Shown one piece after another: positions 1 to 63,302 of a stretch of 63,302 bases of DNA. The notes under the pieces were generated by a model, which did no database searches, was not told the origin of the DNA, and worked only from the letters and a program-made list of their open reading frames with translations. How positions within the stretch are numbered: position 1 is the first letter of the stretch; each line of letters begins with the position of its first letter. The DNA is taken from contig JAOTTS010000012.1 in assembly GCA_029864335.1 (NCBI GenBank), positions 1 to 63,302 of the forward strand, given 5' to 3'. Both the position numbers and the translations under genes were made by a program. The stretch comes from Candidatus Nitrosopumilus sp. (GTDB lineage Archaea > Thermoproteota > Nitrososphaeria > Nitrososphaerales > Nitrosopumilaceae).

Positions 1-2
1 AA

Positions 3-737
3 TTCAAAGACAAAGATCCATCTGTCCTAATTGGACTCGGTGGTGGAAGTTCAATGGATGTAGTAAAATATGCTGCACCTGAGATGAAAAAAGAAAAAAT
101 CTTAATCCCAACAACCTTTGGAACTGGAGCTGAAATGACAACTTATTGTGTTCTAAAATTTGATGGAAAAAAGAAATTGTTACACGAAGATAGATTTTTA
201 GCTGACATGGCTGTAGTCGATTCATATTTCATGGATGGCACTCCAGAGCAAGTCATCAAAAATTCTGTCTGTGATGCATGTGCTCAAGCTACTGAAGGCT
301 ATGACAGCAAACTCGGTAATGACTTGACTAGAACTCTATGTAAACAAGCATTTGAGATTCTCTATGATGCAATAATGAATGACAAACCAGAAAACTACCC
401 ATATGGCTCAATGTTATCTGGAATGGGATTTGGTAATTGCTCTACAACTCTTGGACATGCTTTGTCCTATGTGTTCTCAAATGAAGGCGTGCCTCATGGC
501 TATTCCTTGTCATCTTGTACTACAGTTGCACACAAGCATAACAAGTCAATCTTTTATGATAGATTCAAAGAAGCTATGGAAAAACTTGGTTTTGACAAAT
601 TAGGACTCAAGACCGATGTTTCTGAAGCTGCAGATGTTGTAATGACTGATAAAGGACATTTGGATCCAAACCCTACACCAATATCCAAAGACGACGTCGT
701 TAAATGTCTTGAAGACATCAAAGCAGGTAATTTGTAA
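3..737 (+). CDS. Iron-containing alcohol dehydrogenase, C-terminal part (semialdehyde reductase candidate)
   Basis: The frame is open at the left edge, so the N-terminus lies outside the window. The visible part starts near the nucleotide-binding GGGSSMD motif of the group III (iron-dependent) alcohol dehydrogenase family and includes the T-T-F-G-T-G-A-E segment. In this family the metal is held by Asp-x3-His and two later His. Here I see D-A-C-A-Q, then His in LGHALSY and His in VPHG, so one ligand appears to be Gln. In ammonia-oxidizing archaea such enzymes reduce malonic or succinic semialdehyde in the 3-hydroxypropionate/4-hydroxybutyrate cycle; that role is inferred. A T-rich run at about 748-757 follows the stop and may end the transcript. 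Confidence 0.85.
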   Translation, partial: FKDKDPSVLIGLGGGSSMDVVKYAAPEMKKEKILIPTTFGTGAEMTTYCVLKFDGKKKLLHEDRFLADMAVVDSYFMDGTPEQVIKNSVCDACAQATEGYDSKLGNDLTRTLCKQAFEILYDAIMNDKPENYPYGSMLSGMGFGNCSTTLGHALSYVFSNEGVPHGYSLSSCTTVAHKHNKSIFYDRFKEAMEKLGFDKLGLKTDVSEAADVVMTDKGHLDPNPTPISKDDVVKCLEDIKAGNL

Positions 738-808
738 AAAATTCAAAATTTTTTTTTACCTTTTTTCTATTTTCTTGAAAAACTGCGAAATTGGCAGCTT
801 GATGAAAC

Positions 809-816
809 TTTTTATG
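809..816 (+). promoter_or_regulatory. Archaeal TATA box for the LLM oxidoreductase gene
   Basis: The T-rich TTTTTATG element is centred about 27 nt upstream of the TTG start at 840. This is the usual distance from box A to the transcription start, so the message is probably leaderless. That spacing supports TTG as the start codon. Confidence 0.45.
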
Positions 817-839
817 CTAATACTCTGAGATAAAGGTAC

Positions 840-1940
840 TTGGCTTCAAAGAAACTTAAATTTGGAATTCAAAACGGATTAAATGTAGCAAGAGCTGGTT
901 ATACTGAAGACCAAATTCTAACGGCTTGCATGCTTGCTGATAAAACTGGATATGATTCAATTTTCTATATGGATCATACCAATGTCCCACAATGGAAAAA
1001 TGCTACTGTGTTAGATCCATGGGTTATGCTATCTGCAATAGCTGCTGTTACAAATAATGTTGAATTGGGAACTTGTGTTACTGACGCAATTAGAAGACAT
1101 CCCTCTAATATCGCTCTAGCTGCAATTACTCTTGATAGAGTTTCAAAAGGTAGGGCAATACTTGGAATAGGTGCAGGTGAGGCTCAAAATCTAAAAGAAT
1201 TTTGCATTCCATTTGAAAAACCAGTTTCAAAATGGGAAGAACAAATTGAAGTTATTCATAGGTTGTATGACTCTACTCCAGATAATACTGTTGATTATGC
1301 TGGAAAATATTATCAATTAGAAGGTGCATGTTTGCAAGCACCACCAATTAGAAAACCACGTCCTCCAACTTACATGGCATCAGGTGGTAAGAGAACATTA
1401 GAATTGACAGGAAAACTCGGTGATGGATGGTTACCAATCGGTTACACTCCTGAATTATTTGAGGATCATAGAATACAAATCGAAGGTGCGATGGATAAAC
1501 ATAACAGAACTCAGGAAGAAAAAGACAACTTCCAGATGGCTTTAGATATTGATGTGTACTTTTCTGAAGATGCAGAAGAGTCTTGGGCAAAAATGAAAGA
1601 GGCCGTGAAAGTTAGTTTGTTCAAACCAGAAGTTTTGAGAGTACATGGATTGAAAGAAATTGAAGGGTTTGATTTTGTAAAATACTTTACAGAATATTCA
1701 ATGTCTGATCAAAGTTGGATTGTAAAAATGAGAGAAGCAGCTACAAAAATTCCAGACAAAGTAGCACGTTCATCTACGGCAGTTGGAACTCCAGAAGATA
1801 TGATACCAACATTTGAGCGATTCATGGATGCTGGTGTTAACCACTTTGTAATCCGATTCTGGGGTAAGAACTACTTTGGTTCTATTGATAAATTCGCAAG
1901 CCATGTAATGCCTGCCCTTCGAGAAAAAGCCAAACAATAA
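840..1940 (+). CDS. LLM-class (F420-dependent) oxidoreductase, Mer-like
   Basis: The 366-residue protein has the length and layout of the luciferase-like monooxygenase / 5,10-methylenetetrahydromethanopterin reductase family. Visible features are the early strand KFGIQNG, the D-H-T-N-V motif near residue 45, the GTCVTD segment near residue 79, LGIGAGEAQN near 110, and PPTYMASGG followed by GDGWLPIG near 180-205. Such enzymes form a TIM barrel and use F420 or FMN; the substrate cannot be read here. Translation starts with TTG, supported by a TATA box at the leaderless distance and by the family N-terminus. The gene stands alone. Confidence 0.85.
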   Translation: MASKKLKFGIQNGLNVARAGYTEDQILTACMLADKTGYDSIFYMDHTNVPQWKNATVLDPWVMLSAIAAVTNNVELGTCVTDAIRRHPSNIALAAITLDRVSKGRAILGIGAGEAQNLKEFCIPFEKPVSKWEEQIEVIHRLYDSTPDNTVDYAGKYYQLEGACLQAPPIRKPRPPTYMASGGKRTLELTGKLGDGWLPIGYTPELFEDHRIQIEGAMDKHNRTQEEKDNFQMALDIDVYFSEDAEESWAKMKEAVKVSLFKPEVLRVHGLKEIEGFDFVKYFTEYSMSDQSWIVKMREAATKIPDKVARSSTAVGTPEDMIPTFERFMDAGVNHFVIRFWGKNYFGSIDKFASHVMPALREKAKQ

Positions 1941-1989
1941 GACGTTTTATCTAATAACACACAGAAAATCATTTACTTTACTTGTTTTA

Positions 1990-2223
1990 ATGATGGATGA
2001 CGAACTTCCTGAATCAATTAAAAAATGTCTTGATATTTTAGATGAAAATGTTGAAATCTTGGCAAATCTAGAATTTGATTTAGATGATGAACAAGAAGAC
2101 GAATTGACCCCAAACATGGAACTTCATAATCTATATGATATGACTGAAGATGTTGCTGAATCTGCAAAACTCAATCGTGCTGAATTTAATTTTTTACGAA
2201 GACAGTCTGAAGATTCTTTATGA
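1990..2223 (+). CDS. Small acidic protein of unknown function
   Basis: The 77-residue product is very acidic (many Asp/Glu, including a DLDDEQEDE stretch) and predicted helical. It has no signal peptide, membrane segment or Cys motif. Two ATG codons lie at 1990 and 1993 and either could be used. It ends inside the last codons of the convergent gene at 2218-2637. I do not recognise the family. The composition suggests a soluble partner-binding protein, but no function can be assigned. Confidence 0.6.
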   Translation: MMDDELPESIKKCLDILDENVEILANLEFDLDDEQEDELTPNMELHNLYDMTEDVAESAKLNRAEFNFLRRQSEDSL

Positions 2224-2637
2224 TTTGTGAGGTCTTTTGTTTTTAGCTTTTGTAAACGCCTTTACTCTACGTTTATTTTTCTGTTTTTCCAATCTTTTCC
2301 GTGTACGCTCTGTAGCATTCGTTGAACCTTGAATAATTTTTGTTTTGCTTCCATCCCTTAACATAATCTCCTTCCCTTTGAATCTAAATTCTACATCCCT
2401 GCATTTGACATAGTATTTTTTGAGACAAAAAAATATTCTATTGTTTGTACCATGCATATCTTTGACTTCTTTTGATTTTTTTAATTCATTGAGAATATTT
2501 CGAAGTAAACCCTTATCAACATCTGTAATTCTATGTATTTCTCTAAACCAGATGAATTTTGACCCTGAACCCCATTCTTCTAAGAGTTTTAGCACTTTTT
2601 GAGTAGCAACTTCGTACTCCTCATTAATTTCAATCAT
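2218..2637 (-). CDS. Conserved hypothetical protein with basic C-terminal tail
   Basis: The 139-residue protein has an N-terminal helical part (residues 1-65) that reads like a winged-helix-type fold. A middle part contains CLKKYYVKC, and the C-terminal 35 residues are rich in Lys and Arg (TERTRKRLEKQKNKRR). A nucleic-acid-binding role is plausible from the charge alone. It overlaps the convergent acidic gene by 6 nt. The family is not recognised. Confidence 0.6.
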   Translation of the reverse strand: MIEINEEYEVATQKVLKLLEEWGSGSKFIWFREIHRITDVDKGLLRNILNELKKSKEVKDMHGTNNRIFFCLKKYYVKCRDVEFRFKGKEIMLRDGSKTKIIQGSTNATERTRKRLEKQKNKRRVKAFTKAKNKRPHKS

Positions 2638-2851
2638 CTACTTTTCTACCCTACTCCTAAATTTAGCAATTTATATTGATGAATAATTTAGATAAAAAAA
2701 ATCAAGTTTTAGAATATTTTGTTTTTGCCTTTTGATATTTTTATACACATCTGTTTGTTTTAACAAAAAATTAACTATCCATAACTTCACATATTCTTTA
2801 TGAATTAAATTAAAGACTTTTTTTTATATTACAAATTATTACAAAAAAATC

Positions 2852-3325
2852 TTAATGTGATTTTCGTAAAAGAAATGGTGATAATAAAGATCCGAGTTTT
2901 TTCTGATGCTCTTTTTTGAGATGCAAAAATCCTTTAATCGTTCCAATGCATTCTTTTGAATTACAAAAGCACTGAAATTCTTCATTCTTGACTGCTAAAT
3001 CATATTCTGTGGTATTATAACAAAAGGTTATTTCTTCGCTTTGTTTTATGTCGTGAATTGCAATAGCTCCCATTTCATCAAAATCAATTTTGATATTGGG
3101 CTCACAACTATGATTCAGAAAATCTCGTATCTGGGTTGGTTTAGAATCTAGAAAGGTATCTTCGTCGATTTGTATTGCAGTGGAGGACGCTGTAGAATTT
3201 GGTCGTATTGTTATCCCTTCATCAAACTTCAGTACTGTGGTGTTTTTCTTTATGTATTTTTTGGCTACTATGCCCTTTCCTTTATTTGGTATGTCTGCAA
3301 GTTCAATATGGAAAGGAATTTTCAT
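2852..3325 (-). CDS. SET-domain protein (putative protein lysine methyltransferase)
   Basis: The SET fold is visible from KGKGIVAKKYIKKNTTVL through the signature FLNHSCEPN to the SAM/Tyr motif EITFCYNTTEYDL. A post-SET-like Cys pattern C-x-C-x4-C (QCFCNSKEC) follows. The frame opens further upstream to 3424, but the ATG at 3325 is preferred. An AATATATAC-type TATA box lies about 30 nt upstream of it, and the extra 33 residues look non-homologous and would overlap the divergent gene. Archaeal SET proteins methylate chromatin proteins or other targets; the target here is unknown. The predicted product is about 157 residues. Confidence 0.8.
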   Translation of the reverse strand: MKIPFHIELADIPNKGKGIVAKKYIKKNTTVLKFDEGITIRPNSTASSTAIQIDEDTFLDSKPTQIRDFLNHSCEPNIKIDFDEMGAIAIHDIKQSEEITFCYNTTEYDLAVKNEEFQCFCNSKECIGTIKGFLHLKKEHQKKLGSLLSPFLLRKSH

Positions 3326-3344
3326 GGTGGTTTTTTTTGGGAAT

Positions 3345-3362
3345 ATTTTGTATATATTTTGT
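3345..3362. promoter_or_regulatory. Shared divergent TATA region
   Basis: The near-palindromic TTTGTATATATTTTGTG sequence lies about 25-30 nt upstream of the SET gene start on the minus strand. It also lies about 30-35 nt upstream of the membrane-protein ATG at 3388 on the plus strand. It could serve as box A in both directions. Confidence 0.45.
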
Positions 3363-3387
3363 GCAGCAATATTAAACAGATTTAAAG

Positions 3388-4191
3388 ATGATGTTGAATT
3401 TTCATTTTTCGTTGAATACGCCAAAAATTGTTCCTAACAATCTTGATGCTACAATTAACTATGGAATTTTATTTTTAATTGTACTTTTTGCTGTAATATT
3501 TCAATTTGTTTTAACTTTTGTTTTTGATTCAGATGACCAATATATTATAATTTCAATAATTTCATTCACCAATCCGTTAATAGCTGCTGTTGTGGCATTC
3601 GTAATTGCGCACAGGTACAAGAATAGTCATGTATTTGGAAGATCCTATTTATTATTGAGCTTGAGCTTTTTTTCAGTTTTTCTTGGTGAAATAATCTATC
3701 TGATATATGACCTGGTACTAAAAGTTGAACCTTATCCTTCTATTGCAGATGTATTCTTTTTTGCATATTCTCCATTTTTAACTGCACATCTTATATTTAA
3801 TATTCGATTTTTTCAATCTTCGATAAAACTCATTACCAAACTATGGATTTCTGCAATTCCTGTCACAATTGTTGTATTCTATGTTTTGTTTTCATTATAT
3901 GAAATAGATGAAATAAATTTTGATTTTTACTATGGAACTGTTTTTGTTTTAGCAACATCGATCACTTTAACATTTACGATTCTAGGCACTAAGATATTCA
4001 AGAAGGGTGTTCTTGGCAAATCCTGGTTGATACTGCTTTTTGGGATTTTGGCTTTGACTTTTGCAGATGACTGGTATTATTATCTTGAAACTTTTGGAGG
4101 CTATGATCTAACACATCCAGTAAACATACTTTGGTATGCTGGATATTGGATAGTTGTTTATGCTTTGATAAAACACAAAGAAATAATTTAG
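3388..4191 (+). CDS. Polytopic membrane protein of unknown function
   Basis: The 267-residue protein shows about eight hydrophobic helices, the first at roughly residues 24-45. They are separated by short loops, some with acidic pairs. A loop motif PSIADVFFFAYSP between the third and fourth helices is distinctive, and FADDWYYY precedes the last helices. The layout resembles the sensor-like 7-8TM modules found in front of archaeal signalling domains, but no cytoplasmic output domain is attached. It is divergent from the SET gene and may share its promoter. The function is unknown. Confidence 0.65.
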   Translation: MMLNFHFSLNTPKIVPNNLDATINYGILFLIVLFAVIFQFVLTFVFDSDDQYIIISIISFTNPLIAAVVAFVIAHRYKNSHVFGRSYLLLSLSFFSVFLGEIIYLIYDLVLKVEPYPSIADVFFFAYSPFLTAHLIFNIRFFQSSIKLITKLWISAIPVTIVVFYVLFSLYEIDEINFDFYYGTVFVLATSITLTFTILGTKIFKKGVLGKSWLILLFGILALTFADDWYYYLETFGGYDLTHPVNILWYAGYWIVVYALIKHKEII

Positions 4192-4698
4192 TTTTTTATG
4201 CTTGTAAAAAATAATGAGCAGATGATTAAATACAATCACATGTATTACGATAAAGATAATATTTACTCTTGATCTGCAGATGAAATGTTGCAGTATTTCC
4301 TCTCTCGCTTCCAACAACTTTTCTGATTCAAGGTTTTTTTATTTTCCCAAATTTGGCAATTTTTAAAAAGTCTACAGATTTTCGTTAAAATACTAGTTTC
4401 GAGATCTCTCATCGAAAAAACTTCTTTCAGGATATCAGATAATAATATCTTACATCTGAAAGTAATTCTTTTCACAATGTACAAAAGTTTGTTCTAAACA
4501 GACATTCTAATCTGCATTGTGAGTTGATTCATTTCAAAAAATATTATGTTGTTATATCTGTTAACCAAAAACTAATAATTTAATCTAAATACTTGGCATA
4601 CTTTCAATTTTATTAGTTATTTGATACGTCGTTAATAATTTTATTTATGTTATATCCAAATCAAATAGTGATTTTATTAATGATCTTGTGTATGGGAT
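4192..4698. other. Non-coding gap with one hairpin
   Basis: I see no convincing gene in about 500 nt; a 73-codon minus-strand frame here lacks coding character. The only structure found is a dyad at 4424-4462. It has a CTTTCAG/CTGAAAG outer stem of 7 bp and an inner GATAT/ATATC stem of 5 bp, separated by a 9-nt loop and an asymmetric bulge. It lies between two genes that converge on it, so it could be a terminator or a small RNA element. Confidence 0.35.
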
Positions 4699-6465
4699 TT
4701 ATTTGACAGTTACACATTTTGCGAGATTTCTTGGATAGTCCGGATCCAATCCTTTCTCTAAAGATGTATAGTATGCAAGCTGCTGTAACGGAATAACTTC
4801 GATCAATGGATATAATATTTCTGAAATTTTTGGAATTTCGATAAAGTAATCATAGTTCTCATTGTTTTTATTTGAAATTCCGATTATTTTTGCACCGCGG
4901 GCTTTTATTTCGTGTATGCTGGATAGATTATCTTGATATGTGTCCCCTTCTGGATTCAGTATTATTACAAAAGCAGATTTATCCATCAATGCCAGCGGTC
5001 CATGTTTTAACTCTCCTGCAGACATTCCTTCTGCATGAATGTATGTTATTTCTTTTATTTTTAAAGCTCCTTCCATAGCAATTGGATAGTGAATGCCTCG
5101 ACCCAAAACATAGATGTCATGTACATTTTTTAGTTCTTTAGATATTTTTTTTACTTTGTCATCCTCTTTGATAATCTTTGACATGGCTTGAGATATTTCA
5201 TTAAAATTTAGGCCTATCTTTCCTTCACTTAGCTTGTCTGCAATTTTATAGAATATTGCAAGTTGTGAAGTAAAACTCTTTGTTGCTGCAACACCAATTT
5301 CAGATCCGCAGTTTAATCCTATTGCATAGTCTGATTCTTTGGCCAAAGTGGATCTCATCACATTAACCACCGAAGTTATTGACAATCCCCTGTTTTTGGC
5401 AATTGATATTGCTTCTAGTACATCTGCGCTTTCACCGCTTTGAGATATGGCCACTAGGATTGAACTTGGATTTAAGAAATGTTCTGAAAACTTCATTTCA
5501 CTGGATTTAATCACATTGATCGCATTATTGATGAACATTGGAAATAGATAACGTGCCATCAATCCTGCATAATAACTAGTTCCGCTACCTGTTATGACAA
5601 TATTTTCTTTCTTTCTAATTGATTTTGTAAATGCATCTATGGTTTGTTCATTTTCATTTCCTGTAGAAACAATGGTGGCTGGTTGTTCATTTATTTCCTT
5701 TAATGTAAAATGTTCAAAATTTTCTTTGTTTACTTCTTTATGTTTTTGAGGTAGTTTGGAAATTAAATAAGATGATGTGTTTCCTTTAAAATCATACATT
5801 TTAAACCCATTTGACAAAATTATTGCGAATTGATTATTATCCATATCTATGATGTCTTCTGTTTTTTCAGTGAATCCCAATATGTCACTAGCTAGAACAT
5901 ATCCTTTTCCGTCATTTTCAATCCCTAAAATCAATGGTTCATGGTGTTTGACTGCAACCATTGTTTCATTTCTTATTAACGCAATAAAAGAATAATTCCC
6001 TTTTAATTCGTATACTGTTTTGATGATGGATTGTTTTATGTCATTAGTCTGATTGAAATGATAAGAAAGTAAATTTGGTATTATTTCAGTGTCTGTTTTA
6101 CTCTTAAATGAGTATCCACGTGCTATCAATTTATTTTTTAACTCATCATAATTTTCAATAATACCGTTGTGTACTACTCCTATAGACTCGTCGTTACACA
6201 TGTGGGGATGAGCGTTTATTTTACTTACTCCGCCATGAGTTGCCCATCTGGTATGCCCTATTCCAGCATGACCAGTCGTATATTTTAAATCCAATTTTTG
6301 TTCTAGATCTTTTACTCTCCCAATTTCTTTTTGTACTAAAAGTTGATTATTTGATGCAACAGCTATGCCTGCACTATCGTATCCACGATATTCCATTTTC
6401 TTCAACCCTTTTAGTAATGTAGAAGTTACTTGCTCACTTGAAGCATATCCTATGATTGAGCACAT
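4699..6465 (-). CDS. glmS: Glutamine-fructose-6-phosphate aminotransferase (isomerizing)
   Basis: This enzyme makes glucosamine-6-phosphate from fructose-6-phosphate and glutamine, the entry to amino-sugar and surface-glycan synthesis. The 588 residues begin MCSIIGY, giving the N-terminal catalytic Cys after Met removal. The class II glutaminase domain follows (GHTRWATHG, HNGIIEN, near residues 70-105), then two SIS sugar-isomerase domains (GSGTSYYAG and ISQSGESADV near 290-350, and ALKIKEITYIHAEG with GELKHGPLAL near 465-485). The end PRNLAKCVTVK is the typical C-terminus. The gene is monocistronic, with a long upstream gap. Confidence 0.97.
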   Translation of the reverse strand: MCSIIGYASSEQVTSTLLKGLKKMEYRGYDSAGIAVASNNQLLVQKEIGRVKDLEQKLDLKYTTGHAGIGHTRWATHGGVSKINAHPHMCNDESIGVVHNGIIENYDELKNKLIARGYSFKSKTDTEIIPNLLSYHFNQTNDIKQSIIKTVYELKGNYSFIALIRNETMVAVKHHEPLILGIENDGKGYVLASDILGFTEKTEDIIDMDNNQFAIILSNGFKMYDFKGNTSSYLISKLPQKHKEVNKENFEHFTLKEINEQPATIVSTGNENEQTIDAFTKSIRKKENIVITGSGTSYYAGLMARYLFPMFINNAINVIKSSEMKFSEHFLNPSSILVAISQSGESADVLEAISIAKNRGLSITSVVNVMRSTLAKESDYAIGLNCGSEIGVAATKSFTSQLAIFYKIADKLSEGKIGLNFNEISQAMSKIIKEDDKVKKISKELKNVHDIYVLGRGIHYPIAMEGALKIKEITYIHAEGMSAGELKHGPLALMDKSAFVIILNPEGDTYQDNLSSIHEIKARGAKIIGISNKNNENYDYFIEIPKISEILYPLIEVIPLQQLAYYTSLEKGLDPDYPRNLAKCVTVK

Positions 6466-6909
6466 GGAAGTCCTTTTAATTCTTTGATGATCTCTTGATT
6501 TTTTGTTATCCTGTAGAATGGTTTGTTTCTAATGAAACTATCCATCGTAACGTTGTTTTTTACTTGACTTGCAAAACGAAATATATAATTAGTGATTTCC
6601 AAAAATGGAAACATATGCCTTAATTGAGGCGTGATCTATATAAGATTTTCTTATTTTTTCATATTAGAAAATTGTTGTTTCCAAATTAGGTAACAATATA
6701 TCCTGTTAGGAAATAAAAATATTTAGCCAAAGAAAAACGAACTTCACTGTTCTGTAATTCCTTTACAAGATTTCTTTGGCTATTTTTTCGTTATGTATGT
6801 TATCTAATGTTTTCAGCAAGAATTAGTTTATTCTGTTAAGATAAACATGTCTCTTATTTCTGTTCAATTGCTGTTAGTTCTAATGAAAACACTGTTGTTT
6901 TTTGGCATC
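6466..6909. other. Intergenic region upstream of glmS
   Basis: This 444-nt gap has no convincing reading frame. It contains several TTTCC/GGAAA dyads, for example a 6-bp hairpin around 6596-6611. It also holds the long inverted repeat described separately at 6724-6782. The glmS promoter must lie here on the minus strand, but I could not choose one TATA box with confidence. Confidence 0.4.
6724..6788 (+). ncRNA. Long inverted repeat followed by T-run (possible small RNA or terminator)
   Basis: TAGCCAAAGAAA at 6724-6735 and TTTCTTTGGCTA at 6771-6782 are perfect 12-bp reverse complements around a 35-nt loop. A small GAAC/GTTC hairpin lies inside the loop. A run of six T follows directly at 6783-6788 on the plus strand. 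This resembles a structured transcript with an intrinsic-type end. It could also be the terminal inverted repeats of a tiny element. There is no coding frame in it. Confidence 0.35.
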
Positions 6910-7866
6910 TTATTCACTTCCTAATTTATTTCTTAAAAAATAAATTCCAGAAATTACCATTGCTACTGAAAATATATCTATCATTCTAACCTCTTCAAAT
7001 AACAATAGATTAGAAAATATTATTCCAAATACTGCTGTAGTGGAGTACAAAAGAATTGTTCTAACTCCACCAATCAATTTAAGTGCCATGACAAAAAATA
7101 ATGTAGCTAATCCAATACCTGCAAATGCCATGATTGAAATTAATGGAATATCTTCTAGAGCGATATCAAATGGAATATCAAATATGATTAAAAGTAGTAA
7201 TGCAAAAAAGCCTGATATGAAAGAAGTTATTTGAGTTATTCTTTTTGCATCAATCTTATCGCTTACATATTTGCATATATTCACTTCAACAGCATAAAAT
7301 AAACCTGATAAGATTATAAAAATATCTCCGAATAGTAAAGATGATATATTCATATCCTTTTCATATAGATCATATGTAACAGGCAAAATAATTATTCCAA
7401 ATACTATCATTAAAAAAGGAAATAATTCTTTTTTTTGTAATCTTTCTCGAAAAACTATCATTATAATTAATAATGAAAAAATAATTTCTCCATTACTAAA
7501 TATCGATGCATTAATTGCTGTAGATTCCTTTAATCCAAAAAAATATAAAATTAGAGCAGATACCTCAGCTATTCCTACAAGCGATAATAACAATAAATTT
7601 TTCTTACCCATGTATCGTATGGGTATACTATTTCTTCTTGCAATTGGTGTAAAAAATAACCCATTTAAAATATACACACATACTGCAAGAGCTATGGGGT
7701 TTATTCCTTGTATTCCAATATGATCTTCAGTAATTGGTGTACCGAGCATGGGTTTTGCTATAACATGAATAAATGCATAGAGCACTGCTGACAATATGAT
7801 TAACACATATCCTAACCGTACTGATTTTGTAGAATTTACTTGGCAAATCTTTGTTTGTATCTTCAC
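6910..7866 (-). CDS. EamA/DMT-superfamily permease
   Basis: The 318-residue protein has ten hydrophobic helices arranged as two EamA-type repeats. Repeat motifs include the proline-containing first helix (IHVIAKPML) and ESTAINASIFSNGEIIFSLLI in the first half, and the matching GGVRTILLYSTTAVFGIIFSNLLLF in the second. Drug/metabolite transporters of this class export small metabolites, but the substrate cannot be predicted. The first 20 residues are polar and Lys-rich. It lies downstream of nothing on its own strand. Confidence 0.8.
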   Translation of the reverse strand: MKIQTKICQVNSTKSVRLGYVLIILSAVLYAFIHVIAKPMLGTPITEDHIGIQGINPIALAVCVYILNGLFFTPIARRNSIPIRYMGKKNLLLLSLVGIAEVSALILYFFGLKESTAINASIFSNGEIIFSLLIIMIVFRERLQKKELFPFLMIVFGIIILPVTYDLYEKDMNISSLLFGDIFIILSGLFYAVEVNICKYVSDKIDAKRITQITSFISGFFALLLLIIFDIPFDIALEDIPLISIMAFAGIGLATLFFVMALKLIGGVRTILLYSTTAVFGIIFSNLLLFEEVRMIDIFSVAMVISGIYFLRNKLGSE

Positions 7867-7960
7867 TAATACTTGTAATTTGAATATATTGGCGTCACTT
7901 CCGATTTATATTTTGTAAAGATTCTTAATGTATGAGACTATGGATTCAAACACAAATGTT

Positions 7961-8587
7961 TTATAATCCTTTGATTGCTAACAAAACTGAACTGTTTTCA
8001 ACACCTTGTTCATTTAGCTGAACCTCTACAGTAATTTGTTTTTTGATTATGTTTATTTGGACATTTTGAAATAGAAATTTGTATGTATTTACTTTCTTTC
8101 CTTCATTTGTCGAAATATGATCATCGATTGTAAGAAGGCCATTTTTTATTAGTGAGTTTATTTTACGATAACCTGATGTTTGTGGGATTTGACACTCTTT
8201 AAGTATCTTGTAAATTATCTTCCCTTCGTTTGTAACAGATGTACAAATCTTCTTTTTATCCTCATCTCCAAATACATCTAGAATCAAATTTATGAGATGT
8301 GTGTCTTTTATCGTAATCCATTTGGCATTTTCTGAAGTGACATCTTGTTTATGATCTTTCAATTCCAGAATATTGTTGAACAGTTTTTCCTCTATGCCGT
8401 CAGCTCCCTCTCCAAAAAATTCTCTTAGTATGGAATCTAATTTGTTAAATTGTTCTATGGATGTTGTTAGTGTAATTCCATATTTTTCAAATAATCTGGT
8501 TTCGATTTTATTAATTGCATTATCACTTAGACTGGTTCTAATATTATGATCTAGAGACTGTGCTAAAAAATAATCAAATTCTCCCAT
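7961..8587 (-). CDS. Winged-helix-type regulator-like protein, Nitrososphaerota type
   Basis: The 208-residue protein has a helical N-terminal half (about residues 1-95). A winged-helix-like segment follows, where EGKIIYKILKECQIPQTSGYRKINSLIKN has the helix-turn-helix rhythm at about residues 125-153. A beta-rich C-terminal end comes last. The fold assignment is by pattern only. No ligand-binding motif is seen. It stands between a permease on the same strand and a divergent HEAT-repeat gene. Confidence 0.6.
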   Translation of the reverse strand: MGEFDYFLAQSLDHNIRTSLSDNAINKIETRLFEKYGITLTTSIEQFNKLDSILREFFGEGADGIEEKLFNNILELKDHKQDVTSENAKWITIKDTHLINLILDVFGDEDKKKICTSVTNEGKIIYKILKECQIPQTSGYRKINSLIKNGLLTIDDHISTNEGKKVNTYKFLFQNVQINIIKKQITVEVQLNEQGVENSSVLLAIKGL

Positions 8588-8665
8588 GTCTTAAGTATAA
8601 AAAATCCATATTTAGGATTTTCTAAAATCATGTGAAAGTAATTAATACTATTATTATTTTCATTA

Positions 8666-9178
8666 TTGGTATTGCAAAGTCCTTTGGTACTGGATGAAAA
8701 TAGTATGAGAGATCTTCCAGAATCAGAGAGGTTGAATAGTTGTAAAAAGATCATAATGTTTGAAAAGGACGAATCCATGAGGTGGGATGCAGTTTGGTTG
8801 GTGGGGGAGATTGCATCTAATGCATTATCAAAAAACAATAAAGAACTATTTGGAGAAACCGTAGATCTTATGGCATGGGTTTTAAAGAATGATAATAATG
8901 GAGTGGTAAAACATGAAGCCTGCTATCAGATAGCTGCACGTAACATGAGAGAAAATATTCCGGAATTGATAAGTGCATCTTTGCAAGATGACAGTGTGCT
9001 TACAAGGCATGAAGCCTTGGAATCTCTTGGTCTTATGAGGGCTGTAGACACTATTGATGTGATAAATGACGCATTAAATGATCCTAGTCTTGATGTCCGA
9101 GAAACTGCACACTTTGTTTTAAAACGACTTCGTCGAATGAAAAAATTAGGATCCTACAATCCTTCTAGTGTACCATAA
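8666..9178 (+). CDS. HEAT-repeat protein
   Basis: The protein has up to 170 residues, with repeated helical pairs typical of PBS-lyase/HEAT repeats. Examples are MRWDAVWLVGEIA, VVKHEACYQIAAR, VLTRHEALESLGLM and DVRETAHFVLKRL, spaced about 31-35 residues. Such proteins act as binding scaffolds. No catalytic motif is present. The start is uncertain: TTG at 8666 or 8672, or the ATG at 8705 just before RDLPESE. It is divergent from the regulator-like gene at 7961-8587. Confidence 0.75.
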   Translation: MVLQSPLVLDENSMRDLPESERLNSCKKIIMFEKDESMRWDAVWLVGEIASNALSKNNKELFGETVDLMAWVLKNDNNGVVKHEACYQIAARNMRENIPELISASLQDDSVLTRHEALESLGLMRAVDTIDVINDALNDPSLDVRETAHFVLKRLRRMKKLGSYNPSSVP

Positions 9179-9426
9179 CGTAAATTGATTTTATTTGCAA
9201 AATAATCGAGATTAAATTTGATACTGTTTTTACAAAATTTGTGTATTAGTGTAATCTTCTATGATTCTATATGCATTGATTAAAAATGAATATTTTTCAT
9301 GGCTTTTCAATGGGAATTCAAATATGATGATAAAAATCAAAGTAGGGGTTAGTAATTGGAAAATTATATTCATTTTATTGAAAAGAATTCTGTAAATTCA
9401 ACTGGAAAAAAGATTAAAGATTTGAA

Positions 9427-9516
9427 ATGATGAATATTTTAAATTATATCATTCTTGGTTGTGTAAGTACAATTTCGCTATTTTTAGTAATTGTCATTAT
9501 GCTTAAGACTAGATAA
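9427..9516 (+). CDS. Possible 29-residue single-pass membrane peptide
   Basis: A short frame starts with two ATG codons and encodes an almost purely hydrophobic helix (IILGCVSTISLFLVIVIML) ended by Lys-Thr-Arg. It looks like a small membrane peptide, but the length is too short for statistical support and no family is recognised. Confidence 0.3.
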   Translation: MMNILNYIILGCVSTISLFLVIVIMLKTR

Positions 9517-9622
9517 TATCAAGTAGAATCAACTAACTAATTGATTCACGAATTGTTAACACTTTACATTTACTTATTTTTAGAATGTTGTTCATTTTTG
9601 ATTATTATTGCAATAATTTCAT

Positions 9623-9715
9623 GTGAGTACTAAATTAAAAAATGAATGCACTGAATTAGAATGTAGAATAATGGAAATCAAGGCATTTGCCAAAGAACTA
9701 GATAAGGAAGAATAA
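9623..9715 (+). CDS. Possible 30-residue charged peptide
   Basis: A GTG-started frame encodes a Lys/Glu-rich helical peptide with two Cys (NECTELECR). It ends two nt before the convergent gene at 9718. The rest of 9179-9717 shows no other gene. Support is weak. Confidence 0.2.
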   Translation: MSTKLKNECTELECRIMEIKAFAKELDKEE

Positions 9716-9717
9716 TG

Positions 9718-9942
9718 TCATTTCTTCAACTTTTTCTTTATTTCCTTTAGTCTTGATTTTGTTACTTTTACTGACTGTTTTTGATTATTTTCCATCTTAT
9801 TTACTATTGAATCAATTTGCTTGATTATTTTTAATTGCGTCTCTACAGATTTTGTTTTTAGGAATTGCTTTTTTAATTTTTTTAGTTGATTTGAATATCC
9901 TTTAAAATCCTTTTTTAACTCATCAAGATAAGGATCTTTCAC
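9718..9942 (-). CDS. Small Lys-rich coiled-coil protein
   Basis: The 74-residue protein is almost entirely charged helix with heptad-like hydrophobic spacing (LKKLKKQFLKTKSVETQLKI) and a strongly basic end. It could bind nucleic acid or a partner protein through the coil. I recognise no family. Composition and length are typical of small archaeal accessory proteins. Confidence 0.5.
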   Translation of the reverse strand: MKDPYLDELKKDFKGYSNQLKKLKKQFLKTKSVETQLKIIKQIDSIVNKMENNQKQSVKVTKSRLKEIKKKLKK

Positions 9943-10020
9943 AACAATTTTTTTTATCTATCTTATATTTTAGAGATTTCAATGATCAGGATTTATAATA
10001 TTATTTCTTTAAATTAAGTT

Positions 10021-10653
10021 ATGCAGCTAGTCGGGATTCTTCAGATCAGATCATATGATAAAGTAAAAGAATTTCTTAATGAAGAACATGTAGGACGTGT
10101 ATCTAGTATGGATGGAAATGGATTCCCACAAATAATCCCAATGAATTTTGTGTTTCTAAATGGTGTAGTTTACATGCACTCCCATGTCAAAGGTGAGAAA
10201 CTAGATAATATCACTCGAAACAATAAAGTAGGTTTTGAAGCGGACAGAGAACTAGAATTTTTACCCTCATATTTTGAGGATCCACATAATGCCTCACTTG
10301 CAGATACATTGTACATTAGTGTTGTAATCAAGGGAATCGGTTCTTTTGTTTCTGATAGAGACGAAAAAACCCTTGCACTAAATGGATTGATGAAAAAATA
10401 TCAGCCTGAAGGACAATATGATCCAATTGAATCTAATATGCGAGTGTTAGATGCTGTTAGCATAATCAAAATTGTTCCCCAAACTATTCATGGTAAATAC
10501 AAAATTGGACAACACTTGAAGCCCGAAAACCGAATGGATCTTGCAAAAAATATTTTGAAAAAAAACTCTCCAACATCTAAACAAACTCTAAAAATTATGG
10601 GTTTTGAGGAAACTACTGATGGTTTAAGAATGATTGATGAACCCACTTGGTAA
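10021..10653 (+). CDS. Pyridoxamine 5'-phosphate oxidase-related FMN-binding protein
   Basis: The 210-residue protein has the split-barrel flavin-binding fold seen in nitroreductase/NimA-like proteins. Residues 15-60 (EFLNEEHVGRVSSM, then PQIIPMNFVFLNGVVYMHSH) and the helix KLDNITRNNKVGFE match the N-terminal barrel. Residues 100-150 complete it. A C-terminal extension of about 40 residues is Lys-rich. The likely role is FMN- or F420-linked redox chemistry, with unknown substrate. The ATG at 10021 is the first start in frame. Confidence 0.75.
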   Translation: MQLVGILQIRSYDKVKEFLNEEHVGRVSSMDGNGFPQIIPMNFVFLNGVVYMHSHVKGEKLDNITRNNKVGFEADRELEFLPSYFEDPHNASLADTLYISVVIKGIGSFVSDRDEKTLALNGLMKKYQPEGQYDPIESNMRVLDAVSIIKIVPQTIHGKYKIGQHLKPENRMDLAKNILKKNSPTSKQTLKIMGFEETTDGLRMIDEPTW

Positions 10654-11033
10654 TTCGATACTGTTTTCCAAACTTTATCTCAGTTTATCTAAATCAACAT
10701 TATCTCGGTAAAATATTATTTGAAATTATTTTAAAATATGGTTAACAGTTTCATATGCTCTTATTTTAAAGACTATATTTGCTCAACTACTGCTAATAAT
10801 ACGACATCTTTGATGAAAAATAGTGTTACATGCTGATCTAGCACGATCTTCAACTATCAACAGGAAATAAAATAAAAATTCAATTCTCGATTAAATATCA
10901 TTAAAACATATATTTTTTCTAAAATTCATTTTTTAACTTTATCTTGTAGCTGTGACTATATGGTGCTTTTTTGTTTACCCTTGGTTTTCAATTAAGAAAC
11001 GTTAGCTATAAGTTCAGTTTTCAAGGATTGTAG
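10654..11033. promoter_or_regulatory. Intergenic region with the uvrB promoter
   Basis: There is no gene in this 380-nt gap. A GCTATAAGT element at about 11003-11011 lies about 25 nt upstream of the uvrB ATG, consistent with a TATA box for a leaderless uvrBAC message. The rest is AT-rich without clear dyads. Confidence 0.4.
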
Positions 11034-12989
11034 ATGTTGGAACAGACATCTGGATTTGAATTGGTATCTGACTATTCTCCTACAGGGGATCAACCTCAAG
11101 CAATCGATACTCTAGTTAAAGGAGTAAAGACAAAGTCAGTCCAAACATTACTTGGAGTTACAGGAAGTGGAAAGACATTCTCTATTGCAAATGTAATTGC
11201 AAGAACCGGAAAGAACACACTTGTAATTTCTCATAACAAAACTTTGGCTGCTCAACTTTATTCGGAACTAAAGCAATTTTTTCCAAAAAACAATGTGGGT
11301 TATTTTGTTTCATATTATGATTATTACCAGCCAGAAAGCTATCTTCCTCAAACTGATACCTATATTGAAAAAGATTCTCAAATTAATGAAAAAATTGAAA
11401 AATTAAGACTAGAAGCAACTGCAATGCTTCTATCAGGAGATCCTACCATAATTGTCTCTACTGTTTCATGTATTTACTCTCTGGGAAATCCAAAAGACTG
11501 GGAGGACTTGGCAATTACGATAAAGACTGGAGATGAAATTAAACGAACTGAGATAATCAGAAAATTCATTGATGCAAGATATGAAAGAAATGATACTGAA
11601 GTAGAACCCGGAAACTTTAGAGTAAAAGGTGACACCATTGATGTCACTCCTGCATATTCTGAGGATCTAGTGAGAATTTCTCTGTTTGGTGATGAAATAG
11701 AAAAAATTACATTACTTGATCATGTTTCTTTAAAAGAAAAAAAGAAATTATCTCAAATAAAGATTTTTCCTGCAAAGCATTATCTTATTGCCAAAGATAT
11801 TCGTCAAAAAGCTGTCAATTCAATTAAAAAAGAATTACAAAAACGACTGCCTGAACTAAATGAACTAGAAAGGCAAAGACTCGAAATGCGAACAAAATAT
11901 GATTTGGAAATGATTGAGGAATTAGGATATTGTTCTGGAATTGAAAATTATTCTCGACATTTTGATGGAAGATCATCTGGAGAAAAAGCATTTTGCTTGA
12001 TGGATTTTTTTGGAGATGACTATCTTTTGGTAATTGATGAATCTCATGTAACATTGCCTCAACTTCATGGGATGTATAAGGGGGATCATTCAAGAAAAAA
12101 AGAACTTGTAACTTATGGATTTAGACTGCCAAGTGCATATGATAATCGGCCACTAAAATTTGAGGAATTTGAAGTATATATCAAAAATACAATATTTGTA
12201 TCTGCAACTCCTTCTGATTACGAGAAAAAAATCTCCTCAAAAATTGCCGAGCAGCTTGTAAGACCTACTGGACTGCTGGATCCAATAGTGGAAATTAGAT
12301 CCACCCAAGGACAAATGGATGATTTGATCAATGAAATCCACAAAAGGGTAGCCCAATCTGAGCGTGTTTTGGTAACTACTCTTACTAAAAGAATGGCAGA
12401 AGATTTGGCAGAATATCTTTCCAAAAAACAAGTCCGGGTGAGATACATGCATTCCGAAATTGAAGGATTACAGAGAACTGAATTGATTCGGCAATTACGA
12501 CTAGGAGAATTTGATGTTCTTGTTGGAATCAATCTGCTTCGAGAAGGATTAGATATTCCTGAAGTATCACTAGTAGCAATTTTGGATGCAGATAAAGAAG
12601 GATTCTTAAGAAATTTTACCAGTTTAATTCAGACATGTGGTCGTGCAGCAAGAAATGAGAATGGGACTGTGATAATGTATGCTGATAACAATACCCAGTC
12701 TATGATAAATACAATGAATGAAACAAAACGTCGAAGAGAAAAACAAATTCAATATAACATTAAACACAATATCACACCTAAAACTATCAGAAAATCAGTA
12801 TCAGAACAAGAAACTACATTAGATGAATCTAAATTAAAATCCACGCATGATCTAAATAATGACATTATTGATTTGGAATCTCAAATGAAAAAATATTCTG
12901 AAGACTTGGACTTTGAGCGTGCAATCGAATGCAGAGATAGAATAAAAAGACTAGAAAAGGAGATTCAATTCAAAGATGACAGAAAATAA
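11034..12989 (+). CDS. uvrB: Excinuclease ABC subunit B
   Basis: UvrB is the damage-verifying helicase-like subunit of nucleotide excision repair. The 651 residues show Walker A (LGVTGSGKTF near 40), the beta-hairpin region with repeated Tyr (GYFVSYYDYYQPE near 90), the DESH box (near 335), motif VI (QTCGRAARN near 540) and a C-terminal UVR domain (YSEDLDFERAIECRDRIKRLE) that contacts UvrC. Length and order match bacterial UvrB. Mesophilic archaea such as Nitrososphaerota are known to carry bacterial-type uvrABC. It overlaps uvrA by 14 nt. Confidence 0.97.
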   Translation: MLEQTSGFELVSDYSPTGDQPQAIDTLVKGVKTKSVQTLLGVTGSGKTFSIANVIARTGKNTLVISHNKTLAAQLYSELKQFFPKNNVGYFVSYYDYYQPESYLPQTDTYIEKDSQINEKIEKLRLEATAMLLSGDPTIIVSTVSCIYSLGNPKDWEDLAITIKTGDEIKRTEIIRKFIDARYERNDTEVEPGNFRVKGDTIDVTPAYSEDLVRISLFGDEIEKITLLDHVSLKEKKKLSQIKIFPAKHYLIAKDIRQKAVNSIKKELQKRLPELNELERQRLEMRTKYDLEMIEELGYCSGIENYSRHFDGRSSGEKAFCLMDFFGDDYLLVIDESHVTLPQLHGMYKGDHSRKKELVTYGFRLPSAYDNRPLKFEEFEVYIKNTIFVSATPSDYEKKISSKIAEQLVRPTGLLDPIVEIRSTQGQMDDLINEIHKRVAQSERVLVTTLTKRMAEDLAEYLSKKQVRVRYMHSEIEGLQRTELIRQLRLGEFDVLVGINLLREGLDIPEVSLVAILDADKEGFLRNFTSLIQTCGRAARNENGTVIMYADNNTQSMINTMNETKRRREKQIQYNIKHNITPKTIRKSVSEQETTLDESKLKSTHDLNNDIIDLESQMKKYSEDLDFERAIECRDRIKRLEKEIQFKDDRK

Positions 12990-15795
12990 ATTAAAAATTC
13001 GTGGAGCTCGACATCACAATCTGAAGAATTTAGATATTGATATTCCGAAAAATAAACTAGTTGTAATTAGTGGGTTATCAGGATCTGGAAAATCTACATT
13101 GGCCTTTGACACAATTTATGCAGAAGGACAAAGACGATATGTTGAATCTCTTTCTGCATATGCACGACAATTCCTAGAAATGATGGACAAACCTGATGTT
13201 GATTCTATTGAAGGGCTGTCTCCGGCAATTTCCATTCAACAAAAAACTACTAGTAAAAACCCTCGCTCTACTGTGGGTACAACAACTGAAATTTATGATT
13301 ACATGAGATTGCTTTATGCACGAATTGGAATTCCGTATTGTACTAATTGTGGCAGAAAGGTATCCACACAATCAGTTGAAAGAATATGCGATTCTGTACT
13401 GAAAGATTTCTCAGGAAAAAAAATCCTGATTTTGGCCCCTATCATTCAAAGAAAAAAAGGAACATATGAGAAATTATTTGAACAAATCAAAAAGGATGGC
13501 TATTCTAGAATACGCCTAAATGGGGAGATTTTGAGCCTGGATGATGAGATTCCACCACTTGATCGTCAAAAATGGCACAATATTGAGATAATAGTTGATA
13601 GAATTATTACTGAAAAATCTGAGAGATCTAGAATCTTTGAGGCAATTCAGACCGCAATAAAAGCATCAAAGGGGGACGTAATGATTGCAACTGATAAGGC
13701 TGAAAAAATCTTCTCCCAAAATAATGCATGTCCCTATTGTGGATTAACAGTTGGTGAATTAGAACCACGTTCATTCTCATTTAATTCACCATTTGGCATG
13801 TGTAAAACTTGTAATGGATTGGGAGTAAAGATGGAATTTGATGCTGATTTAGTAATTCCTGACAAGTCAAAATCAATTTTAGATGGGGCAATTGTCCCAT
13901 GGAGTGGACGATTCTCATCATTTAGAAGACAAGCATTAAGAGCTGTTGGAATGAAATTTGGTTTTGATTTGATGACGCCTTTAGAAAAAATTAAACCAAA
14001 ACATTTTGATATTATTTTACATGGCACATCTGATTTAATTGATTTTAAATATCGTTCAAAATCTGGCGATTCATCTTGGCAGTATACTGATGCATTTGAA
14101 GGCGTACTTGTAAATCTTCAACGAGTATTTATGGAAACTGATTCTGAATCAAAACGAGAATGGCTCAAACAATTCATGCGTGATACTCCATGTACTACAT
14201 GTAATGGTAAAAAATTAAAACCTGAATCTCTTGCAGTACAAATCAATGAACAAGGAATAATGGATGTTTGCAATATGTCCATTGATCATTGTTATGATTT
14301 TTTCACTACTCTAAAATTAACTGAAAATGAACAATACATTGCAAAAGATATTCTAAAAGAAATCAAAGAACGTCTAGAATTTTTAATGAACGTAGGATTA
14401 AATTATTTATCATTAAACAGGTTAAGCTCCACATTGTCTGGAGGAGAATCTCAAAGAATTCGATTGGCAACTCAGATTGGCTCTAACTTGACTGGTGTTT
14501 TGTATGTTCTTGATGAACCCACAATTGGATTGCATCAACGTGATAATGCTAGGCTCATCAAAACGCTAAATAAGCTACGAAATCTTGGGAATTCTGTTAT
14601 AGTTGTAGAGCATGACGAAGAAGTTATACGAAATTCAGACTGGATAGTGGATTTGGGTCCTGGTGCAGGTGTTCATGGAGGAAACGTGGTTTTTGAAGGA
14701 ACTGTGAATAAAATCCTTAATGGGAGTGATTCTGTTACTGGTGCATATCTAAAGGATAACTCTTTGATATCCTTACAAAACAAAATCCGTAACAGGTCTG
14801 GCTCATTAATAATAAAAAAAGCATCAGAAAATAATCTTAAAGATATTGATGTTGAGATTCCATTGGGACTTTTTGTATCTGTCACTGGAGTTTCTGGTTC
14901 TGGAAAATCCACTTTAATCAATGATGTATTGCTTAAAACTTTGGAAAGCCATTTTTACAAAACAAATGTCAGGCCAGGTAATCACAAAGAGATTATTGGT
15001 TTAGATAATATCGATAAAGTTATAGCAATTGATCAGTCTCCAATTGGAAGAACACCTCGTTCAAATCCTGCAACATATATTGGTGCATTTACTCCAATTA
15101 GAGAACTATATGCAAACACCGCATTATCAAAAGAACGTGGTTATGCTCCAGGGCAATTTTCATTTAATGTAGCTGATGGCAGATGTTTTGCATGTGATGG
15201 GGATGGCGTCAAACAAATTGAAATGCAGTTTTTATCTGATGTTTATGTAAAATGTGATGAATGTAAAGGAAAACGATACAACACTGAAACGTTATCTGTA
15301 TTGTACAAGGGTAAAAATATTTCAGATATTTTAGATATGACTGTTTATGAAGCATTAAATTTCTTTGAAAATGTTCCTTCAATTAAACGAAAATTGCAAA
15401 CAGTATATGATGTTGGATTAGGTTATATTAAACTAGGACAGTCATCGACCACTCTTTCTGGTGGTGAAGCTCAAAGAGTTAAACTTGCATCTGAACTATC
15501 TAAACGTGGTACTGGAAAAACTCTCTATATTTTAGATGAACCCACAACAGGATTGCATTTTGCAGATGTTCAAAAATTACTTGAGGTTCTTAATCGATTG
15601 GTAAACCTGGGAAATACTGTTATCGTAATTGAGCATAACATGGATGTAATCAAAAATTCAGATTGGCTAATTGATCTTGGACCTGAAGGAGGAGATGAAG
15701 GTGGTAAAATTGTGACTACTGGTACACCTCTGAATGTATCAAAAGCACCAGGGAGTTATACTGGAAAGTTTTTGAAAAAATTATTAAAAAAATGA
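12976..15795 (+). CDS. uvrA: Excinuclease ABC subunit A
   Basis: UvrA is the dimeric ABC-type ATPase that finds DNA damage and loads UvrB. The 939 residues contain two ATPase modules. Walker A is [14 protein letters not shown] near 33 and [14 protein letters not shown] near 640. The ABC signatures are [12 protein letters not shown] and [12 protein letters not shown], with Walker [11 protein letters not shown] and [10 protein letters not shown]. Zinc-binding Cys pairs are visible: CTNC in the first part, CPYC...CKTC, and CFAC...CDEC. It starts inside uvrB and overlaps uvrC by 4 nt (ATGA), so the three subunits are translationally coupled. Confidence 0.97.
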
Positions 15796-17378
15796 CCATT
15801 AATATTTCAACAATTAACATTCCCAGGAATCCTGGAATTTATTTGATGAAAGATTCTGATGAAAAAATAATTTATATTGGTAAAGCAAAAAATTTGAAAA
15901 ACAGAGTTAAATCATATTTCACAAAAAATCAAAATTTCAAGACACAAAAACTTGTGGAAAAAATTTCATACATTGAATTTGTTTTAACAGATAATGAAAG
16001 TGAAGCTTTTCTCTTAGAATCAAATATGATTAAAAAATATCGTCCAAGATTCAATATTGAATTAAAAGATCAACAAAGGTACACATATCTTAGAATCTCT
16101 GATGAAAAATACCCTCGATTACTTGTTGCAAGAAGAACTAGAGATGGAACATTTTTGGGTAAAGGAAAAACTTTTGGCCCTTTTACTCAAGGTAGCTCAA
16201 AGTTACTCACTATTGGAACTTTACGAAAAGCATTTCAAATTAGAATTTGTAAAACTTTACCAAAAAAAGTTTGCCTTGAATATCATTTAGGAAATTGTGA
16301 AGGACCTTGTGAATTCAAAGACGCTCAGGAAAAATATGCAAAACATGTCTCTTCCTTAGAAGATGTTCTAAAGGGTAAAAATCAAACAAAAATTTTTATA
16401 AAAAAACTAGAAGAAGAGATGCATCAAGCAGCAGAACTCCAACAATTTGAGCGGGCAAAGGATATTCGTGATACTCTGATTAGACTTGGAAGCCTTCAGA
16501 CTAAACAAAAAATGGAGTATGTTGATAAATCTGATGAGGAATATTTTGGAATTGGTATTCAAGAACAATCTGCAACTGTGATGAATTTTAGAATGATTAA
16601 TGGTGTGATTCGAGATAGTAATAAATTCTTTTTTGATCTAGTGGCTGATAATTCCTTTTCAAATTTCCTTTTTCAATATTACTCTACTCACAAAATTCCT
16701 AAATTCATTCTAGTTAGCGAGATTCCTGAAAATAAAGAATTATTGGAATCTTTACTTTCAGAGCAAGCAGGATTCGATGTACAAATTTCTACTCCAACCA
16801 AAGGAAAAAGAAGGGACATCATAAATCTGATTTTAAAAAACATTCAATTAATTCATTCAAATGGAGGAGATCCTGGATTAGTTGAACTAAAAGATATTTT
16901 GAATTTACCTACGATTCCCAAAATTATTGAATGCTTTGATATTTCCAATCATGGGGTGGATTTTGCAGTAGGTTCAATGTCTAGATTTGTATATGGGAAA
17001 CCAAACAAATCTGGATACAGAAAATTTAAAATTAAAACTGTCTCTGGCAGAGATGATTTTGCAATGATTGGTGAAATAATCAAAAGAAGATATTATCGAC
17101 TGCTAGAAGAAAGTTCCCAATTACCTGACTTGATAGTTATTGATGGTGGAAAAGGTCAACTTAATGCTGCAATTAATTCTCTAGAGTCTTTGGGATTGAA
17201 ACTACCATGTATTTCTTTGGCAAAAGAAAATGAAGAAGTTTATGTCCCAAAAAATAAAAACCCTATTGTAATTTCAAGAGATAAAACGTCCTTGAAAATT
17301 TTACAACATGCTAGAGATGAAACTCATAGATTCGGTGTCGCATATAATAGAACAATTAGAAAAAACAATATAAAATAA
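15792..17378 (+). CDS. uvrC: Excinuclease ABC subunit C, lacking the C-terminal HhH domain
   Basis: UvrC makes both incisions during excision repair. The GIY-YIG nuclease is at the N-terminus (PGIYLMKDSDEKIIYIGKAKNLKNRV), followed by the Cys cluster region, a UVR motif (QQFERAKDIRDTL) and the RNase H-like endonuclease domain (ECFDISNHG, VIDGGKGQL, RDETHRFGVAYNR). The protein stops at about 528 residues, just after that last motif. Bacterial UvrC usually continues with a tandem helix-hairpin-helix domain, which I do not find here or in the short gap downstream. Confidence 0.95.
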   Translation: MTINISTINIPRNPGIYLMKDSDEKIIYIGKAKNLKNRVKSYFTKNQNFKTQKLVEKISYIEFVLTDNESEAFLLESNMIKKYRPRFNIELKDQQRYTYLRISDEKYPRLLVARRTRDGTFLGKGKTFGPFTQGSSKLLTIGTLRKAFQIRICKTLPKKVCLEYHLGNCEGPCEFKDAQEKYAKHVSSLEDVLKGKNQTKIFIKKLEEEMHQAAELQQFERAKDIRDTLIRLGSLQTKQKMEYVDKSDEEYFGIGIQEQSATVMNFRMINGVIRDSNKFFFDLVADNSFSNFLFQYYSTHKIPKFILVSEIPENKELLESLLSEQAGFDVQISTPTKGKRRDIINLILKNIQLIHSNGGDPGLVELKDILNLPTIPKIIECFDISNHGVDFAVGSMSRFVYGKPNKSGYRKFKIKTVSGRDDFAMIGEIIKRRYYRLLEESSQLPDLIVIDGGKGQLNAAINSLESLGLKLPCISLAKENEEVYVPKNKNPIVISRDKTSLKILQHARDETHRFGVAYNRTIRKNNIK

Positions 17379-17399
17379 GAAAAAAGGAAAAGGTTTTGG

Positions 17400-17984
17400 T
17401 TAGTTCACTGTAACACTTCCGACCATCCAAGGATGAACCATACAGAAGTAATCATAGTTGCCTGAATCATTAAAGGTAAATGCAAATTCTGCACCTGCCA
17501 TGACTAGACTACTATCAAATACACCAGATGGGCCGTCTGCTGGGCTGCCACCAGTTACTGTATGAGCAGCCGAGTCTATGTTAACCCAATTCACTGTATC
17601 TCCAGCATTAATTGTAATATCTGCTGGTGAGTAACATGCATTAGATTCTTCACATCCTGGAACCGAAGTACCTACTGGAATATCAACAGTATGTGTTGTT
17701 GGTCCTGTTTTAGCTTCAGCTGCCATAGCTTTTTCAGCTGCCATAGCTTTTTCAGCTGCCATAGCTTTTTCAGCTGCCATAGCTTTTTCAGCTGCCATAG
17801 CTTTTTCAGCTGCCATAGCTTTTTCAGCTGCCATAGCTTTTTCAGCTGTTTCAACTTTAGGTGAAATAGCTGGAGAAGTTGAAACTGGACCGGCATCTTG
17901 AACTCCACCCATGTAGAATGCAAATCCTACACCGATAGCTACAATTGCGATAGAAAACCCAATTGCAGCTGTGTCTATACCTGC
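17400..17984 (-). CDS. Membrane-anchored cupredoxin (plastocyanin-like) with AEKAMA repeats
   Basis: This is a blue-copper electron carrier, abundant in ammonia-oxidizing archaea where it may replace cytochrome c. The N-terminal hydrophobic anchor (IGFSIAIVAIGVGFAFYMGG) is followed by a linker with seven AEKAMA repeats. The cupredoxin domain comes next: His in SAAHTVTGG, and the Cys-x3-His-x2-Met cluster in YFCMVHPWM near the end. I chose the ATG at 17984, giving MAGIDTAA, over one six codons upstream. A TTATAT box about 20 nt upstream of 17984 leaves no room for the longer form. It converges with uvrC. Confidence 0.9.
   Translation of the reverse strand, partial: AGIDTAAIGFSIAIVAIGVGFAFYMGGVQDAGPVSTSPAISPKVETAEKAMAAEKAMAAEKAMAAEKAMAAEKAMAAEKAMAAEKAMAAEAKTGPTTHTVDIPVGTSVPGCEESNACYSPADITINAGDTVNWVNIDSAAHTVTGGSPADGPSGVFDSSLVMAGAEFAFTFNDSGNYDYFCMVHPWMVGSVTVN
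17717..17848. repeat. 18-bp in-frame minisatellite in the cupredoxin linker
   Basis: Seven near-identical 18-bp units (CAGCTGCCATAGCTTTTT on the plus strand) lie head to tail, then a 6-nt partial unit. They encode the AEKAMA linker. Identity at the DNA level, not only the protein level, points to recent copy-number change by slippage. Confidence 0.95.
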
Positions 17985-18253
17985 CATAATTACTCTCCAC
18001 ATCGATATAAGCTAAATAAATCTAATCGTTTTTTCATCTTAATGATGCTTTTTTCTCATTTTTTGAGTTTTTTATTGTATCTATTTTTTCTTTTTATTGA
18101 TTTTTATTTATGATTTATAATGTCGTTTTCTCAAAAAATTAATTGTATTTTATTCTAAATTTTACGTGATCGCTTCTGTTGAAATTATCTACTCATTTTA
18201 TTGATAATTGACTTGGTTTACTGGTTAATCTTTCAGAATCTATTTTGTTTATG

Positions 18254-18634
18254 TTATGTGCTTTTCATGCTTAAATTTTCATCTGGATTAATCACTTGAA
18301 ATTTTATTTTTAATTTTCTTTCCATAATCAATTGTTTGATAAATCTCATTTTTTCCATTATGAACTCATCTTCTATTTTTTTGTGTGATGTAAAATGATC
18401 GTACATGATTTTTTCATCTAACATTATTTTCATACTATCTTTATTCTTTATAATAAAAACCCCAATTCCCCAAAACAATCCTACATGAAGTGCAACGTAT
18501 TTTGATTGAATGTCTGTTATTTTGTTTTTGTATATTTCAACATGTATCCTATTTTGTCTAACAATTGAATTATCTGTTTGAATAGCCCACGAAATATTAT
18601 CTGCATCTCCATTAAAATAAAATACATGGTGCAA
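18254..18634 (-). CDS. Hypothetical protein
   Basis: The 126-residue protein mixes beta strands in the first 70 residues (HVEIYKNKITDI, VALHVGLFWGIGVFIIKNKD) with a charged helical C-terminal half. There is no signal peptide or metal motif. I do not recognise the family. The gene is divergent from the small gene that starts near 18711 and probably uses a promoter in the gap between them. Confidence 0.5.
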   Translation of the reverse strand: MHHVFYFNGDADNISWAIQTDNSIVRQNRIHVEIYKNKITDIQSKYVALHVGLFWGIGVFIIKNKDSMKIMLDEKIMYDHFTSHKKIEDEFIMEKMRFIKQLIMERKLKIKFQVINPDENLSMKST

Positions 18635-18710
18635 TTGTCAATCAAAAAGTGGTCTTTTGTTAATATATTTTGAATCCCCCACTTATGATCATAGATTTAA
18701 AGTTGAACCT

Positions 18711-18917
18711 ATGATTGAATCTCATTCCTTCTTCTCAAAGATGGTCGATGAATTAGTTGAATTCTCGGAATTTGATTCTGAATTAGCTGATGGAATTAAA
18801 TGGCTCGATGATCAGGCTCAAAAAAAAGGAATTACATTTTATGATATGGTTTTTGAAGTTTTGTACAAACATGATGTAAACTCTAAAGCAAAAGAATGGC
18901 TTAGTACAAGAAATTAA
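18711..18917 (+). CDS. Small acidic protein with a DxQ-G-[IL]-[ST]-FYD motif (upstream of citrate synthase)
   Basis: The 68-residue helical protein ends with a DDQAQKKGITFYDM motif and a short helix. A related motif (DHQTQMEGLSFYDV) occurs in the small gene at 20202-20393 on the other side of citrate synthase, so the two seem to be paralogs. The frame is open back to a TTG at 18657. However, a TAATATATTTT TATA box at about 18660-18670 sits inside that extension, so I prefer the ATG at 18711. It converges with the citrate synthase gene, 3 nt away. The function is unknown. Confidence 0.6.
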   Translation: MIESHSFFSKMVDELVEFSEFDSELADGIKWLDDQAQKKGITFYDMVFEVLYKHDVNSKAKEWLSTRN

Positions 18918-18920
18918 AAT

Positions 18921-20084
18921 TTATTTTCTCAAATCAAGTGTTTTGTATTCACAGCCTTGAGGTCCACAATATTTTCCAACATAGACTGCTTTTGGTCTGT
19001 ATAATGCTGGTTTTGGTGCAGCTTCCGCAAATTTCTCCTCAATGATATGGGCAGCCCATCCAACAACTCTTGAAATTGCAAATATTGGTGTATTAAGATC
19101 CATTGGGATTTTTAACATATAGTAAATTGATGCACTATACAAATCTACATTGGGATAAATGTCTCTACTTTTCTTTGATTTCATCTCCGAAATGGTTATA
19201 GTTTCAACCTTTTCTGTTATTTCAAACCATGGGTCTTTAGTTTTTTCTGCTAATTTTCTAGATAATTCTTTTAGAACTTGGGCTCTTGGATCATATGTTT
19301 TGTAAACTGCATGCCCCATTCCCATAATTCTTTCGTTATTTTTTATTTTTTCTTTAATCCATGACTCAGCTTTTTCTACTTCGCCAATTTCTAACAACAT
19401 CTTCATAACTTCAGTATTGGCTCCTCCGTGTAATTCTCCACTTAATGCTCCAATTGCAGCACTAGCTGCTGAATACATATGGGCCCTAGTGGATGCGACT
19501 TGTCTGGCAGTAAATGTTGAAGCATTAAAAGTATGATCAGCATGAAGAATTAAACAGACATCAAATATCTTTTCAACTTCGGGGTCTGGTTTTTCACCTG
19601 TCATCATGTATAAGAAATTTGCAGCATGACCAAGTGATGAATCAGGATCTACAATATCTAATCCATTTCTAATTCTTTGCCAACTTGCAATGATTGTGGG
19701 AACTTTTGCAATGAGATTAATTGCTTTTTCATAACTGGCATCTTTATTTGAAAACTCCTCATCATAATACCCTGCAAGTGCAGATACGAATGCCTGCAAC
19801 ATGTCCATAGGATCTGCATCTTTTCTCCAGTTTCCCATGTTTTTCTGCATTTGTTTTGGAATGTATCTGGCCTCGATTAATTTTGCATTAAATTCATCTA
19901 TTTGATTCTTGGTTGGTAGGTTGTCATAAAGTAGTAAATATGCTGTTTCTTCAAACGTAGAGTTTTTTGTAAGGTCTAAAATATCAAATCCACGATAAAT
20001 CAGCTTGCCTTTTTCTCCATCAATATTGGATATTCTAGTATCTGCAACCTCGATTCCTCGCAAGCCTATGTTTTTAGTTTCCAT
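18921..20084 (-). CDS. gltA: Citrate synthase
   Basis: The enzyme condenses oxaloacetate and acetyl-CoA to citrate. The 387 residues fit the short archaeal/type I citrate synthase. Visible motifs are GLRGIEVADTRIS at the start, YRGFDI, HADHTFNASTFTAR (catalytic His region near 180), GALSGELHGGAN, MGMGHAVYKTYDPRA (second catalytic His), and NVDLYSASIYY (catalytic Asp region). In autotrophic ammonia oxidizers it supplies 2-oxoglutarate for biosynthesis. It stands as a single gene between two small related genes. Confidence 0.96.
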   Translation of the reverse strand: METKNIGLRGIEVADTRISNIDGEKGKLIYRGFDILDLTKNSTFEETAYLLLYDNLPTKNQIDEFNAKLIEARYIPKQMQKNMGNWRKDADPMDMLQAFVSALAGYYDEEFSNKDASYEKAINLIAKVPTIIASWQRIRNGLDIVDPDSSLGHAANFLYMMTGEKPDPEVEKIFDVCLILHADHTFNASTFTARQVASTRAHMYSAASAAIGALSGELHGGANTEVMKMLLEIGEVEKAESWIKEKIKNNERIMGMGHAVYKTYDPRAQVLKELSRKLAEKTKDPWFEITEKVETITISEMKSKKSRDIYPNVDLYSASIYYMLKIPMDLNTPIFAISRVVGWAAHIIEEKFAEAAPKPALYRPKAVYVGKYCGPQGCEYKTLDLRK

Positions 20085-20201
20085 ACTGAACCTATCAGAA
20101 ATCTTTTATTATATTTTCTCCAAAATTGTGTCTATGATGTTTAGTAATTAGTCTAATATGCCAACTTTTGGTCATAAATGATAATTTTTAATCAAAAATT
20201 A

Positions 20202-20393
20202 ATGAGTCCAAAAGAGCGTAAACGCCTTGAAAAATTAGATGAATTAGTTCTAAATGCATCATCTAATGAACTTGAACAGATTCAAGAAATTGACCATCAA
20301 ACTCAGATGGAAGGGCTGTCATTTTATGATGTATATCTAGACTCTAGCTCTCTAATTCACCAAAGCATAAAAAAACCTTTTAGAGAATCTTAA
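20202..20393 (+). CDS. Small protein with a DxQ-G-[IL]-[ST]-FYD motif
   Basis: The product is about 63 residues, helical and charged. Its DHQTQMEGLSFYDV segment parallels the one in the gene at 18711-18917. The ATG at 20202 (MSPKERKRL) is preferred to the ATG eight codons upstream, because the upstream codons encode a non-conserved-looking hydrophobic tip; the choice is uncertain. It is divergent from citrate synthase. The function is unknown. Confidence 0.55.
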   Translation: MSPKERKRLEKLDELVLNASSNELEQIQEIDHQTQMEGLSFYDVYLDSSSLIHQSIKKPFRES

Positions 20394-20421
20394 ATTTCAT
20401 TCTTAATTTAAATGAGGGCTA

Positions 20422-21516
20422 ATGATTTTTAAATTTGTATTGACAGTATCTAAAACCAAAAAACCTTCAACAAAAAAAACTACAAAAACAGCAACAAAAC
20501 AAATTACTAAAACTACAACAAAAAAATCTCTAAAACCACAACGAACTAAAGTAATTTGTATTTCTCACAAAGAAGACTGTGATGGAATTAGTTCTGCTGC
20601 ATTAATTAGACAAGCTTTTGGCGGAGATGCTATTCTTGTTGACTATCCTGGTCAAATGGAAGCACTAAACCAAGTAATTTTAGATGAAAAATTAAAATCA
20701 TTATTTATCTGTGATTTGGGTCTAAGCAAAAAGACCCAAGATGAATTTATTGATATTATGACTACTCTGAGAAAAAATAAAGTCTCAGTTACTTACATTG
20801 ATCACCATGATATTGATCCTGATGTTGTAAAGGCATTAAACAAGATCAAAGTAAAGATGATTCATGATATCAATGAATGTACTGCAGTTCTAGCTTACAC
20901 TGCTTTCAAATCAAAACTCAATGATCATGCATCATTTGTTGCAGCATGTGCCGCAATTACTGACTATATGGAAAATAGACCAATTGGTTCAAAATTATTA
21001 CAAATCTATGATAGACAATTTGCATTGATTAGTGCAACAGTTCTAACCTATAATATAGTAGGACATCAAAAAGAATCTGATTATTTATTATATTTGGTTG
21101 AGGAGTTAGCAGAATCTAAATTCCCACATGCAATACCTAACACATTTGAATTTGCACAAATTCAAGTTGAAAAACTGTCTCAAATGATTGACAAAGTAAA
21201 ACAAGGAATGAAGACCATGAAAAATCTTGGCTATATGGAAATTCTTGATGCAGGTGCCAGCGGTGCTGTTAATTTTGTAATGGGGCTGTCTGGAAAAGAT
21301 GTTGGTGTTGCATACAAAGAACGTATTGATCATGGAATTTATGCAGTATCTGTTCGTGGTTCTAAAGATTGCAAAGTACATTTGGGGAAAATTGTCAATA
21401 TTCTGGCAACTAGCCTTGGCGGTTCTGGAGGAGGTCATGACAAAGCATGTGGGGCCGTAATTCCAAAACCTAAAATAAAAAAATTTATCACAGAATTGAA
21501 TAAAAAAATAAAATAG
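20422..21516 (+). CDS. DHH-superfamily phosphoesterase (RecJ/NrnA-like)
   Basis: The 364 residues contain the DHH motifs. These are SHKEDCDGISSAAL (motif I, near residue 50), FICDLGLS (near 95), YIDHHDID (the DHH signature near 125) and a C-terminal DHHA1 domain with GGSGGGHDKACGA near 340. Such enzymes are manganese-dependent exonucleases or oligonucleotide/dinucleotide phosphodiesterases. Archaeal relatives include RecJ-like GAN proteins. The first 40 residues are an unusual Lys/Thr-rich tail (TKKPSTKKTTKTATK), likely flexible and nucleic-acid-binding. Confidence 0.88.
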   Translation: MIFKFVLTVSKTKKPSTKKTTKTATKQITKTTTKKSLKPQRTKVICISHKEDCDGISSAALIRQAFGGDAILVDYPGQMEALNQVILDEKLKSLFICDLGLSKKTQDEFIDIMTTLRKNKVSVTYIDHHDIDPDVVKALNKIKVKMIHDINECTAVLAYTAFKSKLNDHASFVAACAAITDYMENRPIGSKLLQIYDRQFALISATVLTYNIVGHQKESDYLLYLVEELAESKFPHAIPNTFEFAQIQVEKLSQMIDKVKQGMKTMKNLGYMEILDAGASGAVNFVMGLSGKDVGVAYKERIDHGIYAVSVRGSKDCKVHLGKIVNILATSLGGSGGGHDKACGAVIPKPKIKKFITELNKKIK

Positions 21517-21622
21517 TTACTTAACCCTGAGTTTTTTCAAAAATATGAAATTTGCTTAAAGAATTCACCCTAATCAAATTGGAATAATCGTTTAATATTC
21601 TGATAGCAAAAATTATTCAAAA

Positions 21623-22735
21623 TTGAATCTCAAAGTTATTTCATCGATTGCAATAGCAGCTTTGGCACTTGGTACATTATCTATTTTGTATGAGGATGAG
21701 TTTACTACACAACCCACTTTTACTAATTATAATGAATCCAGTGCGCAGTCTTCAGAACTTGTAATGATGGAGACTGATGGAGTGAAACATCTGATTCCAC
21801 TTGATAGGATTAAGGGTGGTGGCCCTCCAAAGGATGGAATTCCATCAATTGACAATCCAATGTTTTCAGATGTGGATGACTCTAAATTCATGTCTGATTC
21901 TGATACTGTAATTGGATTGAAGATAAATGGCGAGACAAAAGCTTATCCGATTTTTATTTTAGTCTGGCATGAAATTGTTAATGATTCAGTAGGTGGAGTT
22001 CCAGTTTCCGTAACATATTGTCCTCTATGTTATACCAATCAAGTCTTTGAGAGAGTGATTGATGGACAGGAAGTCACGTTTGGAACTTCAGGAAAACTCT
22101 ACAACAGTAACTTGTTGATGTATGATCGATTAACAGAATCCTATTGGAGTCAAGCACTTGGAACTGCAGTAAAGGGGGAACTAACTGGATATCAATTGGA
22201 TTTGGTTCCTTTTGATGTCATTACCTGGGGTGATTGGAAGAGGCTTTATCCTGACACTAAAATTTTAACAACTGATACTGGATTCCTTCGCTCATATACC
22301 ACTGATCCTTATGGAAATTATTACACAGAGCCCCGAATCATGTTTCCCGTAGAGCATAGTGATGATAGAATATATCCAAAAGAAATCATCATTGGATTTA
22401 ATGTAGATGGAATTTCTAAAGCTTACAAACAAAATGACATTGAATCAGAAATTCTGATTAATGACTCCGTTGGTGAAACTCCTCTAATGCTTATATCATT
22501 ATTTTCTGAAAACTCTCGTGCATTTGAGAGGACAATTAATGGTAATATCTTAGACTTTGTATATGATGATGGAAAAATTCTAGATGTACAAACGAATTCA
22601 GAGTGGAACTATGATGGATTGTCAATATCTGGTGAACTTAAAGGGTTACATCTAGAACGAATGCCAATTGAACCTGGATTTTGGTTTGAATGGGTAGCAT
22701 TTCATCCTGAAACTCTAGTTTATGGTGATATGTAA
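21623..22735 (+). CDS. Secreted DUF3179-family protein
   Basis: The 370-residue protein has an N-terminal signal-like helix (VISSIAIAALALGTLSILY). It then shows the hallmark DUF3179 segments: IKGGGPPKDGIPSID, VGLK-like IGLKINGETKAYPI, VTYCPLCYTNQVFER, FGTSGKLYNSNLLMYDR and ESYWSQ near residues 60-185. A second partial repeat of the fold follows from about 250. The molecular function of this family is not known. Translation starts with TTG. The stop overlaps the next ATG (TAATGA), so it is coupled to the membrane protein downstream. Confidence 0.85.
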   Translation: MNLKVISSIAIAALALGTLSILYEDEFTTQPTFTNYNESSAQSSELVMMETDGVKHLIPLDRIKGGGPPKDGIPSIDNPMFSDVDDSKFMSDSDTVIGLKINGETKAYPIFILVWHEIVNDSVGGVPVSVTYCPLCYTNQVFERVIDGQEVTFGTSGKLYNSNLLMYDRLTESYWSQALGTAVKGELTGYQLDLVPFDVITWGDWKRLYPDTKILTTDTGFLRSYTTDPYGNYYTEPRIMFPVEHSDDRIYPKEIIIGFNVDGISKAYKQNDIESEILINDSVGETPLMLISLFSENSRAFERTINGNILDFVYDDGKILDVQTNSEWNYDGLSISGELKGLHLERMPIEPGFWFEWVAFHPETLVYGDM

Positions 22736-23223
22736 TGAAACCACTCAGAAAAGCAATCCTTGTTGGAATCATTACAGTCGCAGTGTATCTAACTGTCGTT
22801 GTAATTACCACTCCTGCATTGAAACCATTAGATGCAATCAGTGCTGCATTTCAACTAAACTCTATTGTGATTATTGGAATGGGAATTGGGATTGGGTTGC
22901 AAGTTTTTCTCTCAGAGAAAAGTAAAATTCTAGGCTGCAAGCTAGATATAAAGAAAAAAGCCTTTGGAGGAAATACTGGAAGCACAGCTGCGACCTCGTT
23001 TTTTTCTTTCTTTTCTTTGGTGCCCTTAGGTTGTTGTGGTTGGTGGCTGTATGCATTATCCTTACTGCCAAGTGTTATAGGAACTGGAATTTCAGCAGTA
23101 CTGATAGAATATAGTCAAATTTTTTCTTATGTGGGATTGGCACTAATTTTTGGATTTGCAGGACTAACAGCTTACAAACTACAAAGAGAAATGAAATTGC
23201 AAAAATCCCTTAATCTATCTTAA
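22735..23223 (+). CDS. Four-helix membrane protein with CCGWW motif
   Basis: The 162-residue protein has four hydrophobic helices, with LVPLGCCGWWLYALSLLPS in the third. The Cys pair at a helix start followed by a small-residue helix recalls MerT/MerC-type metal transport proteins, but the similarity is only in layout and I would not name it. It is translationally coupled to the DUF3179 gene, which suggests a joint role at the cell surface. Its end overlaps the convergent PPOX gene by 14 nt. Confidence 0.65.
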   Translation: MKPLRKAILVGIITVAVYLTVVVITTPALKPLDAISAAFQLNSIVIIGMGIGIGLQVFLSEKSKILGCKLDIKKKAFGGNTGSTAATSFFSFFSLVPLGCCGWWLYALSLLPSVIGTGISAVLIEYSQIFSYVGLALIFGFAGLTAYKLQREMKLQKSLNLS

Positions 23224-23578
23224 TTGAAAATGCAAAAAATTCTCCCTTGCTTTTGCTCACGAATTTTGCAATCTTTGCCATAAATCCATATTTCTGGTCT
23301 CTCATTTTTACTGCCTCTTTGGTTTCTTTATCTGTTAAAATTTTGGCAGTACCTGATATCCACTCTCCTGCAATTTTTCCTTTAATGTTGCATAATGCAA
23401 ATTTTACTTTGAGATTATTTTGAAGACGTTTGACTTTACCTGTCTGACTTCGTGTGACTACATACACTAGATCATTTTTAACTACAAACCAAACTGGAGT
23501 TTGAACTGGCTGATAATTTTTTCTATATGTTTCAAGTAAGATGTATTTTTTTGATTTTATCTCGTCTAAACTAAGCAT
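23210..23578 (-). CDS. PPOX-class FMN/F420-dependent protein
   Basis: The 122-residue single-domain split barrel has KYILLETYRKNYQPVQTPVWFVV at the N-terminus, YVVTRSQTGKVKRLQNNLKV in the middle and WISGTAKILTD as the last barrel strands. This matches small F420- or FMN-binding oxidoreductases of the pyridoxamine-phosphate-oxidase-like class. The cofactor and substrate are not decided by sequence reading. It starts with ATG and follows the PEFG-CTERM gene on the same strand. Confidence 0.78.
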   Translation of the reverse strand: MLSLDEIKSKKYILLETYRKNYQPVQTPVWFVVKNDLVYVVTRSQTGKVKRLQNNLKVKFALCNIKGKIAGEWISGTAKILTDKETKEAVKMRDQKYGFMAKIAKFVSKSKGEFFAFSIKID

Positions 23579-23601
23579 GATTATTTTTATGACTTCTAGG
23601 A

Positions 23602-24420
23602 TTAATATCTAGGTAATATGGCAAGTTTTGATTTTGCAGAAACGATTATTATTGAAATTATTGAAATTGCCAAAACCAATGATGCTACAACTCCAAATTC
23701 TGGTATTACTACTCCATCTTTGATTTCAACTTTGATTGATTTGTTATATTCTGATGTTGCACCTTGGTTTGCAGTGACGGTGTATATTCCATCTTCTTTC
23801 CACATTGGGCCACCTGTCTTGATTTCTACTTCAAAATCACCATTTATTCCAGATGTGACTTGATCAATCGTAATCAAGTTTCCAACTGGTGATTTGACAA
23901 CTAGTGTGATGTCTGTATCACTGTAACTTGTATTTCCTTTAATTTGAATAATATCTGAGCCATTTTCAAACTCAGCTGACATGGATATGCCTCTTGTAAT
24001 TTTTGATTCTTTCTCTATGATTACTCCTGACTCAATTGACTGAGCAGTTGGATTTCTTGGAATTTCTTGGAAGATTACTGTGAATTGAGTTTTAGCAACT
24101 ACTTTTGTGTCCTCGTGACTTGCAGTTACAATATATTCTCCCACATCAAAACTTGGAACTGGCGGATTTAGTAATTTTCTGAATTCTCCGTTATCGTTAA
24201 TTGCAACTTGTGGTGCAAAGACTAGTGCACCATCTGGCCCAATAACTCTTAATTTTACCGGCTTGTACTGTGAAACATCTGTGATCTTACCTGTGAGCCA
24301 AATTGATTCAAGTGCTTTGATCTCATTTTCTGATATTTGCACTTCTATAGTTGGTTCTGCAAAAGCTAAAGTTGATATCATTGATACTATAAATAACATA
24401 AACAATGAAATCTTTAGCAT
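23602..24420 (-). CDS. Secreted PEFG-CTERM protein with Ig-like repeats
   Basis: The 272-residue precursor has a signal peptide (ISLFMLFIVSMISTLAFA) and two beta-sandwich regions with the phrasing of CARDB/bacterial Ig domains. The C-terminus has V-I-P-E-F-G, a hydrophobic helix (VVASLVLAISIISIIIVSA) and a Lys/Arg tail. PEFG-CTERM is a sorting signal described from Thaumarchaeota and is thought to be cut by an archaeosortase, leaving the protein on the cell surface. No enzyme motif is visible, so a structural or adhesive role is likely. Confidence 0.88.
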   Translation of the reverse strand: MLKISLFMLFIVSMISTLAFAEPTIEVQISENEIKALESIWLTGKITDVSQYKPVKLRVIGPDGALVFAPQVAINDNGEFRKLLNPPVPSFDVGEYIVTASHEDTKVVAKTQFTVIFQEIPRNPTAQSIESGVIIEKESKITRGISMSAEFENGSDIIQIKGNTSYSDTDITLVVKSPVGNLITIDQVTSGINGDFEVEIKTGGPMWKEDGIYTVTANQGATSEYNKSIKVEIKDGVVIPEFGVVASLVLAISIISIIIVSAKSKLAILPRY

Positions 24421-24490
24421 TGTTTTACTAAATTTTTTTGTATATATTAATCGTTTCTTAAAATGAGTCGTAATATCCTTATTTTTTAAA

Positions 24491-24646
24491 TTAATTGCCT
24501 GTGTTTTCCCTTTTTCTTAAAATTTTTTTAATTTGTCTATAACCTAAAATTGGAAGAATGCAATAGATACATCCTATCTGTGAAATTGAGCAGCAACACA
24601 AACACTGGCATTTTCCTTTTTCATGGTTACATTCTTGACATTTCAT
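24491..24646 (-). CDS. Tiny Cys-rich protein
   Basis: The 51-residue frame begins MKCQECNHEKGKCQC and continues with CLCCCS and GCIYC, nine Cys in the first 30 residues, then a basic Arg/Lys tail. The Cys clusters suggest metal binding, and the segment after them is hydrophobic enough to touch a membrane. The ATG overlaps the end of the broken zinc-ribbon gene just upstream, as coupled genes do. The family is not recognised. Confidence 0.5.
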   Translation of the reverse strand: MKCQECNHEKGKCQCLCCCSISQIGCIYCILPILGYRQIKKILRKRENTGN

Positions 24647-24801
24647 ATTTTTTACTCCCTGATTTTGATTTTAGTCTTGTTTTGCAACATGGACATGTAT
24701 TGTCTTTTGTGAAAAAATAATGTGCATAATGAACACCATTTCTGACCAATTTTGTAACGTAGATTATTTGTAAATGAAGTTGATTTTAATCTCTCACACA
24801 A
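24627..24801 (-). pseudogene. Frameshifted zinc-ribbon gene
   Basis: Read on the minus strand, one frame gives YKIGQKWCSLCTLFF and the next frame gives FFTKDNTCPCCKTRLKSK. The junction is a run of six T. Removing one T joins them into a standard C-x2-C...C-x2-C zinc ribbon that ends at a stop at 24627. I infer either a one-base insertion that breaks the gene or a homopolymer error in the sequence. The start (TTG near 24801) is a guess. Confidence 0.45.
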
Positions 24802-24867
24802 TCCTCTACACATCTGAACCATGTATACATTTACTCAAAAATCTATTTAAGAAAATTGCCAAATTGA

Positions 24868-25323
24868 CTATTCTGAAAATTCAACTATTGCATCAATTTC
24901 AGTCATTGAATTTAATGGTAAACTGGCTACTCCTACTGCGATTCTCGAATGTTTTCCTTTTTCACCAAATATCTCAAAAAGTAAATCTGATGCTGGGTCG
25001 ATTACTTTGGGTTGTTGAGTAAATTCTGGAACAGAATTTACAAAACCTGATAATCTGACTATTTTTGATACTTTATCTAAATTTCCTAACTCTTTTTTTA
25101 TTTGGGCTATTATGTTAATTGCACACATTCTTGCTGATTTTTGTGCTGTTTCTAAATTGTCATCTGAAACTTTTCCTGTAAATATTACTTTGCCCTCTTC
25201 CATGGGAATTTGTCCTGAAATGAATAACAAATTTCCTGTTCTAATTACTGGTACATATGATCCTGCAGGTGTTGGTGGATTTGGGAGTTTTATCTCTAAT
25301 GACTCTAATTTTTCTTCAATCAT
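24868..25323 (-). CDS. RidA/YjgF/UK114-family protein
   Basis: The 151 residues show the family's core: PAGSYVPVIRTGNLLFISGQIP, ETAQKSARMCAINIIAQIKKELG, VRLSGFVNS and SRIAVGVASLPLNSMTEIDAIVEF. RidA-type proteins hydrolyse reactive enamine/imine intermediates from PLP enzymes. This one belongs to the longer YjgF-like branch (about 150 residues), in which the RidA active-site Arg is not always kept. Here the expected position reads HSRIAVGVASLP. Confidence 0.88.
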   Translation of the reverse strand: MIEEKLESLEIKLPNPPTPAGSYVPVIRTGNLLFISGQIPMEEGKVIFTGKVSDDNLETAQKSARMCAINIIAQIKKELGNLDKVSKIVRLSGFVNSVPEFTQQPKVIDPASDLLFEIFGEKGKHSRIAVGVASLPLNSMTEIDAIVEFSE

Positions 25324-25600
25324 GATACATTTACAACATATTATCTGAATTTATTTTTACCTGCATTTTGAATTTTTAATATTTTTCACAGTTTGGCTAA
25401 TTCATTTTTTATCATTAATGGTGAATCATCTGCCACAGGGGCATTTAATTCCATAAAATGGTATGAATATCATAATATATTAAATATTGTTTGTTTGAAA
25501 ATGACACTTTTTTGGTATTGCTCTGGCATAAAATTGGTAGAAACATTTCCAAACACATTAATTTTTTTCTGATTTATTTGTAGACACATGAACCAAAAAA
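25324..25600. other. Gap between RidA-like and TrmB genes
   Basis: No supportable gene is seen. A 20-codon minus-strand frame (start MELNAPVADD) is too short to call. The promoter of the RidA-like gene should lie in the part next to 25323. Confidence 0.3.
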
Positions 25601-26761
25601 TTAGTTTTTGCTTATTTTGATGTGGATTTTTTCACCTTTGTTGGAATTATTTTGATATACCGTTCTCGTTTTGTACCCTTGTTTTTGAAGACATCCGTCT
25701 AAAATTGATACCCATGGCAATGAATGTCCACTGTTCAACTTTGATTCTACTGTAATGTTTTTTGTATTTGCTTCAAAGTTTACATGTCCTAAACATGTGA
25801 TTTGCAATACTGCATCCATTATCTCAATTACGTCATCTAATGATTTTGATTTGAATGATATGCCGTTTTTTTCTAATAGTTTGAACATGTCTAATTCGGG
25901 TCTTTTTGACATCATTGTAGAATTTAGAATGTATGTCAAACCCATCTCATTAACTGTTTTAATTATTTTGTAAATCTCTTGGGCTTCGGTTTTTGACATA
26001 TCTGCTAGTGCTTTTGTTTTTATGGAATTTTTCCAAATATTTCCAAATATTTTTTCCTGATTTGAAGCAAGTATATCTGTAGATGAAAAAATTGCTCCTT
26101 TACCATTATAATTATTTATTAAAAGCAATTCTGTCTCATCAAACATAAAACAATTCTGAGTGATTTCTGATGCCCTAATTTCTATTCCATCAGGAATTTT
26201 TCTATATGCTTCTGAACAAATTTGAGTTGGAAGAACAAGAATTTTGATATCTAAATTCCTACGTGCAACTGAAACTAATTGCTCTTTACATTCAGCTAAC
26301 AATCCAAAACCCCATTGATCTGTCATAATTTTGATTGATGATTTAGACCCCTCAATCATTGTTTGGAGTTGTGCTAAAACATTGTTGGCACTGACGTGAA
26401 AATATCTTTTCTCTTCTGAACCTCTCGTTTTTCTACTTTCCTCACTTGCTTTTTTCAAGTTAGATACCAATGAATTCATTGCATTTACCTTGTTGATTTG
26501 TTCGTGAATAATTTCATCAAATGCGTCTTCTGGAGCAATTGCAGAACACATTATTGGTTTGCTCTTTGAAATAATGGCTAATTTCTTATTTTCTAATTTC
26601 AACAATGTTGGATAAATTTTTGTCCGAGGAATCTCTGAATAATAAGCTAATTCACTAGCCGAAACTGCGCCCTTTGCAATCAGGGCCACATATGCCTGTG
26701 CTTCGTATTTGCTTAATCCAAATTCTTCTAAACTTACTGTTAATACGTGCTCATTTACCAT
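25601..26761 (-). CDS. TrmB-family transcriptional regulator
   Basis: The 386-residue protein starts with a winged helix typical of TrmB (LEEFGLSKYEAQAYVALIAKG, then SASELAYYSEIPRTKIYPTLLKLENKK). A coiled linker (INKVNAMNSLVSNLKKASEES) follows, then a PLD-like sugar-binding/effector domain (KIMTDQWGFGLL to GKGAIFSST). The remaining 100 residues form an extra domain. TrmB proteins regulate sugar or central metabolism, and several copies are common in Nitrososphaerota. It is divergent from the cdvC operon and could regulate it or itself from the 160-nt gap between them. Confidence 0.88.
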   Translation of the reverse strand: MVNEHVLTVSLEEFGLSKYEAQAYVALIAKGAVSASELAYYSEIPRTKIYPTLLKLENKKLAIISKSKPIMCSAIAPEDAFDEIIHEQINKVNAMNSLVSNLKKASEESRKTRGSEEKRYFHVSANNVLAQLQTMIEGSKSSIKIMTDQWGFGLLAECKEQLVSVARRNLDIKILVLPTQICSEAYRKIPDGIEIRASEITQNCFMFDETELLLINNYNGKGAIFSSTDILASNQEKIFGNIWKNSIKTKALADMSKTEAQEIYKIIKTVNEMGLTYILNSTMMSKRPELDMFKLLEKNGISFKSKSLDDVIEIMDAVLQITCLGHVNFEANTKNITVESKLNSGHSLPWVSILDGCLQKQGYKTRTVYQNNSNKGEKIHIKISKN

Positions 26762-26920
26762 GATTTCAATCCATTTGTTATTAGGTAAAATTGAGAGCTA
26801 AATTCCTTTACACAAATACTCAAAAAAAATCGAAATTGTATCTGCAGATGGGTGTAACTGTAGTTACTAAAAATATCGTGACATCATCCTCAAATACAAA
26901 ATCTAGATGAAAATATTGGT

Positions 26921-27478
26921 ATGATGATAAAATATGGCGAAACAGAATGTGAAAATATCTCACATTCAGTAACACTTGTTCCCAGATTATCTTACTCTGC
27001 AAATTTATTGTCTGAAATTATAGATATTTTATCGGAAAAACTAAATGATTTGAAAAAATCTAATTGTGATTTTATTTTATTTTTTGATGAAACTGACAAA
27101 AATCATCTTAATGCAATAGAACTGGAGAGAATCTTGGCTTTTTCTCTAGATGTTCTCTTACAAATCAAAAAAAGAATTTATGCTATCTCTGGTGTCAGCA
27201 GCATTCCAGAGGCACTCCTTTCATCTATCCCTATGATTAGAACTATAAGTGCTCAATTGTTTAGCATTGTTCCTAAATGTAGTCAAACATTATCTGAATT
27301 ATCTGTTCATTTAGGGAGTGTTGTTTTAGATTCTGCATCTCTCACAAAAGCAAGATTTGATTTTAGCCTATCAAATCACGAATCATCAATGTTTCTTGAT
27401 GAAGTAAAGTTGATGGTGGACTCTAAATTAAGTAAGCAGTACCCTAATGTTGATTTTTTTAAATTATGCAATACTTGA
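26921..27478 (+). CDS. Hypothetical helical protein, first gene of the cdvC operon
   Basis: The 185-residue protein is mostly helical and acidic in its first third (LSEIIDILSEKLNDLKKS, FFDETDKNHLNAIELERIL). A Ser-rich middle (SGVSSIPEALLSSIPMIR) follows. There is no membrane segment or enzyme motif. It overlaps the next gene by 13 nt, and that gene is 9 nt from cdvC, so the three are probably co-transcribed. The context suggests a cell-division or membrane-remodelling role; the sequence itself does not prove it. Confidence 0.6.
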   Translation: MMIKYGETECENISHSVTLVPRLSYSANLLSEIIDILSEKLNDLKKSNCDFILFFDETDKNHLNAIELERILAFSLDVLLQIKKRIYAISGVSSIPEALLSSIPMIRTISAQLFSIVPKCSQTLSELSVHLGSVVLDSASLTKARFDFSLSNHESSMFLDEVKLMVDSKLSKQYPNVDFFKLCNT

Positions 27479-27966
27479 TAACACTATCATCTAAGCGAGA
27501 TTTTTCAAAAGATATTCAAAGAATTAAAGGTATTTCATCAAAAATTGATAAAAAACTCTCAGAAGTAAAGCATTCAGATGATGTAAAAATTCATAAACTG
27601 AGTTTGGAAGAACTGCAGGATTTAGATAAAATTGTTAAAATTGCTGATTTTATGATGTGTAAATACACTGATAAAAAAGAGATGAGTTCAATTCTAAAGC
27701 ATTTTACCTCAATCGTATATGAAACTGCCACCTCACTTGAAGATCTTGATGATGAGATTTCTGAATTAATCATTTCAGCTGAAGACTCTATTAACAAAGT
27801 AAAAGATATGCATACAAATATCTCTGACAAATCTGATTTTAAGAAGAATTATCTGAATGGTCCTGACTATAATGAAGAGGAAACAAGTGCAATTAATTTA
27901 ACCAATTTTGCGACAGATCTTAACACTGTAGAATACCAACAAAATTCTCAAAGACATACTGCGTAG
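27466..27966 (+). CDS. Coiled-coil protein preceding cdvC
   Basis: The 166-residue protein has a basic start (SSKRDFSKDIQRIKG) and two long helices at about residues 5-35 and 45-120. The C-terminal 45 residues are Asn/Thr-rich and likely flexible. A basic first helix followed by a helical hairpin and a loose tail is the general layout of ESCRT-III (CdvB) proteins. However, I cannot see a Pro-rich MIM2 motif, so this is only a suggestion. It overlaps the gene before and is followed within 9 nt by cdvC. Confidence 0.6.
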   Translation: MQYLITLSSKRDFSKDIQRIKGISSKIDKKLSEVKHSDDVKIHKLSLEELQDLDKIVKIADFMMCKYTDKKEMSSILKHFTSIVYETATSLEDLDDEISELIISAEDSINKVKDMHTNISDKSDFKKNYLNGPDYNEEETSAINLTNFATDLNTVEYQQNSQRHTA

Positions 27967-27975
27967 GTAATTGAG

Positions 27976-29169
27976 ATGAGTTTGGCCCCCCAAGAATTAG
28001 AAAACACTGCAAGCAAATATGCTTCAGAAGCTATCAAATTTGATTCACAAGGTGCACGAGGAATGGCAATTACCCATTATCAACATGCCATTGATTCTTT
28101 GGTAAAATTATTACAATTATACCCAACAAGCAAACTTAATCAAATTTACAAAGAAAGATGTAACTCTTATCATAATAGAATTAACGCATTACAGCAGGCT
28201 CATGGTGTAGAACCTGCAGTAGACCCAAAGGCATCTGAAGAAGAACAAAAAAAATCTGTTCAGAGGCAAGAGAATGAAAATGACTTTGAAGATCTTTTAA
28301 TGAAAGAAAAACCCAATGTCACATGGAACCAAGTAATTGGATTAGATGATGCAAAAAGTGCTTTACGTGAATCAATTGTTTATCCAACTAAGAGGCCTGA
28401 TTTGTTTCCTTTAGGTTGGCCAAAAGGCATGTTGCTTTACGGGCCACCGGGTACTGGAAAAACAATGCTTGCAGCAGCAACTGCAAATGAGATGGATGGT
28501 TACTTTATCAATGTAGATGCATCTTCAATGATGAGCAAATGGCTAGGTGAAGCAGAAAAGAATGTTTCAAAATTATTTGCTATGGCAAGACAATATGCTG
28601 AAAAAGAAGGTAAACCTGTTATTTTATTTGTAGATGAAGTAGATTCATTGTTAGGTTCTAGAAATAGTGAAGTAGGTGGCGAAGTTAGAACTAAAAATCA
28701 ATTCTTAACTGAAATGGATGGTGTGAACGGTAAGGGAAAAGATTTGATGCTTTATGTGATTGGTGCAACAAACAAACCTTGGAGTCTTGATTGGCCTTTT
28801 CTTAGAAGATTCCAAAAGAGAATCTATGTTTCTCTCCCAACACAAGAAGCAAGAGAAAATCTATTTGCACAATACACTGAACCTCTAAGTAAAAATTATA
28901 GAGTAAATAATTCTGAATTGGCTAAATTATTTGATGGTTACAGTGCAAGTGATATCAAAGATGTTTGCCAAGCTGCTCAGATAAAAACAGTTCATGAAAT
29001 TTTTAATGCTCCTGATTATCATGAACCAGTTGAAGGTGAAGAGCCAGTACAACCAAGAGAACTCACCACATCCGATTTCAAAGATATTATGGCAAGAAGA
29101 AAACCCAGCGTTTCACTAGAAATGATCCGTGCTTATCACAAGTGGAGCGAAGAGTTCCAAGCACTTTAA
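27976..29169 (+). CDS. cdvC: Cell-division AAA ATPase CdvC (Vps4 homolog)
   Basis: CdvC disassembles ESCRT-III (CdvB) filaments during cytokinesis in Nitrososphaerota and Sulfolobales. The 397 residues contain an N-terminal MIT domain of three helices (residues 1-75: SKYASEAIKFDSQG, AITHYQHAIDSLVKLL). A Glu/Gln-rich linker and the AAA module follow. Walker A is GPPGTGKT near 156, the pore loop is SKWLGEAEK, Walker B is VILFVDEVDSL near 216, and the sensor/arginine-finger region is FLRRFQKRI. The C-terminal helix (IRAYHKWSEEF) is the one that closes Vps4-type ATPases. It is the last gene of a three-gene operon. Confidence 0.95.
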   Translation: MSLAPQELENTASKYASEAIKFDSQGARGMAITHYQHAIDSLVKLLQLYPTSKLNQIYKERCNSYHNRINALQQAHGVEPAVDPKASEEEQKKSVQRQENENDFEDLLMKEKPNVTWNQVIGLDDAKSALRESIVYPTKRPDLFPLGWPKGMLLYGPPGTGKTMLAAATANEMDGYFINVDASSMMSKWLGEAEKNVSKLFAMARQYAEKEGKPVILFVDEVDSLLGSRNSEVGGEVRTKNQFLTEMDGVNGKGKDLMLYVIGATNKPWSLDWPFLRRFQKRIYVSLPTQEARENLFAQYTEPLSKNYRVNNSELAKLFDGYSASDIKDVCQAAQIKTVHEIFNAPDYHEPVEGEEPVQPRELTTSDFKDIMARRKPSVSLEMIRAYHKWSEEFQAL

Positions 29170-29251
29170 AAGTCAAGCTTCCGATCTTTGACGTTTATTA
29201 AATTCACTCTCTATAATTCCAATTATGCGATCATTTTTTCATTTTAATTTT

Positions 29252-29264
29252 CACATAAAACTTA
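29252..29264 (+). promoter_or_regulatory. Probable TATA box of the carAB operon
   Basis: ACATAAAACTTAA lies about 30 nt upstream of the first conserved CarA codons. Transcription would then start near 29282-29290. This supports an N-terminus near 29293 rather than the first ATG at 29428. Confidence 0.4.
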
Positions 29265-29292
29265 AATTCACTTTCTAGCGGACTTAACGAGG

Positions 29293-30456
29293 GTCACAAT
29301 TACTACAAAGAAATCAAACCACGCAAAAAAGTTCGGAAAACTGATTTTTGATGATGGAACTATTCTTGATGGTGAAGGTTTTGGTTTTTCAACTATTGCT
29401 TTTGGTGAAATTGTATTTAATACTGGAATGGTGGGCTATACTGAAGCACTTACAGACCCCTCATACAGCGGTCAAATCCTTACACTCACATACCCATTAG
29501 TTGGAAATTATGGTGTCCCAGACTCATCAATTAAAGATGATGATGGCATCCCAAAATTCTTTGAATCTGATAAAATTCAAGTTCGTGGTCTAGTTGTTCA
29601 TGAATTATCCTTGACTGCAAGTCATTGGAATCTTACTGTGACTCTTGATGAATGGCTATACAACGAGAAGATTCCTGTAATCTCCGGTATTGATACTCGT
29701 GAACTGACAAAAAAGATTAGAACTGGTGGAGTCATGATGGCAGCACTAGTTGTATCTGATTCAGAGATTAATGTTGAAGAGATCAAAAAACAACTCAAAT
29801 CTGCACCTCGTTATGATTCTGAGCAATTCATGAATGATGTGTCCACAAAACAAGAAAAAGTCTATGGCAATGAAAACCAATCTGTTGTAGTTATTGACAC
29901 TGGTGCAAAAAATGCAATTATCAGAAATATTCGTGAGATTGGATACAAAGTAATCTGTCTCCCATGGGATACTTCATATGAAAAAATAATGTCTTATCAT
30001 CCAAAAGGCGTTGTACTGAGTAGTGGACCTGGTGATCCACAAAAATATCTTAACACGATTGATACTGCTAAAAAATTAATTGAAAATAATATTCCTACAT
30101 TGGGAATTTGTTTAGGTGCACAAATTATCGGCATTGCAGGAAATACTAATACTTACAAACTAAAGTATGGACATCGTGGACAAAACAAACCTTGTGTCAA
30201 TTTAGAAAATAATCAAGTTTATGTTACTAGTCAGAATCATGGATATGGAATAACTCCAGAATCCCTTGAAAAATCTGAATTTAATTTATGGTTTACAAAT
30301 GCAGACGACAAAACAGTTGAAGGAATAAAACACAAAAAACAAAAGTGTATTGCAGTACAGTTTCATCCAGAAGCTTCACCAGGTCCTTATGATTGCAAGT
30401 TCGTCTTTGAAGAGTTACAACACCTTATGGAGGAAGGAGCATCTGCCAAAGAATGA
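29293..30456 (+). CDS. carA: Carbamoyl-phosphate synthase small (glutaminase) subunit, non-canonical start
   Basis: CarA splits glutamine and passes ammonia to CarB for carbamoyl phosphate, used in pyrimidine and arginine synthesis. Visible motifs are GEIVFNTGMVGYTE, SGIDTRELTKKIR, SSGPGDP, the nucleophile region LGICLGAQIIG and the catalytic FHPEASPGP. The homologous frame (FGKLIFDDGTILDGEGFGFS) runs upstream of the first ATG at 29428. It meets no ATG, GTG or TTG before the in-frame stop at 29263. GTC at 29293 or ACG at 29287 sits where the start is expected, so the exact start is unresolved. It overlaps carB by 14 nt. Confidence 0.9.
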   Translation, partial: VTITTKKSNHAKKFGKLIFDDGTILDGEGFGFSTIAFGEIVFNTGMVGYTEALTDPSYSGQILTLTYPLVGNYGVPDSSIKDDDGIPKFFESDKIQVRGLVVHELSLTASHWNLTVTLDEWLYNEKIPVISGIDTRELTKKIRTGGVMMAALVVSDSEINVEEIKKQLKSAPRYDSEQFMNDVSTKQEKVYGNENQSVVVIDTGAKNAIIRNIREIGYKVICLPWDTSYEKIMSYHPKGVVLSSGPGDPQKYLNTIDTAKKLIENNIPTLGICLGAQIIGIAGNTNTYKLKYGHRGQNKPCVNLENNQVYVTSQNHGYGITPESLEKSEFNLWFTNADDKTVEGIKHKKQKCIAVQFHPEASPGPYDCKFVFEELQHLMEEGASAKE

Positions 30457-33400
30457 ATCGTTAAAGAAAATTCTTGTACTTGGAAGTGGGGCAATAAAAA
30501 TCGGAGAAGCCGGCGAGAGTCGCTAAAACGACCGCCAATTTGACTACTCCGGAAGCCAATGCCTCAAAGCTATACATGAAGATGGCCTGAACAGTGTTTT
30601 AATCAATCCAAACATTGCAACAATTCAGACTGATACACGATTTGCAGATCAAGTGTATCTTCTTCCTGTAAACCAAGAGTATGTAGAATCTATTATCGAA
30701 AAAGAAAGACCAGATGGAATTATGCTGGCATATGGTGGTCAAACCGCTCTAAATTGCGGGGTTAGCCTAGAGGAATCTGGAATTCTCCAAAAATATGATG
30801 TTAAAGTTCTTGGAACACAAATTAAAGGAATTCAAAAAACTGAGGATCGTCAACTCTTCAAGGATTCCATGAATGACTGTATGATTCCTGTTCTAAAAAG
30901 TAAAACTGTCACCAATTTTGATGATGCAAAAAAGGCAGCAGAAGAATTGGCATATCCTGTGATAGTTAGAGTAGCCTATACTTTGGGTGGACGTGGTGGG
31001 GGAGTTGCGTATAATGAAATTGAACTTCATGAAATTGTTGAAAGAGGTTTCAAGGCAAGCATAGTTGGTCAAGTTCTAATTGAGGAATATATTGGACATT
31101 GGAAACAAATTGAATATGAGGTAATGCAAGATTATGATGGAAATAATGTAATTGTTTGTAATATGGAAAACGTTCTATCGATGAAAGTCCACACTGGTGA
31201 TAATATTGTTGTTGCGCCTTCACAAACAATTGACAATCATGAATACCATATGTTACGTTCCGCCGCATTACGTGCAACAAAACATGTTGGAATTGTTGGA
31301 GAATGTAATATCCAATATGCACTTGAACCAAAATCTGATAGATATGTTGCAATTGAAATTAATCCAAGACTTTCACGTTCTTCAGCTCTTGCAAGTAAGG
31401 CTACTGGGTATCCACTTGCATACATGTCTGCAAAAATTGGACTGGGTTACAATTTATCTGAACTAGTAAACAGAATCACAAAAAATACTACTGCATGTTT
31501 TGAACCATCTCTTGACTATATTGTATGCAAACATCCTCGATGGGATTTTGAAAAATTTGAACTTGTTAATAGAAGACTTGGACCTACTATGAAATCGGTT
31601 GGTGAAGTCATGGCTGTGGGACGGACATTTGAGGAATCATTTCAAAAAGCAATCCGAATGTTGGATATTGGAAATGATGGACTTGTTCTAAACCGCACAA
31701 ATGGAGAAACATACACTGAGGAGGAAATTGAAGATAAACTCTCTCATCATGATGATCACATTATGTATAATGTGGTAATAGCACTGAAAATGGGAATCTC
31801 AGTTGAGAGAATTAACAAACTTTCAACAATTGATCCTTGGTTTATTGAAAAAATAAAAAATATTGTTGATATTGAATCAAAACTAAAAACATCCGAACTT
31901 GATGTGTCTCTTCTTTGGGAATCTAAAAAAATGGGTTTTTCAGATAAACAAATTGCTCGTGCAAAAGGATCCCTTCCTGACGATATACGTAATTTACGTA
32001 AGAAATTAGGTGTATTACCATCTGTAAAACAGATTGATACATTAGCAGCAGAATGGCCTGCAATAACCAATTACCTCTATTTAACATATGGTGGCCATTC
32101 TCATGATGTTGAGATACCATCTGATGAAAAGGGAATTGTTGTACTGGGAGCAGGTCCTTATAGAATTGGAAGTAGCGTTGAATTTGATTGGGGAACAGTT
32201 AACATGGTCTGGGGTCTCCAGGAAAATGGTGAGAAAAGTGTCTCCGTTGTAAATTGTAATCCTGAAACAGTATCGACTGATTATGATATTTGTACTAGAT
32301 TGTATTTTGAAGAATTAACTCAAGAAAGAATTTTAGATATTACGGAATTTGAGCATCCAGGGGGTATCATCACATGTGTTGGAGGGCAAACTGCAAATAA
32401 TCTCACCCCTGGTCTTGCACAACATGGTGTGAATATTTTAGGAACAAGTGCGCATGATGTGGATAGCGCTGAAAACCGTTCTAAATTTAGTGCAGAGCTT
32501 GATAAACTTCACATTCAACAACCACGTTGGCAAGCATTCTCCAATCTTAATGAAGCAAAAAACTTTGCACAAGAAGTTGAATTCCCTGTTATTGTGAGGC
32601 CTTCTTATGTCCTTTCTGGTGCAGCGATGAAAGTTGTTTGGTCTCAAGATGAATTAAAAACATATGTCAAAGAAGCTACTGATGTTTCCCCAGATCATCC
32701 AGTTGTAATTTCCAAATTTATGTTGAATTCACTTGAAGTAGATGTAGATGGAATCAGCAATGGAAAAGAAGTTGTTATTGGCGCAATTGTTGAGCATATT
32801 GATAGTGCGGGTGTTCATTCTGGAGATGCTATGATGTGTATTCCTCCTTGGAGATTAAGCAATAAAATTATTGAAACAATTAATGAATATACAAAAAAGA
32901 TTGCATTGACATTTAATGTTAAAGGCCCCTTTAATCTCCAATTTTTGGTTCATGATGATCATGTCTATGTAATTGAACTAAACATTAGAGCATCACGTTC
33001 CATGCCATTTGTATCAAAATTAGTCAAAACAAATCTAATTTCACTTGCAGCAAAGGCAATATTGGATAAGCCTCTACCTGAAATTCCTGAAAATAAATGG
33101 CAAAAGATTCACAATTATGGAATTAAAGTTCCACAATTCTCATTTATGCAACTAGATGGTGCTGATATTGCCCTAGGTGTTGAAATGCAATCCACTGGAG
33201 AAGCTGCGTGCTTTGGAAATAGCTTCTATGATGCACTATCCAAAGGGTTGACATCCGTTGGGTATAACTTGCCAGACAAAGGGACAGCATTAGTTACTGT
33301 TGGTGGTGCTCAAAATAAGGAAAAACTCGTTGCATCTATTGCAAAACTCAAACATTTAGGATTCAAAATTCTGGCAACAGAACACACTGCAGAATTCTTT

Positions 33401-33706
33401 GAAGAAAAAGTAGGTCAAGTTGAAATCGTTCATAAAATTTCTGAGCCTGAAAGAAAACCAAACATTACTGATCTTCTTTATGAGCGAAAGATTGACTTTA
33501 TCATAAATATCCCAAGTACTTCAACATTGGAAAAATATGTTGGAATGTTAGATGATGAATATCAAATTAGAAGAAAATCTTTAGAGCTTGGAATCCCTGT
33601 ACTTACAACTATTGAGTTGGCAGACTCTTTTGTAAAAACTTTAGAGTGGCTTAAAAGTAATAAAACTACTAAAGAACCAATTGAACCTTATGATAAATAC
33701 GATTAA
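30443..33706 (+). CDS. carB: Carbamoyl-phosphate synthase large subunit, split by a 21-nt intron-like insert
   Basis: CarB makes carbamoyl phosphate from bicarbonate, ATP and ammonia. The frame begins at CTG 30443 (PKNESLKKILVLGSGAIKIG). The conserved G-E-A-G-E is followed by seven extra codons, the third being TAA, and then F-D-Y-S-G-S-Q resumes in the same frame. Removing 30518-30538 gives an intact protein of about 1080 residues, the usual CarB length. It has two ATP-grasp halves (VRVAYTLGGRGGG, VRPSYVLSGAAM), the second Rossmann half (RIGSSVEFDWG) and a C-terminal MGS domain. If unspliced, only a start at 30653 is possible and the first pre-ATP-grasp part is lost. A CTG start is unusual. 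Confidence 0.92.
30518..30538 (+). other. Putative 21-nt pre-mRNA intron with bulge-helix-bulge structure
   Basis: The insert has a stop in frame and forms the archaeal splicing motif. The central helix GGCG (30512-30515, exon) pairs with CGCC (30533-30536, intron). A 3-nt bulge AGA lies at 30516-30518 and a 3-nt bulge AAT at 30537-30539 on the opposite strand. The inner helix is GTCG/CGAC closed by CTAAAA. Cleavage after the second base of each bulge, as known for the splicing endonuclease EndA, excises exactly 21 nt and joins GAG to TTT. An outer CGGAG/CTCCG pairing (30502-30506 with 30547-30551) adds a looser external helix. Confidence 0.8.
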
Positions 33707-33719
33707 CCCTGTCTTAAAA

Positions 33720-34484
33720 TTACAACACTTGTTTAATGATTGATTCATCCCCTAGAATTACCCCATCTAATGAAACAATCTTTGCAGATGAAATCTCCAA
33801 TCTATCTATAATAGGTGAGATTGATTTTTTGTAAAATCGTTTTTGTGTGACATAAAAATACCTGTTAAATGATGGAACAATAATTATTTCTAATTCTCCA
33901 GATTTTGATGGAAATATTTTTTGTTTTTCTGTCTTGAGTGAAACCCACACTCTCTGCCCATTCATAATTGAATCTTCTTGAAAAAATACTGGATGAATGT
34001 GTCCCATTATGATTTTATCTATATGGGAAAAGTTTTCTGACGGCATTGTATGCCCATGTGTTAACAAGACATTTTCTTCGACCATCCCAGTTGAACTAAT
34101 CATAGAAATATTCTCTGGAACTAATTTCTGAATATTTGCATCATGATTACCTGGAATTAATATTACATCACATTTTTTTCTAATTTCTTCAAAAAATAAA
34201 GGAACTTCATCCCATTCATTTCCTGATATATTTTTGATGCTTGATTTTATATCTCCTAATAAAATAACCGAATCAGGATTTTCTGAATCAATAATTTCTG
34301 ATAATTCTTGAATTGTTTCATTAATTGTTGAATTTTTTCCTATGAAAATATCATTTGATTTCAAAGCATTTTCAAATCCTAAATGAATATCTGTTATTAT
34401 GAGATTCTTTTTTTTACCTTCTAAAATTAATACAGGTTTTGATGGGATTATTCTAGTTTGCAACATCAAAGTTATACTGCACAT
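33720..34484 (-). CDS. Calcineurin-like metallophosphoesterase (MJ0037-type)
   Basis: The 254 residues show the dimetal phosphoesterase motifs in order: TDIHLGFE (D-x-H, near residue 31), LLGDIKS (GD, near 75), IPGNHDANI (GNH[DE], near 116), LTHGHTMPS (near 146) and MGHIHPVF (near 161). Archaeal relatives act as phosphodiesterases, some next to DNA-repair helicases; here no helicase is adjacent. It is divergent from a SWIM zinc-finger gene, with 16 nt between starts. Confidence 0.88.
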   Translation of the reverse strand: MCSITLMLQTRIIPSKPVLILEGKKKNLIITDIHLGFENALKSNDIFIGKNSTINETIQELSEIIDSENPDSVILLGDIKSSIKNISGNEWDEVPLFFEEIRKKCDVILIPGNHDANIQKLVPENISMISSTGMVEENVLLTHGHTMPSENFSHIDKIIMGHIHPVFFQEDSIMNGQRVWVSLKTEKQKIFPSKSGELEIIIVPSFNRYFYVTQKRFYKKSISPIIDRLEISSAKIVSLDGVILGDESIIKQVL

Positions 34485-34500
34485 ATCTGATTAAATCCTT

Positions 34501-34803
34501 ATGAACAAAGACTCTGATAGAGTTGAAGTCCTAGTTTCTGAAAAACGTGTTAAACTACATGTTTTTGAACCTAGCCAAAGAAAAATTTGGACTGTGGTTG
34601 GAAAAGGCGAAGAACACTGGATTGATCCTAATGGAAGTTATTGTTCATGCCCTGGATTTTATTTTGGTCAGTTAAATGGAAAAAATTCTTGTTATCATCT
34701 AGACTCTGCAAGATTAGCCCAAAAAGAAAACAAAATTGAAAAAATCATTTTTTCCGATGATGAATTTACTGATTTTCTTTCAGGATTAATTTCAGATTTG
34801 TAA
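34501..34803 (+). CDS. SWIM zinc-finger protein
   Basis: The 100-residue protein carries the SWIM pattern C-x-C-x(n)-C-x-H (SYCSCPGFYFGQLNGKNSCYHL at about residues 44-64), preceded by beta strands (VLVSEKRVKLHVF, WTVVGKGEEHWI). SWIM domains bind DNA or proteins and accompany recombination or helicase proteins. The gene starts 16 nt from the divergent phosphoesterase and probably shares its promoter region, which hints at a joint nucleic-acid task. Confidence 0.8.
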   Translation: MNKDSDRVEVLVSEKRVKLHVFEPSQRKIWTVVGKGEEHWIDPNGSYCSCPGFYFGQLNGKNSCYHLDSARLAQKENKIEKIIFSDDEFTDFLSGLISDL

Positions 34804-34839
34804 TTATTTATTATTCGAATGTGTTAATAACTAGAAATT

Positions 34840-35103
34840 ATGTTAAAAATTATGGATGAAGAGCAACAGAATTCTGAAATTGAGAAAATTGCAAATTTAA
34901 TGGTTCATGATGGGGTATCTTCTGATGAACAGGATGAAGTAAAATTAAAAAAATACAAAAATCTAATCAAAGAAGATTGTGGTCTTGATGATGATTCCTC
35001 AATGAAATTAGTTTATGAAACATTACTTTACAGAAAATTAAAAAATTCTGATTCGGGTGACATTTTAGAAAAAGGCAATGATTTTGGTGCTGGATTTAGT
35101 TGA
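34840..35103 (+). CDS. Small acidic helical protein
   Basis: The product has up to 87 residues; the second ATG at 34852 (MDEEQQNSE) is as likely a start as the first. It is predicted helical, acidic, with no Cys or membrane segment, and ends with a Gly-rich GNDFGAGFS tail. I do not recognise it. It converges with the gene at 35107 with only 3 nt between stops. Confidence 0.5.
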   Translation: MLKIMDEEQQNSEIEKIANLMVHDGVSSDEQDEVKLKKYKNLIKEDCGLDDDSSMKLVYETLLYRKLKNSDSGDILEKGNDFGAGFS

Positions 35104-35106
35104 TTA

Positions 35107-35403
35107 TTATAATTGAATAGTATCAATATCCTCTTTTGAAACGCCTTTCCAAAGTCCTGTCATTCCTTCTGGTTCTACCTCTTCAACTTTAGTGATTTCT
35201 TGAATTTTCACATGATCTGGGTTTGGAGGCATCCATAACATTGCCATATAATCTCCAACATTTCCAACTTTATTTGGTAATGCCATGATGACTTTGTTAC
35301 TTGAGAATCCCTTTGTTGTGAGTGCATTCATTGCTTTTTCTTTAAGATCCATTCGTCCATGTAGGAATAAGTACACCTCCTTTTGAGTATCAATATATGC
35401 CAT
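35107..35403 (-). CDS. Hypothetical protein
   Basis: The 98-residue protein has alternating strands and helices (VYLFLHGRMDLKEKAMNALTTKGF, NKVIMALPNKVGNVGDYMAMLWMPP), like a small alpha/beta domain. No catalytic motif is obvious. It is divergent from the ATP synthase subunit F gene, with 89 nt between them. I could not name the family. Confidence 0.55.
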   Translation of the reverse strand: MAYIDTQKEVYLFLHGRMDLKEKAMNALTTKGFSSNKVIMALPNKVGNVGDYMAMLWMPPNPDHVKIQEITKVEEVEPEGMTGLWKGVSKEDIDTIQL

Positions 35404-35492
35404 GAATTCATTGATTTTTTAAACTAAATCAACCTTTCTTGATCTATACACTACCAAAAAGGGTTAAATTAGAATAGACAAAAATTTTAACT

Positions 35493-35786
35493 GTGAAAAT
35501 CTTCACTGTTGGCAGTAAATCGTTTGTTACTAGTTTCCAACTGGCAGGGGTTTCGGGAATTATTTCTGAAAATCCCCAAAAGGCTTTGGATGAAATTAAG
35601 AGACTAACCGACGATTCTGATGTTGGGTTAGTATTGGTAAGTGATGATATTACTGAGCCAATTAATGATGAATTAACAGCACTAAGAGCAGAGAAATCTA
35701 CTTTAGTTTTTGCATTACCTGCAACTGGAAGTGAAAAAACAGAAGTTGATTACAGAGTAATGCTGAAAAAGATTCTCGGTGTATGA
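35493..35786 (+). CDS. atpF: A-type ATP synthase subunit F
   Basis: Subunit F is a small central-stalk protein of archaeal A1Ao ATP synthase. The 97 residues match the Rossmann-like family: MKIFTVGSKSFVTSFQLAGVSG at the N-terminus, VGLVLVSDDITEPINDELTALR in the middle and TLVFALPATGS before the C-terminal helix. A GTG codon is the start. No other ATP synthase gene is nearby, so the subunit is encoded apart from the main operon. Confidence 0.85.
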   Translation: MKIFTVGSKSFVTSFQLAGVSGIISENPQKALDEIKRLTDDSDVGLVLVSDDITEPINDELTALRAEKSTLVFALPATGSEKTEVDYRVMLKKILGV

Positions 35787-35826
35787 TTATTTAATCTACT
35801 TATATTCAATTTTCTAATGGGTTACA

Positions 35827-36855
35827 ATGAAAACTGCATCTGTTAAAGAACCCACTGTGATTTCTGTTGATGAAACTGATAAACCATCAATAAAAAATGG
35901 TGATGTTTTAGTTCAGATGAATGCTTGTGGAATATGTGGCTCAGATTTAGAAAAGGTTTTTGGCCAATATGGCCAACCTTCAATGCGTTTAGGACATGAA
36001 CCATCAGGAATAATTTTAGATGTTGGCTCTGAAGTTAGTGAATTTAAAAAAGGTGATCGTGTATTTACTCATCACCATGTTCCATGTTATAATTGTCATT
36101 TATGCAATCATGGAAATGAAACCATGTGCCCAAAATACTATGAAACAAATCTCTCTCCATGTGGATTATCTGAAGAATATGTTGTACCTGAATGGAATGT
36201 GTCTCATGGCGGTATTTTGAAAATCTCTGACTCACTAAGCTTTGAAGAAGCTGCAATGATTGAACCTTTAGCATGCTGTGTTAGGGCATGGACAAAATTT
36301 CCTTATCGTGAAGGTGACTCTACTGCAATTTTTGGAGTAGGTCCTACTGGTATGATGCATGTAATGCTCGCACATGTAAAAAAATTCTCAAAAATTTTCT
36401 GCTTTGATGTTAATGATTTTAGATTGAATTTTGCAAAAAAATTTGATATTACTGATTCAATTAATTCTATGGATGAAAATAGAAAGCAAAAAATTTTGGA
36501 TGCCACTGAGGGAAGTGGTGTTGATATAGCGATTGTAGCTACTAGTAGTCTCAAAGCACTTGAGGATGCAATAGATATGGTCAGAAAAGGAGGTTCTATT
36601 ATGATGTTTGGAGTTCCATCAAAAGGCGCACAACTAAATTTGGACATGAGTAAAATTTACTCTAAAGAAATAACCCTCGTAACTAGTTATGCTGCTTCAG
36701 ATAAAGATACCAAAGAAGCACTTGATCTAATTGAATCCTCAAAAATTGATGTCAAGCAACTAATTACTCATACTTACTCCATTGATGATTCTCAAAAGGC
36801 ATTTGATCATGCACGTACAGGTGAGAATGCAATGAAGATAATTATTACAAAATAA
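35827..36855 (+). CDS. Zinc-dependent medium-chain alcohol dehydrogenase
   Basis: The 342 residues carry the MDR signature. There is catalytic zinc Cys in NACGICGSDL (near 36), GHEPSGII with the catalytic His-Glu (near 60), the structural-zinc Cys cluster HHHVPCYNCHLCNHGNETMC (near 80-100) and the Rossmann motif GVGPTGMMHVML (near 170). It resembles sorbitol/threonine/glucose dehydrogenases; the substrate is not determined. The LsrF-like aldolase follows 46 nt downstream on the same strand, so the two may be co-transcribed and act on related phosphosugars or ketones. Confidence 0.9.
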   Translation: MKTASVKEPTVISVDETDKPSIKNGDVLVQMNACGICGSDLEKVFGQYGQPSMRLGHEPSGIILDVGSEVSEFKKGDRVFTHHHVPCYNCHLCNHGNETMCPKYYETNLSPCGLSEEYVVPEWNVSHGGILKISDSLSFEEAAMIEPLACCVRAWTKFPYREGDSTAIFGVGPTGMMHVMLAHVKKFSKIFCFDVNDFRLNFAKKFDITDSINSMDENRKQKILDATEGSGVDIAIVATSSLKALEDAIDMVRKGGSIMMFGVPSKGAQLNLDMSKIYSKEITLVTSYAASDKDTKEALDLIESSKIDVKQLITHTYSIDDSQKAFDHARTGENAMKIIITK

Positions 36856-36901
36856 GAAAGGCTTAAGAAAGGTATTTCGATTATTTCAAATTCGATGAGA
36901 T

Positions 36902-37771
36902 ATGGATTGGGGATTAAAAAACAGAATTTCTAGTATTATAAAGCCACAAAATAATCGTGCATTAATGTTGGCCGTAGACCATGGATATTTTCTAGGTCCT
37001 ACTGAAAAATTAGAGGATCCCAAAGAGGTAATTGCTCCTCTCTTGAAACACTGTGACTCTTTAATGGTTACAAGAGGAGTACAAAGGACATGTGTCTCCG
37101 CAACAACTGACACTCCTATGGTATTGAGAGTCTCTGGTGGCTCTAGTATTATCGGTGAGGATCTGTCTCAAGAAGACATTACAGTATCTATTGAGGATGC
37201 AATCAGATTAAATGCCAGTGCACTTGCAATGTCTGTCTTTGTTGGTTCAAAATATGAATATCAAACCATTGTTAATCTTGGAAAATTAGTTGGTGAAGCT
37301 GAAAAATATGGGCTCCCAGTTTTAGCAGTAACTGCTGTTGGAAAAGAACTTGGCAAAGATGCTAGATATCTTTCCTTGGCATGTAGAGTAGCAGCTGAAC
37401 AAGGTGCACATATTGTAAAAACTTACCATTGTGAAAATTTTGAAAAAGTTGTTCAATCCTGCCCTGTACCTATTATTGTTGCAGGTGGGAAAAAAATCCC
37501 TGAACGTGATGCATTACAATTAACATACAATGCAATCAAAGATGGTGCAGTTGGTGTTGACATGGGAAGAAACATCTGGCAATCAGAGCATCCTGTCTTT
37601 ATGATTAGAGCCGTTAGAGCAATTGTACATGGAAATCAAAATGTTGATCAAGCATTCAAACTCTATAAAAAATTAGTAAGCGAAGAACCCAAAAAGAAAT
37701 CAAACTCACCAAAGAAACCATTCAACCCAAATCAAAAGAAGTCCAAAAATCCAAACCCTTCTAAAAAATAA
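36902..37771 (+). CDS. LsrF/DhnA-type class I aldolase-thiolase family protein
   Basis: The 289 residues follow the DeoC/LsrF TIM barrel closely: MDWGLKNRISSII, LAVDHGYFLGPT, VTRGVQRTCV, LRVSGGSSII, DAIRLNASALA, LAVTAVGKEL with the following DARYLSLA, VKTYHCENFE with the Schiff-base Lys, PIIVAGGKKIPERDAL and GVDMGRNIWQSEHP. LsrF itself thiolyses a phosphorylated autoinducer-2 product. Archaeal relatives act as fructose-bisphosphate aldolase or in aromatic amino-acid synthesis, so the reaction here is open. The last 25 residues form a Lys/Pro/Asn-rich tail not part of the barrel. Confidence 0.85.
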   Translation: MDWGLKNRISSIIKPQNNRALMLAVDHGYFLGPTEKLEDPKEVIAPLLKHCDSLMVTRGVQRTCVSATTDTPMVLRVSGGSSIIGEDLSQEDITVSIEDAIRLNASALAMSVFVGSKYEYQTIVNLGKLVGEAEKYGLPVLAVTAVGKELGKDARYLSLACRVAAEQGAHIVKTYHCENFEKVVQSCPVPIIVAGGKKIPERDALQLTYNAIKDGAVGVDMGRNIWQSEHPVFMIRAVRAIVHGNQNVDQAFKLYKKLVSEEPKKKSNSPKKPFNPNQKKSKNPNPSKK

Positions 37772-37775
37772 TCAA

Positions 37776-38177
37776 TCATCCAATTTTTGATAGATGGATG
37801 TGTGCAATTTTCCATGTTGGTTGTTTTACTAACACAAATGTTGCACGTCCAGTTATCGACATGTGTTCTCCTGTGTATGCTTTAGTATCTACTAACATTC
37901 CTTTCTGAATCAATTCCATTGCTATTACAGCAGTATCTCCAAAGATACTGATTTTTGGATTTTTTATTTCATAACTGTAATCTGAAATACTTACAAATTT
38001 TAATTCCTCCAGTTCAATTGTGTTTTGATAATCTTTCAAATCATAAGGTGGTAAATCACTGAAACTAGAAAATTTAGAGTCATTAAGATGAATGTCTCTT
38101 AATACTGTGAAGTCTTTTGATATTCCTGCCTGAAATAATGTTTCAATAACTTTGATGATTTCTTCATTATCTGTCAA
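37776..38177 (-). CDS. SnoaL-like / NTF2-fold protein
   Basis: The 133-residue protein has the helix-then-curved-sheet layout of the NTF2 fold: KVIETLFQAGISKDFTVLRDIHLND, FGDTAVIAMELIQKG and a final ATFVLVKQPTWKIAHIHLS. That last W-K-I-x-H-x-H-x-S ending is typical of DUF4440/SnoaL-like proteins. No function can be assigned. The start is TTG (MTDNEE). It converges with the aldolase gene with 4 nt between stops. Confidence 0.75.
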   Translation of the reverse strand: MTDNEEIIKVIETLFQAGISKDFTVLRDIHLNDSKFSSFSDLPPYDLKDYQNTIELEELKFVSISDYSYEIKNPKISIFGDTAVIAMELIQKGMLVDTKAYTGEHMSITGRATFVLVKQPTWKIAHIHLSKIG

Positions 38178-38287
38178 AATAACTCATATTGAATGTAGAA
38201 AATTTCAGTTTAAGTCTTCTGTGTAACTATGCATTAAAAACGATTATTTTTCAGAGAATCTTTATTAATTATCAATTGATTGTTTTT

Positions 38288-38356
38288 ATGATTTCAATGA
38301 GTGCAAAATTAACAGGAACATTTGACAAAAAATTGTCTGTTGTTGTTCTACTGTAG
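38288..38356 (+). CDS. Possible Val/Leu-rich leader peptide upstream of ilvB
   Basis: A 22-codon frame (MISMSAKLTGTFDKKLSVVVLL, ending at TAG) lies 28 nt before the ilvB ATG. It ends with three Val and two Leu codons in a row, the amino acids made by the operon. Bacterial ilvB leader peptides have that property, but no archaeal attenuator of this type is known to me, and the downstream spacer shows only a weak 4-bp TAGT/ACTA dyad. It may be chance. Confidence 0.3.
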   Translation: MISMSAKLTGTFDKKLSVVVLL

Positions 38357-38384
38357 TGTACTCAAAATTTACTAGGTTAAAATT

Positions 38385-40097
38385 ATGGCGAGTGATTTAA
38401 TGAATAAAATGGAAAGCATGACTGGTGCAAAAGCCTTGATGATGGCTATGGAAAAAGAAGGCGTAAAACAAGTATTTGGATTACCTGGAGGTGCAAACCT
38501 TCCAATGTATGATGAATTTGCTAGATGTGATATTAGACATATTTTGGTAAGACATGAACAATCAGCAGCTCATATGGCTGATGGATTTGGTAGAGTGAGT
38601 AGAAAACCTGGAGTTTGTTTTGCAACATCTGGACCTGGTGCCACAAACATTTTAACTGGAATTGCAACAGCTCAGGCAGATTCTGCACCGATGATTGCAG
38701 TAACGGGGCAAGTTCCTGTTGCAATGATTGGACGAGATGCATTTCAAGAAAGTGATATTATTGGAATGGCAAATCCTGTTGTAAAATATGCGTTCCAACC
38801 AAGAACAGCTGCTGAAGTTCCAGAAGCTGTGAAAAAAGGATTTTTCATTGCAGAAACTGGAAGACCAGGACCTGTATTAATTGACATTCCAAAAGATGTT
38901 CAAACAAATGAAGCAGAGATGATATTTCCTGATGAATTTAAAATTCAAGGATATCATCCTTGGGTTGATCCTGATATTGTTGATGTTGAAAAAGCAATTG
39001 ATATGTTACTTCATTCAGAAAAACCAATTATCTTAGCTGGTGGTGGAACAATAATTTCATCAGCTTTTGCTGAATTACAGGCAATTGCTGAAGCCCTAAT
39101 GCTTCCTGTAGTGACTACTTTCAAAGGTAAAGGTGCATTTCCTGAAAATCATCCTTTGTCATTAGGTCCAATTGGAATGCATGGTCATGCAGAGGCAAAC
39201 AAAATGATGGCCGAAGCCGATTGTGTGTTGGCAATAGGAACGAGATTTTCAGATAGATCTGTGGGAACATTCGAAGCATTTGAAAAGAGATTAAAAATTA
39301 TTCATATGGATGTAGATCCTGCAGAAATTGGAAAGAACCAAACTGCACAAATACCCGTTGTTGGAGATGTTAAAGCATCTCTTAGAATCATGGTGAAATT
39401 ACTTTTACAGAAAGCTATCAAAAAAACAGAAGAAACTCCTTGGATTAAGCATGTTAAAGAGACTAAAGCATACTGGAAGGAAAACTTAAAACTTCATCCT
39501 GGTGAAATGGGTGCTGCTAAAATTTTACGTAAACTCCGTGAATTGTTACCTAAAGAATCTATTGTTACTACTGAAGTAGGACAACACCAAATGTGGGCAT
39601 CATTATTCTATGATGTTATTCAACCTGGAACTTTCTTTAGCTCTACTGGTCTTGGTACAATGGGTTGGGGATTTCCTGCAGCTATTGGTGCAAAAGTAGC
39701 AAAACCTGATGTTCCTGTAGTTGACATTGCAGGAGATGGTAGTTTTAGTATGACAGAAAACTCTCTTGCAACTGCTGTGTTAGAAGACATTCCTGTAATT
39801 GTATTTCTCTTAAACAACTCTACATTGGGAATGGTTGCTCAATGGCAGAGAACTTTCTATGATAGAAGAATGAATGGAGTTGATCAAGGTCATTGTCCTG
39901 ATTATGTTAAATTAGCAGAATCTTATGGTGCACAGGGAATACGAGCACAATCCATGGATGAACTTGATAAGGCAATCAAAACTGCTTTGAGTAGTGATGT
40001 TGCAACAGTCATTGATATTCCAATTGATCCTGAAGAAGATGTATTGCCATTTGTAGCTCCTGGAACTTCGCTTTCGGATATGATTTTACCATCATAG
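38385..40097 (+). CDS. ilvB: Acetolactate synthase large subunit
   Basis: This thiamine-diphosphate enzyme makes acetolactate or acetohydroxybutyrate, the first step to Val, Leu and Ile. The 570 residues show FGLPGGANLPMYD (near 30), the catalytic Glu in RHEQSAAHMADG (near 58), FATSGPGATN, the FAD-linked middle domain (LAGGGTIISSA) and the ThDP motif GDGSFSM...NNSTLGMV (near 450-485). It is the first gene of ilvB-ilvN-leuA-leuB; the ilvN start follows its stop by 9 nt. Confidence 0.96.
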   Translation: MASDLMNKMESMTGAKALMMAMEKEGVKQVFGLPGGANLPMYDEFARCDIRHILVRHEQSAAHMADGFGRVSRKPGVCFATSGPGATNILTGIATAQADSAPMIAVTGQVPVAMIGRDAFQESDIIGMANPVVKYAFQPRTAAEVPEAVKKGFFIAETGRPGPVLIDIPKDVQTNEAEMIFPDEFKIQGYHPWVDPDIVDVEKAIDMLLHSEKPIILAGGGTIISSAFAELQAIAEALMLPVVTTFKGKGAFPENHPLSLGPIGMHGHAEANKMMAEADCVLAIGTRFSDRSVGTFEAFEKRLKIIHMDVDPAEIGKNQTAQIPVVGDVKASLRIMVKLLLQKAIKKTEETPWIKHVKETKAYWKENLKLHPGEMGAAKILRKLRELLPKESIVTTEVGQHQMWASLFYDVIQPGTFFSSTGLGTMGWGFPAAIGAKVAKPDVPVVDIAGDGSFSMTENSLATAVLEDIPVIVFLLNNSTLGMVAQWQRTFYDRRMNGVDQGHCPDYVKLAESYGAQGIRAQSMDELDKAIKTALSSDVATVIDIPIDPEEDVLPFVAPGTSLSDMILPS

Positions 40098-40106
40098 TGA
40101 TTTATC

Positions 40107-40589
40107 GTGTGGGCAATTCTTTCTATTTTAGTTCAAAACAAACCTGGAATCTTGTTTAAGGTGACTCATCTTTTCAGATCTAGAAATTTCAATATTGATA
40201 GTATTTCTGTAGGCGTGACTGAGAATCCTGATTATTCTAAGATGACTATAACCACATATGGTGATGAAAAACAAGTAGATCAAATCGTAAAGCAACTAGA
40301 TAAGATGATTGACACAGTTAAAGTTGAACACTTGGATGAGCACAAAACAGTATATCGAGAACTAAGTCTTTTTAAGATTAATCTCAGTAATGCTAATGAT
40401 AGCATGGAAATTAACAAATTAGCAAATGCATATGGGGGTAAAGTTCATGATGTAAAAAAGGATTCAATAATGGTTGAATTAACTGCCACTCCTGATCAAA
40501 TTCAAGCATTTGAGGAATTAGCAAAACCATTTGGTATTATTGATGTGGCCAGAACTGGAGTTGTTGCTTTACAAAGGAGCGGAGCATGA
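40107..40589 (+). CDS. ilvN: Acetolactate synthase regulatory (small) subunit
   Basis: The 160 residues contain an N-terminal ACT domain (ILVQNKPGILFKVTHLFRSRNFNIDSISVG) that senses branched-chain amino acids. A C-terminal domain (LANAYGGKVHDVKKDSIMVELTATPDQIQAF) follows and activates the catalytic subunit. The start is GTG. Its stop overlaps the leuA ATG (ATGA), showing translational coupling. Confidence 0.95.
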   Translation: MWAILSILVQNKPGILFKVTHLFRSRNFNIDSISVGVTENPDYSKMTITTYGDEKQVDQIVKQLDKMIDTVKVEHLDEHKTVYRELSLFKINLSNANDSMEINKLANAYGGKVHDVKKDSIMVELTATPDQIQAFEELAKPFGIIDVARTGVVALQRSGA

Positions 40590-42100
40590 ACATTAGAATA
40601 TTTGATACAACATTAAGAGATGGAGAGCAAACCATTGGTGTATCTTTATCTCCAGAACAAAAATTAGCAATCGCAAAAAAACTTGATGAATTAGGTGTTG
40701 ATGCAATTGAAGCTGGTTTTCCAGTAATTTCAGAAGGTGAATTTAAAGCAGTTAAGATGATTACAAATGAAGGATTATCTTGTGAGATTGCAGGATTAAC
40801 TAGAACTATCAAGAAAGACATTGATGCCGCAATTGATGCTGGATTAAATTATATTCACACATTCATTGCAACATCTGATATTCACTTAGAATACAAACTC
40901 CAAATGACTAGAGATCAAGCACTTGAAAAAGCAATTGAGGCAGTTGAATATGGAAAATCCCATGGATTACAAGTTGAATTCTCAGCTGAAGATGCTACGA
41001 GAACTGATAGAGAATTCTTGAAAAAAGTATTTGTTGAAGTAGCAAAAGCAGGAGCTGACAGAGTAAATATTCCTGATACTGTAGGGTATTGTACTCCTGA
41101 ATATATGGCAGAAATAACTAGAGATACAGTAGATGCCACAAAACTTCCAGTAAGTGTTCACTGTCATAATGATTTTGGATTAGCAGTTGCAAACTCATTA
41201 GCTGGAATTCATGCAGGGGCATCATGTGCGCATGTTACAATAAATGGTATTGGTGAACGTGCAGGAAATGCATCGTTAGAAGAACTTTCCATGGCATTGA
41301 AATGTTTGCCATATGATCAAAAATACGAAACTAATATCAAATCTGAATTAATTTATGGTACATCCCGATTTATCTCAAAGACTGTTGGTATTATGGTCCA
41401 GCCAAACAAGGCAATTGTTGGTGCTAACGCATTTGGTCATGAATCTGGTATTCATACACATGGAGTCTTGAGTAATCCTCTTACATACGAGCCTATCAGT
41501 CCTGAATTAGTTGGAAGAAAAAGATGGCTCCAAGTTGGTAAACATGCAGGAATTCATGGAATGAATGCAATGCTTACAGAATATGGAGTTAAACCAACTG
41601 AAGAGCAATCAAAACAAATCTTAGATAAAGTTAAAGTGTTAGGTGATCAAGGAAAACAAATTACTGATGTAGAGTTGCTTTCTATTGCAAGTGATGTTTT
41701 AGGAGAAAAAGAACTCAAAAGAATTGTTCAATTAACTGGATTCTCAGTATCAACAGGTATTGGAACAATGCCTTATGCATTTGTAAAATTAAATATTGAT
41801 GGCCAAGATCATATTGGAACTGATTACGGAGTAGGTCCAGTAGATGCTGCACTTAATGCAATTCAAAAGATTACTGGAAAAATTTCAGAGATTAGAATCA
41901 AAGATTATGGTTTAGATTCTATTTCTGGTGGCTCTTCTGCATTATGTGAAGTTACAGTAAAGGTTGAAGATGCACTAGGAAATAAGGTATCTGCAAAATC
42001 AGTTGGCGAAGACATTGTAACTACTTCAGTTAAAGCCGTAATTGATGCAATCAATAGAATAATGCTCAAAAAGATGCTTCAAGAAAAACAAATCAACTAA
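40586..42100 (+). CDS. leuA: 2-Isopropylmalate synthase family enzyme
   Basis: The enzyme condenses acetyl-CoA with 2-ketoisovalerate for leucine synthesis. The 504 residues begin FDTTLRDGEQTIG with the metal-binding Asp and catalytic Arg. VHCHNDFG carries the His-x-His metal ligands (near 191), and INGIGERAGNASLEE follows. The C-terminal LeuA allosteric domain begins at about residue 380. Homocitrate or citramalate synthases share these motifs; the operon with leuB favours isopropylmalate synthase. Confidence 0.93.
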   Translation: MNIRIFDTTLRDGEQTIGVSLSPEQKLAIAKKLDELGVDAIEAGFPVISEGEFKAVKMITNEGLSCEIAGLTRTIKKDIDAAIDAGLNYIHTFIATSDIHLEYKLQMTRDQALEKAIEAVEYGKSHGLQVEFSAEDATRTDREFLKKVFVEVAKAGADRVNIPDTVGYCTPEYMAEITRDTVDATKLPVSVHCHNDFGLAVANSLAGIHAGASCAHVTINGIGERAGNASLEELSMALKCLPYDQKYETNIKSELIYGTSRFISKTVGIMVQPNKAIVGANAFGHESGIHTHGVLSNPLTYEPISPELVGRKRWLQVGKHAGIHGMNAMLTEYGVKPTEEQSKQILDKVKVLGDQGKQITDVELLSIASDVLGEKELKRIVQLTGFSVSTGIGTMPYAFVKLNIDGQDHIGTDYGVGPVDAALNAIQKITGKISEIRIKDYGLDSISGGSSALCEVTVKVEDALGNKVSAKSVGEDIVTTSVKAVIDAINRIMLKKMLQEKQIN

Positions 42101-42133
42101 ATCCTAAAATTCCCTTCTTTTTAATAAAGTATT

Positions 42134-43153
42134 ATGTATAAAATCTCGTTAATTACTGGTGATGGAATTGGACCTGAATTATCCGAATCTGCAGTTTCAG
42201 TATTAAACACAATTAACGATAAATTTGATTTAAACTTTGAAATCATAAAATTATCTGCTGGGGATAAGGTCCTTGCAGAAACTGGCAAGGCATTACCTGA
42301 TGAGACAATTAATGCCATTAAACAATCCGATGCATGCATTAAAGCACCTGTTGGTGAGAGTGCAGCTGATGTGATTGTAGTATTAAGGCGAATTCTTGAT
42401 CTTTATGCAAATATCCGACCTGCAAAATCATACCCCAACATGCCTGCATTACGTGATGATATTGATATGGTAATTGTTCGAGAAAATACTGAGGATCTCT
42501 ATACTGGTAAAGAATTCAGTTTAGGAAATTCTGCTGTTGCATTGAGAATAATTTCAGAGTATGCATCAAAACGAATTGCAAAATATGCATTTGAAACCGC
42601 AACACAACGAGATTCTATGAAAAAAGTAACATGTGTCCATAAATCAAATGTTATGCGAATCACTGATGGATTATTTGCAAAAACATGCACTGAAATCTCA
42701 AAAGATTATCCTGACATTTTGTTTGAAGAAATGTATGTAGATGCATGTGCTATGAATTTAATTCGTCAACCTGAAAAATTTGATGTAATAGTTACGACAA
42801 ATTTGTTTGGCGATATTCTCTCTGATGAGTCATCTCAGGTTGTAGGAGGATTGGGGATGGCACCAGCTGCAAACATTGGTGATGATTTTGCATTGTTTGA
42901 ACCTGTTCATGGAGCTGCGTTTGACATTGCAGGAAAAAATGTTGCAAATCCTTCGTCATTTTTATTATCAATTAAGATGATGTTGGATTGGTTGGGCAAC
43001 AAACATAACGATTCTAAATGTATTGAAGTTGGAGAAAAGTTAGAATCAACAATTTTTGACTTGGTAAAATCTGGTGTTAAAACTAAAGACATTGGTGGAG
43101 ATATGTCTACTTCTGAATTTACTAAACATATTACGGACAATATACAAAAATAG
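42134..43153 (+). CDS. leuB: 3-Isopropylmalate dehydrogenase family enzyme
   Basis: This decarboxylating dehydrogenase belongs to the isopropylmalate/isocitrate family. The 339 residues show ITGDGIGPELSESA, the substrate-binding Arg region ILDLYANIRPAKSYP, IVRENTEDLYTG, THK-like CVHKSNVMRITDG, YVDACAMNLIRQP and NLFGDILSDESSQVVGGLG with the metal Asp residues. The NAD-type adenosine-binding loop reads EPVHGAAFDIAGKNVANPSS. It follows leuA by 33 nt and closes the operon. Confidence 0.93.
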   Translation: MYKISLITGDGIGPELSESAVSVLNTINDKFDLNFEIIKLSAGDKVLAETGKALPDETINAIKQSDACIKAPVGESAADVIVVLRRILDLYANIRPAKSYPNMPALRDDIDMVIVRENTEDLYTGKEFSLGNSAVALRIISEYASKRIAKYAFETATQRDSMKKVTCVHKSNVMRITDGLFAKTCTEISKDYPDILFEEMYVDACAMNLIRQPEKFDVIVTTNLFGDILSDESSQVVGGLGMAPAANIGDDFALFEPVHGAAFDIAGKNVANPSSFLLSIKMMLDWLGNKHNDSKCIEVGEKLESTIFDLVKSGVKTKDIGGDMSTSEFTKHITDNIQK

Positions 43154-43176
43154 AATCCACCAAACAGGCGTGGATT
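43154..43176 (+). terminator. Hairpin after leuB
   Basis: AATCCAC and GTGGATT form a perfect 7-bp stem around a 9-nt loop, starting at the base after the leuB stop codon. There is no long T-run, so it may protect the 3' end of the message rather than end transcription. Confidence 0.45.
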
Positions 43177-43283
43177 TGTGCTATGTGAATAATGTTTAGA
43201 TGAGATTTTTTCCTTCGTCTATTAATATCTGATAGAATTTCTTTCTGCCGCATCTAATAATTCAGGCCAATGATTCCGCAAAC

Positions 43284-43652
43284 TTATTTTATTTTTTCCC
43301 GATTTTCAATAAATTCACGGTATGGACAAATATCAGAATTTGCAATAAACTGATAACCTTCAAGAATCCTGTAGAAGGATTTACTTTCACAGGCTTGGAG
43401 TTCTGCTAGAGTAACATACGTTTCAAATTCTCCTGATGGAAAAACAATATCATGTTTTGATCTGAATGGAAATAGTGGAATATGTTTACAATCAGGAATA
43501 TTTACTCTAATTCTAAAGAAACCAATCTTTGCATCTTTGTGAATTGTTTTTCTTTTAATCCATTTTCCATGAGTCAAATCAGGGATTTGTGTCATTGCAT
43601 ATGGATATGCAGAGTTGATATAATATAGATAATCCAGTTCCAACAAATCCAC
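43284..43652 (-). pseudogene. Fragment of a family B DNA polymerase (mobile-element or virus type)
   Basis: The 122-residue frame contains YYINSAYPYAM, the D-x2-S-x-Y-P motif A region of B-family polymerases (Asp replaced in this stretch). FPSGEFETYVTLAELQACE follows, as in the palm of protein-primed/element-encoded PolB. A complete polymerase would be several times longer; the exonuclease part and the catalytic K-x3-N-S-x-Y-G and D-T-D motifs are missing. It is therefore a remnant, probably of a virus or casposon/self-synthesizing element. Confidence 0.55.
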
Positions 43653-43856
43653 GTTTCAGAATCTCAAATCGTCCACCGTAATAACTACGATATACCATTT
43701 CCTGAATCAGACATACGAAATGGCTTTGATTGGAAATATGATAACAGTCATTTTGAATATGATGTTAATTGTAAGGACATGCAATTTGATAGGATTGAGA
43801 ATGGATGGGCGCTAAATTGTTATCCTGAAAATGCAATTCATCAAAGTTTTACTTAA
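43629..43856 (+). pseudogene. Start-less coding remnant
   Basis: A 75-codon open frame on the plus strand (containing IVHRNNYDIPFPESDIR, NGFDWKYDNSHFEYD and FDRIENGWALNCYPEN) has protein-like composition but no start codon in its first two thirds. Only the short piece after Met-Gln-Phe-Asp could be initiated. It overlaps the PolB remnant on the opposite strand by 24 nt. I read it as the tail of a lost gene. The family is unknown. Confidence 0.3.
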
Positions 43857-43904
43857 AATGATCAAAGATTTTTAAAAATATTGTTTTCTATGACTGAGTA
43901 TTCT

Positions 43905-44261
43905 CTAGTCTTTTCTCTTCTTCACATCTGATGTTGGTGGATTCAAAGACCAAAAAAATAATGTGAATCCTATTGGAATCATAATTAGCAAAGCTGCTAC
44001 GATTGAGATTGTGTAAAAAGTAGGATCTAGTCCTGGAATAAATGGTCCTGGAAATACTGCGTATAACCACAAAAATGCAACAAATATTAGAATAACTTTA
44101 TTTTTTTTGATTAATTTTTTCCATCCTAGATGGCGTTTCTGAATGTAACAATCCTTACAACGTGTCCTGTCATCTACCATACATGATGTGCAACAAGTTT
44201 TTTCACAAAAATAGCATATCCTATCCCCAAATGAAGATCCACAATAATCACATTTATGCAC
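43905..44261 (-). CDS. Zinc-ribbon/B-box-like membrane protein
   Basis: The 118-residue protein starts with a Cys-rich module: C-x2-C, C-x2-C, CCTSC and CKDC within the first 40 residues (HKCDYCGSSF, ICYFCEKTCC). This suggests two zinc sites in a B-box or RING-like order. A basic stretch and two hydrophobic helices (ILIFVAFLWLYAVFPG and ISIVAALLIMIPIGFTLFFW) follow, with a basic cytoplasmic tail. Small membrane-bound zinc proteins of this kind are common in archaea, without known function. Confidence 0.65.
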   Translation of the reverse strand: MHKCDYCGSSFGDRICYFCEKTCCTSCMVDDRTRCKDCYIQKRHLGWKKLIKKNKVILIFVAFLWLYAVFPGPFIPGLDPTFYTISIVAALLIMIPIGFTLFFWSLNPPTSDVKKRKD

Positions 44262-44343
44262 TAATCAATATCACTTCCTTTGAATTTATCTCTTTTTCAA
44301 AAATCACCAATTTTTATTAGTCACATTTTTGATTACATTATAA

Positions 44344-44475
44344 ATGGTAAAATGCTGTATTTGTAAATTAGTTGAGGGCACACTAAAAATCACTGATGGT
44401 AATCCAAAATACAAAAATAAACCAATCTGCAAAGAATGTCAGGGTTATAGAAAACTTCTAAAAGAAACCAAATAG
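44344..44475 (+). CDS. Tiny zinc-finger protein
   Basis: The 43-residue frame begins MVKCCICKLVEG and ends CKECQGYRKLLKETK. It has the C-x2-C...C-x2-C spacing of a single zinc ribbon. The start is ATG, and the stop lies one nt from the convergent gene at 44477. The even Cys spacing makes chance unlikely. It may act in transcription or translation like other one-finger archaeal proteins, but no partner is visible. Confidence 0.6.
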   Translation: MVKCCICKLVEGTLKITDGNPKYKNKPICKECQGYRKLLKETK

Positions 44476-44476
44476 A

Positions 44477-44722
44477 TTACTCTGTTTTATTTTTATTTTT
44501 CTCAGCCCATTTTTCATACATTGATATCAACTCATCTACATCTTTTCCCTCTTCAGAATATGTTACAATTACCCCAAATGTTCCTTTTTTGTCATGACCC
44601 CTTGCAAAATACCCCCAAAAAGAATCTGGTAGCTTGACAAAATTGTTTGAATCATGTGAAACTCCTACCAAATTATTTCCAATTACTTCTACCACTTTTT
44701 TTGCATCTTGAGATTCAATCAT
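44477..44722 (-). CDS. Hypothetical protein
   Basis: The 81-residue alpha/beta protein (VVEVIGNNLVGVSHDS, GTFGVIVTYSEEG) ends with a helical Lys/Glu-rich tail. It has no Cys or membrane segment. I do not recognise it. It follows aspS on the same strand after 39 nt, so it may be at the end of that transcript. Confidence 0.5.
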   Translation of the reverse strand: MIESQDAKKVVEVIGNNLVGVSHDSNNFVKLPDSFWGYFARGHDKKGTFGVIVTYSEEGKDVDELISMYEKWAEKNKNKTE

Positions 44723-44761
44723 AAATTCTCATTATTCCAATACAATAAAAATCTGAACAAA

Positions 44762-46048
44762 TTATGGGCTGAGTCTATCAGGATCCCTTGGGTACAAAAC
44801 AACTTCACGAACATTATCGATCCCAATCAATGTGGTCATCAGTCTATCTAACCCCATACCCCAACCAGAATGTGGTGGCATTCCCCAATCAAATGTTTTT
44901 AGATGATCTTGGAATTGCATAGGATCCAAATCTTGTTCTTTGAGTCTTGACTTTAACATCTCAGGATTATGTAATCTAGTTCCTCCAGAGGACAATTCTA
45001 GATATCCAAATTGCAAGTCAAATGAGCATGATAATGTGGGATCTTCATCTTTTTCTCTTATGTAAAATGGCTTAAGTTTCATTGGCCAGTCAATTAAGAA
45101 GAAAAATCCTGGATGATTATCCCCGATTATTCTGAGATGAGAATCAAGCAAATCATCCCCGAACTTTATTTTTTCTCCTGTTTTTTGTAGTTCTTCAACA
45201 CATTGAGAATATGTAATTCTCTCAAATGGTGATTTTGGAACTTCAATTGTATGACCAATCTTTTCTTGCTCTTTTTTACACTTTTCTGAAGTGTACTTGT
45301 AGACTTCCATCACTAGAAATTCTAAGACGTCCATGACGTCATTGTAATCCATGAATGCTGCCTCAATGTCTATGCTGGTAAATTCAGAGAGATGTCTACC
45401 TGTATGAGAGTTTTCTGCACGATAAAAATTTGAAATTTCAAATACTCGCTCTAACCCAATGGTCATCTGTTCTTTGTACAATTGTGGACTCTGGGCCAAA
45501 TATGCAGTTTTTCCAAAATAATCTAGAGAAAATAAATTAGCGCCACCTTCACTTGCACTACCAATAATTTTGGGAGTTGTAATCTCTATGAATTTTTTTT
45601 CAGTCAATGTTTTTCGCAGTGATTGCAAAACATGATGTCGAAGCTTGAAAATTGAAGCTGTTTTTTGGTTTCTCATATCTAGTGCGCGATGATTCAATCT
45701 GGTATCGATATTACTTTCAACTCTACCAATAGGATCAACTGGTAATGGATGAATCGCCTTACCTAGCACTTCAATTTCATCTGCCTTAATTTCAAATGCA
45801 AAGTCTCGAGCTTTAGTTTCTTGTACAATCCCCTTTACAGAAACTACACTCTGACGATTAATCTCTCCCAGATTGTCATTTAATTCACCTTTTACAATTA
45901 CTTGAGAGATTCCTGTAACATCACGTAAAGTAATAAATGATATTTTACCTAGCTTTCTAAAATCTTCTACCCATCCACCAAGAACCACTTGTGTTCCAAT
46001 CAACTGAGTAGTTAATTCATCAATATCGTGAGTTTTAAGAAAAACCAT
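44762..46048 (-). CDS. aspS: Aspartyl-tRNA synthetase (archaeal/eukaryal type)
   Basis: The class II synthetase charges tRNA with aspartate. The 428 residues have an OB-fold anticodon-binding domain (VVLGGWVEDFRKLGKISFITLRDVTG, residues 20-105). The catalytic core follows: motif 1 KFIEITTPKI, motif 2 FRAENSHTGRHLSEFTSIDIE and motif 3 GWGMGLDRLMTTLIG. Length and the lack of a large GAD insertion mark the archaeal type, which in some archaea also charges tRNA-Asn; I cannot decide this here. It is downstream of a KH-domain gene with a 2-nt gap. Confidence 0.95.
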   Translation of the reverse strand: MVFLKTHDIDELTTQLIGTQVVLGGWVEDFRKLGKISFITLRDVTGISQVIVKGELNDNLGEINRQSVVSVKGIVQETKARDFAFEIKADEIEVLGKAIHPLPVDPIGRVESNIDTRLNHRALDMRNQKTASIFKLRHHVLQSLRKTLTEKKFIEITTPKIIGSASEGGANLFSLDYFGKTAYLAQSPQLYKEQMTIGLERVFEISNFYRAENSHTGRHLSEFTSIDIEAAFMDYNDVMDVLEFLVMEVYKYTSEKCKKEQEKIGHTIEVPKSPFERITYSQCVEELQKTGEKIKFGDDLLDSHLRIIGDNHPGFFFLIDWPMKLKPFYIREKDEDPTLSCSFDLQFGYLELSSGGTRLHNPEMLKSRLKEQDLDPMQFQDHLKTFDWGMPPHSGWGMGLDRLMTTLIGIDNVREVVLYPRDPDRLSP

Positions 46049-46050
46049 AC

Positions 46051-46563
46051 CTATCTTTTATCCTCAAATTCTATCTCAATGTCAAGGTTTCGGGCATTTC
46101 TTACAATTTGTACAACTTTTTCAGTATCTATTGGAAACTTTGGTGTCCATTTACCTGATACTACAGCTTTTGTCTTTTGAACTCCTCCGGGTGCCCAAAC
46201 TGCATTGATTGATAGGATTTTGGTAGGAAAGAACAAGTCTTCAATGAATCTTTTATCATTCTCATCTGCTTCCACAAGCCAAATTTTCCCTTTGAATTGA
46301 TCTTGAAGTAATCTGTAAAGTGTCCGACTTTGTCTAATTGCCATAATATCATTCTTTGCTAATGATAAAACAAAATTTCCATCAAATTCCTTACAAGAAT
46401 ACAGCGTAAAATTTTCAATCTCTTTGTTTGATTTTGCAGTATTTGCAAGAATAATTGATGCATCTACATCTGCCTTTGTTAGTTCTCCTGATTCTACCTT
46501 TCCTTCACATTTTGGACAGAGAACTGAATTTTTTGCATCAAAACTACAAATTGGAAGTATCAT
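46051..46563 (-). CDS. NusA-like KH-domain protein with N-terminal Cys pair
   Basis: The 170 residues contain CPKCEGK near the start, a middle region (LAKNDIMAIRQSRTLYRLLQDQF) and a KH-like C-terminal half. In that half, KIWLVEADENDKRFIEDLFFP and INAVWAPGGVQKTKAVVSG show the strand-helix order and Gly loop of type II KH domains seen in archaeal NusA-like proteins. An RNA-binding role in transcription or tRNA handling is likely. It sits 2 nt upstream of aspS, so the two are co-transcribed. Confidence 0.7.
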   Translation of the reverse strand: MILPICSFDAKNSVLCPKCEGKVESGELTKADVDASIILANTAKSNKEIENFTLYSCKEFDGNFVLSLAKNDIMAIRQSRTLYRLLQDQFKGKIWLVEADENDKRFIEDLFFPTKILSINAVWAPGGVQKTKAVVSGKWTPKFPIDTEKVVQIVRNARNLDIEIEFEDKR

Positions 46564-46646
46564 TTGAATCGACTTTTTTTCATTTCAATAATGTTGTTTA
46601 TATCCCTTAGTGAAAACAAAAATTCTAGTTTGGATCAAACAGAGGT

Positions 46647-47582
46647 ATGGTTTTTTTAGACATTATTGGGTTATCTGTAAAATATCCCTCATCTTCTGGT
46701 CCCGTTTATGCTGTAGATGATGTCGATATTCATTTAGAGGATGGAGAATCAATCGGAATCGCAGGTGAGAGTGCATGTGGAAAAAGTACATTGGGATTGT
46801 CAATAATTAGAATGCTTTCTGGAGGAAATACCCAAGGTAAAATTTTCTTTGAAGATGACTCTATTTTGGATTTGAGTGAATCTCATTTTAATACAAAATA
46901 TAGGTGGAAAAAAATCTCAATGATTTTTCAGGGTGCAATGAATGCACTAGATCCTGTTTTTACAATAAAGGATCAATTTCTTGAAATTCTAAAACAATAT
47001 AATTTTGATGGAAATTCCAACCAATTAATTTCAGATGCTATGAATTCTGTCAGTTTAGATGAAAATGTTTTAAAAAAATATCCTCATGAATTAAGCGGAG
47101 GTATGAAACAAAGAGTAGTTATTGCAATGGCATTGCTCTTAAAGCCAAAATTTGTCATTGCAGATGAACCTACTACCGCACTTGATGTATTAATTCAGGC
47201 TCAAATTATCAATTTACTTAAAACCCTCAAAAAAGAAGGTATGTCCTTTTTGTTAATCACTCATGATTTAGCGGTGTTATCTGAAATTGCAGACAAACTT
47301 GGAATAATGTATGGTGGACAAATTGTAGAATTTGGTTCTTCAGAAGAAATCTACAAAAATCCAAAACATCCTTACACAAAAGGACTATTGGAATCCATCC
47401 CGACATTAAAGGGTGGCGTTCCAAAATACATCAAAGGAATTCCTCCAAGTTTACTTGATGCTCCTACTAAATGCAGATTTTTGGAAAGATGCCCTTTGGC
47501 AATTGAAAAATGCAAAGAACTTCCTCCTAAACTTAAAACTAAAACCGGATATGTTCGATGCTGGCTTTATGAAGATGAATGA
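46647..47582 (+). CDS. Oligopeptide/dipeptide ABC transporter ATP-binding protein
   Basis: The 311 residues are a DppD/OppD-type ATPase. Walker A is GESACGKSTLGLS (near 41), the Q-loop is MIFQGAMNALDP, the signature is LSGGMKQRVVIAMAL, Walker B is FVIADEPTTALD and the switch is ITHDLAVLSEIADK. The C-terminal oligopeptide-specific extension has the Cys pattern in CRFLERCPLAIEKC that can hold an iron-sulfur cluster. No permease or binding-protein gene is adjacent, so its partners are encoded elsewhere. Confidence 0.92.
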   Translation: MVFLDIIGLSVKYPSSSGPVYAVDDVDIHLEDGESIGIAGESACGKSTLGLSIIRMLSGGNTQGKIFFEDDSILDLSESHFNTKYRWKKISMIFQGAMNALDPVFTIKDQFLEILKQYNFDGNSNQLISDAMNSVSLDENVLKKYPHELSGGMKQRVVIAMALLLKPKFVIADEPTTALDVLIQAQIINLLKTLKKEGMSFLLITHDLAVLSEIADKLGIMYGGQIVEFGSSEEIYKNPKHPYTKGLLESIPTLKGGVPKYIKGIPPSLLDAPTKCRFLERCPLAIEKCKELPPKLKTKTGYVRCWLYEDE

Positions 47583-47587
47583 TGTTT

Positions 47588-47872
47588 TTATTTTGAATTT
47601 AGATACTCACTATCAATTTTTTTTAAATAAATTTCCTGAATCTCTGTAATTTCTCGCTGTGTTGTATTTATTGAAATCATCTTAAGATAATTTGTAACAT
47701 CTTGATTTTTCTGCATTTTTTCAAACTCTTCAATTTTTTTCAATGACTCTTGCTCAAATTTAATTATATTTTGTAACTCCCTACTAATTTCTCCCACTTT
47801 CATTTTTTCATAATCTTTGGATTTTGATTTTCTAAAACTAATTTCATCTATAATTTTTTCAATCTCATCCAT
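47588..47872 (-). CDS. Coiled-coil protein of unknown function
   Basis: The 94 residues are entirely helical and charged (IEKIIDEISFRKSKSKDYEKM, FEQESLKKIEEFEKMQKNQ), with heptad spacing of Ile/Leu/Phe. It has no Cys and no membrane segment. It converges with the ABC ATPase gene. The family is not recognised. Confidence 0.5.
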   Translation of the reverse strand: MDEIEKIIDEISFRKSKSKDYEKMKVGEISRELQNIIKFEQESLKKIEEFEKMQKNQDVTNYLKMISINTTQREITEIQEIYLKKIDSEYLNSK

Positions 47873-47913
47873 GTTTCTACTTTATTTTGTATTTTAATAT
47901 TAATTTTAAATTT

Positions 47914-48009
47914 TTATTTCTGATTTTCCTTTTTATGCTCTAAGATGTGCTTTAATCCGTCTGTCATGCTTAATGAATCTAAATCAATATCACAGTAAGG
48001 ACACTTCAA
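47914..48009 (-). CDS. Tiny C2H2-type zinc finger
   Basis: The 31-residue frame starts with TTG (LKCPYCDIDLDSLSM) and continues with GLKHILEHKKENQK. Cys-x2-Cys, a 12-14 residue spacer and His-x3-His make a classic single C2H2 finger. It lies 6 nt after the stop of the gene at 48016-48396 on the same strand, so it is likely co-transcribed. Size leaves some doubt, but the motif is specific. Confidence 0.5.
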   Translation of the reverse strand: MKCPYCDIDLDSLSMTDGLKHILEHKKENQK

Positions 48010-48015
48010 AGTAAT

Positions 48016-48396
48016 TCAAGCATCTGAATATTTTTTAACAATTGGAAGACATGAATCTATTATTCGTAACACTTCAGATCTAATTACTTTTTTATCAATT
48101 GATAACCAGACTCTAATTTTTTTTATTGCAAATGAAATTGTCTGAATCTTTTTTCTTTCTTCCCAAGAAAATTCAATCTCTCCTAGACTCTTGTCAAAAA
48201 ATCCTCCAAGATCTGTTTTCATGGCAATATGTGAAAATTGGAACTGGGTGTTCTTTTCATCCAAAAGAGGAATCAAATCTGATCTTCTTTTATAAGCTAA
48301 TAATTCTCCACTCTCACCAATTACGCCTACAAATCTGATGTATGGGCTTATTGTGATTATGGTGTCGGATATTGATTCACAGTCTTTTTTTAACAT
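48016..48396 (-). CDS. Conserved protein, roadblock-like alpha/beta domain, Nitrososphaerota type
   Basis: The 126-residue protein has a strand-rich centre (IRFVGVIGESGELLAYKRR, FSFAIKKIRVWLSID-like ISFAIKKIRVWLSID) between helices. This is the order of roadblock/profilin-like sensory folds found in many copies in Nitrososphaerota. I assign the fold only by pattern. It is followed closely by the tiny zinc finger. Confidence 0.6.
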   Translation of the reverse strand: MLKKDCESISDTIITISPYIRFVGVIGESGELLAYKRRSDLIPLLDEKNTQFQFSHIAMKTDLGGFFDKSLGEIEFSWEERKKIQTISFAIKKIRVWLSIDKKVIRSEVLRIIDSCLPIVKKYSDA

Positions 48397-48487
48397 TTGA
48401 TTTTTCTCTGAAAAGATGTTATTTTAATGATTATTGTGAGCAACTCTTCTAGTTTTAATTAAATAATGCCCGAAAACAGTTTGATTT

Positions 48488-49120
48488 GTGGATTTTGTTG
48501 ACCTATTTCCATTTGCTCCGGAAGTAGGATATCTCAGTTTATCTCTTGTCAATTTCTTTGGTTCTCTTGTTCCCTTTGTACCACTACCTGGATTTTTACT
48601 ACTTGCTACTATGGCAGTAGGTGATCAATTTGATCTACATGTTTTAGCTTTGCTATCTGCTGTTACTGCTACTGCTGCAAAACAAATCATCTTCTATGTC
48701 AGTTATGGTGGAAGAAAAATTATCAATGAAAAGACTAGAAAAAGAATGCGCCCTTTTGAAAGATTAGTTAAAAGATATGGTGCTGGTGCTGCGTTTTTTG
48801 CTGCAGCCACTCCGATTCCGGATGATCTAGTATATGTTCCATTAGGATTGGCAAAATATAATCCAAAACGATTTTTTATTGCAACTCTAACTGGTAAAAT
48901 TGTTCTTAGTTATTCTATTGTTTTTATTTCACATTATCTTGGTTTGTCTTTGGTAGAACCTTTTCTTGAAAACATAGATGATGCTACTCCTATTTACATT
49001 GGAATTATAATTTTTGGAGTTATGATGACATCTGTGGTAATTTTGCTTTTAAGATTGGATTGGGTGAGGATCCTTGGGAAATTTGCACCATGGACTTTGG
49101 ATGAAAATAACAAAGACTAA
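48488..49120 (+). CDS. DedA/VTT-domain membrane protein
   Basis: The 210 residues contain the VTT (SNARE-associated Golgi) region: FGSLVPFVPLPGFLLLATMAVG near the start, a G-R-K stretch after the second helix, and FFAAATPIPDDLVYVPLGLAKYNPKRFFIATLTGKIV. The last carries the Pro-rich re-entrant loop with Arg/Lys typical of the family. Four to five transmembrane helices follow. DedA-type proteins flip lipids such as undecaprenyl-phosphate or phosphatidylethanolamine; the archaeal substrate is unknown. The start is GTG. It overlaps the convergent AAG gene by 4 nt. Confidence 0.85.
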   Translation: MDFVDLFPFAPEVGYLSLSLVNFFGSLVPFVPLPGFLLLATMAVGDQFDLHVLALLSAVTATAAKQIIFYVSYGGRKIINEKTRKRMRPFERLVKRYGAGAAFFAAATPIPDDLVYVPLGLAKYNPKRFFIATLTGKIVLSYSIVFISHYLGLSLVEPFLENIDDATPIYIGIIIFGVMMTSVVILLLRLDWVRILGKFAPWTLDENNKD

Positions 49121-49683
49121 ATTTTTTTAATATTTATTTTAAAATTCCATAACTTGTCAGTTGCTTTTCTTATTCCTATTCTTGGAGATTCATAGATCTT
49201 TCCTGATTTAATTCCATCTTCAATGTATAATTTTGCATCTTTAGTTAAATCTACACCGTAATACTCTTTTGTTATCTCTAGGGCCTGTGTTAATTTAGCA
49301 GGTCCATTAGTAAGATTTTTTAAGTTTGTTGTTCCTCTGTTCTTTTGGATTTTTTTAATTCCTTTTTCAGGCTCAATTGCACGAATTAAAACTGCCCCTG
49401 CTTTGCTTTTTGGATGTCTTGCAACTACGTTAAAGCAATAATGCATTCCATATGTAAAATAGATATATGCATGTCCTACTTCCTCAAACATTGCTTTATT
49501 TCTGTCTGTCTGCTTAACAAATGCATGGCTTGCAGGGTCATCTGCATGTCTATATGCTTCAGTTTCAGTAATAATTCCTGTTATCACCGTCCCTCTAATT
49601 TTTCTAATTATTCTTTTTCCTAAAATATTTCTTGCAACTGTTACTGTATCTTTATTATAAAATTCTCTAGGCAGCATACTCAA
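49117..49683 (-). CDS. 3-Methyladenine DNA glycosylase (AAG/MPG family)
   Basis: The 188 residues match the alkyladenine glycosylase family that removes alkylated and deaminated purines. Seen are LGKRIIRKIRG, ETEAYRHADDPASHA (catalytic Glu in the TETEAY segment), FEEVGHAYIYFTYGMHYCFNVVA, AVLIRAIEPEKG, NLTNGPAKLTQAL and a final SPRIGIRKA. It overlaps the uracil-DNA glycosylase gene upstream by 17 nt, so two base-excision enzymes are made together. Confidence 0.94.
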   Translation of the reverse strand: MSMLPREFYNKDTVTVARNILGKRIIRKIRGTVITGIITETEAYRHADDPASHAFVKQTDRNKAMFEEVGHAYIYFTYGMHYCFNVVARHPKSKAGAVLIRAIEPEKGIKKIQKNRGTTNLKNLTNGPAKLTQALEITKEYYGVDLTKDAKLYIEDGIKSGKIYESPRIGIRKATDKLWNFKINIKKI

Positions 49684-50260
49684 TATCTACGCTAATTTCT
49701 TTCCCGTTTTTTAATTCTCTTATATTTTCAAACAGTTTTACAATATCCCTCTTTAACACATCAATTAGTTCTTGATTGTAGATTGTTGCTGCTGGATGAA
49801 TGGTGAGAAAATATAGTTGATTGTCTTTTCTTACTATTTTACCTCTGAATTTTGTTATTTCAGAACCACCTAAAATTGAATTAAATGCAGTATTTCCTAA
49901 AATACAAATTATCGTTGGTTTGATTATTGAAATTTCTTGTTTTAGATACTCTTGACATGTTTTTCTCTCATCAGCATTTGGAACTCTGTTCTTTGGAGGT
50001 CTGCACTTTACAACATTTGTGATGTATACTGATTCTCTAGAAATCCCTGCTTCATCAAGTGCAATTGATAGTTTCTTTCCGGCAATTCCGATAAATGGTT
50101 CGCCATTTTTGTCTTCGTTTCTTCCAGGTGCTTCGCCAACAAAAATCACATCTGATTGAAAATTTCCTTTTCCTGGGACTGAATTGGTTCTAGTCTTACA
50201 AAGATCACACTTTGTACAATTTATGACATTTTGTTTAATTACTTCTAATTCTTGTTTCAT
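49667..50260 (-). CDS. Uracil-DNA glycosylase, family 4 (iron-sulfur)
   Basis: The enzyme removes uracil from DNA. The 197 residues show the four iron-sulfur Cys (CTKCDLCKTR near 17-24, CRPPKN near 87 and CQEYL near 103). Motif A is VFVGEAPGRNEDKNGEPFIG, and motif B is TIHPAATIYN, with the HP[SA] form of families 4/5. It lies between tldD (1 nt upstream) and the alkyladenine glycosylase (overlapping) in one operon. Confidence 0.94.
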   Translation of the reverse strand: MKQELEVIKQNVINCTKCDLCKTRTNSVPGKGNFQSDVIFVGEAPGRNEDKNGEPFIGIAGKKLSIALDEAGISRESVYITNVVKCRPPKNRVPNADERKTCQEYLKQEISIIKPTIICILGNTAFNSILGGSEITKFRGKIVRKDNQLYFLTIHPAATIYNQELIDVLKRDIVKLFENIRELKNGKEISVDIEYAA

Positions 50261-50261
50261 T

Positions 50262-51680
50262 TTAGTTTATACTCTTCACTGTTGCAGTACCGCGAATTGT
50301 TGGTCCTCCATTCCCCATAATCATTGATTGCATAGGATCTCCTTTACCACAATTGGTTATTGGTCTAACTGTAAAGTCATTTCCACATGCATTGATTGAC
50401 TCAAAAAATTCTGGCGCTGTTCCCATCACAATAACATCTCTTAACAAGTCTGTAATTTCACCATTTTCGATTTTTTGAGCGTATTGACATGAAATACTCC
50501 AATTATATCGTTTCATATCTATTGATGGAATTTTCATATTTGAAATAAGGTATCCTTTTTTGACTTCTTTGATTATTTCATCCGTATTTCTATCTCCATT
50601 TCCGATACATGTGCATGCCATGCGAATCAAAGGCATGAATCGATAGTTTGTAGCCCTCATATTTCCAGTTGGCTCGGTGTTAAAAATTTGAGCAGTTTCT
50701 CTATTTTGCATGTGATTTTTTAAAATTCCATTTTCAATAAGCGTAGTTTTTTTAGTTTCAATTCCTTCATCATCAAAATAATACCATCCTAAACTTTCTT
50801 TAATTGTAGGATCATCAAACACATTTAGATTCTCTGATCCTATTTTTTCTCCAATTTTTCCTTTCCACCAAGCGCCTCCAGCCCATGCCATTTCTTTTCC
50901 TAATACTCTGTCTGCTTCTGATGGATGACCTAGTATTTCATGTGTAAGCAATGATACAAAGTCTGGATTCATTACAACTGTTGTCTGTTTTTCTTTGACA
51001 GGTTTTGCCAAAATTAATTCTGATGCTTTTTGGGAAATATCTTTAGCTTTTTGTTGAATTTTATCTTTATTGGTAATCTGTTCTAATCCTCCTCTTCCTC
51101 CTTCTGTGATGTTTATTGATTGTGTAATTCCTGATTCATGTGCTACTGCAATCATGTTTGTCACAACATCTGTAAAATTCTGTTCAATTTTAGAGCCCTC
51201 ACTATTTACAAAATATTTTGAATTTACTGTGTACCATGGACTGATAATTGATTTGATGATTCGTGGTGTGTCTAAAATAATTTTACTACATTCTAATCCG
51301 ATTGTAATTAATTCATCAATCGATGGTTTTTTTGAAACTGGAAAATCAATTTTGATATTATTTGTTTGATTTGGATATTGATCTATTTTCTTTTTATTTT
51401 CTATATGGTGAGACGAGTTTTTTATTGCATGATTAATTTTTTCTTTGATTTCGTCAAATGATTTTGGATCTGTGATTGAACAAAAACTCCATGCTCCTTC
51501 TTTGATTAGTCTGATTCCTAAACCAGAATCGCTATATGTTTTGACATTTTCTATTTCCTTATTTTCTATATGTACTGATTTTTTTCCTTGTTGCTCAGCC
51601 CTTATATCACAATATTGGGCTCCATTCTCAATAGCGTACTTGATCCCACGGTCTGCTAGTTCTTGCAGTACTGCATTCAT
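50262..51680 (-). CDS. tldD: TldD/PmbA-family metalloprotease
   Basis: The 472 residues belong to the modulator-of-gyrase protease family. The N-terminal substrate domain is visible (NGAQYCDIRAEQQGKK, DSGLGIRLIKEGAW). The zinc site is HEILGHPSEAD (H-E-x3-H, near residue 228), followed by FDDPTIKESLGWYYFDDEGIETKKT. TldD works with TldE/PmbA to cut unfolded or modified peptides. The partner gene is not in the window. It heads the operon with two DNA glycosylases, which is an unexplained pairing. Confidence 0.93.
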   Translation of the reverse strand: MNAVLQELADRGIKYAIENGAQYCDIRAEQQGKKSVHIENKEIENVKTYSDSGLGIRLIKEGAWSFCSITDPKSFDEIKEKINHAIKNSSHHIENKKKIDQYPNQTNNIKIDFPVSKKPSIDELITIGLECSKIILDTPRIIKSIISPWYTVNSKYFVNSEGSKIEQNFTDVVTNMIAVAHESGITQSINITEGGRGGLEQITNKDKIQQKAKDISQKASELILAKPVKEKQTTVVMNPDFVSLLTHEILGHPSEADRVLGKEMAWAGGAWWKGKIGEKIGSENLNVFDDPTIKESLGWYYFDDEGIETKKTTLIENGILKNHMQNRETAQIFNTEPTGNMRATNYRFMPLIRMACTCIGNGDRNTDEIIKEVKKGYLISNMKIPSIDMKRYNWSISCQYAQKIENGEITDLLRDVIVMGTAPEFFESINACGNDFTVRPITNCGKGDPMQSMIMGNGGPTIRGTATVKSIN

Positions 51681-51720
51681 AATTAATTAGAATTAGAGAG
51701 CCTCGTAAATCTTCTGGTTT

Positions 51721-51858
51721 TCAGTAATTTGAAATTGCAGGCATGGTGAAATAATACTCGTCCTCAAACTCATAGTCTACTGTACCTTTTTTTCGTAAAA
51801 ATTCAAAATACTTGATACAATTTTTATAAAATTCATTGCTTTTTTGCTCTTGTTCCAT
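51721..51858 (-). CDS. Small protein, 45 residues
   Basis: An ATG-started frame encodes a helical, aromatic- and Glu-rich peptide (NEFYKNCIKYFEFLRKKG, EFEDEYYFTMPAI). An AT-rich ATATTTTAAA element just upstream could be its TATA box. The composition is protein-like, but the family is not recognised. Confidence 0.4.
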   Translation of the reverse strand: MEQEQKSNEFYKNCIKYFEFLRKKGTVDYEFEDEYYFTMPAISNY

Positions 51859-51926
51859 GATTGCTTTTTTAAAATATGCATTTTTTTAAGAGAGTGAGTA
51901 ATTTTAGCTCTGAAAGTTTGTTTTCT

Positions 51927-51998
51927 TTAAGCAGGCGTTACCGTTAATTTTATCTGATTGGTTGATTTTGGAAGTGTAAATGAAAATTCTACTCCTTG
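51927..51998 (-). pseudogene. C-terminal scrap of a sensor histidine kinase
   Basis: The minus-strand frame reads SQGVEFSFTLPKS, the end of a HATPase_c domain (the family consensus is G-S-x-F-x-F-T-L-P), then stops at 51927. An in-frame TGA lies only about ten codons upstream, and none of the N, G1 or G2 boxes is present. Only this tail remains. Confidence 0.5.
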
Positions 51999-52082
51999 GC
52001 TTATTTCACTTCACAGAAATCTCTCCAAAATGATTAACTATGATTCCTTTACAAATGACCAATCTTAAACAATTCCTCCAAA

Positions 52083-52301
52083 AATGATGGTCTTACTGTA
52101 ACAAAAGAAATCATATAATATGATCCTAATGCAAAAATAATTTTAATCACTGCTGGTGATGAACAAAAAGTCATTCAGAATCATATTGATGAGGGTGCAC
52201 CTTCTTACGTTTCAAAGCCATTTGATTTTAATTCCGTTTTAGTTACCATTAAAGAAATTTTAGAAAGTAATTTAGGGAATAAGCCTGGAACAAATAATTA
52301 G
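52083..52301 (+). pseudogene. Response-regulator receiver remnant with in-frame stop
   Basis: The frame reads NDGLTVTKEII, then a TAA at 52116-52118, then YDPNAKIILITAGD, HIDEGAPSYVSKPF and a final helix. These are the second half of a CheY-like receiver: the Thr/Ala strand I-L-I-T-A and the Lys-Pro-Phe switch. The phospho-acceptor Asp half is missing upstream. The neighbouring histidine-kinase scrap on the other strand suggests the ruin of one signalling locus. Confidence 0.6.
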
Positions 52302-52306
52302 AAAAC

Positions 52307-54127
52307 TTGTCAAAAATAGTAGCTGATACTAGCGTAATAATTAATGGTGAACTAATTACTCAGATAGAAACAGGTTCAATTAGAAATTCTCAAATCATTA
52401 TTCCCCAAGCTGTATTTGATGAGTTACAATCTCAGGCCTCAAATAAAAAAGAACAGGGATTTATTGGATTAGAGAAAATTAGAAAACTCAATGATCTATC
52501 TGGAGGTTTTGGCTTGGAGATTGTTATGAAAGGTCCTCATCCTTCTACAGATGATATCAAGTTTGCTGCTACTGGTAGAATTGATGCTCTGATATCTGAT
52601 ATGGCAAAACAAAACGATGCAGTTCTTTACACTTCTGATAACGTACAACATCTAGTTGCACAGGCTGAAGGAATTGAAACTGTATTTCTTAAAACCAAAA
52701 TTAAAGATGAAAAATTAGAATTTTTAAAATTTTTTGATTCTGAAACTATGAGTATTCATCTTAAAGAAAATCAATTTCCGTTGGCAAAAAAAGGAACGCC
52801 TGGTGCTTTTTTATTAACTCAAATCAGTGATGAGATTCTTACAAAATCTTATTTGAAGATGATTTCATCACAAATATTTGATATTGCAAGTGTTTCTGAT
52901 TCAAGTACCATTGAAATCTCAAAGACAGGTGCATCCGTAATCCAACACAATGATTATCGAATCGCCATAACTTATCCTCCATTTTCTGAATCTTATGAAA
53001 TTACCATTGTTCATCCAATCATTAAACTATCCTTGGAGGATTATGAAATTTCTGATGAATTAATGGAACGATTGTATGATAGAGCTGAGGGAATTGTAAT
53101 TTCAGGTGCTCCAGGTTCTGGAAAAAGTACGCTTGCGTCTGGACTGGCAAACTTTTATCACAAAAAAGGGAAAATTGTTAAAACATTTGAATCTCCTCGA
53201 GACTTGCAAGTGGATCCTGGCATCACACAATATGGAAAATTAGATGGAAGTTTTGATAACACTGCAGATATTTTACTTTTAGTTCGTCCTGATTATACTA
53301 TTTTTGATGAAGTAAGAAGACGGGAAGATTTTAGAACATTTGCTGATTTACGATTAACTGGAGTTGGAATGGTTGGAGTAGTGCATGCAAACTCACCATT
53401 GGATGCAATTCAACGTTTTATTGGAAAGATCGAATTAGGAATTATTCCAAACATCTTGGACACTGTGATTTTTGTAAATGATGGAAGAATAGAAAAAGTA
53501 TATGATCTTGAATTAAAAGTAAAAGTGCCTTCAGGTATGACTGAATCTGATCTAGCACGACCTGTAATTGAGGTGAGAAATTTTCAAGATAATGTCTTAG
53601 AACATGAAATATACACATTTGGAGAAGAGAATGTGATTGTTCCTGTTGCAAAGCGAGTTCAAAAAGTTGGAATTGAAAAGCTTGCTGAAGATAAAATAAA
53701 GGATACTTTCAAAAGATATGATTCTAGTGCGCAAGTTGAAATTTTATCTGATAATAGAGTAAAAGTACTCGTTAATGAACAGTATATCCCATCAATCATC
53801 GGAAGGGGTGGTTCTAATATTAATGAAATTGAAAAATCACTTCAAGTCCATATTGATGTAGTGGCAAAAAATTCTGAAAATCTATCATTAACATCAAATG
53901 ATATTCCTTTTACATTTTCAGAATCAAAAACTGCGTTACTTCTGACTGTTAACAGAGAATACACATCTATGCATGCTGATATCTATGTCAATGACAAATT
54001 TTTGACATCTGTAAGAATTGGTAAAAAGGGACAAATAAAAATTCCAAAACGATCTGATACTGCTAGAAATCTTATTAATTCTACCTCTTCACAAAGCAAC
54101 ATAAAATTATATCTTAAAGATTTTTAA
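52307..54127 (+). CDS. PIN domain - ATPase - KH domain protein
   Basis: The 606-residue archaeal fusion has a PIN nuclease domain at residues 1-130 (VADTSVIINGEL with catalytic Asp, SDMAKQNDAVLYTSDN). A PilT/VirB11-like ATPase follows at about 230-420 (Walker [15 protein letters not shown] near 267, FDEVRRREDFR, GVVHANSPLDAIQRF). A KH domain near 490-540 has the IIGRGGSN loop. It likely binds and cuts or remodels RNA using ATP; the target is unknown. Translation starts with TTG, 5 nt after the receiver remnant. It overlaps the convergent DtxR-type gene by 14 nt. Confidence 0.9.
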   Translation: MSKIVADTSVIINGELITQIETGSIRNSQIIIPQAVFDELQSQASNKKEQGFIGLEKIRKLNDLSGGFGLEIVMKGPHPSTDDIKFAATGRIDALISDMAKQNDAVLYTSDNVQHLVAQAEGIETVFLKTKIKDEKLEFLKFFDSETMSIHLKENQFPLAKKGTPGAFLLTQISDEILTKSYLKMISSQIFDIASVSDSSTIEISKTGASVIQHNDYRIAITYPPFSESYEITIVHPIIKLSLEDYEISDELMERLYDRAEGIVISGAPGSGKSTLASGLANFYHKKGKIVKTFESPRDLQVDPGITQYGKLDGSFDNTADILLLVRPDYTIFDEVRRREDFRTFADLRLTGVGMVGVVHANSPLDAIQRFIGKIELGIIPNILDTVIFVNDGRIEKVYDLELKVKVPSGMTESDLARPVIEVRNFQDNVLEHEIYTFGEENVIVPVAKRVQKVGIEKLAEDKIKDTFKRYDSSAQVEILSDNRVKVLVNEQYIPSIIGRGGSNINEIEKSLQVHIDVVAKNSENLSLTSNDIPFTFSESKTALLLTVNREYTSMHADIYVNDKFLTSVRIGKKGQIKIPKRSDTARNLINSTSSQSNIKLYLKDF

Positions 54128-54578
54128 AATTTTCAATAATCTTAGGATTTGCTTTTAGAAAAGTAATGAATTTTCTTAATTGCCTTATTGTTTTCGGATT
54201 CAGATGGTGCTCAATTCCTTCTGTGTCTTGATTAGCAGTATCGTATCCTACTCCTAAAATTTCAAAGAATTCTAGTAAAATTCCATGGTTTTGTCTTATG
54301 CCCTCAGCTACTTGTGTCCCTTTACTTGTAAGATTAATTCCGTGATACTTTTCATATTCTAAAAATCCTCCATCATCTAATCTTTGAAGCATCTTAGTTA
54401 CACTAGGTGCACTAACATTCATGTATCTTGAAATATCTAACGTGGTGGCATATCCCTTTAATTCTACAAGCTCGGATATTATTTCTAAATAATCCTCCAT
54501 TCTAGTACTTGAACGAGTTCTTTCAGTTTGGTGAGCGGCTTTTATTGAATCTAGTCTCTTAGAATTTTTAGATTTCAT
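54114..54578 (-). CDS. DtxR/MntR-family metal-dependent repressor
   Basis: The 154 residues begin with a basic extension, then the winged helix (TRMEDYLEIISELVELKGYATTLDISRYMNVSAPSVTKMLQRLDDGGFLEYEKYHGINLT). The metal-binding/dimer domain follows, where EFFEILGVGYDTANQDTEGIEHHLNPKT holds the Glu-x2-His-x-type ligands. Such proteins repress manganese or iron uptake when metal is sufficient. There is no SH3-like third domain. It ends against the PIN-ATPase gene. Confidence 0.9.
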   Translation of the reverse strand: MKSKNSKRLDSIKAAHQTERTRSSTRMEDYLEIISELVELKGYATTLDISRYMNVSAPSVTKMLQRLDDGGFLEYEKYHGINLTSKGTQVAEGIRQNHGILLEFFEILGVGYDTANQDTEGIEHHLNPKTIRQLRKFITFLKANPKIIENFKNL

Positions 54579-54711
54579 GTGTTCTTTGTATCTAACTTAA
54601 ATCTATTATAATTGAGTGTCTTTTCCATAAACTTGGTTACTCTTTGTTGACTTGAGTGTGATGCTAGTTGATCTTTGAATGTTAACTATTTTTTATAAAA
54701 TCTATATTTGT

Positions 54712-55062
54712 ATGGTAGACCTCCTAAAGGATCGACTAGTAAATTTAAGGAAAATCTCTGATTCAGCTAAACGAAGAGCCAATCTGTATACAGATATTGC
54801 CAAAATTGACAGCAAACATGCCAATATCTCGTTGGGTGCTCTTCAGAAAGCTCCTGCACCTGGTAAAAAACTACAAAAAATTGGATTTTTGATGCTATGG
54901 ATTCCAGAACCAACTGGTGTCACTTGTGCTGTTGGAGGTCCCATGATTGTTGCAGGAAGATATCTTGACAAGAAATACAACGGTTCTACTATTCACGATA
55001 TTGGTCATGAAACAAAAAACACTCTTTCATCAATAAGCGAATTTAAGAATTCCATAATGTAA
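54712..55062 (+). CDS. Conserved hypothetical protein
   Basis: The product is about 116 residues from the ATG at 54712 (MVDLLKDRLVNLRK). The frame opens 11 codons earlier, but those are hydrophobic and unlike the rest. It has a Lys/Arg-rich helical first half and a less polar centre (KIGFLMLWIPEPTGVTCAVGGPMIVAGRYLDKK) that could be one membrane-associated hairpin. I cannot assign a function; it may be a Nitrososphaerota-specific family. Confidence 0.6.
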   Translation: MVDLLKDRLVNLRKISDSAKRRANLYTDIAKIDSKHANISLGALQKAPAPGKKLQKIGFLMLWIPEPTGVTCAVGGPMIVAGRYLDKKYNGSTIHDIGHETKNTLSSISEFKNSIM

Positions 55063-55100
55063 CACCTTTAGTTTTTAAATAGACTGCGATAAATTACCTC

Positions 55101-55592
55101 ATGACTACTAGATCACAAGTACTGATTCCTATTTTTATTGCCGCTGTGATTATTGGCGCTGTTGGTTTGATGTCTATTCCTAGTGAAAGTAAATTAGAAT
55201 CTGTTGAATTCCCTAGAGGAACGATAAAGGTTGATGATGTTCCATTACAAGTACAGATTGCAGACACTGAGCCAAGACGTGTTCGTGGTTTAATGTTCCA
55301 AGATGAATTACCCTATGATCAGGGAATGATTTTTGTGTTTGAACAATCCGGTCTTTACTCTCTTTGGATGCTTAACATGCAATTCTCACTTGACATGATT
55401 TGGTTTGATGAAGACGGCAAAGTTGTACACATTGAAAAAAATATTCCTCCATGTAAAAGTCCATTAGAAATAACAACTTGTCAAAGTGTAGTTCCTGACA
55501 ACGAAGCAGTTTATGTTCTTGAAGTCACATCTGGATTTGTTGAACAAAATAACATTACAAAAGATTCTGTATTGAGTATAATTTCTATTTAA
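55101..55592 (+). CDS. DUF192 protein with N-terminal membrane anchor
   Basis: The 163 residues start with a hydrophobic helix (VLIPIFIAAVIIGAVGLMSI), then the DUF192 beta-fold: VQIADTEPRRVRGLMFQDELPYDQGMIFVFEQSG, LWMLNMQFSLDMIWFDEDGKVV and YVLEVTSGFVE. The family is widespread and extracytoplasmic in many archaea. Its molecular role is not established. The ATG at 55101 places the anchor at the expected position. Confidence 0.9.
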   Translation: MTTRSQVLIPIFIAAVIIGAVGLMSIPSESKLESVEFPRGTIKVDDVPLQVQIADTEPRRVRGLMFQDELPYDQGMIFVFEQSGLYSLWMLNMQFSLDMIWFDEDGKVVHIEKNIPPCKSPLEITTCQSVVPDNEAVYVLEVTSGFVEQNNITKDSVLSIISI

Positions 55593-55607
55593 TTTTAGAA
55601 CATCTTT

Positions 55608-56276
55608 ATGCCAGATCCTCTTAACATGATTACGATGAATAAAATAATTTTAATTTCAATTTTAATTGGATTTGTAATTATTGGCTCTACTTCATTTATT
55701 TTAATTTCTGAAAATTCTTCGGTATCAAAAATTTTAAATCCTGTTTATGAAAATGATTTTACTTTTTATGATGTGGAAAAACTAGAAAAATCTCTTGCAG
55801 AAGAAAATATTTTCATGTCCACTCCTACTGCGATCACTGATCATACCATAGATCAATATTGTACATACTTTGATTCTAAAAATAATCAGAAAACTGTAGA
55901 GTACTGTACTACTACTGCACTTTTAAACTCTGATGGTGAAACAATTGGAAATCTAAACATGGGTGGAATGCCTGATGATCCTATACTGGCACTTGCAATA
56001 ATTGATGCTTCTCCATTATTGAATTCAAAAAAAGATGAGGTCAACAGTGTTTTTCAGACTATGATTGAGACATTGGTATGTGATTGCTGGGAGATACGTA
56101 AACCCGGAGGATTTGAATCCATCAAATCTTGGCTTGATACTGCTGAAGAAAAATACACTGAATCCTCACAAACCACACTCAAATCAGAAATTACAGGTTT
56201 AGACAACAAGAGATTGATTTTGGAGATCACTTCAACTGATAAGTCTTATTTGTGGACACTAATTGTTCTCAAGTAG
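55608..56276 (+). CDS. Membrane-anchored extracytoplasmic protein of unknown function
   Basis: The product is up to 222 residues. A hydrophobic helix (IILISILIGFVIIGSTSFIL) is followed by a mixed domain with four Cys, in YCTYF, YCTTT and CDCWEIRKPGG. Starts at 55626 or 55635 (MNKIILIS) are as plausible as 55608. It lies 15 nt after the DUF192 gene and may share its transcript. I do not recognise the family. Confidence 0.6.
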   Translation: MPDPLNMITMNKIILISILIGFVIIGSTSFILISENSSVSKILNPVYENDFTFYDVEKLEKSLAEENIFMSTPTAITDHTIDQYCTYFDSKNNQKTVEYCTTTALLNSDGETIGNLNMGGMPDDPILALAIIDASPLLNSKKDEVNSVFQTMIETLVCDCWEIRKPGGFESIKSWLDTAEEKYTESSQTTLKSEITGLDNKRLILEITSTDKSYLWTLIVLK

Positions 56277-56316
56277 TCTGATTATATAAGACAAAATTCT
56301 TTGATTGACGATTACG

Positions 56317-57090
56317 ATGATTGAACAATTATGGTTGATTCTTTTGGGATTTGCTGCTGGAATTTTAGGTTCAATGATTGGTCTTGGTGGAGGTATTGTC
56401 GTGGTTCCAGTATTGACGTTTCTTGGTTTTTCTCCCACAACTGCTGCAAGTAATAGTCTTTTTGCTGCATTGAGTAATGCCATTGCATCTACTATTTCAT
56501 ATTCTAAACAAAAAAGAATAGATATCTCCTTGGGATTGAAACTTGGATTACTTTCAATCCCTGGTACTATTTTAGGTGCCATAATTTCAACTGATGTGGC
56601 CCCTGATATTTTTAAAATTTTATTTGGTTTTGTATTGATAGCCTCAGCAGCTTACATTTTTTTGAGAAAAAAAATTGAAACTAAAGAAAAAATATTATCT
56701 AAACAAATAATGATTTTTGCAATAGGCGCGAGCTTTTTTGCAGGAATCATTTCTGCATTTTTTGGAATAGGTGGAGGCATTGTCTTTGTTCCTTTAATGG
56801 TTGCTGGAATGGGAATGGCAATGAAACGAGCTGCACCTACATCTCAATTAATATTATTGTTCTCCTCTTTATCTGGAGTTATTTCGCATAGTCTTCTTGG
56901 TCATCCTGATTTCACTCAAGCAGGATTTTTAGCGATTGGTTCTTTTGCTGGAGGTTTGGTTGGTGCACGCTTGTCTATTGATATTAAAGAAAGATATTTA
57001 CAAATAATTGTCTCTGTTGTAATTTTGGTTGCTGCAGGAAAACTCTTTTTTGATTCAGTAGCAGGGAATGCAGAATTTTTTGGATTTTAG
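56317..57090 (+). CDS. TauE/SafE-family sulfite/anion permease
   Basis: About 257 residues form eight hydrophobic helices in two repeats, each starting with the family motif: LGSMIGLGGGIVVVPVL and ISAFFGIGGGIVFVPLM. This matches TauE/SafE, which export sulfite or sulfonate-related anions. I chose the ATG at 56317 (MIEQLWLI) rather than the TTG four codons upstream. The substrate is not predicted from sequence. Confidence 0.9.
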   Translation: MIEQLWLILLGFAAGILGSMIGLGGGIVVVPVLTFLGFSPTTAASNSLFAALSNAIASTISYSKQKRIDISLGLKLGLLSIPGTILGAIISTDVAPDIFKILFGFVLIASAAYIFLRKKIETKEKILSKQIMIFAIGASFFAGIISAFFGIGGGIVFVPLMVAGMGMAMKRAAPTSQLILLFSSLSGVISHSLLGHPDFTQAGFLAIGSFAGGLVGARLSIDIKERYLQIIVSVVILVAAGKLFFDSVAGNAEFFGF

Positions 57091-57185
57091 CCTCTAATTT
57101 TTTCTTATATTTTTATTCTTATTTTGTAAAATAGAATGTCGATCAGATCTTTTGAACTGAGGAGACTAGCTCCTTGGTATTTTAT

Positions 57186-57638
57186 TTATGTTGGCGGTTC
57201 TTTCTTTATTCTGTAAATGTTTCTTTTTGAAAGAACAATTATTTCTCCATCTTGGTTAGTTCCTTCATAATCAATTCTAATCTTTCCAAATTCTTCATCA
57301 ATGTCATCTTTTTGTGATACTGTAAATTTTAATTTCAAAACTTGCTCAGTATACAACGTCTTTAGAAATCTCGTGTTTCTATTTTCCCATTCTGGATCTC
57401 CATCTGTTCCAACAAAAACAATATGGTTTCCATAAATCTGACTTAGTCTTGTAAACTCACCTTCCATTCTAGATAAGATTGCTCTTCCTGAAACAATTTT
57501 TTGTTCTCCTTTTTGCCTGTCTTCTAAGAATGCATTTCTGACTCTTGAAAAATTTAGGTATTCTTCTAATTCTTTATCTGAAATACTGCATGTAGAATAG
57601 AATGAATCGCCTACTCTAAATTCTGAAAATTTTTTCAT
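57186..57638 (-). CDS. MaoC-like hotdog-fold dehydratase
   Basis: The 150 residues have a hotdog fold resembling MaoC/R-specific enoyl-CoA hydratases. FSEFRVGDSFYSTCSISDKELEEYLNFS opens the fold, IVSGRAILSRMEGEFTRLSQIYGNHIVFVG corresponds to the central helix, and the strands TVSQKD and KIRIDYEGTNQDGEIIVLSKRNIYR close it. The usual D-x4-H active-site pair is not evident, so activity is uncertain. It is 2 nt downstream of the SDR gene on the same strand, which suggests a shared acyl-CoA pathway. Confidence 0.7.
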   Translation of the reverse strand: MKKFSEFRVGDSFYSTCSISDKELEEYLNFSRVRNAFLEDRQKGEQKIVSGRAILSRMEGEFTRLSQIYGNHIVFVGTDGDPEWENRNTRFLKTLYTEQVLKLKFTVSQKDDIDEEFGKIRIDYEGTNQDGEIIVLSKRNIYRIKKEPPT

Positions 57639-57640
57639 TC

Positions 57641-59410
57641 TTATCTTGATTCATCAACACAGAAAACTATCTCTGATGATGAGGTTGCATTCTCTGATAC
57701 TAGAAAATTAAATGCATCTGCAATTCTTTGATTGTTTGGTTCTGAACCTGTTACAGAACCTGGGAAAATTGTAAACATTCTGATTTTTGAACTTAGAACG
57801 TCGCTTAATTCTTGATTAACTGTAGTTGTAAATGGTCTTAGTGCTCCTCTGAAAACTTCTACTTGTGCTCTTTGTGTTCCTGTGACTTTTTTTCCAATTG
57901 GCAAATCTGGTCCAATTATCATGATTGCCCCTTTTGCATCTTTGTACAGACGTGGATCTTTACTTCCACCCGGAACAAATTGTTCAAGTGCTCTTTGTGC
58001 AACTGTAGCTGGGGTTGAGATAAATTTTTCAGTTAATGCTTCCCAATTTGCTCTTGATAATTCTGTTATTTTTGATATGTCTGGAAGTTTTCCAGTTACA
58101 TGAATCACGCCTAGAATATCACCAATGTTGGTTTTTGCAGTGTTTAACCATCTTGCAACTTCTTCAGGATTCTTTATGTCTACTACATGAGAGTGAAATT
58201 TACTACTGATGTATTCTTGTAATTCTGTTGATGTTGATTGAGATATGAAACATGCAACTTTTCCTCCATTTTTCTCAACATGTTGTGCCAAAAACTCAAC
58301 TCGTTCAGCATCATCTTTATCAGTTGCATCAATTGTAAACACAACTGTTTTTCCTGTAAAGTCTGGTTGATGAATTCCTGGTGTGGTGGTTCCAATATGT
58401 GGCTTTACTGGATAAAATACTCTGTCTCCTGGAATTACTTTACCGTTAATTATTTTTGCAATTTCATCATCGCAAAGATTGAGTACTGATTCTGCAACTT
58501 GACTTTGTGATAGGAATTCCTTGTTTGCAATCATGTGTGATGTGTTGTTTTGCACTTTTTCTGCAATAGTTTGTATTTTGTTTAATAGACTTGTAAATGT
58601 CTCAGTTAATTTTGAAATGTCTCTGCCCTTTGCAAGTTTTGATGCTGCGTTTGCAATTCCTTTTTTGATAATACTTTCATCTTCTCCTAATAATGGAAGT
58701 AATTCTTTATTTGCTTCATCTACTTCAGTTGGATCTAAATCTTCAAATCCACTAACTCTCATAAACTCTGCAGCAGCCTTTGGGTAGACTGTTTTGTAAA
58801 TTCTGTCTGAATGTACTGGGCCTGGATTTGTTGCAATTGAAATGATTCCCTTATCTGTTAATTCCCAAGACATTAATTCTGCTAATCTATTTTTTGCACC
58901 TTGAGCTGCAGTATATGGACTTCTAAATCTGTAAGGTCTTTGCTCTAATGGTCTTTCTTCTGTAAAGAATGTTGAAATTGTAATTATTTTTCCACCTTCT
59001 TTCATTACTTTTAGTACCTGAACAGAGCCCCAAAATGTTCCTGTCAGATGAATTCCGATTGTACTTTTAAACTCATCAAGTGGAGCATTTACAAAACAAG
59101 TAACAGGACCTGAAACACCTGCATTGTTAATAATATAATCTACAGTTACATTATCATTTTTTAGTGTATCAAACATGTTATTCATTGCTGTTTCATCGGC
59201 AACATCAACTCCTGCAAAAATTCTAACTAATGCCTTTATGCCTTGAGGGATTTTCCCTTCAAGTTCCCTTGCTGCCTCTTCTAATGGTTCTTTTCTTCTT
59301 CCAAGAATTATCACACTTGCACCCTCTTCAATGAACTTTGTAGCAATGGCTTTGCCTATTCCACTTCCGCTTCCTGTAATTAGGGCAATTTTATTTTGGA
59401 ATTTTAGCAT
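57641..59410 (-). CDS. Two-domain short-chain dehydrogenase/reductase
   Basis: The 589 residues form two Rossmann halves. The first (residues 1-270) has GSGSGIGKAIATKF, NNAGVSGP and a SPYTAAQGAKN segment at the catalytic position. Family members usually have Tyr-x3-Lys; here the fifth residue is Gln, so the catalytic Lys seems lost or displaced. The second half (from about 345, GKTVVFTIDATDKDDAERVEFLAQ to VTGTQRAQVEVFRGAL) lacks Gly-rich and catalytic motifs, so it is likely structural. It is co-transcribed with the MaoC-like gene. Confidence 0.85.
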   Translation of the reverse strand: MLKFQNKIALITGSGSGIGKAIATKFIEEGASVIILGRRKEPLEEAARELEGKIPQGIKALVRIFAGVDVADETAMNNMFDTLKNDNVTVDYIINNAGVSGPVTCFVNAPLDEFKSTIGIHLTGTFWGSVQVLKVMKEGGKIITISTFFTEERPLEQRPYRFRSPYTAAQGAKNRLAELMSWELTDKGIISIATNPGPVHSDRIYKTVYPKAAAEFMRVSGFEDLDPTEVDEANKELLPLLGEDESIIKKGIANAASKLAKGRDISKLTETFTSLLNKIQTIAEKVQNNTSHMIANKEFLSQSQVAESVLNLCDDEIAKIINGKVIPGDRVFYPVKPHIGTTTPGIHQPDFTGKTVVFTIDATDKDDAERVEFLAQHVEKNGGKVACFISQSTSTELQEYISSKFHSHVVDIKNPEEVARWLNTAKTNIGDILGVIHVTGKLPDISKITELSRANWEALTEKFISTPATVAQRALEQFVPGGSKDPRLYKDAKGAIMIIGPDLPIGKKVTGTQRAQVEVFRGALRPFTTTVNQELSDVLSSKIRMFTIFPGSVTGSEPNNQRIADAFNFLVSENATSSSEIVFCVDESR

Positions 59411-59529
59411 GAATAAAGATTCGAAACTTCCGTGATATTTAATTTGATTGATCTCTGTCTTTTTTCTTGATATCTTTATTTCAATTCCTGACTATCATCT
59501 TTTTCTATTTGTTTCACCCTATCAGATCC

Positions 59530-60403
59530 ATTGAACAAACCTAGAGAACTGGACTATATCGCCAAAAAGAGACTTGAATCAAAGGCATTCAAGAATTTCA
59601 TCCGAGGATCCAAAATGATACTACAAAGGCAGACTATACAGAATGGCTTAGAAATGACATTATGAAATTCGCCTTTGCTGAAAAAATCATATCTGAACCA
59701 GAGGCATACGATGAACTAATCAAACTGGATGAAGAGCAAATAACTGATTTTCTGCTAGATTGGATTGACTACAAGAAAGACCAAGGAGTCAAGGCTAAAA
59801 CCATTGCCACAAAGATTTCTTCAGTTGAAATTTTCTTTGATATGAATAGGAAACTATTCCACAGAAAACTAGTTAGAAAAACCATTGACAGGGATGATAC
59901 TCCAATTGGTGGTGGTGTGTCATTTACAGATGATAACATAAAACATATGTTGTCTGTTACCAAATCTCTTAGAAACAGGGCTCTGATTCATTTCTTTGCT
60001 AGTACTGGAACTAGACCTGGTGCATTGATTGATCCAATACTTTGTATCAAACATTTGGTAGAAATGCCACACCCAAAAAACCCTGCAATACAAAAATGGT
60101 GTTATGGTGTAAAAATTTATGATGAATCACGAGATGCATATTGGGTTTTTTTGACACCTGAAGCTATCGCATCATTGGATAAGTATCTTGAATATAGAAC
60201 CACAAAAGGTGAAATTTTGAACAAGGAATCATATTTGTTTGCAACTGAAAATTCACAAACAAGAAAAAAGCATATCTTAATGATATTGGTTGCAGAAAAA
60301 TCATGTAAAGAATTTTGGAACTGGCGGGAGTAAAACGAATCAAAGTAGGACAAAGATTCAATAAATCTACCATGTATGGATTTAGAAAAAAATTCAATGG
60401 CAA
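59530..60403 (+). pseudogene. Decayed tyrosine integrase (XerC/D-like, Nitrososphaerota type)
   Basis: The N-terminal part reads DPLNKPRELDYIAKKRL and RGSK. A missing A near 59613 shifts the frame into DYTEWLRNDIMKF, the SAM-like core-binding domain. The catalytic domain then shows the first Arg (STGTRPGAL). A second shift lies near 60267, and a TAA at about 60307 interrupts IM-[stop]-RILELAGVKRIKVG. The last recognisable piece is STMYGFRKKFN, where the protein breaks off before the catalytic H/R and Tyr. The longest intact piece is 59662-60333. At least three lesions make it inactive. Confidence 0.75.
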
Positions 60404-60594
60404 ATGATGATGAAATTGCTCTAAACAAAGCAAAGCGGGAACTTGATAACTATGGCTATTATGAAATTGAATCAATAGAATCGCTTGGCAAAAACACCAC
60501 AGTAATTGCCAATACTGGATCTTTGGAAATTGCCATAGACATTGACAATAAAACTGGGAAAACACTCAGCAAAGAAAAGATTGCAAGGCAATGA
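60400..60594 (+). CDS. Small protein, PepSY-like strand pattern
   Basis: About 64 residues run from the ATG at 60400 (MANDDEIALNKAKRELDN). That is a helix followed by strands YYEIESIESLGKNTTVIANTG and SLEIAIDIDNKTGKTLSKEK. A helix and three strands with I-D-x-x-T-G in the last turn recall PepSY domains, but this is a loose match. The frame extends upstream into the integrase remnant. The function is unknown. Confidence 0.5.
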   Translation, partial: ANDDEIALNKAKRELDNYGYYEIESIESLGKNTTVIANTGSLEIAIDIDNKTGKTLSKEKIARQ

Positions 60595-60660
60595 CATGAT
60601 TTCAAGTTATTTGAAAATTTGTGTAATGAAATTAAAACATGATGAAATTTTTTGAATTGT

Positions 60661-61104
60661 TCACAATAGTCTGAAATCTTCTTTTATTGTGTTTAGTGCG
60701 ATATGTGTGACCGTATTTTCGACATTTGAGACGGCAGAGATATTTTTCACAAAATCACTCAATGAATTTCTGTTTTTGAACTTTCCTATCACCAAGGTAT
60801 CTGTATTACCTGTTATGTCATAAACGGCACAAACATTTTCATTTTTGGCAAGCTCGTCTTCAATTTCCAGCATCTTTCCTTTTCTTGTTGTGACTTCGAT
60901 TATTGCAGTAATGTCATAACCTAAAATTTCATGATCTAGACGAGCTGAGTATCCTTTGATAACTTTTCCTTGTTCTAATTTCCGTAATCTGGAAATAATG
61001 GTTACTGTTGAGATTCCAAGTTTGTGTGCTATCTGTCTTGATGATTGCCTTGCATCCACAAGTAAATGTTTTAGAATTTTTCTATTTGTTTCATCCAAAT
61101 CCAT
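60661..61104 (-). CDS. Lrp/AsnC-family transcriptional regulator
   Basis: The 147 residues start with the AsnC helix-turn-helix (DETNRKILKHLLVDARQSSRQIAHKLGISTVTIISRLRKLEQGKVI). The RAM ligand/oligomer domain follows (ITAIIEVTTRKGKMLEIEDELAKNENVCAVYDITGNTDTLVIGKF). These proteins respond to amino acids or act as global regulators in archaea. It is divergent from the unknown gene at 61210, with about 100 nt between that includes TATA-like sequence. Confidence 0.94.
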   Translation of the reverse strand: MDLDETNRKILKHLLVDARQSSRQIAHKLGISTVTIISRLRKLEQGKVIKGYSARLDHEILGYDITAIIEVTTRKGKMLEIEDELAKNENVCAVYDITGNTDTLVIGKFKNRNSLSDFVKNISAVSNVENTVTHIALNTIKEDFRLL

Positions 61105-61209
61105 GTCACTTATAGATTAAATAAATATTTAAAAATATTGTGTAAATCTTTATGAATATGAAGTATTTTCAGAATCTATATTATATTCATCTAATTGTAA
61201 TAAAAATTG

Positions 61210-61929
61210 ATGACTCTATTGTTAATGACAGATCCAGTGTTGGAAAAAATTCAGAATCATTTTGAGAGTATGGGATTACAATCATCAATAGTTGATGAAA
61301 AACTGGATTTTGAACTAGACTACAAAGATGTGCATTTCATGGATGGAAAAAATGGGATTGGCACTGCAGGCTCGTTGAGACTGAAAGATTCCCCTATTGA
61401 TTATCTACATATTATCAAGAAGCAGGAATATGCAAAATGTGATTTTGCCGTGGGCGGCCATGTGGGAATGGGGGTTCACATTCATTCTTGGTATAAGATG
61501 CGATTCTTTCTTTCATTTCCTGAATCAATAAAATTGGGGCCATTTGATATGGGGACCCTTACAACAATTAAAAAAGGATTATTGCATTCAGAAGTTGAAA
61601 GTTTTGCCTGGAACGGTTACCAAAAACTAACCACCTTGCCACCAGGATTGGTGCGAGATAATGTAGCTGAAGCATTGTATTCTGATAAAATATTGAAAAA
61701 ATTAATGATGAAATGTTTACTAAAAGAAAGAACTATTACTGTTTCTAGATACTCTCCAACGATACCTGTTGAAGTTACAGCAAAACCCACAAACTCAAAA
61801 ATCAAAATAGAATCAACATGGAAACTTCAAAAGGATATGTTCATAGATAAAGATACATTGGACATGTATGAAATACTTGCAGGAATTGTTAAATCCACAG
61901 TAAACACTCTAAAGTATCATTTAAAATAA
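61210..61929 (+). CDS. Hypothetical protein
   Basis: The 239-residue soluble protein has a likely alpha/beta start (ILK-free LLLMTDPVLEKIQNHF), a Gly/His-rich middle (VGGHVGMGVHIHSWYKMRFFL) and a final helical part. The His-x-His pair could bind a metal. The ATG at 61210 lies about 25 nt downstream of a TATATTATATT box, so I prefer it to the TTG one codon upstream. I do not recognise the family. It is divergent from the Lrp-type regulator and may be its target. Confidence 0.6.
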   Translation: MTLLLMTDPVLEKIQNHFESMGLQSSIVDEKLDFELDYKDVHFMDGKNGIGTAGSLRLKDSPIDYLHIIKKQEYAKCDFAVGGHVGMGVHIHSWYKMRFFLSFPESIKLGPFDMGTLTTIKKGLLHSEVESFAWNGYQKLTTLPPGLVRDNVAEALYSDKILKKLMMKCLLKERTITVSRYSPTIPVEVTAKPTNSKIKIESTWKLQKDMFIDKDTLDMYEILAGIVKSTVNTLKYHLK

Positions 61930-62162
61930 TACCTCGAACATTGGATAAAATTTTAGACATAATTAATTTAATAATAAAATAAATGTCAAGATAAAATCTA
62001 GTTTGCTCTAATTTCTATAATGCTGAATATAATATAATCCACACCAAAAGTTTTACTGTCAATTATTATCTTGCTATATTCATTAGAATTAATTCATTTT
62101 ATCTTGTATTTTTTGCATATAATTAAAATACATTTATTGTGAAATTTTTATCTCAGGAAAAA

Positions 62163-62312
62163 TTAATAATCTAAAGGATTCGAATGCATTGGCATCAACT
62201 CACATTTGCAATTCTCTCTTTTGCCACATTTGGGACAATTACAATCACAAAGTAACAATGATGAATTACATCCAATACACTTTGTATATTCAGCATAATC
62301 TTCCTCATCCAT
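62163..62312 (-). CDS. Tiny Cys-rich zinc protein
   Basis: The 49-residue frame begins MDEEDYAEYTKCIGCNSS and continues with CDCNCPKCGKRENCKC, nine Cys in pairs suited to two zinc sites. It starts only 7 nt from the divergent Cas1-like gene, so its coding region covers the place where a cas1 promoter or the missing cas1 N-terminus would be. The family is not recognised. Confidence 0.55.
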   Translation of the reverse strand: MDEEDYAEYTKCIGCNSSLLLCDCNCPKCGKRENCKCELMPMHSNPLDY

Positions 62313-62319
62313 CCCAAGT

Positions 62320-62961
62320 ATGATTAAGTCAAACTCTAGAAACTACAATGCATCAGATGAGATCAATGCTTTATTGAATTATGGTTATGCAATTTTAGAA
62401 TCAGAGATTAGAAAATTAATCAATGGAACAGGATTAGATTATTCAATTGGATTCTTGCATGAGATTAACCAGAGTAGAACTTCCTTGGTATATGATATTC
62501 AGGAGTTGTTTAGATGGTTGATTGATTTATCAGTGATACAATTACTAGAAGAGAGGAAGATCAAGAAATCTGATTTTATCATTACAGAGAATTATCACAC
62601 CAGATTGGGAGAAGATGTTGCAAAAATGTTGATAGAAAAAATTAATTCAAATTTCAATGTCAAATCTAATTACAAAAACAACAAAAATTATTCCTATCAA
62701 ACTATACTTCAAGACAACATGCAACAATTATCAAACCATATTTTGAAGAAAAAACAAAAAATGGATTTTAACATACCTTTGATGAAATTGGATAGAAAAG
62801 ACAATCTGAAACTAAAAGAAAAGATTTTGAATATGACTCCTGAAGAAAGAAAACAATTAGGAGTCAACAAGTCCACGCTATGGCATATGCAGAACAATTT
62901 GAAAAAAGGGAAAACGATCGATCTTTATGATAAAGTTCTTTCAAAAATTCAAATCAACTAA
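62320..62961 (+). CDS. cas1: Cas1 catalytic (C-terminal) domain, lacking the N-terminal beta domain
   Basis: Cas1 is the integrase that inserts spacers into CRISPR arrays. These 213 residues start at the beginning of the helical catalytic domain: INALLNYGYAILESEI (catalytic Glu27), IGFLHEINQSRTSLVYDIQELFRW (His47 and Glu62), all three at family positions. The C-terminus (NMTPEERKQLGVNKSTLWHMQ) is the small helix-turn-helix tail seen in archaeal Cas1. About 80-100 N-terminal residues for dimerization and Cas2 contact are absent. An in-frame TAA at 62296 closes the frame upstream. No other cas gene is in the window. The tandem array starts 42 nt after its stop. Confidence 0.88.
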   Translation: MIKSNSRNYNASDEINALLNYGYAILESEIRKLINGTGLDYSIGFLHEINQSRTSLVYDIQELFRWLIDLSVIQLLEERKIKKSDFIITENYHTRLGEDVAKMLIEKINSNFNVKSNYKNNKNYSYQTILQDNMQQLSNHILKKKQKMDFNIPLMKLDRKDNLKLKEKILNMTPEERKQLGVNKSTLWHMQNNLKKGKTIDLYDKVLSKIQIN

Positions 62962-63003
62962 GTGATTTTTTTTCGAAACATTTTTGAATTTGACTTCTAT
63001 AAG

Positions 63004-63302
63004 CATCGACAAAATCTTGTGGAAACTCTTGTCGATTCTGTAGAGTCATCGACAAAATCTTGTGGAAACTCTTGTCGATTCTGTAGAGTCATCGACAAAA
63101 TCTTGTGGAAACTCTTGTCGATTCTGTAGAGTCATCGACAAAATCTTGTGGAAACTCTTGTCGATTCTGTAGAGTCATCGACAAAATCTTGTGGAAACTC
63201 TTGTCGATTCTGTAGAGTCATCGACAAAATCTTGTGGAAACTCTTGTCGATTCTGTAGAGTCATCGACAAAATCTTGTGGAAACTCTTGTCGATTCTGTA
63301 GA
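63004..63302. repeat. Perfect 43-bp tandem array with internal palindrome
   Basis: Seven head-to-tail copies begin at 63004, 63047, 63090, 63133, 63176, 63219 and 63262. The last is cut 2 nt short by the window end. All copies look identical. Each contains ATCGACAA and TTGTCGAT, a perfect 8-bp inverted pair separated by 16 nt; read across the unit border, the same arms are separated by 11 nt. There are no variable spacers, so it is not a normal CRISPR array. The 42-nt stretch before it ends in a sequence (CTTCTATAAG) resembling the unit's TTCTGTAGAGT. Confidence 0.97.

Follow-up and report, generated by a model that had tools for sequence, protein, structure and literature searches.

The right end of the window, by which we mean the whole 63,302-bp stretch analysed (contig C2 of the 58-contig, Nitrosopumilus-like source genome, G000), holds what is most probably a decayed family-2-type casposon, in which a casposase-adjacent and possibly iteron-like repeat array has survived its dead integrase. 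We put this reading at roughly three chances in four. The locus itself is ordinary casposon decay; what was unexpected is that casposases of this family and perfect repeat arrays are associated recurrently.

An open reading frame close to the window's end had been read as a 213-residue Cas1-type protein, and it does match the Cas1 profile (Pfam PF01867, E=2e-28). Its full-length relatives run to ~410 aa with a C-terminal helix-turn-helix (HTH), and their profile aligns over the whole length, HTH included, with the M. mazei casposase (6OPM, E=4e-100), CRISPR Cas1 following far behind. The active site of the M. mazei enzyme, E162/H232/E247 (PMC6977970), aligns to E172/H246/E261 of these relatives. 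The fragment begins downstream of the catalytic Glu (E172); on alignment to the relatives and to 6OPM, neither that residue nor the N-terminal domain is present in the window protein. Three residues, Glu27, His47 and Glu62, had been said to be in place: the latter two are indeed active-site residues, but Glu27 is conserved without belonging to the active site. Nor is the protein simply the helical half of Cas1, as had been proposed, since it is without the helix bearing the catalytic Glu and has a casposase HTH tail besides. That tail, aligned to 6OPM, is present in the fragment and its relatives, and the compact, HTH-less Cas1 of family 1 is not what they have; a C-terminal HTH on Cas1 is specific to family 2 casposons (PMC4046053), and the M. 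mazei casposase is reported to lose integration when nothing but the HTH is deleted (PMC6977970). The sequence-only reading had casposases in mind as a known precedent, and the HTH tail and 6OPM match make this Cas1 family a casposase family in fact. As far as alignment tells, the fragment is the 5'-truncated, dead 3' end of a family-2-type casposase gene.

Table 1. Features of the casposon remnant and the adjoining host DNA (positions in the window)
Feature	Position	Strand	Remarks
Host gene, 240 aa, left of the cas1 remnant	61207..61929	+	Collinear with G154
Small CxxC (zinc-ribbon-like) host gene, conserved start; final host sequence before the remnant	62202..62309	-	
Junction of host DNA and casposon remnant	62310..62325	.	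Host homology to 62309, cas1 homology from 62326
5'-truncated casposase (cas1) gene, 213 codons: C-terminal portion of the Cas1 domain, and HTH tail	62320..62961	+	
Codon His47, equal to H246 of full-length relatives and H232 of M. mazei casposase	62458..62460	+	Alignments
Codon Glu62, equal to E261 of full-length relatives and E247 of M. mazei casposase	62503..62505	+	Alignments
C-terminal HTH tail, family 2 casposase type	62806..62958	+	Aligned to 6OPM HTH; PMC4046053
42-bp 3' flank, in part common to G157 (TTTTTGAATTTRACTTCT)	62962..63003	+	
43-bp tandem array, perfect, at least 6.95 units	63004..63302	+	Cut by the contig end

The join between fragment and host DNA can be placed at 62310-62325, because the host genes to its left are collinear with those of G154 up to 62309 (where G154 continues without cas1) and homology to cas1 starts at 62326. 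DNA resembling the start of the small CxxC gene occurs in G154, G102, G120, G134 and G151, and the likeness stops at 62308-62309. The 240-aa host gene has a paralog on contig C32 (93%). Farther left in the window there is a truncated tyrosine-recombinase-like gene (59662-60333; phrog_1, E=1e-4) and, near it, a 240-bp stretch (60384-60621) with 91% identity to DNA inside the G174 casposon array that is described below. The window also has a second perfect array (17715-17848, 18 bp x7.4), which is probably coding, its period being divisible by three.

The structure of the parent element can be read from its intact relatives, whose termini have the form GGGGATATAGTTA-n16-ACCCACGTG. There are 27 such sites in G000, and the pattern is matched in 17 of the 95 genomes of the genus, and the reversed pattern, run as a control, gave a single match among the genomes listed. 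(One genome, G150, has 56 matches.) No terminal repeat was seen in the window, whose right end is cut; the place expected for it lies past the contig end. The closed genome G174 (OX638319.1) has five casposons head to tail at 1415231-1497948 (L066-L070); an identical 14-bp duplication, AATAACATTGTGCT, stands at every junction with inverted termini on both sides, and a tRNA-like 3' end marks the start of the series. In G098 a casposon terminus comes after a recognised tRNA-Glu. M. mazei casposon ends begin GGGATATAG, and the duplication there is also of 14 bp (PMC10359463, PMC6977970). One G174 element has HNH-like and HTH genes together with a gene for a 944-aa protein with polymerase-like motifs; the HNH nuclease assignment is a weak profile match in that one element (phrog_8048, E=8e-4), and the 944-aa protein found no support in Pfam, PHROG or PDB, its predicted structure (mean pLDDT 31) being uninformative. 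HTH-bearing Cas1, terminal repeats and 14-bp target duplications place the parent among the family 2 casposons; for the PolB with a C-terminal HTH that marks this family, the 944-aa protein is a candidate by its motifs. Past the polymerase-like gene of L069 there lies a small gene (6528-6989) with 7-residue repeats (GMIENST), and other copies have degenerate ~21-bp repeats like those of this gene ~5.5 kb upstream of their cas1. A search of viral contigs for more casposases gave one weak partial match.

Casposon debris is widespread in the source genome. Nine places in G000 hold pieces of the casposase gene or its relatives; cas1 pieces with differing truncation points are on contigs C33 (cut by the contig end), C52, C38, C50, C58, C48 and C53, and debris of one kind or another (cas1 and polymerase-like pieces) is on these and on C3, C7, C27, C40 and C22. 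On C38 (478-1451) a piece of each kind, cas1 and polymerase-like, lie next to each other. There is also a second, family-1-like casposase, with an apparently full-length gene on C44 (L001) and, at C49 65315-66100 (L006), an N-terminal piece that reads on in frame into part of a B-family polymerase. That no Cas2 gene is visible to the left of the fragment had already been observed, and the statement can be widened: Cas2 was not detected anywhere in G000 at the search threshold, at which the control matched in 7 of 14 genomes.

The array begins 42 bp past the cas1 stop codon, as first described, and keeps an exact 43-bp period through 299 bp with zero mismatches. The seven identical units of the original description are identical indeed; their number, 6.95 as assembled, is a minimum, because contig C2 ends inside the array. 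The exact period leaves no variable spacers in it. The unit has a single location in G000, the array, and it was absent from the viral contigs. Its dyad is insignificant against shuffles (p about 0.19) and its RNA fold is unremarkable (z=-1.0). Rfam matches were at chance level, giving no identity as a known RNA element, and derivation from a G162 host gene (81% over 47 bp; L042), which is not near cas1, is unconvincing.

A unit 100% identical to that of the window is found in G157, a different species, 29 bp past an intact 413-aa casposase, which shows that the array belongs to the casposon lineage. The G157 casposase being full-length, a truncated Cas1 is not the form that goes with the array. 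In G157, too, the array is at a contig end, and its assembled stretch is exactly 127 bp. This is a usual k-mer length, and the stretch looks like an assembler limit. The far side of the array is absent from the G000 and G157 assemblies alike. The two cas1 genes differ at ~22% of bases and are saturated at synonymous sites (dS about 1.8); that the unit is identical nevertheless is explained neither by slow divergence nor by slippage alone, and calls for strong constraint or a recent exchange. Such an exchange is plausible, since G000 shares near-identical casposon DNA with yet another genome: 5.5 kb of casposon on C33 (L078) is 99.95% identical to G155:C74 (L098) in two species, which, to judge from that identity, is recent transfer. 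Strong constraint or a chimeric assembly is possible.

Arrays recur beside other casposases of this family. Counting distinct gene ends at loci fetched around cas1 (the window and G157 having one array in common), a perfect array is found no more than 350 bp downstream at 5 of 48 casposase gene ends of the family versus 1 of 772 other genes (Fisher p=3e-6), for a period of 18-60, at least 2.8 copies and at least 95% match, criteria that were fixed only after the first examples had been seen. The association of a solo Cas1 with spacer-free perfect repeats, originally noted at this one locus, is borne out by that enrichment. No arrays occur at the 39 genes of the other casposase/Cas1 type (versus 5/48, p=0.046). 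Downstream of cas1 there are 22-bp arrays in G138 (x3.7 and x6.9) and G037 (x6.6) and 32-bp arrays in G155:C302 (x4.7 and x3.1); in G180 a 22-bp array (x6.3) is immediately upstream. The arrays of these four genomes are unrelated in sequence and all internal to contigs. The five carriers look independent and are spread across the casposase family tree, and judged from this scatter the arrays probably had multiple separate origins. An array is not essential, being absent from 43 of the 48. At 22, 32 and 43 bp, the units all come close to a whole number of helical turns, a regularity that was spotted post hoc. A palindrome was tried and rejected as the feature common to all arrays, since the 22-bp units, like the 43-bp unit, are without a significant dyad. 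The array-less 3' flanks show neither helical periodicity nor general repeat richness; a motif that recurs among them (e.g. L050, L051, L024 and L143) is AGGCACG with a dyad such as GTTCAGAAACTGAAC after it, at 60-100 bp past cas1.

A match to the Cas1 profile with an array close by is what one would expect of a CRISPR-Cas locus decayed to a Cas1 fragment, its array collapsed to a single repeat-spacer unit, and this was one of the two interpretations offered by the sequence-only reading. It is now scarcely credible: the genome is without detectable Cas2, the array without spacer variation, the HTH tail and the best match are those of a casposase, and the relatives have terminal repeats and 14-bp target duplications at tRNA ends. 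The other interpretation made the fragment a minimal Cas1 at work on its own repeats, whose units it would duplicate with no capture of DNA. Its frame is in fact open over 213 codons and, at a dN/dS of about 0.06-0.10 versus relatives, largely conserved, and the enrichment of arrays beside the gene family can be cited in its favour; however, a recent truncation would also give low dN/dS, the intact gene of G157 bears the same array, and G000 has several further pieces truncated at other points. Since the fragment is also missing its N-terminal domain and catalytic Glu, an active module of this kind is very improbable.

Full-length casposases could themselves be the builders or keepers of the arrays, by nicking a favoured site next to their gene, with fill-in duplicating that site over and over. 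Arrays of unrelated sequence do recur at this family and are missing from the 39 genes of the other type, a contrast that gives only p=0.046; on the other hand, the known casposase duplication is of 14 bp (PMC6977970; G174), not 22, 32 or 43 bp, and the units resemble neither the terminal repeat nor the target site. We consider such a role improbable, and slightly more doubtful again its fuller version, in which integrase activity makes or maintains spacer-free arrays at the casposase's own gene as intermediates on the way from transposon target to CRISPR, the window array having outlived its casposase. There is, finally, the deflationary possibility that the array has nothing to do with the casposon, being an incidental satellite or in part an artefact of assembly. 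The arrays of the window and G157 are both at contig ends, the G157 stretch has exactly a k-mer's length and the array criteria postdate the first examples. We nevertheless regard this as unlikely, given that every array adjoins a unique flank of its own, that those of G138, G037, G155 and G180 are internal to contigs, and that the enrichment at the gene family is strong (p=3e-6).

The preferred reading, a decayed casposon with a surviving array, has its closest parallel in the family 2 casposons MetMaz-C1 of M. mazei, AciBoo-C1 of Aciduliprofundum and NitNCS1-C1 of Nitrosotalea, which likewise have Cas1 with a C-terminal HTH, HNH-like and HTH genes, terminal repeats starting GGGATATAG / GGGGATATAG, 14-bp duplication at tRNA 3' ends, and tandem insertion. 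They differ in that the window has just a dead piece of the integrase gene and that the Nitrosopumilus elements are multi-copy, in arrays of at least five. The casposon literature searched makes no mention of short perfect repeat arrays next to the casposase gene. The family 1 casposons of Nitrosopumilus (NitAR1-C1, NitNF5-C1) are also solo Cas1 transposons of the same hosts, and G000 has such genes (C44, C49), but their Cas1 is compact and HTH-less, they have a protein-primed PolB and often an ef-2 target, and arrays are at 0/39 of their gene ends. With the CRISPR-Cas adaptation module the window has in common the Cas1 fold and a repeat array close by, whereas Cas2, spacers and a leader are absent from it and its Cas1 is without one active-site residue. 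The iteron arrays of plasmids and other replicons are similar in being short perfect tandem repeats with units of near-helical-turn length adjoining the gene for the element's DNA-binding protein; unlike them, the present arrays occur in a minority of elements and are candidates by unit length and position alone.

The following sequence of events would account for the locus; its element structure is that seen in the relatives and its enzymology is carried over from the M. mazei casposase. The intact relatives are DNA transposons whose full-length Cas1-HTH integrase would join the GGGGATATAGTTA...ACCCACGTG ends to a site of ~14 bp at the 3' end of a tRNA; insertion into that site time after time would generate head-to-tail casposon arrays. 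In the window, deletion or rearrangement appears to have removed all of the element that lay to the left of the remnant, which thereby came to adjoin host genes, as the comparison with G154 shows. The 43-bp array would be an older part of the casposon and not a product of the fragment, the same unit following the intact casposase of G157. Arrays most likely arise by tandem amplification of a short casposase-adjacent stretch, through slippage or unequal recombination. Their recurrence and their near-helical-turn units suggest an iteron-like site, and the array may, tentatively, serve an HTH protein or replication of the element in that capacity.

CRISPR adaptation has been proposed to derive from casposons, and it is an open question how the target of a transposon turned into a repeat array. 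The head-to-tail casposons that these genomes have at tRNA genes, at least five of them in the closed genome G174, are a large-scale structural analogue of a CRISPR array. A casposase family that is found repeatedly beside unrelated, spacer-free arrays offers natural loci for asking what builds repeats: the enzyme, replication or plain slippage.
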